DNA from: Myxococcales bacterium
GTDB taxonomy: Bacteria > Myxococcota > Myxococcia > Myxococcales > Myxococcaceae
Direction of reading: 5' to 3'
Length of the DNA: 48,871 bases
NCBI GenBank assembly: GCA_016191815.1
Contig: JACPVI010000088.1
Location: forward strand, 1 to 48,871
Positions 1 to 48,871 of this stretch are shown piece after piece (position 1 is the stretch's first letter; every line of letters starts with the position of its first letter). Both the position numbers and the translations under genes were made by a program. The notes beneath the pieces were generated by a model. It did no database searches, had not been told where the DNA came from, and saw only the letters and a list, made by a program, of their open reading frames with translations.

Positions 1-2
1 CC

Positions 3-62
3 TACTGCGCGCGCCTGGACTTCGGGGAGGAGCACATGGCGCAGTTTCAGAAGACTGGATGA
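3..62 (+). CDS. C-terminal fragment of an unidentified protein
   Basis: The window opens inside a reading frame that runs from base 3 to a TGA at 60-62 and encodes the last 19 residues of a protein, ending FGEEHMAQFQKTG. Sixteen of the nineteen third codon positions are G or C, which fits the coding bias of the rest of the window, so the frame is probably real. Too little remains to name a family. It points towards the chemosensory operon, which is on the other strand, so the two are convergent. Confidence 0.4.
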   Translation, partial: YCARLDFGEEHMAQFQKTG

Positions 63-389
63 AGCCAGGAGGAGGGGAAAGCCCCGGCAGTGCCGCGACG
101 CTGAGGACGGCGGCCGTTGAAGGGTGCCGCCTCGGGGCGCTGCGCGGCGGGGCGCTGCCGCCGGGCCGGGGCGCTCGAGCGCGCAGATGGGTGGTGGAGC
201 TCCCAGGCCGCTCCAAGGGCGCCGCGGGTGCACGGAGGAGCCCCAGTCCGCGCCCCACTGGCGCATTCGCCCGGCGAGCGAGGGTGATCAGCATGAGAAC
301 CACACCCGACCGCGGGGAGCGATTCGCACGAAACAGCCCTCCGCGCATCGAGCTGACCTGCGCCCCGCAGGGCGGAGCACGCCGCGCGG
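63..389. other. Intergenic region, no gene seen
   Basis: These 327 bases lie between the end of the left-edge gene and the end of the DUF3160-like gene, which converge here. Both strands have open frames because of the high GC content, but their translations are runs of Arg, Ala, Pro and Gly with no recognisable motif. Three copies of CGGGGCGCT lie at about 135-175. The GGGG-AAA-GCCC hairpin near 75 has no T-run, so no convincing terminator is visible. Confidence 0.5.
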
Positions 390-2465
390 TCAGCGGGCCA
401 TGGCGTCGACCAGCGCGCTCTCGATCGACTCGCGAGTCCGGCCGGCTTGATCACAGAGCTTCTGGAAGCGGGCCCGATCTGGAGGGCGGGCCGCGGACAC
501 CACCGAAGCGCCCGTGCCCAGAAACGGGATGATGTAGCTCTGCGAGCCCCGTGAATCCGCCACGAACAGCCCCTCCGCCGCGGCGCCGGCGAGGATCTTC
601 ACCTCCGGCTCTCGGGTGAAGCTGGCCCGCAGCTCCCGCCGGCCGATCCCGAACACCCCCATCAGCTGATCCCCGGGCCCGGCGAGCGGCGCCTCCAGCG
701 CTCGGACGTCCAGGCCCGAATCGGCGTCCGCCCGCCACGCCCCGAGATAAGCCCGCGCCGCGTCGAGTGCCTTGCCGTCCTCTCGCGTCCGCTCGGTGGC
801 GCCCGGCTCCGCTCCCGCCACCTGCCGGGAGAGCAGCTCGAGCCCACGCATCACCAGCGCGAGGCGCCGCACCTCCGGCCGGAGCTTCTCCCCACGCCTC
901 CCCCCGTCCGGAAGAACGCGGGACAGCGCCGCCGCCCGCGGGCTCGTCTCGAGGAGGGCGTCCAGCCGCCAAAGCGAAGCAGCCACCCTCGCGTACGCCG
1001 CGGGCAAGGGCTCCACCTCGAGATGCGGCGGGACGTGGAGGAGCACCCGAAGCTGCACTCCCTCCTCGTCTTTCGCCGGCTCATCGAATTCACGCTCGTC
1101 CTCGCCCTCGTGGTGCGCGCCCTGCAGCGCGTGAAACGCCACCGCCAGGCGAGAGCGGTAGGGCGCATCCACCGCCAGCCGGCCGGATAGCCCCCCGTCG
1201 GACTCCGGCCGGAGAAGTGGAGAGAGCGCCGCATCCCGGAACAGCGCCCAGGCGCTGCCGGCAGGGGCCTCCAGCGGCAGGCGCCCCTCTTGGATCGCGA
1301 TCGTCAGCTCGTCACCGGCGTTGGCGCGCTCGGCGGGCCTTAGTTGATCGAGATACCGAGTGACCGGCCTCGACGGCAGCGCGAACAGCGTCGGCCGCGG
1401 CGCCATCTCGGAGACGCCGAGCGCAACCTCCAGCTTCCCGAAGAAGCCGCCCAGATCCTGGATCGCCTCCCGGGCCCCTCCTTCCCCTGCCACCGTGCGG
1501 TACTGGGCCAGAACGTCCTCCCCGGGCTTGCCGTGCAGCGAGTCGCGAAGCTCCTGGAGCGCCGCAAACCCGCGCGCCAGCTTCGGATCCGCCTCGAGCA
1601 TCGCCAAAAGCGTGAGCGCGGCCGCCGCCCCTGCCCGGGTGTTGGGCAGCGGCGCCCCCAGCACCCGGTCGCGGATCCAGATGCAGCGCAGCTCGCCCGT
1701 CCAGCCGTACGGGCCTCTGGGCACCAGCGCCGCGTCGTCGCGGAAGGCGGCCACCTCGGCCTCCACCGCCTCCCTCATCGCGGGGACGGCCTTCACCTCC
1801 GGCAGGAGGTTCACCGTGTCAAGGCAGCCGGCGGCGGCCACCCTCGCCGCGAGCAGGGTGGCCCCCTCCTTCGCGTCGCCTTGGGACTCACGCTGGCGCA
1901 GGGCGGCCCGCTCCAGCACTCGCTGCCAAAGCTCGCGCCGGCCCATCGGCAGCCCGAGGGCGCCGGATTCCGCCGCCAGCTCGATCGCGGCCAAGGCGCC
2001 CTCCTCCACCGCCCGTCCCTTCCACAGCACGAGGTCCAAAGACGGCAAGAGCTTCGGCCAGTCGGGGTGCAGCTCCGGCACCATCCGGGCCGAGGCCTTC
2101 TTTCCGATGCTCGGACCGCGGACCAACTCCGAAGCCGCCACGCGGGAGAAGCTCGCCGCGAGGGGGGCCCGCTCCGGCTCCCCCGGAGCGGCCAGAGCGA
2201 GCGCTGCCGGGCCGAGCCGCACCGAGGCGCGGACCTCCCGGGGCAGGCTGGCGAGGAACTTCGACACCCGCTCCTCCCCGGCCTCGGCCCGCCCGTCCGC
2301 CGAGATGGCTCCGGCCTTGATCGCGGTGAGATCGTACGCGTACTCCAGGGCATCTCCGGACCGCTTCACCCGGTAGGGCCAGGCGCTCGCGGCATACAGC
2401 CCATCGGCGGCAGCCGCGCCCGACAGGAAGCACAGACACGCCCAAAGTAGCGCGGCGTGCCTCAT
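390..2465 (-). CDS. Secreted DUF3160-like protein
   Basis: This 691-residue protein begins with a typical signal peptide (MRHAALLWACLCFLSGAAA, likely cleaved around residue 20), so it should act outside the cytoplasm. The segment around residues 470-500, reading VEPLPAAYARVAASL, resembles the end of the DUF3160 domain, a large helical secreted domain of unknown biochemical role. The similarity is partial and I hold it loosely. It is the last gene of the chemosensory operon. Its ATG overlaps the cheY stop codon as ATGA, so translation is probably coupled. An exported protein tied this closely to chemotaxis genes suggests an envelope or extracellular sensing or output role, but that is inference from position only. 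Confidence 0.6.
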   Translation of the reverse strand: MRHAALLWACLCFLSGAAAADGLYAASAWPYRVKRSGDALEYAYDLTAIKAGAISADGRAEAGEERVSKFLASLPREVRASVRLGPAALALAAPGEPERAPLAASFSRVAASELVRGPSIGKKASARMVPELHPDWPKLLPSLDLVLWKGRAVEEGALAAIELAAESGALGLPMGRRELWQRVLERAALRQRESQGDAKEGATLLAARVAAAGCLDTVNLLPEVKAVPAMREAVEAEVAAFRDDAALVPRGPYGWTGELRCIWIRDRVLGAPLPNTRAGAAAALTLLAMLEADPKLARGFAALQELRDSLHGKPGEDVLAQYRTVAGEGGAREAIQDLGGFFGKLEVALGVSEMAPRPTLFALPSRPVTRYLDQLRPAERANAGDELTIAIQEGRLPLEAPAGSAWALFRDAALSPLLRPESDGGLSGRLAVDAPYRSRLAVAFHALQGAHHEGEDEREFDEPAKDEEGVQLRVLLHVPPHLEVEPLPAAYARVAASLWRLDALLETSPRAAALSRVLPDGGRRGEKLRPEVRRLALVMRGLELLSRQVAGAEPGATERTREDGKALDAARAYLGAWRADADSGLDVRALEAPLAGPGDQLMGVFGIGRRELRASFTREPEVKILAGAAAEGLFVADSRGSQSYIIPFLGTGASVVSAARPPDRARFQKLCDQAGRTRESIESALVDAMAR

Positions 2466-2848
2466 CCACTCCCTCCCAGGCGGAGCAGCGCCCGCACGGC
2501 CTCGACGACTTGCTGCGCCTGGACAGGCTTCACCAGGTATGCGCTCGCGCCGAGGCCCATCGCCCTCGTCCGGTCCTCGACCGCAGACTCGGTGGTGATC
2601 ACCACGATCGGCACCCGGTTCGGCGCCGACCCTCTCCGGATGTGGCTGATCAGCTTGAGCCCGTCCATCACCGGCATGTTGATGTCAGTGAGCACGATGT
2701 CGTACTGCGCCTCGACGAAGCGCTTGAGGCCCTCGATGCCGTCCTGCGCCTCCACGCAGACCACCTCGCCCATTCGCTGGAGCGCGAAAACGATGCTCCG
2801 CCGCATCGCCGAAGAGTCGTCCACCACCAGCGCGCGGATGGGGGGCAT
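2462..2848 (-). CDS. cheY: Single-domain response regulator (CheY-like)
   Basis: A 128-residue stand-alone receiver domain with the full set of functional residues: the acidic pair D10/D11, phosphoacceptor D55 in TDINMPVMDG, T85, and K107 in LVKP. It should be phosphorylated by the CheA encoded upstream and pass the signal to an output partner by protein contact, since it has no DNA-binding or enzymatic domain. It starts 38 bases after cheB and its stop overlaps the start of the DUF3160-like gene. The operon carries a second receiver at its other end. One may be the output and the other a phosphate sink, but the sequence does not say which. Confidence 0.92.
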   Translation of the reverse strand: MPPIRALVVDDSSAMRRSIVFALQRMGEVVCVEAQDGIEGLKRFVEAQYDIVLTDINMPVMDGLKLISHIRRGSAPNRVPIVVITTESAVEDRTRAMGLGASAYLVKPVQAQQVVEAVRALLRLGGSG

Positions 2849-2886
2849 CGCGGGGAAGATAGCAGACGGCGCAAGGGGGGGACGGT

Positions 2887-3921
2887 TCAGCGGCCCTGGC
2901 CCCGCGCACGAAGCAGCTCGATCAGCGACGGGCCGATCTGCTCGAGACGAAGCACCCGCGAGGCCGACCCGCTGGCGATCGCCTCCTTGGGCATGCCGAA
3001 CACCACCGCGGTCTCCTCGGACTCGGCCCACACCTCTCCCCCCGCCCTCCGGATCGCCATCGACCCCGCCGCTCCGTCTCCCCCCATTCCGGTGAGGACG
3101 ACGCCCACGCTCGCGCCACCCAAGGCCCGCGCCACGCTCGCGAAGAGGTGGTCCACCGAGGGCGCGTGCTTGTCCTTCGGCCCCGGCGCCTCGATCCGCA
3201 CCTCCAGGCCGCCGCCCCGCTTCGAGAGCGCCAAGTGACGGCCCCCGGGGGCGATGTACGCGCAGCCCGGCTTCACCGGGTCTGTGTCGCGCGCCTCCCG
3301 GACCGAGAACGAGCCGATGCGGTCCAGCCGGTCGGCGAAGGCCTTGGTGAACCTCGGCGGCATGTGCTGGCACACCAGCAGGCACAGCGGCTGGCCGGAG
3401 ATGGACTCGAGCAGCCTCTGCACCGCCGGCGGCCCCCCGGTGGAGGCGCCGATGGCGACCACTGCGGTCGGCCCACGCTCCACAAGCCCCTGCGCCGGGG
3501 TGTGCCTCCGCGGCGGCCGCAAAAGACGCACCGTCCTCACCTTCTCGAGCAACTGGGCGCGGATGCTCTCCAGCGCCCCGCGATCCGGCCGGCCGGACTT
3601 GGCGATGAAGTCGAAGGCACCCAGCTCCAGCGCCTTGAAGACGTCGGACCGGTGCGCATACGAGGAGATCACGATCACCGGGGTGGGAACCGAGGCCATC
3701 AGGAGCCGGAGAAAGGCGAAGCCGTCCAGCCTCGGCATCTCCAGGTCGAGGGTGATCACGTCCGGCCTGAGAGCGGCGGCCTTGCGCAGGCCCTCGTCGC
3801 CGTCGGCGGCACGGTCCACCACCGCCACGTCCGGCGCCGCCTCGAGGATCTGCGAGATCGCCCTCCGGTTGGAGGCCGAGTCGTCCACCACCAGGACCCG
3901 GATCGGCCGCTCTCCCTTCAC
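2887..3921 (-). CDS. cheB: Chemotaxis protein-glutamate methylesterase/deamidase CheB
   Basis: A 344-residue protein with an N-terminal receiver domain (D14/D15, phosphoacceptor D59 in TLDLEMP) and a C-terminal methylesterase domain. The catalytic triad is visible: S160 in IGASTGG, H186 in QHMPP and D282 in GMGGDG. CheB removes methyl groups from receptor glutamates and deamidates glutamines, resetting receptor sensitivity after phosphorylation by CheA. The start is a GTG that overlaps the cheR stop as GTGA. Both CheB and CheR are intact although no receptor gene is in the window, so the receptors they modify must be encoded elsewhere. Confidence 0.96.
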   Translation of the reverse strand: MKGERPIRVLVVDDSASNRRAISQILEAAPDVAVVDRAADGDEGLRKAAALRPDVITLDLEMPRLDGFAFLRLLMASVPTPVIVISSYAHRSDVFKALELGAFDFIAKSGRPDRGALESIRAQLLEKVRTVRLLRPPRRHTPAQGLVERGPTAVVAIGASTGGPPAVQRLLESISGQPLCLLVCQHMPPRFTKAFADRLDRIGSFSVREARDTDPVKPGCAYIAPGGRHLALSKRGGGLEVRIEAPGPKDKHAPSVDHLFASVARALGGASVGVVLTGMGGDGAAGSMAIRRAGGEVWAESEETAVVFGMPKEAIASGSASRVLRLEQIGPSLIELLRARGQGR

Positions 3922-4778
3922 GGGCGAACCCCGGAGCGCGGCCGCCGGTAGACCAGGTCGTGCCTGAGGTGGGCCAGCTCGAAGTCGGCGCTCAAGGTGA
4001 TCAGGCTCTCCGAATGGCCGAGGAGAAGGTAGCCGCCTTCGACCAGCTTCTCGTAGAACACCTTGAGCACCCTTCGCCGCGCCGGCACGTCGAAGTAGAT
4101 GAGCACGTTCCTGCAGAAGATGGCATCCATCCTCGGCACGAGCTGGGCCATCTCCTCGTCGAGGAGGTTGAGGTGGCCGAAGGACACCATCGAACGCACC
4201 GCGGCGCTCACCCGCCGCTTGCGGCCCGCCGGCGGCTCGAAGTGGCGGGCCACCAGGTCCGGAGGCGCGGCCCTGAGCGAGGAAGGCCCGTAGTCGGCGT
4301 GCCTCGCCGCCGCGAGGACCCGGCGCGAGATGTCCGTCCCGTAGACCTCGACGTCCCACCCGGCGAACAGGCCGCTCTCGAGCGCCAGAATGGCGATGGT
4401 GTAGGCCTCTTCTCCCGAGGAGCACCCGGCGGACCACAGGCGGATCCGCCGCTGTCGCCCACCCCGAGCTGCGAGCTCGGGGAGGATCTCCTCGGAGAAG
4501 GCCTTGAGCTGCTGCGGCTCGCGGAAGAAGTAGGTCTCGTTGGTGGTGAGCGCCTCGACCGCGGTTTCCAGCTCGTTCTTCCGCTGGGCGTCGTAGCGCA
4601 GGTGGCGATGGTAGGCGTGGAAGTCTTCGAGCCCCAGCGCCTCCAGCCTGGGCCAGAGCCGCCGCTCCATCACGAACTTCATCTCGTCGCGGATGAGGAT
4701 GCCGCAGTGGTCGTAGACCATGTCCCTGAGGAGGTGGAACTCCTCCTGGCTCATCTCGGAGCGGCCCTCGTCCCTCAT
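3918..4778 (-). CDS. cheR: Chemotaxis protein methyltransferase CheR
   Basis: A 286-residue protein of usual CheR length, with the small N-terminal helical domain followed by the SAM-dependent methyltransferase fold. Diagnostic motifs are TTNETYFFRE near residue 85, WSAGCSSGEEAYTIA (SAM binding), FCRNVLIYFD and LLGHSES. It methylates glutamates on chemoreceptors using S-adenosylmethionine, opposing CheB. There is no TPR or tetrapeptide-binding extension. Its ATG overlaps the stop of the HEAT-repeat gene (ATGA), and its own stop overlaps the cheB start, so HEAT-CheR-CheB are probably made in fixed proportion. Confidence 0.96.
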   Translation of the reverse strand: MRDEGRSEMSQEEFHLLRDMVYDHCGILIRDEMKFVMERRLWPRLEALGLEDFHAYHRHLRYDAQRKNELETAVEALTTNETYFFREPQQLKAFSEEILPELAARGGRQRRIRLWSAGCSSGEEAYTIAILALESGLFAGWDVEVYGTDISRRVLAAARHADYGPSSLRAAPPDLVARHFEPPAGRKRRVSAAVRSMVSFGHLNLLDEEMAQLVPRMDAIFCRNVLIYFDVPARRRVLKVFYEKLVEGGYLLLGHSESLITLSADFELAHLRHDLVYRRPRSGVRP

Positions 4779-6742
4779 CGGTGCGAAAGCTGGGAGAGCG
4801 CGTCGGAGAGCGCCTCGCGGGCCAGCGCGTCGACCTCGCGCTCAAGCGCCGCGCGTACCGACTCGAGGCAGTCCGCTCCGCCCGAGGCGCCCAGCACCCG
4901 GGCCGCCGCCGCCCGCACGTCCCACTGCCGGTGGCCGAGCAGCGCCCGGGCCAGCTCCGCTCCATCTGCCATCGCCGCGCCCGAGGCCAGCGCCTGCTTC
5001 ACCACCTCGGAGTCGGGGTGCCGCGCGGCGCGGCGCAACTGCTCCGGAGTCAGCCTGCCCAGCCGCTCCAGCGAGCGAACCGCGTGCAGGGCGCGCAGCC
5101 CGTCAGGGCTCTCCAGCATCTGTGCGAGCTGCCCGGCCAGCGAGGACGCTCCGCTGGTGCCTGCCGACTCGATCGCCGTGGCTTGAACGGCGCCGTCCTC
5201 GTCGGCGAGAGCGACCCGGAGCAGCGTCTCCGCCTCCGCCGCGCCCAGCCGGCCGAGGGCCCTGGCGGCGGTGCGGCGCACCGGAGCGGCCTCGTCCGCC
5301 AGGGCCAGCCGGACCAACTCCAGGCCCGCCTCGCCTCCTACCTCGCCCGCTCCGTCCGCCGAGGCAGCGCGCAGGAGGGCGTCCTCGTCCCTCGAGGTTC
5401 GCCGGAGGATGGGAAGCGCCGCTCCTCCGCCCACCCGCGCGAGCGCCCACACCCCAGCCGGGGTGGGCTTCCGCTCCACCTCGGCGAGGAGCGCTTCGAG
5501 CACCGGCGCGCGGAAGGTCTCCGCCAGCGCGACCAGGGCCCTGGACGCGGTGGGGGCAAGCTGCGGATCCCCGAGGTGGAGGACCAGCACCTCCACCGCC
5601 GCCGGAGCGCGCGAGCGCCCCAGGGCCAAAAGCGCGGCGGAAGCCAGCTCGGGCTCTGCCGAGGCGGCGAGCGCGGTGAGCGGCTCGACCAGCGATGGAT
5701 CGGCCAGGGCGGAGAGCGCCTCGGCCGCCGCGGCCTGCGCCGGCGTACTGAGGCTCGCCATCTTGGAGAGCAGCTCCCTCCCGCCGGCCCCTCCCAGCTT
5801 CTCCAGCGTGCGGACGACCTCTTCCGCCAACCTCGGGTCGCGGGCCGCCTCGGCCACCGCGGCGGCCAAGGTCCAGTCGCGGAGCGCGCCCACCGCGAGA
5901 AGCGCGCCCGCCTTCGCCTCGAGCTCCTCCCCCTCGAGCGCGCGGGAGAGGGTGTCGCGGATTCCCGCAAGTCTCCTCAGCGCTGCGCGCACGCCGGCCT
6001 CCAACTCGGCCCTCCTCTGGCCGGCCGCCATCGAGCGCTGGGACCCGAGCGCGGCGAGGGCGGCCTCGCGCACCGAGCGGATCTCCGAAAGCAGGCCCCG
6101 GCAGGCCAGCTCCGCGGCCGCCGGCTGAGCGATGAGCCCGAGGACTCTGTAGGCGCTGCGGCAGAGGGAGGAATCTTCGAGGAGCGGCGCCACCAGCGGC
6201 AGCGGCGGGGGACGGCGGAGCGCCGCCAGGCCCTCCAGCGCGCAGAGCCTCAGGATCGGCTCCGACTCCTTGAGCAGCCGCTCCAGCGCCCGCGCCGCCT
6301 CCTCTCCGCCGATCCTTCCCAGCGCCTCCGCCGCCGCGGCGCGGACGTTGAGATCCGCATCCTCCAGCGCCGCTGCCAGCGGGCCCACCGCGGAACGGCA
6401 TTTCATCTCCCCCAGGATCTCCGCGGCGAACTTGCGCTGGTCGGCGTCGGCGTGGGAGACGAGCGAGATCACCTTGGCCTCGGCGCTGGCCCCAAGCCGG
6501 ACCAGCGCCTCGGCGGCGGCATTGCGGGCGCCGGTCTGGCCGCGGTCGGCGAGGACGAACGCCAGACTCTCCACCGCCTCCTCGGCGCGAGGCAGGCGGG
6601 AGAGCTGCTCAAGGGCTGCCCTTCGCACGCGCCAGCTCTCGTCGTACAGCGCGCTCACCAGCTGGGCGGGGGCGGAGGCGTCGGCCAGGGGGATGGAGAG
6701 GACCGCCCGGTAGCGCGCCTCTTCGTCCCCCAGGTGATTCAC
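4775..6742 (-). CDS. HEAT-repeat (PBS-lyase type) protein of the chemosensory operon
   Basis: A 655-residue protein made almost wholly of roughly 30-residue helical repeats with the pattern VR-AAAEALGRIG, ALLALGRSRAP or VRRTAARALGRLG. This is the signature of HEAT/PBS-lyase-type repeats, which form a curved solenoid used for protein binding. No catalytic motif, signal peptide or membrane segment is visible. It starts with GTG, overlapping the cheW stop (GTGA), and its own stop overlaps cheR. HEAT proteins accompany chemosensory genes in some myxobacterial clusters (for example Cpc7 of the Myxococcus xanthus Che7 system, from memory), where they act as adaptor or output partners. A scaffold or output role is inferred here. 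Confidence 0.88.
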   Translation of the reverse strand: MNHLGDEEARYRAVLSIPLADASAPAQLVSALYDESWRVRRAALEQLSRLPRAEEAVESLAFVLADRGQTGARNAAAEALVRLGASAEAKVISLVSHADADQRKFAAEILGEMKCRSAVGPLAAALEDADLNVRAAAAEALGRIGGEEAARALERLLKESEPILRLCALEGLAALRRPPPLPLVAPLLEDSSLCRSAYRVLGLIAQPAAAELACRGLLSEIRSVREAALAALGSQRSMAAGQRRAELEAGVRAALRRLAGIRDTLSRALEGEELEAKAGALLAVGALRDWTLAAAVAEAARDPRLAEEVVRTLEKLGGAGGRELLSKMASLSTPAQAAAAEALSALADPSLVEPLTALAASAEPELASAALLALGRSRAPAAVEVLVLHLGDPQLAPTASRALVALAETFRAPVLEALLAEVERKPTPAGVWALARVGGGAALPILRRTSRDEDALLRAASADGAGEVGGEAGLELVRLALADEAAPVRRTAARALGRLGAAEAETLLRVALADEDGAVQATAIESAGTSGASSLAGQLAQMLESPDGLRALHAVRSLERLGRLTPEQLRRAARHPDSEVVKQALASGAAMADGAELARALLGHRQWDVRAAAARVLGASGGADCLESVRAALEREVDALAREALSDALSQLSHR

Positions 6743-7233
6743 GGTGTTCCCCTCGGAGCCTGGCCGGCCGGCCCGGGGGCGAGGACGGATTTCAAGTTGA
6801 GCAAGAGGGTGAGCCCGGAAGCCGAAGCGCAGGCGCCGACGACGAACGGGTGCGCCCCTGGGGCCAGGAGCGGCGGGGCCGGTTTCAGCTCGTCGCGGCC
6901 AACGGTGAGGACAGAGGTGACGCCGTCGACCAGGAGCCCTACCCGCCGCTGCCCGAAGGCGCAGACCAAAAGCTTACGCTTGGGCGGGGCGGAGGGCGCC
7001 ATGGCCCCGAGCCTCCGGCGCAGGTCCACCACCGGCACCAGCGAGCCCCGGAGGTTGACCATCCCTTCGAAGAATGGCGGCGCGTCGGGGACCGGGGTCA
7101 CCTCGGGCGGCTGGAGGACTTCCTGGATCCGCATGATGTCGAGCGCGTACTGCTGGGCGCCCACGCGGAAGGTGCAGAGCTGGACGATCCGTTCCGGCGG
7201 CGGAGGAGCCGGTGCGCCGGGGTGGGGGCTCAC
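6739..7233 (-). CDS. cheW: CheW adaptor protein (first of two)
   Basis: A 164-residue CheW-domain protein with a short proline-rich N-terminus. Family features are the opening LCTFRVGAQQYALDI, the MVNLRGSLVPVVDLR segment and GLLVDGVTSV. CheW joins CheA to the cytoplasmic tips of receptors. It begins with GTG overlapping the stop of the other cheW gene, and its stop overlaps the HEAT-repeat gene. The two CheW proteins differ clearly in sequence, so they are not a recent duplication and may connect CheA to different partners, one of which could be the HEAT protein. Confidence 0.93.
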   Translation of the reverse strand: MSPHPGAPAPPPPERIVQLCTFRVGAQQYALDIMRIQEVLQPPEVTPVPDAPPFFEGMVNLRGSLVPVVDLRRRLGAMAPSAPPKRKLLVCAFGQRRVGLLVDGVTSVLTVGRDELKPAPPLLAPGAHPFVVGACASASGLTLLLNLKSVLAPGPAGQAPRGTP

Positions 7234-7796
7234 CCGAGCGCCTCGTCCAGGTCGATGAGGATGAACAGCTGCTCCTCTTGGCGGCCCAGGCCGACCACGC
7301 AGTCGCGCTCGCCGCTCAGTCCGGGGGGAGGTGGCTCCACCTGGGACGGGGCGAGCTTCACCACCTCGCTCACCGCGTCGACGAGCACTCCGGCGTCTCC
7401 GTCTGGGCCGTGCACCACCAGCACTCGCGCCGCCCGGGGGAGCGGTTCCACCTCGGAAGGCGGGCCGGCGACCCGGGGAGGCTGTCCGCTCAGCTTGAGC
7501 CGCATCTTCAGGTCGTAGACCGGCAGCACATCGCCCCGAAGGTTCATCACCCCGAGCAGGCTCGAGGGAGCCCGCGGAATCTCGGTGAGCGGCGGCACCC
7601 GGAGGATCTCGCGGACCTTGCCGATCGGGACGGCGTACCGCTCCCCCTCGAGGACGAAGACCAGGTGCTCGCCGGGGCGCTCCTCTTTCGGCGCGGGCGA
7701 CGAGTCGGCGGGGGCCTCGGGCAGCTCGAGCAGGCCGGCGGTGTCTTCGTCCGGCCGGTAGAAGAAGTCTCCCAGCAGCTCCTCGAACCTGGACAC
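7230..7796 (-). CDS. cheW: CheW adaptor protein (second of two)
   Basis: A 188-residue CheW-domain protein with an acidic leader of about 40 residues (MSRFEELLGDFFYRPDEDT) before the fold. Recognisable parts are LVFVLEGERYAVPI, LGVMNLRGDVLPVYDL and the end EEQLFILIDLDEAL. The start is GTG, 10 bases after the cheA stop, and its stop overlaps the next cheW gene as GTGA. It should couple the CheA kinase to a sensor. The N-terminal leader is absent from the neighbouring CheW and could be a docking segment, which is inference. Confidence 0.93.
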   Translation of the reverse strand: MSRFEELLGDFFYRPDEDTAGLLELPEAPADSSPAPKEERPGEHLVFVLEGERYAVPIGKVREILRVPPLTEIPRAPSSLLGVMNLRGDVLPVYDLKMRLKLSGQPPRVAGPPSEVEPLPRAARVLVVHGPDGDAGVLVDAVSEVVKLAPSQVEPPPPGLSGERDCVVGLGRQEEQLFILIDLDEALG

Positions 7797-7806
7797 GGCG
7801 ACGAGT

Positions 7807-9975
7807 CTAGATGAATTCCGCCCGCCGCTCCGGGCTGATCACCTCTTCCATCAGGGCGCCGATGTCCAGCACCAGCACGGTGCGCCGGTTCCCGAGGTCG
7901 GTCGCCCCGGCGATGCCCGGGATGTGGCGGAGCTTCCCTCCCAGCGGCTTGATCACGATGTCCTGCTGGCCGATCAGCTCGTCGACCGCGAGGCCGAGCC
8001 GCTCCTGGGCGAGGCCTACCACCACCACGAAGTGCCGGCTGAGGGGCCGCTCCGGGAGGGCGAAGAGGCGCGCCAGCCGCATGAAGGGGAGCGTGCGGCC
8101 GCGGAGCGAGAAGACCTCTCGCCGCTCCACGGTGCGGATCTCGGAGCCCTCCACCGAGACGATCTCCAACACGCTGTTGAGCGGGACAGCGTAGGTGCGG
8201 TCGCTCACCGAGACCATCAGCGCCCGGATGATGGCCAGGGTGACCGGCAGGGTTAGGGTGAGGGTGGTCCCTCTCCCCGCCTCGCTGGAGACGTCGATGA
8301 TCCCCGAGAGGTTGGCGATGTTGGTCTTCACCACGTCCAGCCCCACCCCGCGGCCGGAGATGGCGGACACCGAGCGGGCGGTGGAGAAGCCGGGCAGGAA
8401 GATGAGGTTTTGAAGCTCCCTCCGGTTCATCTCCTGGGCCTGGTCGGCGACGACCAGCCCGCGCTGGACGGCCACCTGGCGGATGCGCGATTCGTCCAGC
8501 CCGCTCCCGTCGTCGCTCACCTCGATCACCACGTGGTTCCCGCGCTGCTCGGCGCGCAAGGACACCGTGCCGCGCCGCGGCTTGCCGTGCTCGGCGCGCT
8601 CGTCGGGCAGCTCGACGCCGTGGTCGATGGCGTTGCGGATGATGTGCATCAACGGGTCGGAGAGCTCCTCGACGATGAGCTTGTCCAGCTCGACCTCGCC
8701 CCCGGAGACCGCGAAGTCCAGCTCCTTGCCCGCTTCCCTGGCGAGGCGGCGGACCAGCCGGGCGAGCTTGTCGAAGACCTGGCCCAAGGGGACCATGCGA
8801 GCATCGAGGATGCCGGTCTGCAGCTCGTCGAGCTTCCGCTCCAGGGCGCGGCACTCGCGGGACAGCTCCTGGCCCCAGAGCTTGCTGACGGCATGGGCGC
8901 CTGCGGCGAGCGCCGACTCCGCCAGCCGCTGGACGTTGGCCCTGATGAGGAGCAGCTCGCCGACGGCGTTCATCAAAGAATCCAGCCGGCGGATGTCGAC
9001 GCGCACCGTCTGGGTGAGGGAGCGCAGGGAAAGGTCGGGCTCCCGGCGCTCGGTGGGTGTGGGGCCCTCCTCCGCGTGGAGCCGGGGCAGCTCGACGCGG
9101 GCTGGCGGCGGCGCCTCGGTGGGCCGCCTGGGCCTCACCGAGACCCGGTGTCGTTTGGTGGTGGCCGGCTTGCGGGCCGGTTCGGCGGCCGCCTTCTCCT
9201 CGGCGACCGGCGAGGGGGCCGGGGCGGGCTGTCCCGAGAGCGGAGCGAGCTTCGCCGGAAGCTCGATGAGCGCCTGGTGGATCCGCTCCGCGGCGGACTT
9301 GCTGCCGAAGATGAGATCGAAGGCGATGCCAGAGCCGGCGCCTGGCTCTGCCGAGGGCAGGGTGCTGATCACCTCGCCCAGCGGCTTGAGCGCGTCGTTC
9401 ACCTTCGCGAGGCCCACGTCGAAGTCGGTGAGATCGAACGCCGCGCGCACTCTCCACAGCGGCACGCCCTTGCGGACGTTCTCCTTGAGGCGGTGCTCTT
9501 CGTACTCGGTGAAGACGGCCCGGATCTGGGCCGGCAGCCCGATCTCGTCCAGCTCGTCGGAGCTTGGCGGAGGGCCAAAGCTGGCGAGCGAGGAGAGGCG
9601 GTTGGCCAAGAGCTTGGCCCGCTCGGCGGATCGGCCCTCGTGGCCCTCGCGCGAGGCTTCGGAGAGGAGCGCCTGGAGCGCGTCCAGGGCCTCGACCAGC
9701 GAGTCGACCACCGGGGCGGAGGGCTCGATCTTCCCGAGCCGCAGCCGGTCGAGGACCTCCTCGGCGGCGTGGGCGAGGTCGGCCATCGCGTCCTGGCCGA
9801 ACATGCCGGAGAGGCCCTTGAGCGAGTGCGCGCCGCGGAAGATCCGGTTGACCAGGTCGGGGTCCAGCTCGCTCCGTCTCTGCTCATCGAGGACGAGCAG
9901 GTCGCGGCCGAGCAGGTCGAGGATCTCGTTCGCCTCGGCGACGAACTCGGAGAGGCCTTTGGCGGGGGGGCTCAC
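7807..9975 (-). CDS. cheA: Chemotaxis histidine kinase CheA
   Basis: A 722-residue class II histidine kinase. The HPt domain holds the phosphoaccepting H50 in RGAHSLKG. Residues about 130-280 form a less conserved region where CheA usually binds CheY/CheB, followed by an Ala/Pro linker. The dimerisation helices begin at VDIRRLDSLMNAVGEL. The ATPase domain has HIIRNAIDHGVE, DDGSGLD and GRGVGLDVV. A C-terminal CheW-like regulatory domain completes it. There is no fused receiver, unlike FrzE. It starts with GTG overlapping the stop of the upstream cheY (GTGA). It should phosphorylate both CheY proteins and CheB of this operon. Confidence 0.96.
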   Translation of the reverse strand: MSPPAKGLSEFVAEANEILDLLGRDLLVLDEQRRSELDPDLVNRIFRGAHSLKGLSGMFGQDAMADLAHAAEEVLDRLRLGKIEPSAPVVDSLVEALDALQALLSEASREGHEGRSAERAKLLANRLSSLASFGPPPSSDELDEIGLPAQIRAVFTEYEEHRLKENVRKGVPLWRVRAAFDLTDFDVGLAKVNDALKPLGEVISTLPSAEPGAGSGIAFDLIFGSKSAAERIHQALIELPAKLAPLSGQPAPAPSPVAEEKAAAEPARKPATTKRHRVSVRPRRPTEAPPPARVELPRLHAEEGPTPTERREPDLSLRSLTQTVRVDIRRLDSLMNAVGELLLIRANVQRLAESALAAGAHAVSKLWGQELSRECRALERKLDELQTGILDARMVPLGQVFDKLARLVRRLAREAGKELDFAVSGGEVELDKLIVEELSDPLMHIIRNAIDHGVELPDERAEHGKPRRGTVSLRAEQRGNHVVIEVSDDGSGLDESRIRQVAVQRGLVVADQAQEMNRRELQNLIFLPGFSTARSVSAISGRGVGLDVVKTNIANLSGIIDVSSEAGRGTTLTLTLPVTLAIIRALMVSVSDRTYAVPLNSVLEIVSVEGSEIRTVERREVFSLRGRTLPFMRLARLFALPERPLSRHFVVVVGLAQERLGLAVDELIGQQDIVIKPLGGKLRHIPGIAGATDLGNRRTVLVLDIGALMEEVISPERRAEFI

Positions 9976-10346
9976 GCGATCCGGAGGTAGCGCCGGAGCA
10001 GCGCTTCCAGGCTGTGGGGCTGGAAGGGCTTGACCAGGTACTCGGCGGCGCCGAGCGCCATGCCCTTGTCGCGGTCCTGCTCCCGGCCCTCGGTTGTGAT
10101 GACGAACAAGGGGGTGTCGCGGTAGCTCGGGTTTCCCTTGACGAAGTGGATGAGCTCGAGCCCGTTGATGTCCGGCATGTTGATGTCGGTGATGATCAAG
10201 TCGAAGCGATGCCGGGGGAGGAGCTTGAGCGCTTCCAGGCCGGAGGCGGTGGGGTAGGCCTCGACGCCGGGCACGGACTCGACCGTCGCCGCGATGAATT
10301 CGCGGGTGGCCTTCGAATCCTCCACGATCAGGACCTTGGACCCCAT
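9972..10346 (-). CDS. cheY: Single-domain response regulator (CheY-like), first gene of the che block
   Basis: A 124-residue receiver domain with E9/D10, phosphoacceptor D54 in TDINMPDING, T84 and K106 in LVKPFQ. It has an ATG start 30 bases downstream of the aminopeptidase-N-domain gene, close enough that the che genes may be read from the nusB promoter. Its stop overlaps the cheA GTG. Having cheY directly ahead of cheA and a second cheY after cheB is a layout also seen in alternative-function chemosensory systems of myxobacteria. The output partner is unknown. Confidence 0.92.
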   Translation of the reverse strand: MGSKVLIVEDSKATREFIAATVESVPGVEAYPTASGLEALKLLPRHRFDLIITDINMPDINGLELIHFVKGNPSYRDTPLFVITTEGREQDRDKGMALGAAEYLVKPFQPHSLEALLRRYLRIA

Positions 10347-10376
10347 CGGCTCGGCGGCGGGGCCGATGGTAGCACG

Positions 10377-10862
10377 TCAGCGCGAGTCAAAAAGGAGCGA
10401 GCGGAGCCCTCGCTCGGCGATCACCGCCACGCGCGCGCCGCGGAACTGGGGGAGGAAGGAGCGGCGGACGGCGTCCGCCCGGGAGGCGTCGTCGAGCGAG
10501 CCTTGGCCGGGCACGTCGATGGCGGCGCTCTCCATCTTGGCGCGGGTGAGCATGCGGGCGGCGTTGGCGAGGGTGTCGGCCAGGGCGGAGGCGGAGAACT
10601 GCGCGAGCTGGCCGGTGCCGATGGCGAAGATGCGGGGCATGGCCAGCCGGCCGTTGCTGGGGAGCAGCAGGCTCTCGCCCAAGGCGCCGGTGAAGAAGCG
10701 GTCGCGGAGCACGCGGGAGAGCCGGCCGCACAGGCGCCAGTCGGCGAAGCCGGCGAGGCCGGGGAGGGGCCGTGCGTCCTCGGAGATGAAGAGGCAGAGG
10801 GCGTCGACTCCCTTGAGGGCGTCCAGAGCTTCGAGGCCGATCTCGTGGGTGGTGAGGTTCAA
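10377..10862 (-). CDS. Stand-alone leucyl aminopeptidase N-terminal-like domain protein
   Basis: A 161-residue protein resembling the N-terminal (non-catalytic, macro-like) domain of M17 leucyl aminopeptidases. It has an early acidic/Leu-rich strand-helix pattern, the LLLPSNGRLAMPRIFAIGTG segment, and an Ala-rich helix followed by AAIDVPG. The zinc-binding catalytic domain is entirely missing, so it should not be a peptidase. The start is TTG, overlapping the nusB stop as TTGA. Placement directly after nusB and just before the che operon suggests co-transcription with both. Its function is unknown; a ligand- or nucleic-acid-binding role would be a guess. Confidence 0.65.
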   Translation of the reverse strand: MNLTTHEIGLEALDALKGVDALCLFISEDARPLPGLAGFADWRLCGRLSRVLRDRFFTGALGESLLLPSNGRLAMPRIFAIGTGQLAQFSASALADTLANAARMLTRAKMESAAIDVPGQGSLDDASRADAVRRSFLPQFRGARVAVIAERGLRSLLFDSR

Positions 10863-11284
10863 GGCTTCTCCGCGGCGGCGGCGATCTTGTCCAGCAGGCC
10901 GTTGATGAAGGCGGAGGACTCCTCGGAGCCGAAGGTCTTCCCCAGCTCCACGGCCTCGTTGAGCGTCACCTTTCGGGGGATGTCGGGGCGGTGGAGCAGC
11001 TCGAAGACTCCCAGCCGGAGGACGTTGCGGTCGACCCGGGACATCCTATCGAGGCGCCAGTTGTGGCTGTGCTGTTCGATGAGGCGGTCGATCTCCTCGA
11101 GGTGTTCCCGCACGCCGATCACCAACTCCAGGGCGAAGGCGTGGGCGGCCTCGTCCCTTGGGCCCTCTTCGGCGCTGGCCGACCAGGCGGACTCCAGGGC
11201 CTCGGAGGGGGAGACTGCCCCTGACATGTCGAGCTGGTAGAGCGCTTGGAGGGCTCGCTCCCGGGCGGTCCGCCGAGCGCCCAT
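10859..11284 (-). CDS. nusB: Transcription antitermination factor NusB
   Basis: A 141-residue NusB of normal length. It opens with the arginine-rich ARRTARERALQALYQLDMSG that contacts boxA RNA, and contains RVDRNVLRLGVFELL and KVTLNEAVELGKTFGSEESSAFINGLLD, both characteristic of the family. With NusE/S10 it binds boxA in rRNA leaders to suppress termination. The ATG is preceded by AGGGAG seven bases upstream, a good ribosome-binding site. In related genomes nusB directly follows ribH. Here the two are separated by about 3.3 kb of plus-strand sequence carrying the SNF2 pair. Confidence 0.96.
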   Translation of the reverse strand: MGARRTARERALQALYQLDMSGAVSPSEALESAWSASAEEGPRDEAAHAFALELVIGVREHLEEIDRLIEQHSHNWRLDRMSRVDRNVLRLGVFELLHRPDIPRKVTLNEAVELGKTFGSEESSAFINGLLDKIAAAAEKP

Positions 11285-11675
11285 TCAGGGCTCCCTGTGA
11301 AGCTTCGGCATCGGCCAAAGTGTAGCGCAAAAGCTCCTGTCACTCTGGGAGACGGCTGGGGTGTGAGACGGCTGGGGTGAGGGGCGGCGGGCGAGGGGCA
11401 GATCGCCGGGCGCCGGAGCGGGCGCTCTCACTGGGTGCGCCGCTTGCGGCGGAGGGCGGCGCGGAGGGCGCGCACGGCGTTGGCCTGGCCAGGCCATCGC
11501 CCCGTCAACGGCATTCGAGGCTCACGTGGCTGACTCTGGCATTCAGGCTACGCGGCGCGCCGATTCCCGCACACCTCCATCAGGCCCATCCACAAACGCT
11601 CCGGGCCGCGGCATGACTGGCGTTCAACGCGATCTGTACCCAAACCACTTGAAATCGGGGAATCGAACCAAGCCA
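11285..11675. other. Divergent intergenic region between nusB and the SNF2 pair
   Basis: About 390 bases separate the nusB start from the likely start of the helicase gene. It must hold the promoter for nusB (and perhaps the che operon) on the minus strand and one for the helicase pair on the plus strand. A tandem direct repeat lies at 11349-11379. No RNA gene is visible. The GGGAATCGAACC string near 11657 resembles a reverse tRNA T-arm, but its stem does not pair. No sigma-70 promoter with good spacing could be fixed by eye. Confidence 0.5.
11349..11379. repeat. Two-copy direct repeat, 16-base period
   Basis: The 15-mer GAGACGGCTGGGGTG occurs at 11349-11363 and again at 11365-11379, separated by a single T, giving an exact tandem copy. 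It lies about 65-95 bases upstream of nusB and about 300 bases upstream of the helicase gene. A paired operator site is possible, but so is a simple slippage duplication. Confidence 0.7.
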
Positions 11676-13469
11676 ATGTCAGCCCCGGCGGGTATGTTAC
11701 GCCTCCTTTCGCGGGAACGGGGGATGCTCGACCCACAAGCGGATGCCAGCGCGACCCTCGCCGAGGCACTCTCCTCCGGCGCCTGCGGCTCACTCTCCGC
11801 CTGGGAGGTGGCTCTCGCCGGCTGGAAGCTCAAGTTGCGCGAGCAGTTCGACGAGTTGCTCTGCCTCGAACGCCTGAGGGACGTCCGCCGCCTCGACTAC
11901 CAGGTCGAAACCGTCCTCCGCGTGCTGCGGCAGTTCCGCGGACGCGCGCTATTGGCCGACGAGGTGGGGCTCGGCAAGACCATAGAAGCGGGCATGCTCG
12001 TCTCGGAGTTCCTCCTCCGCGGGCTCGCCCGCCGCGTTCTCGTCATCACCCCCGCGGCCCTGGTCGGCCAGTGGCGAGCCGAGCTCTCCGAGAAGTTCAG
12101 CATCGAGCCGCGGTGCACAGACGAGGTAGCGTTTCGAGCCGACCCCGAGACGGCATGGGCCTCCGCCGACGGGGTGGTGGTGGCTTCGCTCCAGACCGTC
12201 CGGCACGCACGGCACAACGCCCTCGTCCAGGCGCGACCATGGGACATGGTGGTGGTGGACGAGGCGCACCACTTGAAAAACCGCGCCACCGCCGCCTACC
12301 GGCTGGTGGATTCACTCAAGAGCCGATATCTGCTCCTGCTCACCGCGACCCCGGTCGAGAACGACCTCGAGGAACTGTACAACCTGGTCACCCTCCTCAA
12401 ACCGGGGCAGCTCGCCACCCCGGCCCAGTTCAAGCGCGATTACCTCTCGCGGGGCGACCCGTTCTCTCCAAGAAACCGCGACCGGCTGAGGGCCCTGCTC
12501 TCCGAGGTGATGGTGCGCAACACCCGGGCCCTGGCGGGCAAGAGCATCCAGCTGCCGCCTCGGTTCGCCCAAACGGTGGTGGTCGAGCCATCCGATGCCG
12601 AGGCGGCCCTCTACCGGAAGCTGCTCGACGCGGTGCGCGAGTTTTCAAGCTCCGACCCGCCTCCGCTGTCTCATCTCGCGATGCGCCTGCTGCTCGAACA
12701 GGCGGGGTCGAGCGCCCATGCCGCTGCCGACGCGCTCTTGCGCCTTCGAGATCGGGCCGAGGTCCCACCCGCGCTCGAGCCGGTTTCGGAGCTAGCGCGC
12801 GCAGCGTGCGAGGCGCCGCGCAAGGTGCGCCGGCTGCTCGACATCGTCCGCGCGCTCCCCTCGATCGCGGGCGGCAGCAAGGCCGTGGTGTTCACCCGCT
12901 TCCACGCCACCCAGCAGATGCTCGAGCGCTCGCTGCACAGCGCCGGCGTTCCATACTCGAGCTTCCACGGCGGCATGACCGGGGCCGAGAAGGACGAGGC
13001 GGTCGATCGGCTCGGGCGCGACGTGGAGGTGATGCTGGCCACCGAAGTTGGCGGGGAAGGGCGGAACCTCCAGGTCGCCAACGTGCTGGTGAACTACGAC
13101 CTGCCCTGGAACCCGATGCGCATCGAGCAACGCATCGGCCGCGTGCACCGCATCGGCCAGGCGAAGGAGGTGCACGTCTACAGCCTGTGCGGCAAGGGCA
13201 GCGCCGAGGAGCGCATCCTCGACGTGCTGGAACGGCGCATTCACCTGTTCGAGCTCGTCATCGGAGAGATGGACCTGGTGCTGGGCCGGGCGCTCGACGA
13301 GAAGGACTTCGAGGAGCGCATCTACGCCATCTTCGCGGGCTCTGCCGACGACGCGGACGTCGCCAGGAAGTTCGACGAGCTCGCCTCGGCCCTCTCTGCC
13401 GCGCGCGGCCATCTCGAGCGCGTCAAGGAGCTGGACCAGACGCTCTTCGGGAGGGACTTCGAGACATGA
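11676..13469 (+). CDS. SNF2/RapA-type DNA-dependent ATPase
   Basis: A 597-residue superfamily 2 ATPase of the SNF2/HepA (RapA-like) branch. All core motifs are present: LLADEVGLGKTIEAG (Walker A, K101), VVVDEAHHLKN (DEAH), LLLTATPVEN, EVGGEGRNLQ and the Arg-finger block RIEQRIGRVHRIGQ. These enzymes translocate on duplex DNA and remodel proteins bound to it. RapA recycles RNA polymerase, while other relatives work in defence or repair. Possible starts are ATG at 11676, 11694 and 11724. The last sits just after GGGGG, and all retain the ATPase core. Its stop overlaps the ATG of the next gene (ATGA). It lies on the opposite strand from the rib-nus genes around it. Confidence 0.9.
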   Translation: MSAPAGMLRLLSRERGMLDPQADASATLAEALSSGACGSLSAWEVALAGWKLKLREQFDELLCLERLRDVRRLDYQVETVLRVLRQFRGRALLADEVGLGKTIEAGMLVSEFLLRGLARRVLVITPAALVGQWRAELSEKFSIEPRCTDEVAFRADPETAWASADGVVVASLQTVRHARHNALVQARPWDMVVVDEAHHLKNRATAAYRLVDSLKSRYLLLLTATPVENDLEELYNLVTLLKPGQLATPAQFKRDYLSRGDPFSPRNRDRLRALLSEVMVRNTRALAGKSIQLPPRFAQTVVVEPSDAEAALYRKLLDAVREFSSSDPPPLSHLAMRLLLEQAGSSAHAAADALLRLRDRAEVPPALEPVSELARAACEAPRKVRRLLDIVRALPSIAGGSKAVVFTRFHATQQMLERSLHSAGVPYSSFHGGMTGAEKDEAVDRLGRDVEVMLATEVGGEGRNLQVANVLVNYDLPWNPMRIEQRIGRVHRIGQAKEVHVYSLCGKGSAEERILDVLERRIHLFELVIGEMDLVLGRALDEKDFEERIYAIFAGSADDADVARKFDELASALSAARGHLERVKELDQTLFGRDFET

Positions 13470-14518
13470 GCGAGCTGGGCGCGTTCGCCAGTGCGGTCCT
13501 CGAGCAGAATGGCGCGCTGCTGGAGCGCGCCGGCGGCGCCATCGAGGCCGTCCTTCCGCCCGAGCTGTGCGCGCGCCTGCGCCTTCCCGAGCACGTGCGG
13601 CTCTGCGAGGAGGCCGGCGAGGGCGTGCGGCTGGGGTACGGCTCGGAAGCGCTGGAGCGAATGGTGGCGCTGGCGACCTCGACGCTGGTGGTGGCCTCGG
13701 CGCGGCTTCATTGCGGCGTGCGCGCCGCTGCCGCCGAGCAGGCCGCTTCCGCCTTCACCGTGCGCAACGGGGTGTGCTCGGCCGCCCCGCCCACCGCCAC
13801 CTCGAATCGGCGGCTGTGGGTTCATGCCGCGTACGCGCTGACCGCCGACGAGCGCCGCGAGGGCGTGACGTCGGCGGTGGTTTCAGTCGACACCGGAACC
13901 GAGGTGGAGGGTTTCGACGACGCCGCGCGAGGTGCGCTCGAGCAGGGTGGCGCGGGCACGGTGGGCCGCGACGCGGCCGCGGCCGCCGTGCTGGCCGCGG
14001 TACGCCTCTGCTCCGCCAGGGCCGAGGCCGAGAGCGCCTCTTTTCGCGCCGCGATGCAGCGCCGTCTCGAGCGCGACCGCGCGCGCCTCGACGCCTACTT
14101 CGCCGACCTGTCCGGTGAGCTGGAGCGCCGGCAGAGAAACGGCAGGCTCGACCCGAAGGCGGTGGCCGAAAAGCGCGACATCCTGCACCGCGAGAGGGCC
14201 GCCAAGCTCGAGGCGCTCGCCTCGCGGTACGAGGTGAGGCTCGAGGTGAGGCCCGTTTCCGCCGCGGTTGTCGAATGCCCAGGCTACCGGCTGCCGGTTT
14301 CCATTCGGCGCCGCAAGGCCGAGCGCGTCGTGGAGCTCGAATTCGACGGGCCGACGAGGCGGCTGGTGCCCTTGGCGTGCGATGGGTGCCAGGCCGCCGC
14401 CCTTCGACCCGCAGCCTGCGACGAGGCCGTGCACCTGCTATGCGAGCGCTGCGCTCCGCGCGCCGAGGGGCGCTGGCCGTGCCCGGCCTGCGAGGGGAGG
14501 CGACAGAGGACCGCGTGA
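13466..14518 (+). CDS. Coiled-coil zinc-ribbon partner of the SNF2 ATPase
   Basis: A 350-residue protein translationally coupled to the SNF2 ATPase. The first half is Ala-rich and mixed in character. Residues about 190-255 are strongly charged and helical (AMQRRLERDRARLDAYFADL, then ERRQRNG and HRERAAKLEAL), likely a coiled coil. The C-terminal 50 residues carry paired cysteines (CDGC, AAC, LLCERC, WPCPAC) that look like a zinc ribbon. The coiled-coil plus Cys-rich ending resembles the C-terminal region of larger RapA-like proteins, so this may be an accessory module encoded separately. It has no catalytic motif that I recognise. Downstream at 14542-14551 is the palindrome ATGCCGGCAT. Confidence 0.7.
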   Translation: MSELGAFASAVLEQNGALLERAGGAIEAVLPPELCARLRLPEHVRLCEEAGEGVRLGYGSEALERMVALATSTLVVASARLHCGVRAAAAEQAASAFTVRNGVCSAAPPTATSNRRLWVHAAYALTADERREGVTSAVVSVDTGTEVEGFDDAARGALEQGGAGTVGRDAAAAAVLAAVRLCSARAEAESASFRAAMQRRLERDRARLDAYFADLSGELERRQRNGRLDPKAVAEKRDILHRERAAKLEALASRYEVRLEVRPVSAAVVECPGYRLPVSIRRRKAERVVELEFDGPTRRLVPLACDGCQAAALRPAACDEAVHLLCERCAPRAEGRWPCPACEGRRQRTA

Positions 14519-14575
14519 GGATCGGGTGCGAGACTGCCTGAATGCCGGCATGCCTCCCGGGCAACGGCTGACCGC

Positions 14576-15061
14576 TCAGCCCTTCCCCTTTCGCCGCCCT
14601 CCCTCGCCGAGCTGCGCGAAGAGGTTCGCCATCTCGATGCACGAGAGCGCCGCGTCCGCCCCCTTGTTCCCCGACTTCACCCCCGCCCGGTCGATCGCCT
14701 GCTCCACGCTGTCGCAGGTCAATACCCCGAACGACACCGCGCACCGCGCCGACAACGCCACCGCCGCCACCCCCTTCGCCGCCTCCGACGCCACGTACTC
14801 GAAGTGCGGCGTCCCACCGCGGATCACACAGCCCAAGGCCACCACTCCCACGTAGCCCTGCTCCACCACCCGCTTGAGCACCGCCGGCAACTCGAACGTG
14901 CCCGGACAACGGATGACGTCCACATCCTCCGCCCCGTGCCGGCGAAACGCGTCCAGCGCCCCCTTCAACAGCTCCTCGGTGATGAAGGAGTTGAACCGCG
15001 AGACGCAGATCGCAAACCGCCCCTTGGGCGCAACCAGCGAGCCTTCCAGGTACCGGGCCAC
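14576..15061 (-). CDS. ribH: 6,7-dimethyl-8-ribityllumazine synthase
   Basis: A 161-residue lumazine synthase. It condenses 5-amino-6-ribitylamino-uracil with 3,4-dihydroxy-2-butanone 4-phosphate, the penultimate step of riboflavin synthesis, as a large oligomeric shell. Motifs include FAICVSRFNSFITEELL, RCPGTFELPAVLK, VGVVALGCVIRGGTPHFEYV and the late NKGADAALSCIEM. The start is GTG at 15061; the reading MARYLEGSLVAPKG is the expected N-terminus. It lies 47 bases downstream of ribBA, and that gap is largely occupied by a REP-like repeat. Confidence 0.95.
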   Translation of the reverse strand: MARYLEGSLVAPKGRFAICVSRFNSFITEELLKGALDAFRRHGAEDVDVIRCPGTFELPAVLKRVVEQGYVGVVALGCVIRGGTPHFEYVASEAAKGVAAVALSARCAVSFGVLTCDSVEQAIDRAGVKSGNKGADAALSCIEMANLFAQLGEGGRRKGKG

Positions 15062-15108
15062 GCGCCGACTGTAGTTGGAGTGGGTGAGGTGAGCGAGTTT
15101 CCCTCACC

Positions 15109-16317
<1,209 letters not shown>

Positions 16318-16402
16318 GGAGCTCTTTTGACGCCAAAGGGGGTCCCCGCGCAAGGCTCGACCAGCCCTCGTCCGGAGGGCTTGCACCTGCTACCGTGCGC
16401 CC

Positions 16403-18799
16403 ATGGCCGCGCCGCGGGGAGCCTCCCGACAATGTCCGCGCTGCGGGATGGCGGTACCCGCGGGAGCCAAGAGCTGCCCCCGCGACGGCACCGCCATCGG
16501 CCCCACCATCGACAAGCCCGCCTTCACCCCTGGCGCGGTGGCGAGCGAGCGGACGGTGATCGATCCCAGGCGGGCCGCGCTCGAGGTTCTGCCTCCCACC
16601 GGCGAGCAGCCTTCTCCTCGGCCGATCGCCCAGCCTTTCGATAGCCCGGGGCTGGACGACGACCGGACGGTCCTGGACATCGGCAAGAACGTCCCGCTGG
16701 GGGGCCTCCCGTCGGAGGTGACCGACAAGGCGCGGGTGCTGCCTTTCGAGCTTTTGCAGGTCGACCCGAGCATTCCGGGCGGACTGGACGAGACCGTGGT
16801 GAGGGAAGAAGTCATCCGGCCGCCTCCCCTTCCCCGGCGCCCGAGCGCCCCAAGGCTGACCCCCCTGCCCGCCGATGCGCAGGCAGCGCCGCGCAAAGGC
16901 AAAGGGGGAGACCCGCTGATCGGCAGCCGCATCGGCGAATACCAGGTCGAGGAGCGTATCGGCGCCGGCGGCATGGGCATCGTCTACCGCGGCATCCAGC
17001 CGGTGATCGGCAAGCCGGTGGCGATCAAGGTCCTCAAGCCCGAGATCGCCGGCCAGCAGGGCCAGATGGAGCGCCTGCTCGCCGAGGCGCGAGCCGTCAA
17101 CGCCATTCGCCACCGCGGGATCATCGACATCTTCAGCTTCGGCCAGCTTCCCGACGGCAGGCACTACGTGGTGATGGAGTACCTGGAGGGCGAAGCCTTC
17201 GACGCCTTCATCAAGAAGAGCGCGCCGACGCCGCTCTCCGAGGCGATTCCGCTCTTGGAGGAGATCCTGAGCGCCCTGGGCGCGGCCCACTCGGCGGGGG
17301 TCATCCACCGGGATCTCAAACCGAGCAACATCTTCGTGGTCACTCCGCCCCACGGGCCTCGCTACCTGAAGCTTTTGGACTTCGGCCTGGCCAAGCAGAG
17401 CGCCCTCCCCGGAGGAAGCACCCCCCAGACCCGGATGGCGATGATCGTCGGGACGCCCGACTACATGTCGCCGGAGCAGGCCCGGGGCGAGCCGGTGGGA
17501 CCCTTCACCGATCTCTATTCACTGGGGGTGATGGCCTTCCAGCTGCTCACCGGGAAGCTCCCGTTCGTGGGCGAGACGCCGATGATCGTGCTCATCGAGC
17601 ACCAGGAGCGGCCTCCGCCCAGGGCATCGACGTTGAACGGGGCGATCCCTCCGCTGCTCGACAACCTGCTGCTCCGGCTGATGGCCAAGTCCCCTTCGGC
17701 GAGGCCCGCCTCCGCGGCCGAGGTGGAGGAGATCTTGAGCCGGGTGAAACTCACCGCGCTGCGCACGCAGGAGCCGCAGTCCGCGCCAGAGCCCACTCGG
17801 GTGGGGCGAGCCAGCGACCCTTCCCGCGGGCGTCCGCGGGTATCGACGCCGTCCTTGCCGTCCGTCCAGGCCCGCGAGGTGCCGCCGCGCCCGCGCACGG
17901 CCACAGCGCTGCCGCCCGTCCCGCCCCGCGAGCCTCCGCCGGAGCCGCCGCCTTCTCCGTCCAGCGAGCGCACTGAAGAGGAAGAGCCCAGGTCGCTGGC
18001 CGACGAGCTGTTCCCGCCCGAGACCGAGCCGGAGCCCGAGCCGGCCGAGGAGGCCGTCGGTCCGGTGCCCGAGGAGGAGTTGGGCGAGCCCGAGCCGCCC
18101 ACCGACGCGCCGCCTCCGCCCGAGCGCGCCTCCGGAATGGGCGCGTGGATCATCCTCGCCGTGCTGGGGGCGATCGGCCTGCTCGCGGTGAGCGCGCTAC
18201 TGGTGCTGCGGCCGCCGTGGAGGAAGCCGGCGCCTCTCGCTGAGGAGCACCCAGAGCAGGCGCCGCAGGAGACGCCCGAGACCGCTGCCGGAGAGCCCGA
18301 GGCGACGCACGAGCCCGAGGGCCCTGCCACTGATAGCAAGGCCGCGCCCCGGACTCCGCTCGGGCCGCGCGGAGGCGGCACGCCCCCGACTCCGCTCGGG
18401 CCAACCGGGGGAGGCAGCCCGGGCGGGCCCGCCGGGGGTAGCTCGGCGAGGCCGAGCAGGCACGGCGAAGCGCAGCCTCGCTCGGTCGAGCCAACCCCTG
18501 CTCCTCCACCTCCCGGAAGCGGCTCCTCACCGCGGGCAACGGAAGCCCCGCCAGCACCCAGGCCGGATTCGCCGCGGCCGAAGCCCGGGCCCGAGCCGAC
18601 CCAGGAGCTGTTGCTCCAGCGGATCGCCTCCTTGCGCGAGCGGGCGATGGCCACCCTGCCTTCCGGCGAAGAGCCGGCGGAGGCCCTCCACTCGCTCGCC
18701 AACCTCGAGTTCGACGTGAAGGCCACCGGCGACTCGGACGCCCTGCGGAGGCTACAGCGCAAGCTCGAGGACTGGGAGCGCCGCAACCTCAGGAAGTAG
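16403..18799 (+). CDS. Membrane-anchored Ser/Thr protein kinase with N-terminal zinc-ribbon-like segment
   Basis: A 798-residue Hanks-type kinase. It opens with a short zinc-ribbon-like motif (C11, C14, C25, then an Asp where a fourth Cys might be), followed by about 130 disordered residues. The kinase domain runs from about 175 to 445: IGAGGMGIVY, VAIKVLK, HRDLKPSNIF near 302, DFGLAK near 327 and GTPDYMSPEQ, all intact and so active. After a long Pro/Glu-rich linker comes one membrane segment (about 579-601), then an outer Pro/Gly-rich region and a small helical C-terminal domain. It is transcribed opposite to ribBA and ribE. Its last 11 bases overlap the ribE end tail to tail. Confidence 0.94.
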   Translation: MAAPRGASRQCPRCGMAVPAGAKSCPRDGTAIGPTIDKPAFTPGAVASERTVIDPRRAALEVLPPTGEQPSPRPIAQPFDSPGLDDDRTVLDIGKNVPLGGLPSEVTDKARVLPFELLQVDPSIPGGLDETVVREEVIRPPPLPRRPSAPRLTPLPADAQAAPRKGKGGDPLIGSRIGEYQVEERIGAGGMGIVYRGIQPVIGKPVAIKVLKPEIAGQQGQMERLLAEARAVNAIRHRGIIDIFSFGQLPDGRHYVVMEYLEGEAFDAFIKKSAPTPLSEAIPLLEEILSALGAAHSAGVIHRDLKPSNIFVVTPPHGPRYLKLLDFGLAKQSALPGGSTPQTRMAMIVGTPDYMSPEQARGEPVGPFTDLYSLGVMAFQLLTGKLPFVGETPMIVLIEHQERPPPRASTLNGAIPPLLDNLLLRLMAKSPSARPASAAEVEEILSRVKLTALRTQEPQSAPEPTRVGRASDPSRGRPRVSTPSLPSVQAREVPPRPRTATALPPVPPREPPPEPPPSPSSERTEEEEPRSLADELFPPETEPEPEPAEEAVGPVPEEELGEPEPPTDAPPPPERASGMGAWIILAVLGAIGLLAVSALLVLRPPWRKPAPLAEEHPEQAPQETPETAAGEPEATHEPEGPATDSKAAPRTPLGPRGGGTPPTPLGPTGGGSPGGPAGGSSARPSRHGEAQPRSVEPTPAPPPPGSGSSPRATEAPPAPRPDSPRPKPGPEPTQELLLQRIASLRERAMATLPSGEEPAEALHSLANLEFDVKATGDSDALRRLQRKLEDWERRNLRK

Positions 18800-19439
18800 G
18801 CGGCGCACCGAAGCCGGCGAGCCTCAGCGTCTCCCCGGAGAGCCCCGACCCCGGCCTCAGTCCGTACAGCCGCGCCACGTGCTTGCCGATCAGGTCCGCC
18901 TCCAAGTTCACCCGGTCGCCGGGCCGCTTGGACGCCAAGGTGGTCCGCGCCTGCGTCTCGGGGATCAGCGCGACCCAGAATCGGTCGGGGCCGAGCGAGT
19001 TCACGGTGAGGCTGATCCCGTCGACCGCCACCGAGCCCTTCTCGATGAAGAAGGGCGCCAGCGGCGGCGAGAGGCGAAAGGCCATCACCACCGAACCGCC
19101 CTCCGGCCTGCGCTCGAGCACCTCCGACACCTCGTCGACGTGCCCGAGCACCAGATGGCCGCCGAGCCGGTCGCCCAGCCGAAGGGCGCGCTCGAGGTTC
19201 ACCTTGGTGCCCTCCCGCCACTCGCCCAGGGTGGTGCGGCGGAGCGTCTCCCAAGAGGCCTGCACCCGAAACGAAGTGGCAGTGGTCTCCACCACGGTGA
19301 GGCAGGCGCCGTCAGTGGCGATCGACTCGCCCAGCCTTAGCTCCGAGGCGGGGAACTGGGGGCGAATCCAAACCTCGGTGACTCCGCCCCCCTGAACGCG
19401 CTCGACCGTGCCCAAAGCCTCGATGAGCCCGGTGAACAA
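18789..19439 (-). CDS. ribE: Riboflavin synthase, alpha chain
   Basis: A 216-residue enzyme that dismutates two 6,7-dimethyl-8-ribityllumazine molecules to riboflavin. It has the family's tandem lumazine-binding repeats. The first half holds MFTGLIEALGTV, GESIATDGACLTVV and LGGHLVLGHVDEV. The second holds GSVAVDGISLTVN and DLIGKHVARL. The start is TTG, an unusual choice, but the invariant MFTGLIE leaves no alternative. The symbol ribC is used in some genomes. It lies 3 bases downstream of the cyclic-nucleotide-binding gene. Its 3' end overlaps the kinase gene by 11 bases. Confidence 0.95.
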   Translation of the reverse strand: MFTGLIEALGTVERVQGGGVTEVWIRPQFPASELRLGESIATDGACLTVVETTATSFRVQASWETLRRTTLGEWREGTKVNLERALRLGDRLGGHLVLGHVDEVSEVLERRPEGGSVVMAFRLSPPLAPFFIEKGSVAVDGISLTVNSLGPDRFWVALIPETQARTTLASKRPGDRVNLEADLIGKHVARLYGLRPGSGLSGETLRLAGFGAPPTS

Positions 19440-19442
19440 CGC

Positions 19443-19961
19443 CTACCGCCTCCCTCCCGCGGCCCGCCTCGGCTTGGGCGGCGCCTCGCCGGCGCCGGAG
19501 GAGATGAACTCGCAGATGCGGCTGTCGGCCTTCCGAAGCCTCCGCGAGAGCAGGCGGCAGATGTTCTGGAGGACGATCACGTACGAATAGTTGTCCTCGC
19601 GGTAGAGATTGTAGAGGTCGAGGTTGGTGAGCGAGTAAGTGAGCGCCTTCTTGAAGACGCGGATGGTGGCCGAGCGCGGCTGCAGCTCGACCAGGGTCAT
19701 CTCGCCGAACACCTCGCCGGGCCCCAGCCTCACGATCGGCACTCGCTTTCCTTCGACGCTGGTGCGCAGTACCTCCACCTCGCCCTCGCGGAGTACGTAC
19801 ATGGTCCGCCCCAGCTCACCCTCGTTGAAGATGATCTCTCCCGGCCGGAAGCTCTGCTCCTCGAGCATGTCCATCACGCGCTCGAGCCTTCGGCCCTCCA
19901 GGCCACCGAAGATGGCGACGCCGCGGAGGAAGGTGATGAGAGAGGTTGGGTTCCTGGGCAT
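19443..19961 (-). CDS. Cyclic-nucleotide-binding domain protein
   Basis: A 172-residue protein with a single cNMP-binding beta-roll: FRPGEIIFNEGELGRTMYVL, EGEVEVLRTS, LGPGEVFGEMTLVE and the phosphate-cassette-like PRSATIRVF. It is followed by a C-terminal helix and a basic tail. There is no helix-turn-helix, so it is not a CRP-type regulator. It resembles small cNMP-binding sensor or adaptor proteins common in myxobacteria. The arginine of the phosphate cassette is present, so nucleotide binding is plausible. It sits inside the riboflavin operon between ribD and ribE (47-base and 3-base gaps) and is likely co-transcribed. A link to flavin synthesis is not established. Confidence 0.87.
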   Translation of the reverse strand: MPRNPTSLITFLRGVAIFGGLEGRRLERVMDMLEEQSFRPGEIIFNEGELGRTMYVLREGEVEVLRTSVEGKRVPIVRLGPGEVFGEMTLVELQPRSATIRVFKKALTYSLTNLDLYNLYREDNYSYVIVLQNICRLLSRRLRKADSRICEFISSGAGEAPPKPRRAAGGRR

Positions 19962-20008
19962 GGCATGGCGGAACAGACCAGTTCCCGGCGCGAGGGGCAA
20001 GCGCCCCC

Positions 20009-21172
20009 TCAGGCCTTCGCCAGCTCGAAGCGAAGCAAGAGGTCGCGCCCGTGGACTTCGACCTCCGGCGGCGGAAGCTCCAGCGCCTCGCTCATCTTGC
20101 GGATTCCCAGCTCCCCCGACCAGCAAAGCCCGCCCGCCCCCAAAAGCTTGGGCGCGATGAACAGGAGCAGGCGATCGGCCAGCCCGTCGCGAAGAAAGGA
20201 GGAGAAGACTTCCGCGCCACCCTCCACCAGGACGTGCAGTGCCCCAAAGCAGGCGAGCGCGCGCAACAGCTCCTCCAGATCCACCCTGCCTCGCCGCGCC
20301 CGCACCGTCCACACCTCGGCGCCTGCGGCGGTGAGTCTCCTCGCCCGCGGGTGCTCCGGCCTCTCCACGGTGGCGACGATCGTCTTCCCCGAGCGCTGGG
20401 CGTAGACGCGCCGGCTGGGCGAAGTCCGAAGGTGCGAGTCGACCACCACCCGTGAGGGGTTGCGCCCGCCGTCCGGCAGCCGCGCGGTGAGCCGGGGATC
20501 GTCGCGCTCCACCGTGCCGGCCCCCACCAGCACCGCGTCCACCTGGTCGCGAAGCCTGTGGACATAGGATCGGGCCTCCTTGCCGGTCACCCAGCGCGCG
20601 TCTCCGGAGACGGAGGCGATCTTCCCGTCCAGCGTGGCCGCCGCCTTCAAGGTGACGAAGGGGAGCCCGGTGCGCATGAACTTGAGGAACGGCAGGTTGA
20701 GCGCGTCGGCCTCCTCGCGGAGGACTCCTCCCAAGACCTCCACTCCCGCGCGCCGGAGCCGGGCCACGCCGCGCCCGTCCACCAGCGGGTTCGGGTCAGC
20801 CGAGGCGTACACCACCCGCCGGACCCCCGCCTCGAGGATGGCTTGGGTGCAGGGAGGGGTCCGCCCAAAGTGATCGCACGGCTCCAGCGTGCTGTAGAGA
20901 TCCGCGCCGCGCGCGCGCGGGCCGGCGGCCTCGATCGCCACCACCTCCGCGTGGGGAGCGCCCGCGCGCCTGTGGTGGCCTCGGGCGATCACCCGGCCTC
21001 CCTTCACCAGCACCGCACCCACTGCCGGGTTGGGGTGGGTCCGGCCGAGCCCGCGCTCCGCCTCCTCGAGGGCCAACCGCATGAAAAACTCGGCCACCGC
21101 GCGGTCGAACTCCGCCGCCCGCTTCTCCCGGGGCACCCTCCGCAACAGGCGCGCTCTGGTCAGAAGCCTCAC
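20009..21172 (-). CDS. ribD: Riboflavin biosynthesis deaminase/reductase
   Basis: A 387-residue bifunctional enzyme that deaminates and then reduces the pyrimidine intermediate of riboflavin synthesis. The N-terminal deaminase has the zinc ligands H74 and C99/C108 with E76 ([20 protein letters not shown]) and the substrate loop [12 protein letters not shown]. The C-terminal reductase contains [33 protein letters not shown] and [11 protein letters not shown]. The chosen GTG start overlaps the nrdR stop (GTGA). It gives about 30 residues before the conserved [12 protein letters not shown], slightly longer than usual, so a later start is possible. Confidence 0.95.
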
Positions 21173-21657
21173 GGTCCCCTGCGCTTGACCTGCTTGACCT
21201 TCGCCTGCTCGTCCAAGAGGTCCTTCAGCTCGCTCATGAACTCCGCGATGTCGCGGAAGGAGCGGTACACCGAGGCGAACCGCACGTACGCCACCTCGTC
21301 CAGTGCCGGCAACCGCCGCATCACCTCTTCCCCGATGGCGCTGGAGGGGACCTCCTTCTCGCCCAACTCCTGGAGCCTTCGCTCGATGGCGGTGGCGACG
21401 TCCTCCAGTTGGTCTACCGACACCGGGCGCTTCTCGCAGGCCTTCTTCATACCCGCGAGGAGCTTGTCGCGGTCGAAGGCCTCGCGGCGGCCGTCCTTCT
21501 TCACCACCAGCGGGTTCAGCTCCTCCACCCGCTCGTAGGTGGTGAAGCGGCGCTTGCACTCCAGGCACTCGCGCCGGCGGCGGATCACCGCCCCCTCGTG
21601 CGACTCGCGCGAGTCGATCACCTTGTTGTCGGGGTCGCGGCAGAAGGGGCAGCGCAT
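21169..21657 (-). CDS. nrdR: Transcriptional repressor NrdR
   Basis: A 162-residue regulator of ribonucleotide reductase genes. It has an N-terminal zinc ribbon with C3, C6, C31 and C34 (MRCPFC and [13 protein letters not shown]) and an ATP-cone ([20 protein letters not shown]) that senses ATP/dATP. I start at the ATG giving MRCPFC, the standard N-terminus, rather than the GTG 12 bases upstream. The stop overlaps the ribD start. nrdR next to ribD is a very common arrangement. No NrdR box pair was found in this window. Confidence 0.97.
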
Positions 21658-21660
21658 GGT

Positions 21661-21703
21661 CCCCCTCACCCTACCCTCTCCCCCGCGGCGGCGGAGAGGG
21701 ATT
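21661..21703. repeat. REP-like interspersed repeat, copy 2
   Basis: CCCCCTCACCCTACCCTCTC followed by a perfect 8-base stem: CCCTCTCC at 21674-21681 pairs with GGAGAGGG at 21693-21700 around an 11-base GC-rich loop. It shares the CCCTCACCCTA head and the palindromic layout with the copy at 15101. It fills the gap between glyA and nrdR and could act as an mRNA-processing or attenuation hairpin. No T-run follows in either direction. Confidence 0.75.
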
Positions 21704-21708
21704 TGGCG

Positions 21709-22968
<1,260 letters not shown>

Positions 22969-22983
22969 GCCGCACCTCCCAGG

Positions 22984-23331
22984 CTAGGGCAGCGCCCAGG
23001 CGTTGCCTCTGAGGATCGATGGCTCGTACTCGCCCGCCTCGTGGACCCAGCGGATCTGCGAGAGCGCGCTGCCTCCCATCTCGCACACCTTCTTGCGGAG
23101 GGCGATGAAGGTCTCCTCGTCGTTGTTCGCGAACTTCGCCTCCACCCAGCCGAGGTTCTTCGCCCCGTCCGGCACGTCGGAGGCGGTGGGGTAGTCGAAG
23201 ACGTTGCAGCTCCTGTCGCCCACGTAGACGAGCTTGGGATCGGTCCTCCGCACGGGCTCGATCTGCGTCCGGCAGCCGGCGAGGAGGAGGACAAAGGCCA
23301 GGGCGGCCAAGGACTTCGTTCGAGGCCTCAT
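22984..23331 (-). CDS. Small lipoprotein, DUF4156-like at most
   Basis: A 115-residue lipoprotein with a clear signal and lipobox (LAALAFVLLLAGC, lipidated Cys at about residue 20). The mature part has two further cysteines (RSCNVF and KKVCEMGGSALSQI). The ALRKKVCEMGGSAL pattern recalls small DUF4156-type lipoproteins, a weak resemblance. Its ATG overlaps the rpiB stop as ATGA and it is followed by glyA, so it is inside the operon. Function unknown. Confidence 0.75.
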   Translation of the reverse strand: MRPRTKSLAALAFVLLLAGCRTQIEPVRRTDPKLVYVGDRSCNVFDYPTASDVPDGAKNLGWVEAKFANNDEETFIALRKKVCEMGGSALSQIRWVHEAGEYEPSILRGNAWALP

Positions 23332-23767
23332 GGCGCCGACTCCACGTCACGGATCTTCTGGATCCGCTTCTGGTGGCGGCCACCCTCGAAAGGGGTGTCC
23401 AGGAAGGCCTCGAGGATGCTGCGGGCGAGCCCAGGGCCGGTCACTCGCTGGCCCAGGCAGAGAACGTTGGCGTCGTTGTGGGCGCGGGCCATCCTGGCCT
23501 CGAACTCGCTCCGGCAGACCGCCGCCCGCACCCCGCGGTGCTTGTTGGCGACGATGCTCATCCCGATGCCGGTGCCGCAGACCAGGACCCCGAAGCCGGC
23601 CGCTCCCGAGGCGACCAGGCGCGCCACCTTGGAGGCGAAGTCCGGGTAGTCCACCGAGTCGTTGTTGTAGGTGCCCAGGTCCTCGATCTGTAGCGAGCGG
23701 GCGCGGCCAGCCTCGAGGAGCTCTGCTTTGAGCTCGAGGCCGGCGTGGTCGGAGGCGATCGCCAGCC

Positions 23768-23771
<4 letters not shown>
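23328..23771 (-). CDS. rpiB: Ribose 5-phosphate isomerase B
   Basis: A 147-residue RpiB/LacAB-family sugar-phosphate isomerase interconverting ribose 5-phosphate and ribulose 5-phosphate, the latter being the substrate of the DHBP synthase encoded by ribBA. It has [27 protein letters not shown], the catalytic C65 in [13 protein letters not shown], and [13 protein letters not shown]. The start is GTG overlapping the fabF stop (GTGA). It is placed between the fab genes and glyA as in other myxobacteria. Confidence 0.95.
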
Positions 23772-25027
<1,256 letters not shown>

Positions 25028-25049
25028 GCGACGCTCCCGCCGCCGGCGA

Positions 25050-25292
25050 CTACTTCTTGTGGGTGTTGATGTAGTTGATCGCGTCGCCGACGGTCTTGAT
25101 GTTCTCCGCTTCCTCGTCGGGAATCTCCACTTCGAACTCCTCCTCCATCGCCATCACCAGCTCCACGATGTCCAGGCTGTCGGCACCCAAGTCCTCGATG
25201 AAGGAGCTCTCGGGCTTGATCTCGTCCTCTCCGACGCCGAGCTGGTCGGCGATAATGGACTTGACCTTGGTCTCGATCTGCGTCGTCGCCAT
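25050..25292 (-). CDS. acpP: Acyl carrier protein
   Basis: An 80-residue acidic four-helix carrier with the phosphopantetheine attachment serine S39 in [26 protein letters not shown] lies nine bases upstream of the ATG. It carries growing acyl chains for FabD, FabH, FabG and FabF. The 70-base gap before it, the largest within the fab cluster, may hold its own promoter, as expected for a protein needed in high amounts, but none could be fixed by eye. Confidence 0.97.
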
Positions 25293-25362
25293 GTGTTCAC
25301 ACTCTCCGGTTTCGAAGGCGCGCGCGGTATACCCGAAGCGCCCTTGGGACTCCAGACAACGC

Positions 25363-26103
25363 CTACATGTACATGCCGCCGTTCACCTTGAGGACTTCGC
25401 CGGTGATGTAGGCGGCGGCATCGCTCGCCAGGAATAGCACCGCGCCGGCGACCTCCTCCGCCGTCCCCAGGCGGCCCAGCGGGACCGAATCCAGCATGCG
25501 GGCCCGCGCCTCTTCGGGGATGCGGGCGGTCATGTCGGTGCCGATGAAGCCGGGGGAGACGGCGTTGACCCGGATGTTCCTCGAGGCCAGCTCGCGGGCC
25601 ACCGACTTGGTGAGCCCGATGATGCCGGCCTTGGAGGCGGCGTAGGCCGCCTGGCCGGCGTTGCCGGTCTCCCCCACCACCGAGGTGAGATTCACCACCG
25701 CCCCGCCCTTCTGCTTCATCATCGGCCGGGAGGCGGCGCGGATGAGCGCGAAGGCGCCCTTGAGGTTGGTGTCGAGGGTCTTGTCCCAGTCCTCGTCCTT
25801 AAAGCGCATCACCAGTCCGTCGATCGCCACGCCCGCGTTGTTCACCAGGACGTCCAGTCGGCCGTGCTCCTTGACGACGGCCTCCACCGCCAAGGCGCAG
25901 GCCTTGGGGTCAGCCACGTCGAAGCGCTTGGCGCTGGCCTTTCCACCTGCCTGCTCGATGGCGGCGAGCGTCTCCTTGGCCTTCTCCTCGTTGCCCGCGT
26001 AGGTGATGACCACCGTGGCGTGCTCTCGGGCGAAGGCGAGCGCGCAGGCCCGGCCGATGCCGCGGGAGCCGCCGGTGATGAGGACGATCTTTCCGTTGAA
26101 CAT
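25363..26103 (-). CDS. fabG: 3-oxoacyl-ACP reductase
   Basis: A 246-residue short-chain dehydrogenase that performs the NADPH-dependent reduction in fatty acid synthesis. It has the Rossmann motif [11 protein letters not shown], the NNAG motif and the catalytic S141, Y154 and K158 (LTSVVGETG and AAYAASKAG), ending in LKVNGGMYM, the usual FabG C-terminus. It lies 12 bases after fabD. No purine-rich ribosome-binding site precedes the ATG; the upstream bases read ACCTCCC. Confidence 0.96.
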
Positions 26104-26115
26104 GGGAGGTCCGAG

Positions 26116-27042
26116 TCAGGGTTTGAAAAGCCTCTCCAGCGAGGAGGGGTCCTCCACGCTGGCGAGCTGCACGTCCTTGGCGATGCGCTTGACCAGGCCC
26201 GCGAGGATCCTGCCCGGCCCCAGCTCGACGAAGCGCGTCACGCCCTGGCGGCGCAGCTCCTCCACGCACTCGATCCAGCGCACCGGGGAGGTCACCTGCG
26301 CAAGGAGCAACGGCACGATGCGGGAGGGATCGGCGTTGGGCTTCGCCTCGACGTTGGTCACCACCGGCGCGGAAGGCGCCCCAAATGACATCCCCGAGAG
26401 CACCGCGGCCAGGCGCGGCTTCACCGGCTCCATCAGCGCGCAGTGGAAGGGAGCGGACACCGGCAACGACAGCACCCGCTTCGCCCCCGCCTCTTCGAGC
26501 CTGGCCTTCGCCCGCTCCACCGCCTGGGCGTGCCCGGCGATCACCGTCTGGGCCGGTTCGTTGTAGTTCGCCGGCGAGAGGACCTGCCCGCCCGCGCACT
26601 CCTCGCAGATCGACCTCACCACCTCGGGAGAGAGGCCCAACACCGCCGCCATCGCCCCCTGCCCGGCGGGCACGGCTTCTTGCATGAAGCTGCCCCGCTC
26701 GCGCACCGCGCGGACGGCATCGCAAAGCGACATCGCCCCCGATGCCACCAGCGCCGAGTACTCACCGAGCGAATGGCCGGCCACGAAGTCGGGCGCGGGC
26801 ATTCGCTTCGACACCACCGCGTGCACCGCGATGGAGGTGGCGAGGATCGCCGGCTGGGTGTTGGCGGTCAGCTTCAGGTCCTCCTCGGGGCCCTCGAAGC
26901 AAAGCTCGGATAGCTTCCATTTCAGCGCGTCGTCGGCCGCCTCGAACACCGCCTTGGCCTCGGGGAAGGCGTCGGCCATCGCCTTGCCCATGCCGACCGA
27001 CTGGCTCCCCTGCCCCGGAAAGATGAACGCGAGCTTCGACAT
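26116..27042 (-). CDS. fabD: Malonyl-CoA:ACP transacylase
   Basis: A 308-residue transacylase that moves malonyl from CoA to ACP. Motifs are FIFPGQGSQSVGMG, the nucleophile S91 in VAGHSLGEYSALV, the Arg of VRERGSFMQEAVP, the histidine in VSAPFHCALM, and the late FVELGPGRILAGLVKRI. The ATG start gives the standard MSKLAFIFPGQGSQ. It starts 8 bases after fabH and is followed by fabG. Confidence 0.97.
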   Translation of the reverse strand: MSKLAFIFPGQGSQSVGMGKAMADAFPEAKAVFEAADDALKWKLSELCFEGPEEDLKLTANTQPAILATSIAVHAVVSKRMPAPDFVAGHSLGEYSALVASGAMSLCDAVRAVRERGSFMQEAVPAGQGAMAAVLGLSPEVVRSICEECAGGQVLSPANYNEPAQTVIAGHAQAVERAKARLEEAGAKRVLSLPVSAPFHCALMEPVKPRLAAVLSGMSFGAPSAPVVTNVEAKPNADPSRIVPLLLAQVTSPVRWIECVEELRRQGVTRFVELGPGRILAGLVKRIAKDVQLASVEDPSSLERLFKP

Positions 27043-27050
27043 GTGGGCAC

Positions 27051-28034
27051 CTACCAGCGGACCAGCGCGCTCCCCCAGGCCATGCCGGCGCCGATCGCCA
27101 TCATCGCGATCAGGTCGCCTTGCTCGAGCCGGCCGGCCCGGTTCGCCTCGTCCAGCGTCATCGGGAGCGACGCCGAAGAGGTGTTGCCGTACTTGGCGAT
27201 GTTCAGCCAGCACTTCTCCATCGGGATGCCGACCCTTCCCAGCACCGCGTCGATGATCCTTAGATTTGCCTGGTGGGCGATGACGTGGTCCACCGCCTCG
27301 GCGGAGAGCCCGTTGGCCGCGAGCGCCTCCCGGGTGACGTCGGTCAAGACCCGCACCGCCACCTTGTAGACCTCGCGCCCGTTCATCGACACCTTGTGGA
27401 GCTTCTTCTCCAGGACCTCCGCGCTCAGCGGGTGCTTGGTGCCGCCCCCGCGGATGGCGAGGATGTCGGTCTGGGTGCCGTCGGTGTGAAGGTGGGTGGA
27501 GAGGATTCCCCGCGCGCCGTCCTGGGAAGGCCCGAGCACCATCGCCCCCGCCGCGTCGCCGAACAGGACGCAGGTGTTGCGGTCCTCCCAGTCCACGATG
27601 CGGGTCAGCATCTCCACGCCGATCACCAGCGCCCGCTTCGCCAGGCCCGCCTTCACGTACTGATCGACGATGGACATCGCGAACAGCGAGCCCGCGCAGG
27701 CGGCAGAGACGTCGAAGGCGAAGGCCTTCTTCGCTCCCAGCCTCGCCTGCACGAAGGTCGCGCAAGCGGGCATGGGCATGTCCGGCGAGATGGTGCCCAC
27801 CACGATGAGGTCCAGCTCCTCGGGGCGGGTGCTCGCCATCTCCAGGGCCTGCACCGCCGCCTTCACCGCCATGTCGCTGGTGACTTCCCCCTCGGCGGCC
27901 TGCCGCCGCTCCTTGATGCCGGTGCGCTCGGTGATCCACTCGTCGCTGGTCTCGACCAGCTTCTCGAGGTCCTTGTTGGAGATGACCTTCGTGGGCGCGT
28001 AGGAGCCAGTTCCGATGATCTGCGTGTTGGGCAA
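27051..28034 (-). CDS. fabH: Beta-ketoacyl-ACP synthase III
   Basis: A 327-residue initiating condensing enzyme that joins acetyl-CoA (or another primer) to malonyl-ACP. The Cys-His-Asn triad is C113 in DVSAACAGSLFAM, H254 in VIAHQANLRI and N284 in YGNTSSASLPM. The start is TTG, with AGGGAAG just upstream. In relatives plsX directly precedes fabH, but here a 2.3-kb membrane protein gene on the other strand separates them, so fabH must have its own promoter in the 194-base divergent gap. Confidence 0.96.
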   Translation of the reverse strand: MPNTQIIGTGSYAPTKVISNKDLEKLVETSDEWITERTGIKERRQAAEGEVTSDMAVKAAVQALEMASTRPEELDLIVVGTISPDMPMPACATFVQARLGAKKAFAFDVSAACAGSLFAMSIVDQYVKAGLAKRALVIGVEMLTRIVDWEDRNTCVLFGDAAGAMVLGPSQDGARGILSTHLHTDGTQTDILAIRGGGTKHPLSAEVLEKKLHKVSMNGREVYKVAVRVLTDVTREALAANGLSAEAVDHVIAHQANLRIIDAVLGRVGIPMEKCWLNIAKYGNTSSASLPMTLDEANRAGRLEQGDLIAMMAIGAGMAWGSALVRW

Positions 28035-28155
28035 GGGCTTCCCTGGTTGTTCGAGCGCAGGCGGCCGCCGGATCGACGCGCCGCCGTCTTTCCGTTCCGC
28101 GGCGCTCTCTACCTGGAAGCTCCTAGCATGTCACTGGCCAGGTACGCTTATGTGC

Positions 28156-28173
28156 TGCGTAGCCTGCTACGCA
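28156..28173. promoter_or_regulatory. Inverted repeat in the fabH / YfhO-gene divergent region
   Basis: TGCGTAG (28156-28162) and CTACGCA (28167-28173) form a perfect 7-base inverted repeat with a CCTG spacer. It sits about 120 bases upstream of fabH and 55 bases upstream of the YfhO-type gene. The size and symmetry suit a dimeric regulator's operator. No matching copy was noticed elsewhere in the window, so regulator and target are unknown. Confidence 0.4.
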
Positions 28174-28228
28174 CTGCGAAGGAGCCGACGCGGCCGAGCG
28201 ACGGATCGAGAAGCGAGGCGGCGGGGGC

Positions 28229-30523
28229 ATGGGCGGGGTACGGTTCGACGGAGTGACAGGCTCCGAGCAGCGATGGCCAAGGTGGCGCTGGACCGCGTTC
28301 GGCCTCTGTGCCCTCGTGCTGGTGACGTTCTTCCCGCTCGCCGCAGCGAAAAACTTCCTTCCCTTCGCCCGCTACCCGGGCTGGGGGCTCCCGCTGGCCT
28401 TGGGCTCGGGGCAATCGCTGGAGATCGACCGGGCTCACCTGGCGCGGGCGAGGGCGTTCCGCGGCATCCAGGAGCCGGAGTTCGGCTCGATCGGCGTCCA
28501 GTGGTCGATGGATGCGCACGCCGCGGGCGAGCTGCACCGGGGGCGGCTCCCGCTGTGGAACCCCTACATCGGCAACGGAGCGCCGACGATCGACAACGGC
28601 CAGTTCCGCCCCTTCAACCCGATGCGGTGGCTGTACTACGCGTTCCCCAGCACCGCGAGCTACTGCGCGACGCTGGTCCTGGGCCTGGTGATCGGCATGG
28701 CCGGGGCTCACCGCTTTCTGCGCTCCTCCGGGCTCTCGCCGGCCGCCTCCGCCCTGGGAGCGGCGGCGTTCTCCCTTAACCCCTGGTGCCTCGAGCGGCT
28801 GGTCATCCTCGACACGGCGGCCTACTTCTTCCTTCCGTGGTGCCTGCTGGGGCTCGAGCGCATCCGATGGGAGCGCGCGAGCACCGTCGCGGCCGGGGCA
28901 GTTCCCTTCGTTCTCATGGGGCACGCGGGCCAGCCGGAGGTCGCGGCCCTGATGGCCTGTGCGGCGGCGCTTCACTACCTCGCGTTCGGAGGCGGCCGGG
29001 GCTCGGGGCCGAGCCTTTCGCGGCGGGCGGGCGCGGTGGCCGCGGTGGCGATTCTCACGGTGCTCTGTCTCAGCATCCTCTGGGCGCCGATGCTCAGGCT
29101 CTACTTCAACGGGCAGTCCTACAAGGGCATGCCGGTGCAGTTCCAATGGCCCTACCAGTGGGACAACCTGTTCGCGCTGGCGTCGGAGCTGTTGGTCGTC
29201 CCCGCCCTCGCGGCGAGCGCAGTCGCGGCGGCGTGGTCGAGGGGCCGCTCGCGGCTGTACTGGATGTCGGCCTGCGCCCTGGGGGCGCTGGTGCTCATGC
29301 CCCTGCCGGGCCTCGGGCACGCGCTGGCGGACGCGGTCCACGGCGCCACCCGGATGCCGGTCTACTACCTCAAGTCGCTTTTCTGGGCTGGCTTGGCGTT
29401 CACCGCGGCCCGGGGGTTCGACGCCTTGCTGGAGCTCGAGGGCAACAGGTGGCTCGCACCCCTGAGCGCGGGCCTGCTCGTGCTCGGGTTGGAGTGTGCG
29501 GTGCTCGCGCAGGCGCCCTTGCCGGCGAAGGAGCAGTCCGCCCACCCCTGGGCGTTCTTCCTACTCGCCGGTTTGGGGCTGGCGGCCCTGGCGGGCTCGC
29601 GGCTCGTCCCTTGCCTGAGGCGGCACCCGGAGGCGGCCGCCCTCGGGATCGCCTTGCCGCTGGCCTTTCCGATTTCGCTCAACCATCTCGCCTGGAACCG
29701 GCTGGAGCCGCGGCCGGGCCCGCTCGTGGAGTGGCTCCGGCGACAACGCCCCCAGGAGCGCGTCGTCTCCCTGGGTTCACCGGCCTTCGCCATCCCTCCC
29801 AACCTCTGCGAGGCAATGTCCGTCCGCTGCGCCGAGCACGTGGCCGCAATCTTCCCGAACCGGTTCTTCGAGGCTTTCCACCAGGGCCCCTTCCCGACCT
29901 GCGCCTGGTTCGAGGAGCTGGATCTCCAGAGCTTTCGGCAATTGGGCGCGACCATCCTGCTCGCGAGAAGCGGCTCCCAGAGCCTCGAGCTGTTGGCGGA
30001 CGGCGGGCCCTTCTCGGCCTACGCGATTCCCGGCGGCCGAGGCAGGCTGTTCTGGGCAGAGCGCGTGGCTCCGTTCGACCCGCGAAGGCCCGTGCTCGGC
30101 CAAACCCTGGCGCTCGGGGCCGGCGACGGAGCAGCCGCCGTGGAGGGCATCGGGCCGGCGAAGGCGCGAGCGCTCGCCTCGCCTGGTCCGCTGGCGAAGG
30201 CGGAGCTGGCGGAGGACGAGGCCCACTCCGTCGCGCTGCGTGCCTCGACTCCGGTGGAGGCGCTGCTGGTGCTGCGGGACACCTGGTACCCCGGCTGGGA
30301 GGCGACCGTGGACGGAGTGGACGTCCCCATCTACCGGGTCAACGGCAATTTCCGGGGCTTGGTGGTCCCGGCGGGAGAGCACCTGGTCCGCTTCGTGTAC
30401 CGGCCGCGCACGGTGTACGCGGCGGGGGCCGTCTCGGCGCTCTCCACCGGGGCGATGCTGGTGTTGGCCGCGCTGCGGCGGTGGGGCAGGCAGGCGGCCT
30501 CGCGGGCGCCGCCGAGTCCTTGA
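28229..30523 (+). CDS. YfhO-family polytopic membrane protein
   Basis: A 764-residue membrane protein resembling the YfhO family, which is related to membrane glycosyltransferases of the GT-C type. After a first membrane helix comes a long outer loop with LPLWNPYIGNGAPTIDNGQ. About ten hydrophobic helices fill residues 130-480. The C-terminal outer domain has RDTWYPGWEATVDGVDVPIY and VPAGEHLVRFVYRP, typical of YfhO proteins, and one last helix. The role is probably sugar transfer or modification of an envelope glycopolymer, by family only. It lies on the plus strand between fabH and plsX, which are normally adjacent. Confidence 0.82.
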   Translation: MGGVRFDGVTGSEQRWPRWRWTAFGLCALVLVTFFPLAAAKNFLPFARYPGWGLPLALGSGQSLEIDRAHLARARAFRGIQEPEFGSIGVQWSMDAHAAGELHRGRLPLWNPYIGNGAPTIDNGQFRPFNPMRWLYYAFPSTASYCATLVLGLVIGMAGAHRFLRSSGLSPAASALGAAAFSLNPWCLERLVILDTAAYFFLPWCLLGLERIRWERASTVAAGAVPFVLMGHAGQPEVAALMACAAALHYLAFGGGRGSGPSLSRRAGAVAAVAILTVLCLSILWAPMLRLYFNGQSYKGMPVQFQWPYQWDNLFALASELLVVPALAASAVAAAWSRGRSRLYWMSACALGALVLMPLPGLGHALADAVHGATRMPVYYLKSLFWAGLAFTAARGFDALLELEGNRWLAPLSAGLLVLGLECAVLAQAPLPAKEQSAHPWAFFLLAGLGLAALAGSRLVPCLRRHPEAAALGIALPLAFPISLNHLAWNRLEPRPGPLVEWLRRQRPQERVVSLGSPAFAIPPNLCEAMSVRCAEHVAAIFPNRFFEAFHQGPFPTCAWFEELDLQSFRQLGATILLARSGSQSLELLADGGPFSAYAIPGGRGRLFWAERVAPFDPRRPVLGQTLALGAGDGAAAVEGIGPAKARALASPGPLAKAELAEDEAHSVALRASTPVEALLVLRDTWYPGWEATVDGVDVPIYRVNGNFRGLVVPAGEHLVRFVYRPRTVYAAGAVSALSTGAMLVLAALRRWGRQAASRAPPSP

Positions 30524-30524
30524 C

Positions 30525-30544
30525 CTGGCCACTGTCACGGCCAG
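30525..30544. terminator. Candidate hairpin between the YfhO-type gene and plsX ends
   Basis: CTGGCC at 30525-30530 pairs with GGCCAG at 30539-30544 around ACTGTCAC, immediately after the YfhO-type stop and 8 bases before the end of plsX. It lies between two convergent genes, where a shared terminator would be useful, but there is no T-run and the stem is short. The call is tentative. Confidence 0.3.
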
Positions 30545-30552
30545 TCGCGCGG

Positions 30553-31590
30553 TCAGCGCCGCGCGCCGCTCCGGGCGGGCACCCACGCCTTGGCCCTGCT
30601 CACCGCCGCCCTCAGCTCCTCCTTGAGGTCCGCCCGCACCGTGTGGAGGGCGGCCCCTAGCGCGTTCTTGATCGCCTTGGAGCTCGAGCGGCCGTGGGCG
30701 ACGATGGTCACTCCGTCGACGCCGAGCAGCGGCGCTCCTCCGTACTCGGCGTAGTCCACCACCTTCTTCAACCCGGCGAACGTCGGCCCGAGCAACAACG
30801 CCCCCAGCTTCTCCGACACCCCCGCCTTCTCCACCGCGCTCCGGATGAGCGCCGCCACCGCCATCGCCGTCCCCTCGCTCGTCTTGAGCACCACGTTCCC
30901 GGTGAAGCCGTCGGTCACCACCACCTCCACCTCGCCGGAGAAGATGTCCTTCCCTTCCACGTAGCCGCGGAAGTCGAGGTGGCTGCGCTTGAGCAGGGCC
31001 AACGCCTCCCGAGTCAATGCGGTGCCCTTCGACTCCTCCTCTCCATTCGAGAGGAGCCCCACCCTGGGCTTCTCCACCCCGAGCACCCGCCGGGCGTAGG
31101 CCTCCCCCATCACCGCGAACTGGGCGAGCTGCGAGGGCCGGGCTTCCACGTTGGCTCCGGCATCCAAAAGGACGCAGCGGCCTTCTCCCCGAAGCGCCGG
31201 GAAGAGGGCGGCGAACGCCGGGCGCTCCACCCCGTCGATCCGCCCGAGCACCCACAGCGCCCCGGCCATCACCGCGCCGGAATGGCCCGCCGAGACCAGC
31301 CCCGCTGCCTCCCCCGCCTTCACCAGCTCGAAGCTCACCTTGAGCGAGGAGTCCCGCTTCTGCCTCATCGAGCGGGTGGCGCTCTCGTCCATCGCCACCA
31401 CCTCGGAGGCGTGGCGCAAAGACACGTTCGCCGGCCGCGCGCGCTTTTTGCCCAGCTCGGCGCGCAGCCGCTCCTCGTCGCCCACCAGCACCACCTCGTG
31501 CTCGGGCTCCTCCTTCGCGAACAACAGCGCCCCCTCGACGGTCGCCGCGGGGGCGTGATCGCCTCCCATCGCGTCGAGGGCGAGGCGCAT
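30553..31590 (-). CDS. plsX: Phosphate acyltransferase PlsX
   Basis: A 345-residue enzyme making acyl-phosphate from acyl-ACP, the donor for PlsY in phospholipid synthesis. Family motifs are MRLALDAMGGDHAP, LVSAGHSGAVMAGAL, CVLLDAGANVEARP, VGLLSNGEEESKG, VVTDGFTGNVVLKTSEG and EYGGAPLLGVDGVTIVAHG. The ATG is only 4 bases after the rpmF stop. The usual downstream partner fabH is displaced by the YfhO-type gene. Confidence 0.97.
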   Translation of the reverse strand: MRLALDAMGGDHAPAATVEGALLFAKEEPEHEVVLVGDEERLRAELGKKRARPANVSLRHASEVVAMDESATRSMRQKRDSSLKVSFELVKAGEAAGLVSAGHSGAVMAGALWVLGRIDGVERPAFAALFPALRGEGRCVLLDAGANVEARPSQLAQFAVMGEAYARRVLGVEKPRVGLLSNGEEESKGTALTREALALLKRSHLDFRGYVEGKDIFSGEVEVVVTDGFTGNVVLKTSEGTAMAVAALIRSAVEKAGVSEKLGALLLGPTFAGLKKVVDYAEYGGAPLLGVDGVTIVAHGRSSSKAIKNALGAALHTVRADLKEELRAAVSRAKAWVPARSGARR

Positions 31591-31594
31591 CGGC

Positions 31595-31777
31595 CTACTC
31601 GGTGGCGATCACCTCGCGGCCACCGTAGTAGCCGCACGACTTGCAGGCCCGGTGGGGGAGGATCGGCTCCCGGCACTTGGGGCACTCGGTGACCTGCACC
31701 GCCTCGCGCAGGTTGCTGTTCGCTGCCCGCCGCCGGTTGCGGCGCATCTTCGACTTCCGCTTCTTGGGGACGCCCAT
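31595..31777 (-). CDS. rpmF: 50S ribosomal protein bL32
   Basis: A 60-residue ribosomal protein beginning MGVPKKRKSKMRRNRRRAAN, with the zinc-binding pairs CPKC and CKSC. The four cysteines are intact, so this is the zinc-containing form. It lies between the DUF177 gene (10-base gap) and plsX (4-base gap), the conserved bacterial order that couples ribosome and lipid genes. GGCGGG precedes the ATG. Confidence 0.97.
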   Translation of the reverse strand: MGVPKKRKSKMRRNRRRAANSNLREAVQVTECPKCREPILPHRACKSCGYYGGREVIATE

Positions 31778-31787
31778 TTTTTCCCGC

Positions 31788-32351
31788 CTAGTTGAGCTTT
31801 ATCTCTCCGAGCTTCGCCAGCCTCGGATCCGGAGGCTTCCGCTCGCAGCCGCACTGCCGCTCGTTCAGGTTCTGCCCGCACAACGTGCAAAGGCCGAGGC
31901 AGCCCTCCTCGCACACCACCGTCACCGGCAGCGCCAGCAATACCTGCTCGCGCAGGATCGGGTCCAGATCGATCGTCCGGCCGTCGAACCGCTCCTCGTC
32001 CGCCTCTTCCAGGGAGAAGGAGCCCGCCCGCACCCCTGGCTTGTCTTCGGCGGCCTCGCCCGACCCCGGCGCCGGATGGGCCACCAGGTTCAGCGTGAAG
32101 TCCACCGGCACATCGAGGTCCACCTCGGTCACGCAGCGCTTGCAGGGGGCGACCAGCCGAGCGGAGAGCCGCCCTTCGAGCAGCACCCCTCCGCTCACCT
32201 TGGTGAGCCGAGCGGCGAGCCGCGGCGCGCCCCTCGCGCGAAACCCGGTGCCCTTGCCGTCCGCCAAGAGCGCCTGGTCGAGCAGCTCAGATGGGATCTC
32301 CTTATCCAGCTCGAGGCCGCCCTCCAGGATTTCTTCAATGTTTACAACCAT
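31788..32351 (-). CDS. DUF177 (YceD-family) protein
   Basis: A 187-residue protein of the DUF177/YceD family, found upstream of rpmF in most bacteria and linked to 23S rRNA accumulation. It has the conserved VAPCKRCV-EVDLDVPVDFTLN block and a Cys-rich C-terminus (CEEGCLGLCTLCGQNLNERQ, then CGC) that probably binds zinc. I chose the ATG at 32351 (MVVNIEEILEGG), which gives the usual length; a longer frame upstream looks non-coding. It is the first gene of the rpmF-plsX unit. Confidence 0.9.
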   Translation of the reverse strand: MVVNIEEILEGGLELDKEIPSELLDQALLADGKGTGFRARGAPRLAARLTKVSGGVLLEGRLSARLVAPCKRCVTEVDLDVPVDFTLNLVAHPAPGSGEAAEDKPGVRAGSFSLEEADEERFDGRTIDLDPILREQVLLALPVTVVCEEGCLGLCTLCGQNLNERQCGCERKPPDPRLAKLGEIKLN

Positions 32352-32472
32352 TTGTGCCGCCAACCAAGAAGAGCCGCGCACTATAGGGAGCGCGGTGAGT
32401 CGAGTCAACCAAGGCAAGTACAGCGCTGGGCCGGCGAGGCTTCCCGCGAATGGGCGTCGCTTGCCGAACAGC

Positions 32473-32490
32473 CGTCACCGAAATGTCACA
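32473..32490 (+). promoter_or_regulatory. Candidate Pho box upstream of the DUF47-PiT operon
   Basis: The sequence CGTCACC-GAAA-TGTCACA contains two copies of (T)GTCAC exactly 11 bases apart, separated by a 4-base A-rich spacer. This is the architecture bound by PhoB (two CTGTCAY-type half sites, 11-base period). It ends 50 bases before the ATG of the DUF47 gene. phoB-phoR lie 3.6 kb downstream. The layout is seen directly in the sequence; PhoB binding is inferred. Confidence 0.6.
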
Positions 32491-32540
32491 TTGTCCCCCG
32501 GGCGGCCGATCTACCGTCCGCGCCCTCGCCTGGGGGACTG

Positions 32541-33167
32541 ATGATCGAGAAGCTGATGCCGAGGTCGGACGAGTTCTTCGACGACTTCGATGCGCAGTGC
32601 GCGGCGACCATGGAGGGAGCCAGGCTGTTGCACGGGCTGTTGTCCGACTTCCACGACGTGGCCGACCGGGTGCGGGCGATCAAGGACGCGGAGCACCGGG
32701 GAGATGCGGTGACCCACGCGGCCTTCAACCGGCTGCACAAGCAGTTCATCACTCCGTTCGACCGGGCGGACATCCACCGGCTGCTCTCGCGGATCGACGA
32801 CGTTTTGGATCTGGCGGACGCCGCCGCGGAGCGGCTGCTCTACTACGAGGTGCCCGACTCCACTCCCGACGCCACCGAGCTGGCGCGCATCCTGGTGTTG
32901 AACTGCGAGAAGGTGCAGGAGGTGGTCCGCCTGCTCAGGCACATCAAGAAGCCGGAGCAGATCCTCGAGGGCTGCAAGCAGATCAAGCGCCTGGAGAATC
33001 AGGCCGACGACACCTTGCGGTCGGGGCTGGCCCGGCTGTTCAAGAGCGGGTGGGATCCGCTCACCGTGATCAAGTGGAAGGAGATCTACGACATCATCGA
33101 GACCGCCACCGACAAGTGCCTGGACGTGGCCAACGTCATCGAAGGCGTGGTCCTCGAGCACAGCTAG
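32541..33167 (+). CDS. DUF47 (PhoU-like) phosphate transport accessory protein
   Basis: A 208-residue all-helical protein of the DUF47/PhoU-like family. It is recognisable by FITPFDRADIHRLLSRIDDVLDLADAAAER, shown here as FITPFDRADI and ILRIDDVLD-like helices, and by the KRLENQADDTLR segment carrying acidic metal-binding residues. Such proteins pair with PiT permeases and probably control phosphate uptake. GGGG lies six bases ahead of the ATG. The stop codon is followed immediately by the ATG of the permease, so the two are one operon under the candidate Pho box. Confidence 0.92.
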   Translation: MIEKLMPRSDEFFDDFDAQCAATMEGARLLHGLLSDFHDVADRVRAIKDAEHRGDAVTHAAFNRLHKQFITPFDRADIHRLLSRIDDVLDLADAAAERLLYYEVPDSTPDATELARILVLNCEKVQEVVRLLRHIKKPEQILEGCKQIKRLENQADDTLRSGLARLFKSGWDPLTVIKWKEIYDIIETATDKCLDVANVIEGVVLEHS

Positions 33168-34199
33168 ATGCTCCTCTTCTGCGTCGTCGCCATCGTCGCG
33201 GTCGCGCTGCTGTTCGACTTCGTCAACGGCTTCCACGACGCCGCCAATTCCATCGCCACGGTGGTGTCCACCCGGGTGCTCGCGCCGGTCTACGCGGTGG
33301 CCTGGGCGGCCTTCTTCAACTTCATCGCCGCGTTCGGCGGGGGCGTGAAGGTCGCCAACACGATGGGCAAGGGCATCATCCACTTCGAGATGCTGAAGGC
33401 CCAGGGCTCGACCATCGTGCTGACGGTGATCTTCTCCGCGCTGGTGGGAGCAATCGCCTGGAACCTCATCACCTGGTGGTGGGGCCTGCCTTCCTCCTCC
33501 TCGCACGCGCTGGCGGGAGGGCTGGTGGGAGGGACCATTCCGGCGATTGGATTGGAGGGCCTGCAGGCCAGCGGCATCGGGAAGATCGCCACCTTCATCG
33601 TCGTCGCGCCGGTGCTCGGGATGGCGCTCGGGCTGGCGCTGATGCTCACCACCGCCTGGCTGATTCACCGCCTGGAGGTGACCCCGCTCAAGGCCGACCG
33701 GTGGTTCCGCAGGCTCCAGCTCTTGTCGTCGGGGTTCTACTCGTATAGCCACGGGAGCAACGACGCCCAGAAGGTGATGGGAATCATCGGAGTGGTGCTC
33801 TATGGCACGGTGTGGACCGACCGGACTTTCCACATCGACTGGTGGATGATCATCGCTTGCCACGCGGCGATCGGGTTGGGCACCTTCTTCGGCGGGTGGC
33901 GCATCGTGAAGACGATGGGCCACAGCCTGACCAAGCTGCAGCCGATCGGCGGTTTCTGCGCGGAGGCGGGCGGAGGTGCGACGCTCCTCTTCGCCGCCGG
34001 TTTCGGCATTCCAGTGTCGACCACGCACACCATCACTGGCGCCATCGTCGGCGTGGGGACCACCAGGGGCGCGCGGGCGGTCCGATGGGGAGTCGCCGGA
34101 CGAATCATCTGGGCTTGGTTGTTCACCATCCCGGCTTCGGCGCTGATGGCGGCGGCGGCATTCGCGGCGACACGGCTCTTGACCGGCCTCCTCGGCTGA
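33168..34199 (+). CDS. PiT-family inorganic phosphate transporter
   Basis: A 343-residue low-affinity phosphate permease with about ten membrane helices. The duplicated PiT signatures are present: FVNGFHDAANSIATVVSTR near residue 18 and SYSHGSNDAQKVMG near 195, together with LPSSSSHALAGGL and GIPVSTTHTITGAIVG. It is probably driven by protons or metal-phosphate symport. The ATG follows the DUF47 stop with no spacer. At 343 residues it is a compact bacterial PiT, shorter than E. coli PitA (about 500 residues), as expected for the DUF47-linked subfamily. Confidence 0.94.
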   Translation: MLLFCVVAIVAVALLFDFVNGFHDAANSIATVVSTRVLAPVYAVAWAAFFNFIAAFGGGVKVANTMGKGIIHFEMLKAQGSTIVLTVIFSALVGAIAWNLITWWWGLPSSSSHALAGGLVGGTIPAIGLEGLQASGIGKIATFIVVAPVLGMALGLALMLTTAWLIHRLEVTPLKADRWFRRLQLLSSGFYSYSHGSNDAQKVMGIIGVVLYGTVWTDRTFHIDWWMIIACHAAIGLGTFFGGWRIVKTMGHSLTKLQPIGGFCAEAGGGATLLFAAGFGIPVSTTHTITGAIVGVGTTRGARAVRWGVAGRIIWAWLFTIPASALMAAAAFAATRLLTGLLG

Positions 34200-34239
34200 G
34201 GCTGGCCTCCTCGCCGTGGCTAGGTTACGGTCGCGCGCG

Positions 34240-35178
34240 ATGCAGACCGCCGCGCACCGCCTGGCCGCCGGTTTGGTCCTCGCCATCCTCGGGGGGAACG
34301 CGGCCGCGAGGGCGCCTTTGCCGACCGTGGCGATGCTGGTCCCTCCGGAGGCCTCGGTGGTGGCCGCGGTGTCGCCCGAGCTGCCGGAGCTCGCCCGCGC
34401 CCAGGAGCAGCTCGAGGCGGGCGACTTCGAGGAGGCGGTGAAGACCTTGCAGGCCGGGCTCTCCCAGCCGGACACCACCGACGAGCAGCTGGTGGAGCTG
34501 TACCGGCTGCTCGGGCTCGCCCAGCTCTACCTCGGCAACGAGGAGAAGGCCCGCGACGCCTTCGAGAAGCTCTTGCAGGCGCGCCCGGACTTCGAGCTGC
34601 CCAAGACCGAGCCACCGAAGATCCGCGGGCTCTACGCGCGCATCAAGGAGGACATCCGCAAGCGGCGGGTGAGGCCGGTGACCATCAGCCTCCGGCAGAT
34701 CGGAGACTCGCCCGCGGACGCGCCGATCGAGGTTGCGGCGCGGATCGATGACCTGGCGCTCGGGGCGAAGGCGAAGCTCTACTACCGGCGAGCGGGAGCC
34801 CAGGCCTACAGCTCGGTGGACTTCGTGCGCCACAAGGCCTCCAAGGAGGAGTACCGCTCGGTGGTGCCGGCCTATGAGCTGACCTCCGAGGGGCGCGCCT
34901 ACGAGATGGAGTACTACGTGGAGGTGGCGGACGCCGCCCAGCGCCGCCTCGCCGGCAGGGGGGACCCCTTCAACCCGCTCCGCTTCCAGGTGCTGGCGCC
35001 ACAGTCCGGTGGCGGGCAGAAACCTATGCCACAGGGCGGCGGCTGGTATGAAAACCCCTGGGTCTGGGTGGGAGTGGGAGCGGTCGCCGCCGGCGCCACC
35101 GCGGGCATCGTGGTGATCGCCACCTCCAAGCCCACCGGCACCTTGCCGATCCGGATCACCATCCGGGAGGCCCCATGA
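34240..35178 (+). CDS. TPR-containing exported or membrane-anchored protein
   Basis: A 312-residue protein with an N-terminal signal (AAHRLAAGLVLAILGGNAAA), then TPR-like helices (ARAQEQLEAGDFEEAVKTLQ and LLGLAQLYLGNEEKARDAFE). A beta-rich middle domain follows (residues about 135-255). A C-terminal membrane helix (about 272-292, VWVGVGAVAAGATAGIVVIA) precedes a short tail, TLPIRITIREAP. It is a recurrent myxobacterial envelope architecture with no assigned role. I start at ATG 34240; a GTG 24 bases upstream is possible. Its stop overlaps the next gene (ATGA). Confidence 0.8.
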   Translation: MQTAAHRLAAGLVLAILGGNAAARAPLPTVAMLVPPEASVVAAVSPELPELARAQEQLEAGDFEEAVKTLQAGLSQPDTTDEQLVELYRLLGLAQLYLGNEEKARDAFEKLLQARPDFELPKTEPPKIRGLYARIKEDIRKRRVRPVTISLRQIGDSPADAPIEVAARIDDLALGAKAKLYYRRAGAQAYSSVDFVRHKASKEEYRSVVPAYELTSEGRAYEMEYYVEVADAAQRRLAGRGDPFNPLRFQVLAPQSGGGQKPMPQGGGWYENPWVWVGVGAVAAGATAGIVVIATSKPTGTLPIRITIREAP

Positions 35179-35684
35179 GGCGCCGGCGCGGCTTTGTCGC
35201 CCTCGCGCTTTCGGGGACCTTCGCGGCCATTCTCTGCTGCGACTCGCCCCGGGGCGACCCCTCGCTGTCGTTCGAGCTTTTCCTCTCAGGGGCGATCGCC
35301 GACCGCGTCTCGAGCTTCCAGGTGGCGCTGCTCTCTGCGGGCACGGCGCTCGACTGCACCGCGAAGCAGTGCCTCAAGGACGAGGTCGACCCCAAGCGGC
35401 TGGTCCCGCTGCAGGACGCGAGCGGGCAGCAACACACCGCCCTGCTCTTCCCGGCCAGCCTCCCCGACGGCGGCGTGCAGGAGGTCAAGGCCTTCGGCGT
35501 TCCCGTGGGCAAGGACTACACGCTGGTGGTGGAGGCCCTTTCCAAGTCCAACCCGCCGGCGCTTTTGGGCGGCTCTTGCACCATGAAGTTGGAGGTCAAG
35601 GAAGGGCTCAACACCTCGGTGCTCGCAAACCCGATCGACATCCGCGCTGACGGCGGGGTGATCGACTGCGATCCGCGGTTGTAA
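35175..35684 (+). CDS. Small exported protein, possible lipoprotein
   Basis: A 169-residue protein with a basic-hydrophobic leader (MRRRRGFVALALSGTFAAILCC). The cysteines at the end of the leader suggest lipidation, but the preceding residues do not make a good lipobox, so ordinary secretion is equally possible. The rest is a beta-rich domain with Cys pairs (LDCTAKQC, GSCTM and DCDP). It is coupled to the TPR gene by an ATGA overlap, so the two probably act together at the envelope. No family recognised. Confidence 0.7.
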   Translation: MRRRRGFVALALSGTFAAILCCDSPRGDPSLSFELFLSGAIADRVSSFQVALLSAGTALDCTAKQCLKDEVDPKRLVPLQDASGQQHTALLFPASLPDGGVQEVKAFGVPVGKDYTLVVEALSKSNPPALLGGSCTMKLEVKEGLNTSVLANPIDIRADGGVIDCDPRL

Positions 35685-35702
35685 ACGGGATCGCTGGCGA
35701 GG

Positions 35703-36023
35703 CTAGCCGCCCTGCTTCTCGATCAGGGTCTCGATGCGGGCGCGGTCGGACTCCTGGATGCTGAGGAAGTGGACTCCCATGCCCAGGCCCTGGGCGGTGA
35801 CGATCTCTCCCTTGCAGCCGATCTGGTGCTCCTCGCCCGGCAAGGTGAAGCGCAGGTCCACCACCGTGCCCAGGGGGAGGGGGATGGTCTGCGCGAAGTA
35901 GGCGCCCCCCACCGAGAGGTTGGTGGCCCGCTGGTAGTACAGCTCGCCGCCGCGCTCGACCTCGATCCACAGGTCGACCGGGATGCGGCGCTGCTTCCGC
36001 TTGTCGTCCGCGCTCGTGCTCAT
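35703..36023 (-). CDS. PilZ-domain protein (c-di-GMP receptor candidate)
   Basis: A 106-residue single PilZ domain. The ligand motifs are present: the arginine cluster KRKQRRIPVDLWIEV near residue 9 and TNLSVGGAYF in the (D/N)xSxxG position. The rest of the beta-barrel (VVDLRFTLPG, GMGVHFLSIQES) and a C-terminal helix follow. It should bind cyclic di-GMP and relay it by protein contact. I chose the ATG at 36023, since residues upstream look non-coding. It is transcribed divergently from phoB. Confidence 0.87.
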   Translation of the reverse strand: MSTSADDKRKQRRIPVDLWIEVERGGELYYQRATNLSVGGAYFAQTIPLPLGTVVDLRFTLPGEEHQIGCKGEIVTAQGLGMGVHFLSIQESDRARIETLIEKQGG

Positions 36024-36097
36024 CGACAGGAGCTTTCGCGCCGGCTTATGCCATGAATCGAGTTGAAGTAGGAAGCGATCCAAAGCGGGAGCCGACG

Positions 36098-36772
36098 GTG
36101 GCGCGCATCTTGATCGTCGAAGACGAGGAGGACCTGGCCGGGTTGCTCGAGTACAACCTCGAGGCCGAGGGACACAACACCGAAGTCTCCCGCACCGGGG
36201 GCCAGGCGATCGCCCGTGCCCGCGCCCACCCGCCGGACCTGGTGCTGCTCGATCTGATGCTGCCCGACGTCCCCGGCAGCGAGATCGCCCGGCTGCTCAG
36301 GGCCGAGCCCGCTCTCTCGGGCGCGCGGATCATCATGGTGACCGCCAAGGGCGAGGAGGCGGACCGGGTGAAGGGCCTCGAGCTGGGCGCCGACGACTAC
36401 GTGGTGAAGCCCTTCTCGGTGAAGGAGCTGCTGCTTCGAGTGAGGGCGGTGCTCCGGCGCTCGGAGGCCCCTGCTGCGGAGGTGCTGACCCACCGAGCAA
36501 TCAAGCTCGACCCCAGTCGCCACGAGGCCTCGGTGGACGGCTCCCCGGTCGCGCTCACCGCGCTGGAATTCCGACTGCTGCGGACGTTCCTGGAGCGGCC
36601 CGGGCGAGTGCAGACCCGGGAGAAGTTGCTCTCGCACGTGTGGGGGATCGACGCCGAGGTGACCACCCGCACGGTGGACACGCACATCAAACGGCTCCGC
36701 GAGAAGCTGGGCGGCGCGGGCGAGGGGATCGAGACCGTGCGCGGCGTCGGCTACCGGCTCGCGGCGGAGTGA
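36098..36772 (+). CDS. phoB: OmpR/PhoB-family response regulator
   Basis: A 224-residue regulator (from the GTG start) with a receiver domain (E8/D9, phosphoacceptor D52 in LLDLMLPD, T82, K104 in VVKPFS) and a winged-helix DNA-binding domain (LTALEFRLLRTFLERPG, TRTVDTHIKRLREKLG, ETVRGVGYRL). The GTG is preceded by GGGAG at six bases. An ATG at 36053 would add 15 residues that look non-native. phoR begins one base after its stop. The assignment to PhoB rests on kinase type, nearby phosphate transport genes and the candidate Pho box. Confidence 0.88.
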   Translation: MARILIVEDEEDLAGLLEYNLEAEGHNTEVSRTGGQAIARARAHPPDLVLLDLMLPDVPGSEIARLLRAEPALSGARIIMVTAKGEEADRVKGLELGADDYVVKPFSVKELLLRVRAVLRRSEAPAAEVLTHRAIKLDPSRHEASVDGSPVALTALEFRLLRTFLERPGRVQTREKLLSHVWGIDAEVTTRTVDTHIKRLREKLGGAGEGIETVRGVGYRLAAE

Positions 36773-36773
36773 G

Positions 36774-38090
36774 ATGACTCCCAGGGCCCTGCTCTCCCTC
36801 TTGCCCGTCCCGCTGGTGGTGGTGGCCGGGGCGGTGTGGCTCGCCGGGGGAGACCTGGCGCTCTCTGCGACGGCCGGGCTGGTGGCGGCGCTGATCTGCG
36901 CCATGACCGTCGCCGTGGTCGCCCGCCGGCTCGCCGCGCGGATGGACGCGCTCACCGACGCCGCGCGCCTCGCCCAGGTGGAGCTGGCGCTCAGACCGGA
37001 GACCGAAGCGAATGACCCGGCCAAGCTCGCCGGCGGGGTCGCGGCGATCGCCGAGCGGTCGAGGGCCCAGGCCCGCCGGCTTTTGACCCTGAGCGCGGTG
37101 CTAGATGGGATGGCGGAGGGCGTCTGGATCACCGACGCCGCCGGCACCGTCATCGAGCACAACGACGCCCTCAAGGAGCTGCTCTTCTCCGGGCAGGAGC
37201 TGTCGGGGCGGCGGCCCGGCCAGCTCGTCCAAAGCGAGGAATTGGAGCAGGCGGTGGAAAAGGCCTGCGGACGCGGCGAGTCGAGCAGCCTCGAGGTCGC
37301 CATCTTGGGCCTGCGGCCCCGCGTGCTCGCGGTGCGGGTGGCTCCGCTGGGGAGAGAGCTGGGCGGCTCCTCGGCGGTGTTCCACGACATCACCGAGCTG
37401 CGGCGCCTGGAGGCGGTGCGGAAGGACTTCGTGGCCAACGTCTCCCACGAGCTGAGGACGCCGATCACCGCCATCCGCGGCTACGCGGAGACCTTGAAGG
37501 GAGGAGCGCTCCACGACGAGGAAAACGCCGGGCGGATGGTGGAGATCATCCACCGGCAATCGGAGCGCCTGTCCAACCTGGTGGAGGACCTGCTCGAGCT
37601 GTCGCGGCTGGAGTCCAGGGAGTTGAAGCTCGAAAGCGAACCGGTCTCGCTCGCCCTCGCGGTGGGGCGCGCGGCGGAGGCGATTCGTCCGAGGGCCAAC
37701 TCGAAGGGGATCGCGCTGGAGCTGGCGGTGCCGGAGGGCCTGTGGGCCTGCGGCGACGAGCGGGGCGTCGAGCAGGTGCTGCAAAACCTTCTGGACAATG
37801 CGGTGAAGTACACCGGCCAGGGCGGGCGGGTGGAGGTGACCGGGGTGAAGCAAGAGGGGCGGTGCGCGGTGGCGGTGCGGGACACCGGAATCGGAGTCGA
37901 GGCTCGCCATCTGCCACGCCTGTTCGAGCGCTTCTACCGGGTGGACCGCGGGCGCAGCCGGGAGCTCGGGGGCACCGGGCTCGGGCTGTCGATCGTCAAG
38001 CACTTGGTGACCGCCATGGGGGGAGATGTCCGGGTGGAAAGCCGGCCAGGCGAGGGCTCGGAGTTCACGGTGCTCCTTCCCCCGGCATAG
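36774..38090 (+). CDS. phoR: Sensor histidine kinase, PhoR type
   Basis: A 438-residue membrane kinase. Two membrane helices (about 8-24 and 31-50) with almost no periplasmic loop are typical of PhoR. A PAS domain covers about 105-205 (GVWITDAAGTVIEHNDALKE). The phosphorylated H225 is in FVANVSHELRTPITAIRGYAE. The ATPase domain has NLLDNAVKYT, VRDTGIGVE and GGTGLGLSIVKHLV. The lack of a periplasmic sensor domain suggests it responds through a transporter/PhoU-type partner. It probably phosphorylates PhoB encoded directly upstream. Confidence 0.9.
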   Translation: MTPRALLSLLPVPLVVVAGAVWLAGGDLALSATAGLVAALICAMTVAVVARRLAARMDALTDAARLAQVELALRPETEANDPAKLAGGVAAIAERSRAQARRLLTLSAVLDGMAEGVWITDAAGTVIEHNDALKELLFSGQELSGRRPGQLVQSEELEQAVEKACGRGESSSLEVAILGLRPRVLAVRVAPLGRELGGSSAVFHDITELRRLEAVRKDFVANVSHELRTPITAIRGYAETLKGGALHDEENAGRMVEIIHRQSERLSNLVEDLLELSRLESRELKLESEPVSLALAVGRAAEAIRPRANSKGIALELAVPEGLWACGDERGVEQVLQNLLDNAVKYTGQGGRVEVTGVKQEGRCAVAVRDTGIGVEARHLPRLFERFYRVDRGRSRELGGTGLGLSIVKHLVTAMGGDVRVESRPGEGSEFTVLLPPA

Positions 38091-38101
38091 GATTCGTCCC
38101 G

Positions 38102-39118
38102 ATGCGGGTCGCCATCCTCGCCGACATCCACGGCAATCTCCCCGCGTGCGAGGCCGTGCTGGAGGACATCGCCCGCCAGGCACCCGACTACCTGGTGGCG
38201 GCGGGGGACCATGCCCTTCGAGGCGCCCACCCTCGCGAGGCGTTCGAGCTGCTCGAGGACCGGTGCCATGTGCTGCTGGTCGGAAACACCGACGCCTATC
38301 TGGCCGGCTCCTACCTGGGCGGCGCCTACCGAGATCGAGATCACTGGAAGACCGCGCTGCTCGAGTGGACCAGGGACCAGCTCGGCGAGGAGCAGGTCAA
38401 GAGGCTCGGCGAGCTGCCCTTCTCGGTGCGCTACTCGCCCCGGAGAGGGCAGGACCTCTACATCTGCCACGCCAATCCGCGCAACCTCGAGGAGTCCCTG
38501 GAGCCGACCATGGAAGAGGCTCTGGTGCGGCGCTACCTGGCTCACCTTGACGCGGCTGCGGTGGCCTTCGGGCACCTCCACTTCCCCTACCGCCGGCGGC
38601 TGGGCAGGCTGGTGATCGCCGACGTGGCCTCGGCCGGCATTCCCCGCGATGGGGACCTCAGGCCCGCGTACGGAATCTTCACCTTCACGCACAAGGGCTG
38701 GCGGGTGCAGATCCGCCGCGTGCGGTATCCGGTGAGGAAGGCCACCCAGGCTTTGACCGCACGGAAGGTGCCGGGGGGGCCGCTTTTGATCCACAAGCTG
38801 ATCGAGGCGCGCTACCGCCACCACGCTGTCCTCCTCGAGGCGGCGCGCCGGCACTCCGGGCTGCCGCACGTGCCTTTCCTCAAACCGCCTCCGGGAATGC
38901 GGAACATCGATCCGAGCGCGGAGGCGAAGGCCCTCGCGAAGACGATGCCCGCGCCCAGCCCGGCCGAGCTGGCCACCGACGTCGAGGACTCGATTCCCGA
39001 CGGCCACCCCCTGTCCGCGGCCTCCATTCCCAACGGGCAGCCTCTGAGCCCGGAAGAGGCGGCCGAGGCGGAGGCAGTGGGCCAAGCTCCCGGCAAGCTG
39101 ACCGCCGGCGAGGGCTGA
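38102..39118 (+). CDS. Calcineurin-like metallophosphoesterase
   Basis: A 338-residue protein whose first 210 residues form a YfcE/ApaH-like phosphoesterase: D8 and H10 in ILADIHGNLPA, GD in LVAAGDHAL, LLVGNTDAY, ICHANP and the closing FGHLHFPY. The usual Asp-rich loop after GD is altered (HALRGAHPR), but the metal ligands appear intact. The remaining 120 residues are unusual, ending in a low-complexity tail with the near-duplicate SIPDGHPLS / SIPNGQPLS. It starts 11 bases after phoR and is likely co-transcribed, so the substrate may be a phosphoester scavenged during phosphate stress (inference). Confidence 0.88.
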   Translation: MRVAILADIHGNLPACEAVLEDIARQAPDYLVAAGDHALRGAHPREAFELLEDRCHVLLVGNTDAYLAGSYLGGAYRDRDHWKTALLEWTRDQLGEEQVKRLGELPFSVRYSPRRGQDLYICHANPRNLEESLEPTMEEALVRRYLAHLDAAAVAFGHLHFPYRRRLGRLVIADVASAGIPRDGDLRPAYGIFTFTHKGWRVQIRRVRYPVRKATQALTARKVPGGPLLIHKLIEARYRHHAVLLEAARRHSGLPHVPFLKPPPGMRNIDPSAEAKALAKTMPAPSPAELATDVEDSIPDGHPLSAASIPNGQPLSPEEAAEAEAVGQAPGKLTAGEG

Positions 39119-39195
39119 CGGCGAAGGGTGATACCGGCGCTCGCCGCGGGTCGGGCCTCACAACGCCGGTGGGAAACGGCGGCCGGGCGGGTAAC

Positions 39196-40632
39196 ATGCT
39201 CCCGGTGAGCGCGCGTGCCGGACGCCGGGCGACTGCCTTCTCCCTCTTGCTCGCCGCGTGCGCGACGACCGCGCCCGCGCCGCCGGCCGGCGACGAGCTG
39301 GAGCACGCAGAGGATGCCGACCCTTCCTCGCCCGCCCGTAGGAAGGTGTTCGACCGCCCGCCCACCGACGACGACGCGCTCGCCGCCGCGTTCGAGCCGG
39401 AGCGGGATCGCCCCGTTCCGCCTTCCCCCGCCATGGCGCCCGTGGCGCCCGTGGCGCCCGAGCCGCCCGTGGTCGACGATCGCTCAGAGCGCCGAGCCGC
39501 CTTTGCCGCTTCGGCCTCGGCGCTGCGGCAGCTCATCGCTTCGGGGAAGCTCGAAGACGCCAGGGAGGCGCTCGACCAGCTTGGACGGACAGATGGGCTG
39601 GAGCCGGACCAACGCCAGCAGGTGGCCGAGCTGGAGCTCAGGCTGGCCGAAGCGTCCAACGACGCGAAGGGAAGCCGAAGGGCGGCGGAGCGATGGCTGC
39701 TCGAGTGCGGGCCGGAGAAGACCGACGCCTGCAGGGCGCGGGCGCTGGCGGCTCTGTCGAGGGCCGGCAAGGGAAAAGGCGCGGGTGACGCGGCCCGGGA
39801 GCGGGCGGCCCAGGTGCGGGCGGCGGACGACTGCCTCTCGCGGGCGGAGACCGCGAAGGGCTGGCCTCCTCCCGGCTGTCTGGAAGGGGCGATCGGCACC
39901 TACCGGCGCCTGGGCGACCGGCTGATGGTGGCGCGGGCGCACCTGGCCAAGGGCTTGGCGGCTGCCGCGGCAGAGAAGGACGCCGAGGCTGCGACCCAGC
40001 TCGGACGGGCGGCGAAAGACTGCGAGGAGCCGCGCTGCGCGTCGATTCGCAGGAGGGCGCTCAAGCGGCTGGGCTGGCACCACCTGCGGCTGGGCGATCC
40101 GCAACAGGCGGTGAGGGCGATGCTGTCGGACATGAAGGTTCACTCCGAGACACTCCCCAGGGAGCAGCGTCTCTACGCACGCACCTCGGAGGTGGACCAG
40201 GCCTGCGCCGCGCTGGACGGCAAGGAAGGCGCAGGAGCGTGCCGGAGGCTGGAGCTGGCCCTGAACGGCTCCTACGCCTTGCGCGACTACTCGGCCGAGA
40301 AGTCCGGAACAGAGCTGAGCCCCGAGAAGGTGCGGGAGGTGAATGAGCACTTCTCCGTGATGATGCAGGATTGCCTGGCCCTCCAGGCGGAGCGGCTGGT
40401 GCCTCCGGCTTGGGAGACCTACGTGGTGCGGTGGGCGGTGAACGGCAATGGCCGGGTGGAACAAGTCCACCTCGGACAGAAGGAGCAGGAGGCGTCTCCT
40501 CTGGCGGACTGCCTGCGCAGGCAGTTCGCGCTGTGGCGCTACCCGCGCTACGAGGGCGAGTTGCAGCACGTCGAGCAGTCCTTCACGGTGAACGCCCGCG
40601 AGCGCCGGGTGGTGAACGGCTACCCGCGCTGA
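39196..40632 (+). CDS. Lipoprotein with AgmX/TonB-like C-terminal domain
   Basis: A 478-residue protein with a lipoprotein signal (FSLLLAAC), a disordered Pro-rich stretch with a repeated PVAP motif, and helical TPR-like segments from about 100 to 350 (ARLAEA-type helices rich in Ala/Arg with several cysteines). The C-terminal domain of about 90 residues (ETYVVRWAVNGNGRVEQVHLG, then DCLRRQFALWRYPR) matches the AgmX/PglI-type C-terminal domain of myxobacteria, which is related to the TonB C-terminus. It stands alone in orientation and converges on the pyruvate dehydrogenase E2 gene with 7 bases between the stops. Confidence 0.8.
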   Translation: MLPVSARAGRRATAFSLLLAACATTAPAPPAGDELEHAEDADPSSPARRKVFDRPPTDDDALAAAFEPERDRPVPPSPAMAPVAPVAPEPPVVDDRSERRAAFAASASALRQLIASGKLEDAREALDQLGRTDGLEPDQRQQVAELELRLAEASNDAKGSRRAAERWLLECGPEKTDACRARALAALSRAGKGKGAGDAARERAAQVRAADDCLSRAETAKGWPPPGCLEGAIGTYRRLGDRLMVARAHLAKGLAAAAAEKDAEAATQLGRAAKDCEEPRCASIRRRALKRLGWHHLRLGDPQQAVRAMLSDMKVHSETLPREQRLYARTSEVDQACAALDGKEGAGACRRLELALNGSYALRDYSAEKSGTELSPEKVREVNEHFSVMMQDCLALQAERLVPPAWETYVVRWAVNGNGRVEQVHLGQKEQEASPLADCLRRQFALWRYPRYEGELQHVEQSFTVNARERRVVNGYPR

Positions 40633-40639
40633 GAAACAG

Positions 40640-41845
40640 TCACACCAGCAGGCGGAGCGGGTGCTCGAGCAGCGCCCTCACCTCCCGCAGGTACTCGGCC
40701 CCGAGGGCGCCGTCGATCACCCGGTGGTCTCCGGACAAGGTGGCCGACATCATCTGGCGCACCACCACCTGGCCATCGCGGACGACGGGCTTGGGAGCCA
40801 CCTGCCCCACGGCGAGGATCGCCGCCTGGGGAGGATTGATGATCGCCGCGAACGAGTCGATGCCGAACATCCCCAGGTTGGAGACGGTGATCGATCCCCC
40901 TTGGTACTCCTCCGGCCTGAGCGCCCGCCTCCGGGCGCGCTCGATCAGCGCCCTGGACTCCGTGGCGATCGCGCCGAGCCCCTTCGCGTCCGCGTCCCGG
41001 ATGATCGGAGTGATGAGCCCGTCCTCGATCGCCACCGCGATCCCCACGTCGACGTTTCCCAACCTGAGCGCCTGCTCGGCCCGGTACTGCACGTTCAACT
41101 TCGGGTGGCGGCGAAGGGCCATCGCCGCGGCCTTCACCACGATGTCGTTGATCGAGACCTTGGCCTCGAGCGCCTGCGCCTCCTCGCGGGCTTTCAGTGC
41201 GGCGTCCATCTCCACCTCCACGGTCAGGTAGAAGTGAGGCACCCCGGGCTTCGACTCGGTCATCCGCTGGGCGATGATCCTCCGAATCGAGCTGAGCGGC
41301 ACGGCTTCCGGGGCGCGGCGCTCCAGCAGGGCTGGGAGTGGCGGCAGTCGCGCTGGCACGGCGGCCGCGGCACGCTCGATGTCCCGTTTGATGATCCGCC
41401 CGCTCGGCCCACTGCCGGCCAGCGCCTCGAGATCCATCCCCCGCTCGGCCGCCATCTTCCTCGCCAGCGGCGAGGCGTGGAGCTTCCGTCCCACCTGACG
41501 GATGGGCACCACCTCGCCGGGCTTCTTCATCGCCGGGGGTGCCGGCGGCGCGGCGGGTTTGGGGGCCGCCTCTGGCGCGCGAGGTGGCGGAGCCTCGACC
41601 TTCTCCCCCTTCTCGCCGATGTAGGCGATGGTGGCTCCCACCGGCGCGGATTCTCCTTCCTTCACCAGGATGCGGAGGAGGGTGCCCTCCTCGTAGGCCT
41701 CCATCTCCAGATTCGCCTTGTCGGTCTCCACTTCGGCAACGGGCTGGCCCGAGGAAACCTGCTCGCCCTCCTTCTTGAGCCAGCGGAGAATCTTCCCCTC
41801 CGTCATGGTGGGCGAGAGCGCCGGCATCTGCACGGGCGTGGCCAC
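40640..41845 (-). CDS. pdhC: Pyruvate dehydrogenase complex E2 (dihydrolipoamide acetyltransferase)
   Basis: A 401-residue E2 protein. A single lipoyl domain carries K43 in VAEVETDKANLEME. After an Ala/Pro linker, the E1/E3-binding domain spans about 117-158 (ASPLARKMAAERGMDLEALAGSG). The catalytic domain follows, with the active-site motif SGDHRVIDGALGAEYL. It transfers acetyl groups to CoA in pyruvate oxidation. It starts with GTG, 3 bases after the E1-beta stop. The E1 gene pattern favours the pyruvate complex, though a branched-chain keto acid complex cannot be excluded. No E3 gene is in the window. Confidence 0.92.
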   Translation of the reverse strand: MATPVQMPALSPTMTEGKILRWLKKEGEQVSSGQPVAEVETDKANLEMEAYEEGTLLRILVKEGESAPVGATIAYIGEKGEKVEAPPPRAPEAAPKPAAPPAPPAMKKPGEVVPIRQVGRKLHASPLARKMAAERGMDLEALAGSGPSGRIIKRDIERAAAAVPARLPPLPALLERRAPEAVPLSSIRRIIAQRMTESKPGVPHFYLTVEVEMDAALKAREEAQALEAKVSINDIVVKAAAMALRRHPKLNVQYRAEQALRLGNVDVGIAVAIEDGLITPIIRDADAKGLGAIATESRALIERARRRALRPEEYQGGSITVSNLGMFGIDSFAAIINPPQAAILAVGQVAPKPVVRDGQVVVRQMMSATLSGDHRVIDGALGAEYLREVRALLEHPLRLLV

Positions 41846-41848
41846 GGC

Positions 41849-42835
41849 TCAAGCCTCCTCGAGGTAGAGAACCCTGCGGGCGGCGGCGGCGATCCGTTCG
41901 GCGTTGGGCTGGGCGGCCGCCTCGAGATTCGCCGCGTAGGAGAGGTTGACGTCGAGGCCGGTGACCCGCAGGACCGGCGCGTCCAGCTCGTCGAACGCCT
42001 GGGACTGGATCACGTCCGCCACCGAGGCGCCGAAGCCGCACCAGGGCCAACCCTCCTCGACGATCACCGCGCGGTTCGTCTTCCGGACCGAATCGAGCAC
42101 CGTCTCCTCGTCGAGCGGCCTGAGCGTGCGCAGGTCCACCACCTCGGAGTCGATCCCCTCGCGCTCGAGCAGGCGCGCCGCCTCGAGCGTGGTGTAGAGC
42201 ATTCGCGACCAGGTGATGAGGGTGAGGTCCTTTCCGTGCCGCTTGAGGTCGGCTGAGCCGAGCGGGACCAGGTGCTCGCCCTCTGGGACCTGGCCGCGGA
42301 CGGCGTACAGGCGCTCGGCCTCGATCTGGATCACCGGGTTGTCGTCGCGGATCGCGGCCTTGAGCATGCCCTTGGCGTCGGCGGGGGTGGCCGGGGCGAT
42401 CACCTTGAGGCCGGGGAAGTGGACGTAGGTGGCCTCCAGGGCCTGGGAGTGCTGGGAGGAGAGCCGGCCGCCGGCTCCTCCCGGTCCGCGGAAGACGATC
42501 GGGCAGCGGAGCTGGCCCCCGGACATGTGGCGGAGCTTGGCGGCGTTGTTGACGATCTGGTCCATCGCGAGGACGGCGAAGTTCCAGGTCATCATCTCGA
42601 CGATCGGGCGCAGTCCGACCATAGCGGCGCCGATGCCGATGCCGGAGAAGCCCAGCTCGGAGATGGGTGCGTCGACGACGCGGGCGCTGCCGAAGCGGTC
42701 GAGGAGCCCCAAGGACACCTTGAAGGCGCCCTGGTAGCGCCCGACTTCCTCTCCCATGAGGAAGACGCGGACGTCGCGCTCCATCTCCTCGGCGAGGGCA
42801 TGGTTCAAAGCCTCGCGGTACATCAGCTCGGGCAT
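41849..42835 (-). CDS. pdhB: Pyruvate dehydrogenase E1 component, beta subunit
   Basis: A 328-residue transketolase-family subunit that pairs with E1-alpha for thiamine-dependent decarboxylation. Recognisable parts are MREALNHALAEEM near the N-terminus (shown here as MYREALNHALAEEM), MGEEVGRYQGAFKVS, RVVDAPISELGFSGIGIGAA, RGPGGAGGRLSSQHSQALE and VVDLRTLRPLDEETVL. Its ATG shares one base with the E1-alpha stop (TGATG). E2 follows after 3 bases. All three are one operon. Confidence 0.95.
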   Translation of the reverse strand: MPELMYREALNHALAEEMERDVRVFLMGEEVGRYQGAFKVSLGLLDRFGSARVVDAPISELGFSGIGIGAAMVGLRPIVEMMTWNFAVLAMDQIVNNAAKLRHMSGGQLRCPIVFRGPGGAGGRLSSQHSQALEATYVHFPGLKVIAPATPADAKGMLKAAIRDDNPVIQIEAERLYAVRGQVPEGEHLVPLGSADLKRHGKDLTLITWSRMLYTTLEAARLLEREGIDSEVVDLRTLRPLDEETVLDSVRKTNRAVIVEEGWPWCGFGASVADVIQSQAFDELDAPVLRVTGLDVNLSYAANLEAAAQPNAERIAAAARRVLYLEEA

Positions 42836-44010
42836 CAGCGTGCCTCCCCGTCGGGCTGGGCGAGCACCGACTGGGCCGTCTCGGTCCTGCGCTCTTCCAC
42901 GCGGGACTCGTCGGTGGCCTTCTGCTCGGCGGTGGTGGTCGCGCGCGGCTCCAGCTCCCAGGTGACCTCGAAGCTCGCGGGATACTCAGGCCAGGCTACA
43001 TGGGCCCCCAGGACTCGGGCCCGCGGGCGCACGTCCTCCTCTCCTTCGGCGACGAAGGTGTCGGCCCGAAGCTCTTCGAGCGGCGGCTCGGGCGATTGAT
43101 CGGCGAACTTGACGGCGGCGTCCACCCTGGCGCGCTCCTCCCGATCGATGGCGTCCAGTTGCTCGGGGCTGCCGGTGCCGGACTCGAGGATGTGCTGGCG
43201 CAGCTTGGGGACGGGGTCGCGCTTTCGTTCCTCCTCGACCTCCTGGCGGTCGCGGTAGGTGGCGGGGTCGGCCATGGAGTGGCCGCGGAAGCGGTAGGTG
43301 TTGGCCTCGAGGAGCACCGGCCCCTTTCCCGCGCGGCAGTGGCCGGCGCACTCGGCGACCGCCTCGAAGACCTCGACGGCGTCCATGCCGTCGACCTGCT
43401 CACCGCGCATGGCGTATCCGGCGGCGCGCTTGTAGATCTCCGCGACCGCGGCGACGCGGGTGATCAAGGTGCCCATCCCGTAGCGGTTGTTCTCGCAGAG
43501 GTAGAGGACCGGCAGCTTCCATTTGGAGGCCATGTTCAGGGACTCGTGGAAGGAGCCCTGGTTGGCGGCTGCCTCGCCGAAGAAGCAGAGGACGACGCGG
43601 CCCTCGTCGCGGTAGCGGGAGGCGAACCCGATGCCGGTGGCGAGGGGGATCTGTCCTCCGACGATGCCGTAGCCGCCGAAGAAGTAGTGCTCGACGTCGA
43701 AGAGGTGCATCGAGCCGCCCTTGCCCTTGCTGTATCCGGTGTGGCGGCCGAACAGCTCGGCCATGACCATGCGGGGATCGGCGCCGCGGGCGAGGGCGTG
43801 GCCGTGCTCGCGGTAGGCGGCGATCATGTAGTCATCGGGGTGGGAGGCGACGGTGGCGCCGGCGGCGACTGCCTCCTGTCCGATGTAGAGGTGGCAGAAG
43901 CCGGCGATCTTCCCCAGTCCGTACTGCTGGCCGGCGCGCTCCTCGAAGCGCCGGACGAGGACCATCTTCCGGTACATCGAGAGGAGTGCGTCCTGGGGAG
44001 GGGCGCTCAC
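42835..44010 (-). CDS. pdhA: Pyruvate dehydrogenase E1 component, alpha subunit
   Basis: A 391-residue subunit binding thiamine diphosphate. It has RRFEERAGQQYGLGKIAGF, HLYIGQEAV, REHGHALARG and KGKGGSMH. The cofactor motif reads FFGEAAANQGSFHE ... CENNRYGMGT, where the usual GDGA is GEAA: a Glu for the metal-binding Asp, a conservative but notable change. The loop YRFRGHSMADPATYRDRQEVEE is standard. A charged tail of about 60 residues beyond the fold is longer than usual. The start is GTG, with GGAGG only about 3 bases away. It is first in the operon. Confidence 0.94.
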   Translation of the reverse strand: MSAPPQDALLSMYRKMVLVRRFEERAGQQYGLGKIAGFCHLYIGQEAVAAGATVASHPDDYMIAAYREHGHALARGADPRMVMAELFGRHTGYSKGKGGSMHLFDVEHYFFGGYGIVGGQIPLATGIGFASRYRDEGRVVLCFFGEAAANQGSFHESLNMASKWKLPVLYLCENNRYGMGTLITRVAAVAEIYKRAAGYAMRGEQVDGMDAVEVFEAVAECAGHCRAGKGPVLLEANTYRFRGHSMADPATYRDRQEVEEERKRDPVPKLRQHILESGTGSPEQLDAIDREERARVDAAVKFADQSPEPPLEELRADTFVAEGEEDVRPRARVLGAHVAWPEYPASFEVTWELEPRATTTAEQKATDESRVEERRTETAQSVLAQPDGEAR

Positions 44011-44090
44011 GCCCTCCGAATAACAAAGGGCGGCTCCCTCCGCTCGACACCCGATCCTGGACTGTCCACCGTCAAGACCGCTGGACGGCG

Positions 44091-44137
44091 GCTCGACTAC
44101 CGCTCGACGCTGGACCCTCGACGCTCGACCTCGAAGT
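44091..44137. repeat. Degenerate CGCTCGA heptamer repeat, left copy
   Basis: Reading on the plus strand from 44101, the units are CGCTCGA, CGCTGGA, CCCTCGA, CGCTCGA and CCTCGA, preceded by GCTCGACTAC. A closely matching copy in inverted orientation lies at 48621-48654. The repeat spans the end of the HAD gene and encodes its last residues (around VERRGSSVER). A looser version with CGCTCGACAC is at 44041. Confidence 0.8.
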
Positions 44138-44855
44138 GCGGCACGGAGACGATCCCCTCCAAGAGCTCCACCGGCCGGCCGGAGTGGTCGGTGGCGAGGT
44201 GGACGACGATCGCCTCGGGGAACTTGGTTCGGTAGTCGTTGGCGTGGGTGGGTTCGTTGTCGAAGGCGGCGAGGAGGGTTCCCATCCGTTTGAGCCTGGC
44301 GTGGGCCTCGCGCTTGAACTCGTCGTCGTGCATCTCGAAGGTGGGCTTCATGATGAGGTGCACGTCGCCGCCGGGGACGGCCACCCCGTTTCTGCGCATG
44401 GCCTCGACGGTGCCCTCGCGCATCTCCTCGTGGCGGCCGGTGACGTACGCCACCGTGGCGCCGGCCTCCACCGCGCGGGCGACGAATTTCGCCGCGCCCC
44501 GGACCGCCACGTCGTCGAGGCAGTAGGGGCTGGTGAAGAAGCGCTCCGCCCAGAAGGCCTTCGCCTCGGGGAAGATCCGCTCCGCCTCCTCGGCGGAGAG
44601 GCCGCAGCTTCGCAAGGCCGCCTTCATGTCCCAGCCCGAGTCCCAGTGGTGCGGCCGGCAGTCGGCCAGGCAGCCGATGCCGCGGGCCTCGCCGAACTCC
44701 CGGAGGATGCGCGCCTGCCGGGGCCGGTTGTCGAAGAGGGTGGAGTCGAGATCGAAGGCGAGGATCCCCTTCGGTCCCATCTCCCGCGCCCGCTCGAGGA
44801 CGTGGAGGAGGACGCTCGCCCAGTCCGGCCGGATGCGGTCTCTAAAGTCGTTCAT
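44097..44855 (-). CDS. HAD-superfamily phosphatase
   Basis: A 252-residue HAD hydrolase. Motif I is FDLDSTLFDN near residue 33 (nucleophile and acid/base Asp), motif II is VTGRHEEM, the lysine lies in the KPTFEMHDDEFKR region, and motif III is FDNEPTHAND. The cap region contains the ERIFPEAKAFWAERFF helix. Substrate unknown; small phosphate esters are usual for the family. The final ten residues are encoded by the heptamer repeat, so the C-terminus is not native to the fold. It follows the two-TM protein after 20 bases and is probably in one operon with it. Confidence 0.85.
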   Translation of the reverse strand: MNDFRDRIRPDWASVLLHVLERAREMGPKGILAFDLDSTLFDNRPRQARILREFGEARGIGCLADCRPHHWDSGWDMKAALRSCGLSAEEAERIFPEAKAFWAERFFTSPYCLDDVAVRGAAKFVARAVEAGATVAYVTGRHEEMREGTVEAMRRNGVAVPGGDVHLIMKPTFEMHDDEFKREAHARLKRMGTLLAAFDNEPTHANDYRTKFPEAIVVHLATDHSGRPVELLEGIVSVPHFEVERRGSSVER

Positions 44856-44875
44856 GCCGTGGCCGGGCTTGCGGC

Positions 44876-46417
44876 TTAGCACAGGTTCAGCGCGGGCGGT
44901 TCGAACCTCAGCATTCGCTTGATGCCGTTCCGGTCGAGGACCAAGCGGACGAGTTGGAGGCTGACCCCCTTGGTCTTTCCGTCCTCGACCGAGAAGCGGA
45001 AGGCGAGGTCCACCTGGTAGCTCTTGGCGGCGCGGACCCTGCCGACCGAGAAGTCCTCGAGGTCGACGTACTCCAGCGCGTACTCGGGATCGTCCATGTC
45101 GCGGAGCAGCCGGTCCACGTTGAGGCGAATGATGTCGGTCACCCCGCTCGCGATGCCGCCGCCCATCTTCGGGAGCAGCTCCGAGTCGAGCACCACCTGC
45201 TTCTGGTAGCGGATCGCCGTCTCGGCCAATTCGCCCTGGGAGACGGTGATGAAGTCGTCGGTCTGCCTGAGCCTTTGGATCTCCTTCGGCACCCTGGCGG
45301 CGCGGCCGTAGTCGACCTTCTCCTTGCACACGCCGATCTCGTCCTTGGTGACCGGGTCGAGGATGCGGGTGGCCCGGTCGAACAGGTGGCGCGAGGCGAA
45401 CGCGGCGAAGATCCGCCTCAGCCCCTCCTTGATCCGGTCCTTGAGCATGTAGCCGACCACCAAGATGAGGAAGAAGTTGAGCGAGGCCTGGTGGAAGCGC
45501 TCCTGCGCGGCGAAGGCCACCGCGGTGGCGAACGCCATCGCCAATCCGGCGGCCATGGCGAACGCCCCCTCCTCCCAACCGGTGCGGCCTGCCTCCCGCC
45601 GAACCGAGAGGAAGAGGATGTTCATGCAGAACTTCTTGAGGAAGCCGATCCGGTGCATGTACTCCTCGTTGTCACCGGTGGGCGAGATGACGCTCCTCAG
45701 CTGGTTCTCCTTCCGGTAGTGCTCGTCGTCGATCACCTGGGCCATCAGCTCCTTGCGCGGGGCCAGGTAGGGGCCGGTCCTGGGGATGCGGTCCATGTCC
45801 GCCACCGCCTTGCGGAAGAACTGCTCCACCGAGAGGCTCAGGTACTCGTCGACCAGCCGGAGCGAGGCGCGGGTCTTCTCCTGAAGCTTGATTTGAGAGA
45901 GCCGCCGGGTGAGCGCCCGGAAGCGCTCCAAGATGACCTTCACCGCCTGCACGGACTCGCGGGCGAGCTTCTCCAGCTCGGTCTCCGGTGCACCGCCCTG
46001 GACGAGCCGCCCGCACTCGTCTTTCACCTCCCGGACGAAGCGCCTCAGCGCGCCTCGCACCACGCAGGAGAGCATCTTCGCCTGGTAGACCAGCTCGGAC
46101 TCCGGCTGGAGCTGGCCGGCCTCCACCCGCCTCTCCAGCTTGGAGAGCGGAGAGTGCTCGGCGGTGAGCACCTCCCGAAAGGCGAGGACCGGCGTCTTCA
46201 GGCGCACGTAGTTGTGGATGTCCGCGTAGAAGGACTCCCGCGGGTAGGTGTCCTGGTCGACGTTCAGGCTCGCGGGGAGAAAGGCGAACATCTCCACCAG
46301 GTACCTCGAGTGCGCTTCCCGCCCCGAGGGCTGGCACTCGAGCTTGATCTCGAACTGCTTCCGGTCGTGGATGTCGAGCCGGTTCTCGAGCAGCGGGTGC
46401 GGGTCAGGTTCGCGCAC
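44876..46417 (-). CDS. Unrecognised conserved protein with two central membrane helices
   Basis: A 513-residue protein. Residues 1-280 are soluble, mixed and helical, with RVEAGQLQPESELVYQAKML. Two membrane helices follow (about 284-304 GAFAMAAGLAMAFATAVAFAA and 311-325), and after LVVGYMLKDRIKEG comes a soluble C-terminal half. The sharp motifs (MHRIGFLKKFCMNI, DRATRILDPVTKDEIG and MGGGIASGVTDIIRLNVDRLLRDMDD) suggest a real, conserved family, and I have an impression of similar proteins in other Proteobacteria, but I cannot name it. The start is GTG. Both soluble halves are probably cytoplasmic, since only a hairpin crosses the membrane. It lies 20 bases upstream of the HAD gene. Confidence 0.75.
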   Translation of the reverse strand: MREPDPHPLLENRLDIHDRKQFEIKLECQPSGREAHSRYLVEMFAFLPASLNVDQDTYPRESFYADIHNYVRLKTPVLAFREVLTAEHSPLSKLERRVEAGQLQPESELVYQAKMLSCVVRGALRRFVREVKDECGRLVQGGAPETELEKLARESVQAVKVILERFRALTRRLSQIKLQEKTRASLRLVDEYLSLSVEQFFRKAVADMDRIPRTGPYLAPRKELMAQVIDDEHYRKENQLRSVISPTGDNEEYMHRIGFLKKFCMNILFLSVRREAGRTGWEEGAFAMAAGLAMAFATAVAFAAQERFHQASLNFFLILVVGYMLKDRIKEGLRRIFAAFASRHLFDRATRILDPVTKDEIGVCKEKVDYGRAARVPKEIQRLRQTDDFITVSQGELAETAIRYQKQVVLDSELLPKMGGGIASGVTDIIRLNVDRLLRDMDDPEYALEYVDLEDFSVGRVRAAKSYQVDLAFRFSVEDGKTKGVSLQLVRLVLDRNGIKRMLRFEPPALNLC

Positions 46418-46492
46418 GCCGCGGAACTCTATCGTGTGCAGCCCGAATTGGCGCGCTCGCCCTTCGAGGCCGGACTCTTGCAGCGGCGGGCG

Positions 46493-47656
46493 TCACTGCA
46501 CCGACAAGGTGAAGGAGTAGGTGCCGGAGGTGCCCCCGTAGCCGTCCACCCAGAGGTAGTAGGTGTCCGCGACGGAGCCGGGCGCGCTGACGGTGATCGA
46601 CTGTCCGGACGTCGAGGCGGCCTGGCAGGCCACTTCGGTCGAGGTGGAGCAGGAGGAGCCCCGGCGCAGGTAGAGCACCGGCGTCAAGCTGGACGCCGCG
46701 GTGAGCGTGGCGGAGATGTTCCGGATGCTGGTGGTGGCGAAACTGTAGACCACGTCCGGGCCCGAGCCCCCGCAGGAGCTGGTCTGGTCGTGGACGAAGC
46801 CCGCGGTGGTGCCGCTGGCGGTGGCGGTTCCGAAGCTGCCGCTGCTCAGCGAGAGCGGCTTGGGGCCCGAGCAGCCCTCGCCGGTGCCGCTCACCGGATC
46901 CAACGTGGCGGCCAGGTTGAAGCCCCCGGAGGTGCCGAGCTGCCCGTCGATCACCAAAAAGTGCGTGCCTGGCGCGAGCTGCGGCACCGAGAGGGTGGCG
47001 CTTCCAGAGGCGGGGGCCTGGCAGTCGAGGTCGCTCGCGCCCAGACAGGCGGTGGTCCTCAGGTACGTCACCGGGTAGTAGGAGGCGCTCACCGGCTGCA
47101 GGATGGCCGTGAACGACAGCGGCACCGTGGTGGTGAAGGTGTAGACCCGGTCCGGCCCGGTGGAGCTGTCGCAGGAGCCCGCCATGTCGTTGACGTAGCC
47201 CGCGGTGGTGCCGCCGGTGACGCTGGCCGTCCCTCCCTGCGTCCCGTTGGAGAAGGAGAGCGCCACCGGGTTCAAACAGGTGTCGCCGGGAACGAATCCC
47301 CCGTCACTGCCTCCGCCGCCGCCCGCCCCCCCACCGGCGCCGCCGCCAGCGCCGCCTCCCGCGCCGCCGCCGGCCCCACCTCCCGCTCCACCACCACCGC
47401 CGCCGCCGGCCCCTCCTCCTCCGCCCAGATTGGTGCAGAAGCCGATCTGGCAAACCTGGTTGCCTGCGCACGCCACGCAGATCCGTCCGCTCGCGCCGCA
47501 CGCCGTACCGAGCGCCCCAGCCTGGCACTGGCCCTTCTCGTCACAACATCCCGCGCAAGTGGACGGCCCGCACGCAGGCTTTTGTCCGCAGGCGGCTGCG
47601 TTCACCAGCAAGGCAGAACCGACGGCGAGAGCAGCGAGCAGAAAGACGGTGCGCAT
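46493..47656 (-). CDS. Cys-rich secreted protein with poly-glycine linker and two beta-sandwich repeats
   Basis: A 387-residue exported protein. It has a signal peptide (MRTVFLLAALAVGSALLVNAAACG, with an Ala-Ala-Cys that may be lipidated), then a Cys-rich knot (CGPSTCAGCCDEKGQC, then RICVACAGNQVCQIGFC). A pure Gly/Ala linker of about 40 residues follows, then two tandem domains of about 130 residues that align with each other (GDTCLNPVALS / GEGCSGPKPLS, GTTAGYVND / GTTAGFVHD, DRVYTFTTT / DVVYSFATT). These resemble pre-peptidase C-terminal-type domains. GGAGGG precedes the ATG. It is likely surface or outer-membrane-associated; the partner is unknown. Confidence 0.85.
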   Translation of the reverse strand: MRTVFLLAALAVGSALLVNAAACGQKPACGPSTCAGCCDEKGQCQAGALGTACGASGRICVACAGNQVCQIGFCTNLGGGGGAGGGGGGGAGGGAGGGAGGGAGGGAGGGAGGGGGSDGGFVPGDTCLNPVALSFSNGTQGGTASVTGGTTAGYVNDMAGSCDSSTGPDRVYTFTTTVPLSFTAILQPVSASYYPVTYLRTTACLGASDLDCQAPASGSATLSVPQLAPGTHFLVIDGQLGTSGGFNLAATLDPVSGTGEGCSGPKPLSLSSGSFGTATASGTTAGFVHDQTSSCGGSGPDVVYSFATTSIRNISATLTAASSLTPVLYLRRGSSCSTSTEVACQAASTSGQSITVSAPGSVADTYYLWVDGYGGTSGTYSFTLSVQ

Positions 47657-47858
47657 GGACCCTCCAGCTCCGAGGCGCGAACACCTACACGGGTCCGAGC
47701 CCCGACCGCAACTCCGCCCCAAACACTCCCGCCGAAAATCGGGGACGTATGTAAAGCCGGGTTGCATTGAAGAACCGACAACTTGTAGGGGCGGTGTCAG
47801 ACAATGTGGGCAACGGTCCGCGAGCCAAGAAGGCCGCGAGAGAAAAAGGAGATTCGCC

Positions 47859-48617
47859 GTGCCAGTCACCGCTATCCGCCCCGTGGTCGCCCCTGTCACC
47901 TGCTTCCCCTTCGTCCGGGTGGAGGCGATGAGCAACGATCCGAAGCTTCGGGCAAAGGTCGAGGGGCTCGACCGGATTCGCATCACCGGGACGGCCACCA
48001 ACAACGGGATCGTGGCGTCGTTGCTGGCGGTGACGGTGGACGGGAAGCGGGTGAGCGTGCCTCTGAGCCGGGGCACCACTCCTTTGCAGGCGTTCCGGGC
48101 GCTGGAGAAGGCGCTTCCCACCGGCTATTCGGCGACCCTGCAGAGCGCGGAGAGGCGGCCGGGCGGCGAGGTGGTGGTGCAGATCGCCCGGCAGAGCCGG
48201 CCGGTGGTGAAGGATGTCTCGAAGATCCCCACCAGCATCACCGCCAACGGGGCCGACGCGCGGGTCGAGGCGTACCTGTGGGCGAACCTGATGCCGGGCC
48301 CGCTGCCAAGGAGCAAGCCGATCCTCGCCTCGGTGACGGTGAGCGGAACCGGCTTCAACGACGCGCCGCCCAACTTCAAGGTGGGGAGCTTCAAGGTCTA
48401 CGAAGAGGGCACCGGCAAGCTTTTGGCCACCATCGCCGACCCGAAGCTCGTGGAGAGCAACACCCGCTGGGGCCAGAAGAGCGACACCTTCCGCCTCGAG
48501 CTGCCGAGCAACCTCGACCTGAACAAGAAGTACACCTTCGTCGCCAGCACCGGCATCAACGGCTCCAAGCCGGCGCAGGTGAGGTCGGAATACGTGCCGG
48601 TGCATCGGGTGTACTGA
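47859..48617 (+). CDS. Unrecognised soluble protein
   Basis: A 252-residue protein starting at GTG 47859, which is preceded by AAGGAGA at ideal spacing; a later ATG at 47928 (MSNDPKLRAKVEGL) is the alternative. There is no signal peptide or membrane segment. The first half has alternating strands and helices (RIRITGTATNNGIVASLLAVTV, TPLQAFRALEKALP). The second half is beta-rich with ILASVTVSGTGFNDAPPNFK and KKYTFVAST, possibly an immunoglobulin-like fold. It is transcribed divergently from the Cys-rich secreted protein across a 202-base gap with no clear promoter by eye. No family recognised. Confidence 0.75.
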   Translation: MPVTAIRPVVAPVTCFPFVRVEAMSNDPKLRAKVEGLDRIRITGTATNNGIVASLLAVTVDGKRVSVPLSRGTTPLQAFRALEKALPTGYSATLQSAERRPGGEVVVQIARQSRPVVKDVSKIPTSITANGADARVEAYLWANLMPGPLPRSKPILASVTVSGTGFNDAPPNFKVGSFKVYEEGTGKLLATIADPKLVESNTRWGQKSDTFRLELPSNLDLNKKYTFVASTGINGSKPAQVRSEYVPVHRVY

Positions 48618-48620
48618 ACC

Positions 48621-48654
48621 GAGTCGAAGGTCGAGCGTCGAGCGTCGAGCGGTA
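48621..48654. repeat. CGCTCGA heptamer repeat, right copy (inverted)
   Basis: Read on the minus strand, this is TACCGCTCGACGCTCGACG followed by CTCGACCTTCGACTC. It matches the copy at 44098-44133 except that the left copy carries one extra 7-base unit (GGACCCT). It lies just after the stop of the unrecognised soluble protein. Together the two copies flank a 4.5-kb block in inverted orientation. Confidence 0.8.
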
Positions 48655-48713
48655 GGGTTGAGTGCCGTCGAGCGCAGAAGATGCTCTTGGTCGAGCCTGT
48701 TGCGTCGACCGCG

Positions 48714-48871
48714 CTACTCCGTGCCGGTCTTCGGCCGCGCTTCCTCGGCACGCGGCGCTGCGACCTGCGGCGCCGCTTCTGTTTTCGGCTTCGGCTTCGC
48801 GTTCCAGATCCGCAGGCAAAGCAGGAAGCCGATCAGCGAGAAGGGCGCCAGAAACCACGGCCAGTAGCCCC
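48714..48871 (-). CDS. C-terminus of a small membrane protein (partial)
   Basis: A reading frame enters from the right edge and ends at a TAG (48714-48716). The 51 visible residues start GYWPWFLAPFSLIGFLLCLR, a likely membrane helix, followed by a Lys/Pro/Ala-rich cytoplasmic-type tail (AKPKPKTEAAPQVAAPRAEE). The composition and high GC at third positions fit a genuine gene. The product cannot be named. The gene starts outside the window. Confidence 0.6.
   Translation of the reverse strand, partial: GYWPWFLAPFSLIGFLLCLRIWNAKPKPKTEAAPQVAAPRAEEARPKTGTE

Follow-up and report, generated by a model that had tools for sequence, protein, structure and literature searches.

Gene content of the locus

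The window, i.e., the whole 48,871-nt stretch of DNA analysed here, corresponds to contig C87 in a genome of 6.77 Mb. A gene at positions 32541–33167 of the forward strand encodes a PitR-like DUF47 protein (PhoU_div, PF01865; Pfam score 85.2 bits). The sole solved structure matched by its product is 3l39, named PhoU-like. The following gene (33168–34199, forward strand; PF01384, 316.9 bits) encodes a PiT phosphate transporter and begins directly past the DUF47 stop codon. Adjacency of DUF47 and PiT, combined with the PhoU_div domain, places the first protein in the DUF47/PitR group.

A two-component system is encoded on the same strand further downstream. The response regulator (36053–36772) possesses receiver and winged-helix domains and has its best NCBIfam match in TIGR02154 PhoB (243.8 bits versus a cut-off of 296.2); the histidine kinase (36774–38090) is of the PhoR/PnpS type, with the best NCBIfam matches, PnpS and phoR_proteo, lying just under their cut-offs. 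The next gene on this strand (38102–39118) encodes a calcineurin-like metallophosphoesterase, for which both PF00149 and PF12850 score above cut-off. On the reverse strand, the divergent gene yceD has a sigma-70-like promoter (TTGACT-17-TATAGT; 32380–32408), separate from the Pho site described below.

The two-component system of the window is orthologous to the one adjoining pst genes in relatives. Orthologs of the kinase (E ≤ 1e-70) were found in 115 of 145 genomes, and in many of the genomes checked they lie on the PstC contig within a few kb, suggesting that the window kinase is the PhoR of this group.

Candidate Pho box upstream of the DUF47 gene

A sequence matching the layout of a Pho box, CCGTCACCGAAATGTCAC (32472–32489, forward strand), is found upstream of DUF47, separated by 51 nt from its start codon (ATG at 32541). 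It contains two GTCAC half-sites, 32474–32478 and 32485–32489, with a start-to-start distance of 11 bp. A preliminary description of this DNA had recognized the same pair of half-sites and its spacing; it placed the 18-mer one base too far to the right (32473–32490) and gave a nearly correct distance of 50 bases to the ATG, while the spacer that it called A-rich reads CGAAAT and is not strikingly so. Its location of phoB-phoR and a phosphoesterase 3.6 kb away agrees with the 3.56 kb separating the box from the phoB start downstream.

The pattern GTCAC-N6-GTCAC occurs once in the window, at the Pho box, and three times genome-wide, versus one occurrence of the reversed pattern used as a control. 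The three genomic sites are located upstream of DUF47, 37 nt before the pstS ATG (contig C22) and within a tRNA-Arg gene. A looser pattern, YGTNAC-N5-YGTNAC, shows no excess genome-wide (five occurrences versus five for the reversed control); besides pstS and DUF47, its places are a position in front of alaS, another close to a gene start and a third within a gene. A Pho-box-like sequence TGTCACCAAAGTGTGAC (G000:C59:60995-61011, L142) lies approximately 70 nt upstream of an alanyl-tRNA synthetase-like gene of the genome.

The E. coli Pho consensus agrees with the window box at 13 of 18 positions. Since this E. coli-based consensus discriminates weakly at 70% GC, it was replaced by an 18-bp matrix derived de novo by expectation-maximisation from 37 sequences preceding pst or phoB genes, one pst sequence being from the genome itself and the others from relatives, with DUF47 regions excluded (consensus GCGTCACGCGATCGTCAC). 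Scoring with such a matrix had been proposed in the preliminary description, and the outcome is in its favour: among all window positions on both strands, the box ranks first with 21.1 bits, and the runner-up reaches 9.8 bits. Three of 201,782 positions of the genome (the window plus three further stretches, both strands) score at least 12 bits, namely the window box and two overlapping positions in the pstS array. The pstS region of the genome scores 17.3 bits, and pst regions of most relatives fall between 17 and 27 bits, with 4 of 18 clearly lacking a site. The expectation that other pst and pho genes of this genome would carry the box thus holds for pstS and fails for the window's own phoB, where none was found within 200 nt upstream.

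The validated PhoB half-site consensus of Desulfovibrio, (c/t)GT(n)AC, is fitted by GTCAC, which we count in favour of a PhoB site (PMC3333781). The regulon of D. vulgaris PhoB (DVU1083) likewise includes pst; the available part of that report names no PiT target (PMC3333781).

Conservation of the site in related genomes

Of the 145 genomes that represent the order, 128 encode a DUF47 homolog. Removing redundancy from the 150-nt upstream regions of 107 loci, five of which duplicate another entry, left 66 regions, in which distances between GT[ACG]AC units peak at 11 bp (39 pairs), 22 bp (18) and 33 bp (5), with every other distance occurring at most twice. Dinucleotide shuffles gave a mean of 0.07 pairs at 11 bp, and no more than 2 in any of 500 shuffles. 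Counts on the reverse strand provide no independent control here because GTCAC and GTGAC are complementary. This periodicity goes against the idea that the half-sites are not conserved, and the search for the site upstream of DUF47-PiT in relatives, suggested earlier, succeeded in a clade-dependent manner: at least 12 bits were reached by 28 of the 66 non-redundant DUF47 upstream regions, versus 1 of 462 PiT-side segments and 0 of 65 segments located farther upstream.

Divided by family, the same threshold is reached in 41/77 loci of f1, 5/10 of f2, 1/10 of f3 (Anaeromyxobacter-like, an inferred name) and 0/5 of the others, giving 47 of 102 DUF47 loci, a count in which redundancy is kept and paralogs without PiT are included. 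The box is therefore frequent in the family of the window; half of the f2 sample has it, while the f3 sample mostly lacks it.

Linkage to the regulator recurs as well. At five f2 loci a PhoB-like gene lies immediately upstream of DUF47-PiT, accompanied by a PhoR-like gene in four of them; all five have a box before DUF47, and L120, L121 and L123 also have one before phoB. The gene order yceD, DUF47, PiT, followed by phoB, phoR and the phosphoesterase gene, is found again at L083/L196, a metagenome-assembled genome labelled Archangiaceae bacterium and representing a second genus.

Outside the order, upstream sites resembling GGTCACGGACTTGTCAC were detected at DUF47 loci of Gemmatimonadota (L224, 18.5 bits; L227, 19.9 bits; L221, 13.6 bits), so this wiring may extend beyond myxobacteria; most other distant DUF47 loci scored had no such upstream site.

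In relatives, DUF47 paralogs lacking a PiT match in their neighbourhood were noted at L073, L074, L076, L035, L038, L042, L050, L055, L078, L080 and L082, and those at L073 and L076 bear strong Pho-like arrays of their own. A record assigned to Comamonas sp. KCTC 72670 (L172) encodes a DUF47 protein resembling the Myxococcus type (76% to the window protein) and is probably mislabelled.

Probable assignment of the site to PhoB and likely direction of regulation

We regard the window box as a putative PhoB docking site with a probability of about 0.88; judging from the sequence, the DUF47-PiT operon is very probably a member of the Pho regulon, and phosphate supply probably controls it. GTCAC is a short motif and agrees with the E. 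coli consensus at no more than the 13 positions mentioned above, but the matrix rank, the spacing peak at 11, 22 and 33 bp and the controls lead us to reject chance. An operator for the divergent yceD-rpmF-plsX operon was rejected as well, because yceD has its own reverse-strand promoter, a strong one approximately 63 bp away; moreover, among the loci L002–L092 checked, a YceD neighbour appears only in L083, yet many others retain the box. Chance similarity and a yceD operator together thus retain a negligible likelihood. Many OmpR-family regulators bind direct repeats approximately 10–11 bp apart, which leaves some room for another member of this family, or for an additional PhoB-like regulator of the kind encoded next to pst in relatives, where two PhoB-like regulators are found near pst. 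The genome itself encodes five regulators matching at E ≤ 1e-30, the window's own among them. However, one and the same matrix marks both pst and phoB promoters, and the closest paralog in the genome is merely 48% identical, making a different regulator improbable.

If the box is indeed bound by PhoB, phosphate limitation would lead PhoR to phosphorylate PhoB, which would occupy the tandem half-sites and most likely recruit RNA polymerase to a promoter without a good −35 element, resulting in more PiT uptake. DUF47, a PhoU-like protein made together with PiT, would probably report PiT transport to PhoR and shut the response off.

The direction of regulation was predicted from the geometry of the promoter. 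A candidate −10 element, TACCGT (32512–32517, forward strand), lies 22 nt past the last half-site. Of the 22 boxes of pst and phoB genes, 14 are non-redundant; in these, TA steps past the last half-site were found at 10–11 nt seven times, at 22–24 nt six times, at 32–33 nt twice and elsewhere twice, so the −10 element is apparently phased by 11 bp, several of the 22–24-nt cases representing one related sequence. Among 54 DUF47 arrays, TAnnnT at 22 nt is present in the window alone, and the −10 assignment was made post hoc. The forward strand of the intergenic region yielded no sigma-70 promoter, whereas the reverse strand has a good one for yceD. In family f2, leaders are very short, and a −10-like element (TATACA/TGTAAA) follows the box after approximately 8 nt. 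We prefer activation of DUF47-PiT by PhoB, and consider it reasonably likely, because the window box is upstream of the only plausible −10 element, the forward strand has no sigma-70 promoter of its own and the f2 geometry is compatible with it. Alternatively, PhoB could bind the box and repress DUF47-PiT in starvation, switching off the low-affinity PiT as Pst takes over. Such a role has a precedent in a comparable gene pair, S. meliloti orfA-pit (PMC3131613), and would be in line with the retention of Pst in this genome; 27 of the 107 upstream regions (8 of the 66 non-redundant ones) are of the Myxococcus/Corallococcus type, with the array starting beside a conserved TAGGGTAG-like element, and placement after this TAGGGT element is a geometry that would suit repression. 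The position of the window box and of the f2 boxes speaks against it, as do Pst-less genomes that carry the box, where repressing the sole importer found would make little sense. Repression in the window therefore appears rather unlikely to us, and regulation may have changed sign from one genus to another.

At L006, L012, L030 and similar loci of Myxococcus/Corallococcus relatives, a conserved GATTCTC...TAGGGTAGTCAC block immediately precedes the Pho array, unlike the geometry of the window. In L039 (G103, a single-contig genome of the Myxococcus group) the TAGGGTAGTCACG block is kept and most of the downstream array is lost, which amounts to a natural operator deletion.

Comparison with known systems

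We take orfA of S. meliloti to be a DUF47 gene. The orfA-pit operon resembles the window in that pit follows a co-transcribed ancillary gene and a Pho box lies near the start codon; as far as the accessible text goes, it is phosphate-regulated and repressed under phosphate starvation, unlike the window operon, where activation looks likelier (PMC3131613). The S. coelicolor gene pitH2 is activated by PhoP, which acts on an array of direct repeats of 11 nt, and is active in low phosphate, sharing with the window a pit gene preceded by 11-nt repeats; in contrast to the window, it is not paired with the ancillary gene pap, and pap-pitH1 is described as unbound by PhoP in the portion available (PMC7866108). 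These two cases render dated the view, cited as the usual one in the preliminary description, that PiT systems are constitutive (PMC3131613, PMC7866108), and a review, in its accessible part, describes Pit regulation as variable (PMC4415409).

In S. aureus, the DUF47 protein PitR is paired with the transporter PitA, as in the window, and restrains PhoR (PMC13170248). Differences are that the available text describes no Pho box upstream of pitR-pitA and that other phosphate importers are present in S. aureus (PMC13170248).

Pho-regulated PiT is thus already known from S. meliloti and S. coelicolor, and the window adds a further, clear case, in which a PiT operon marked by a recurrent site is very probably included in the Pho regulon, whereas textbooks treat PiT as constitutive. 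A literature search on myxobacterial Pho boxes and on Pho boxes preceding pit genes, with most subscription journals outside its reach, returned neither a mention of this site in myxobacteria nor a Pho loop consisting of only PhoB-PhoR and DUF47-PiT.

Pst in this genome and in its apparently Pst-less relatives

Contig C22 of the genome carries pstS, genes for PstC, PstB and PhoU and a PstA-like gene together, preceded by a box of their own. The earlier proposal of a local phosphate regulon based on PiT/DUF47 rather than PstSCAB is ruled out for this genome by the presence of pstSCAB-phoU with its box, and it fits instead those relatives that gave no Pst or PhoU match. The linkage of DUF47-PiT, phoB-phoR and the phosphoesterase gene is common to the window and L083. 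The word "local" is too narrow in that this type of site also marks pstS. A second PstC/PstB-like cluster of the genome (G000:C2:152995-155562, L118) has neither a PhoU match nor a match to the Pho-box pattern.

Thirteen related genomes gave no match to PstC (E ≤ 1e-30), PstB (E ≤ 1e-70), the Na/Pi cotransporter NptA (E ≤ 1e-5) or PhoU, the absence of PhoU from G012 being concluded from a missing entry among the PhoU matches; as all 13 are drafts, these absences are provisional. Each of them has DUF47, and 10 are approximately 90% complete or more. PhoR orthologs (E ≤ 1e-70) are present in 10 of the 13, and in G006 a kinase gene lies immediately upstream of DUF47. Eleven DUF47 upstream regions were examined, those of G050 and G054 lying outside this set: seven score at least 12 bits (G006, G087, G089, G128, G129, G131 and G133), G090 reaches 9.0 bits, and G012, G093 and G124 fall below 12 bits.

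These observations hint that in Pst-less relatives DUF47-PiT may replace PhoU-Pst as the partner of PhoR. We speculate further, with more doubt than confidence, that in several myxobacterial lineages DUF47-PiT took over both roles of Pst-PhoU, PiT serving as the PhoB-induced importer and DUF47 as the sensor signaling to PhoR, with no ABC transporter involved. The window genome would then be an intermediate, since pst is still there and phoB-phoR is linked to DUF47-PiT, not to pst. At L083 this linkage is the same as in the window, and neither pst nor phoU was found in the L083 genome.

Natural genomes seemingly possessing PhoB-PhoR, DUF47-PiT and Pho boxes without Pst, PhoU and NptA offer a direct way to ask if DUF47 alone couples PiT to PhoR, free of the redundancy of S. 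aureus. The DUF47 gene of L083/L196 is broken up into two overlapping frames; a sequencing error may be the reason.
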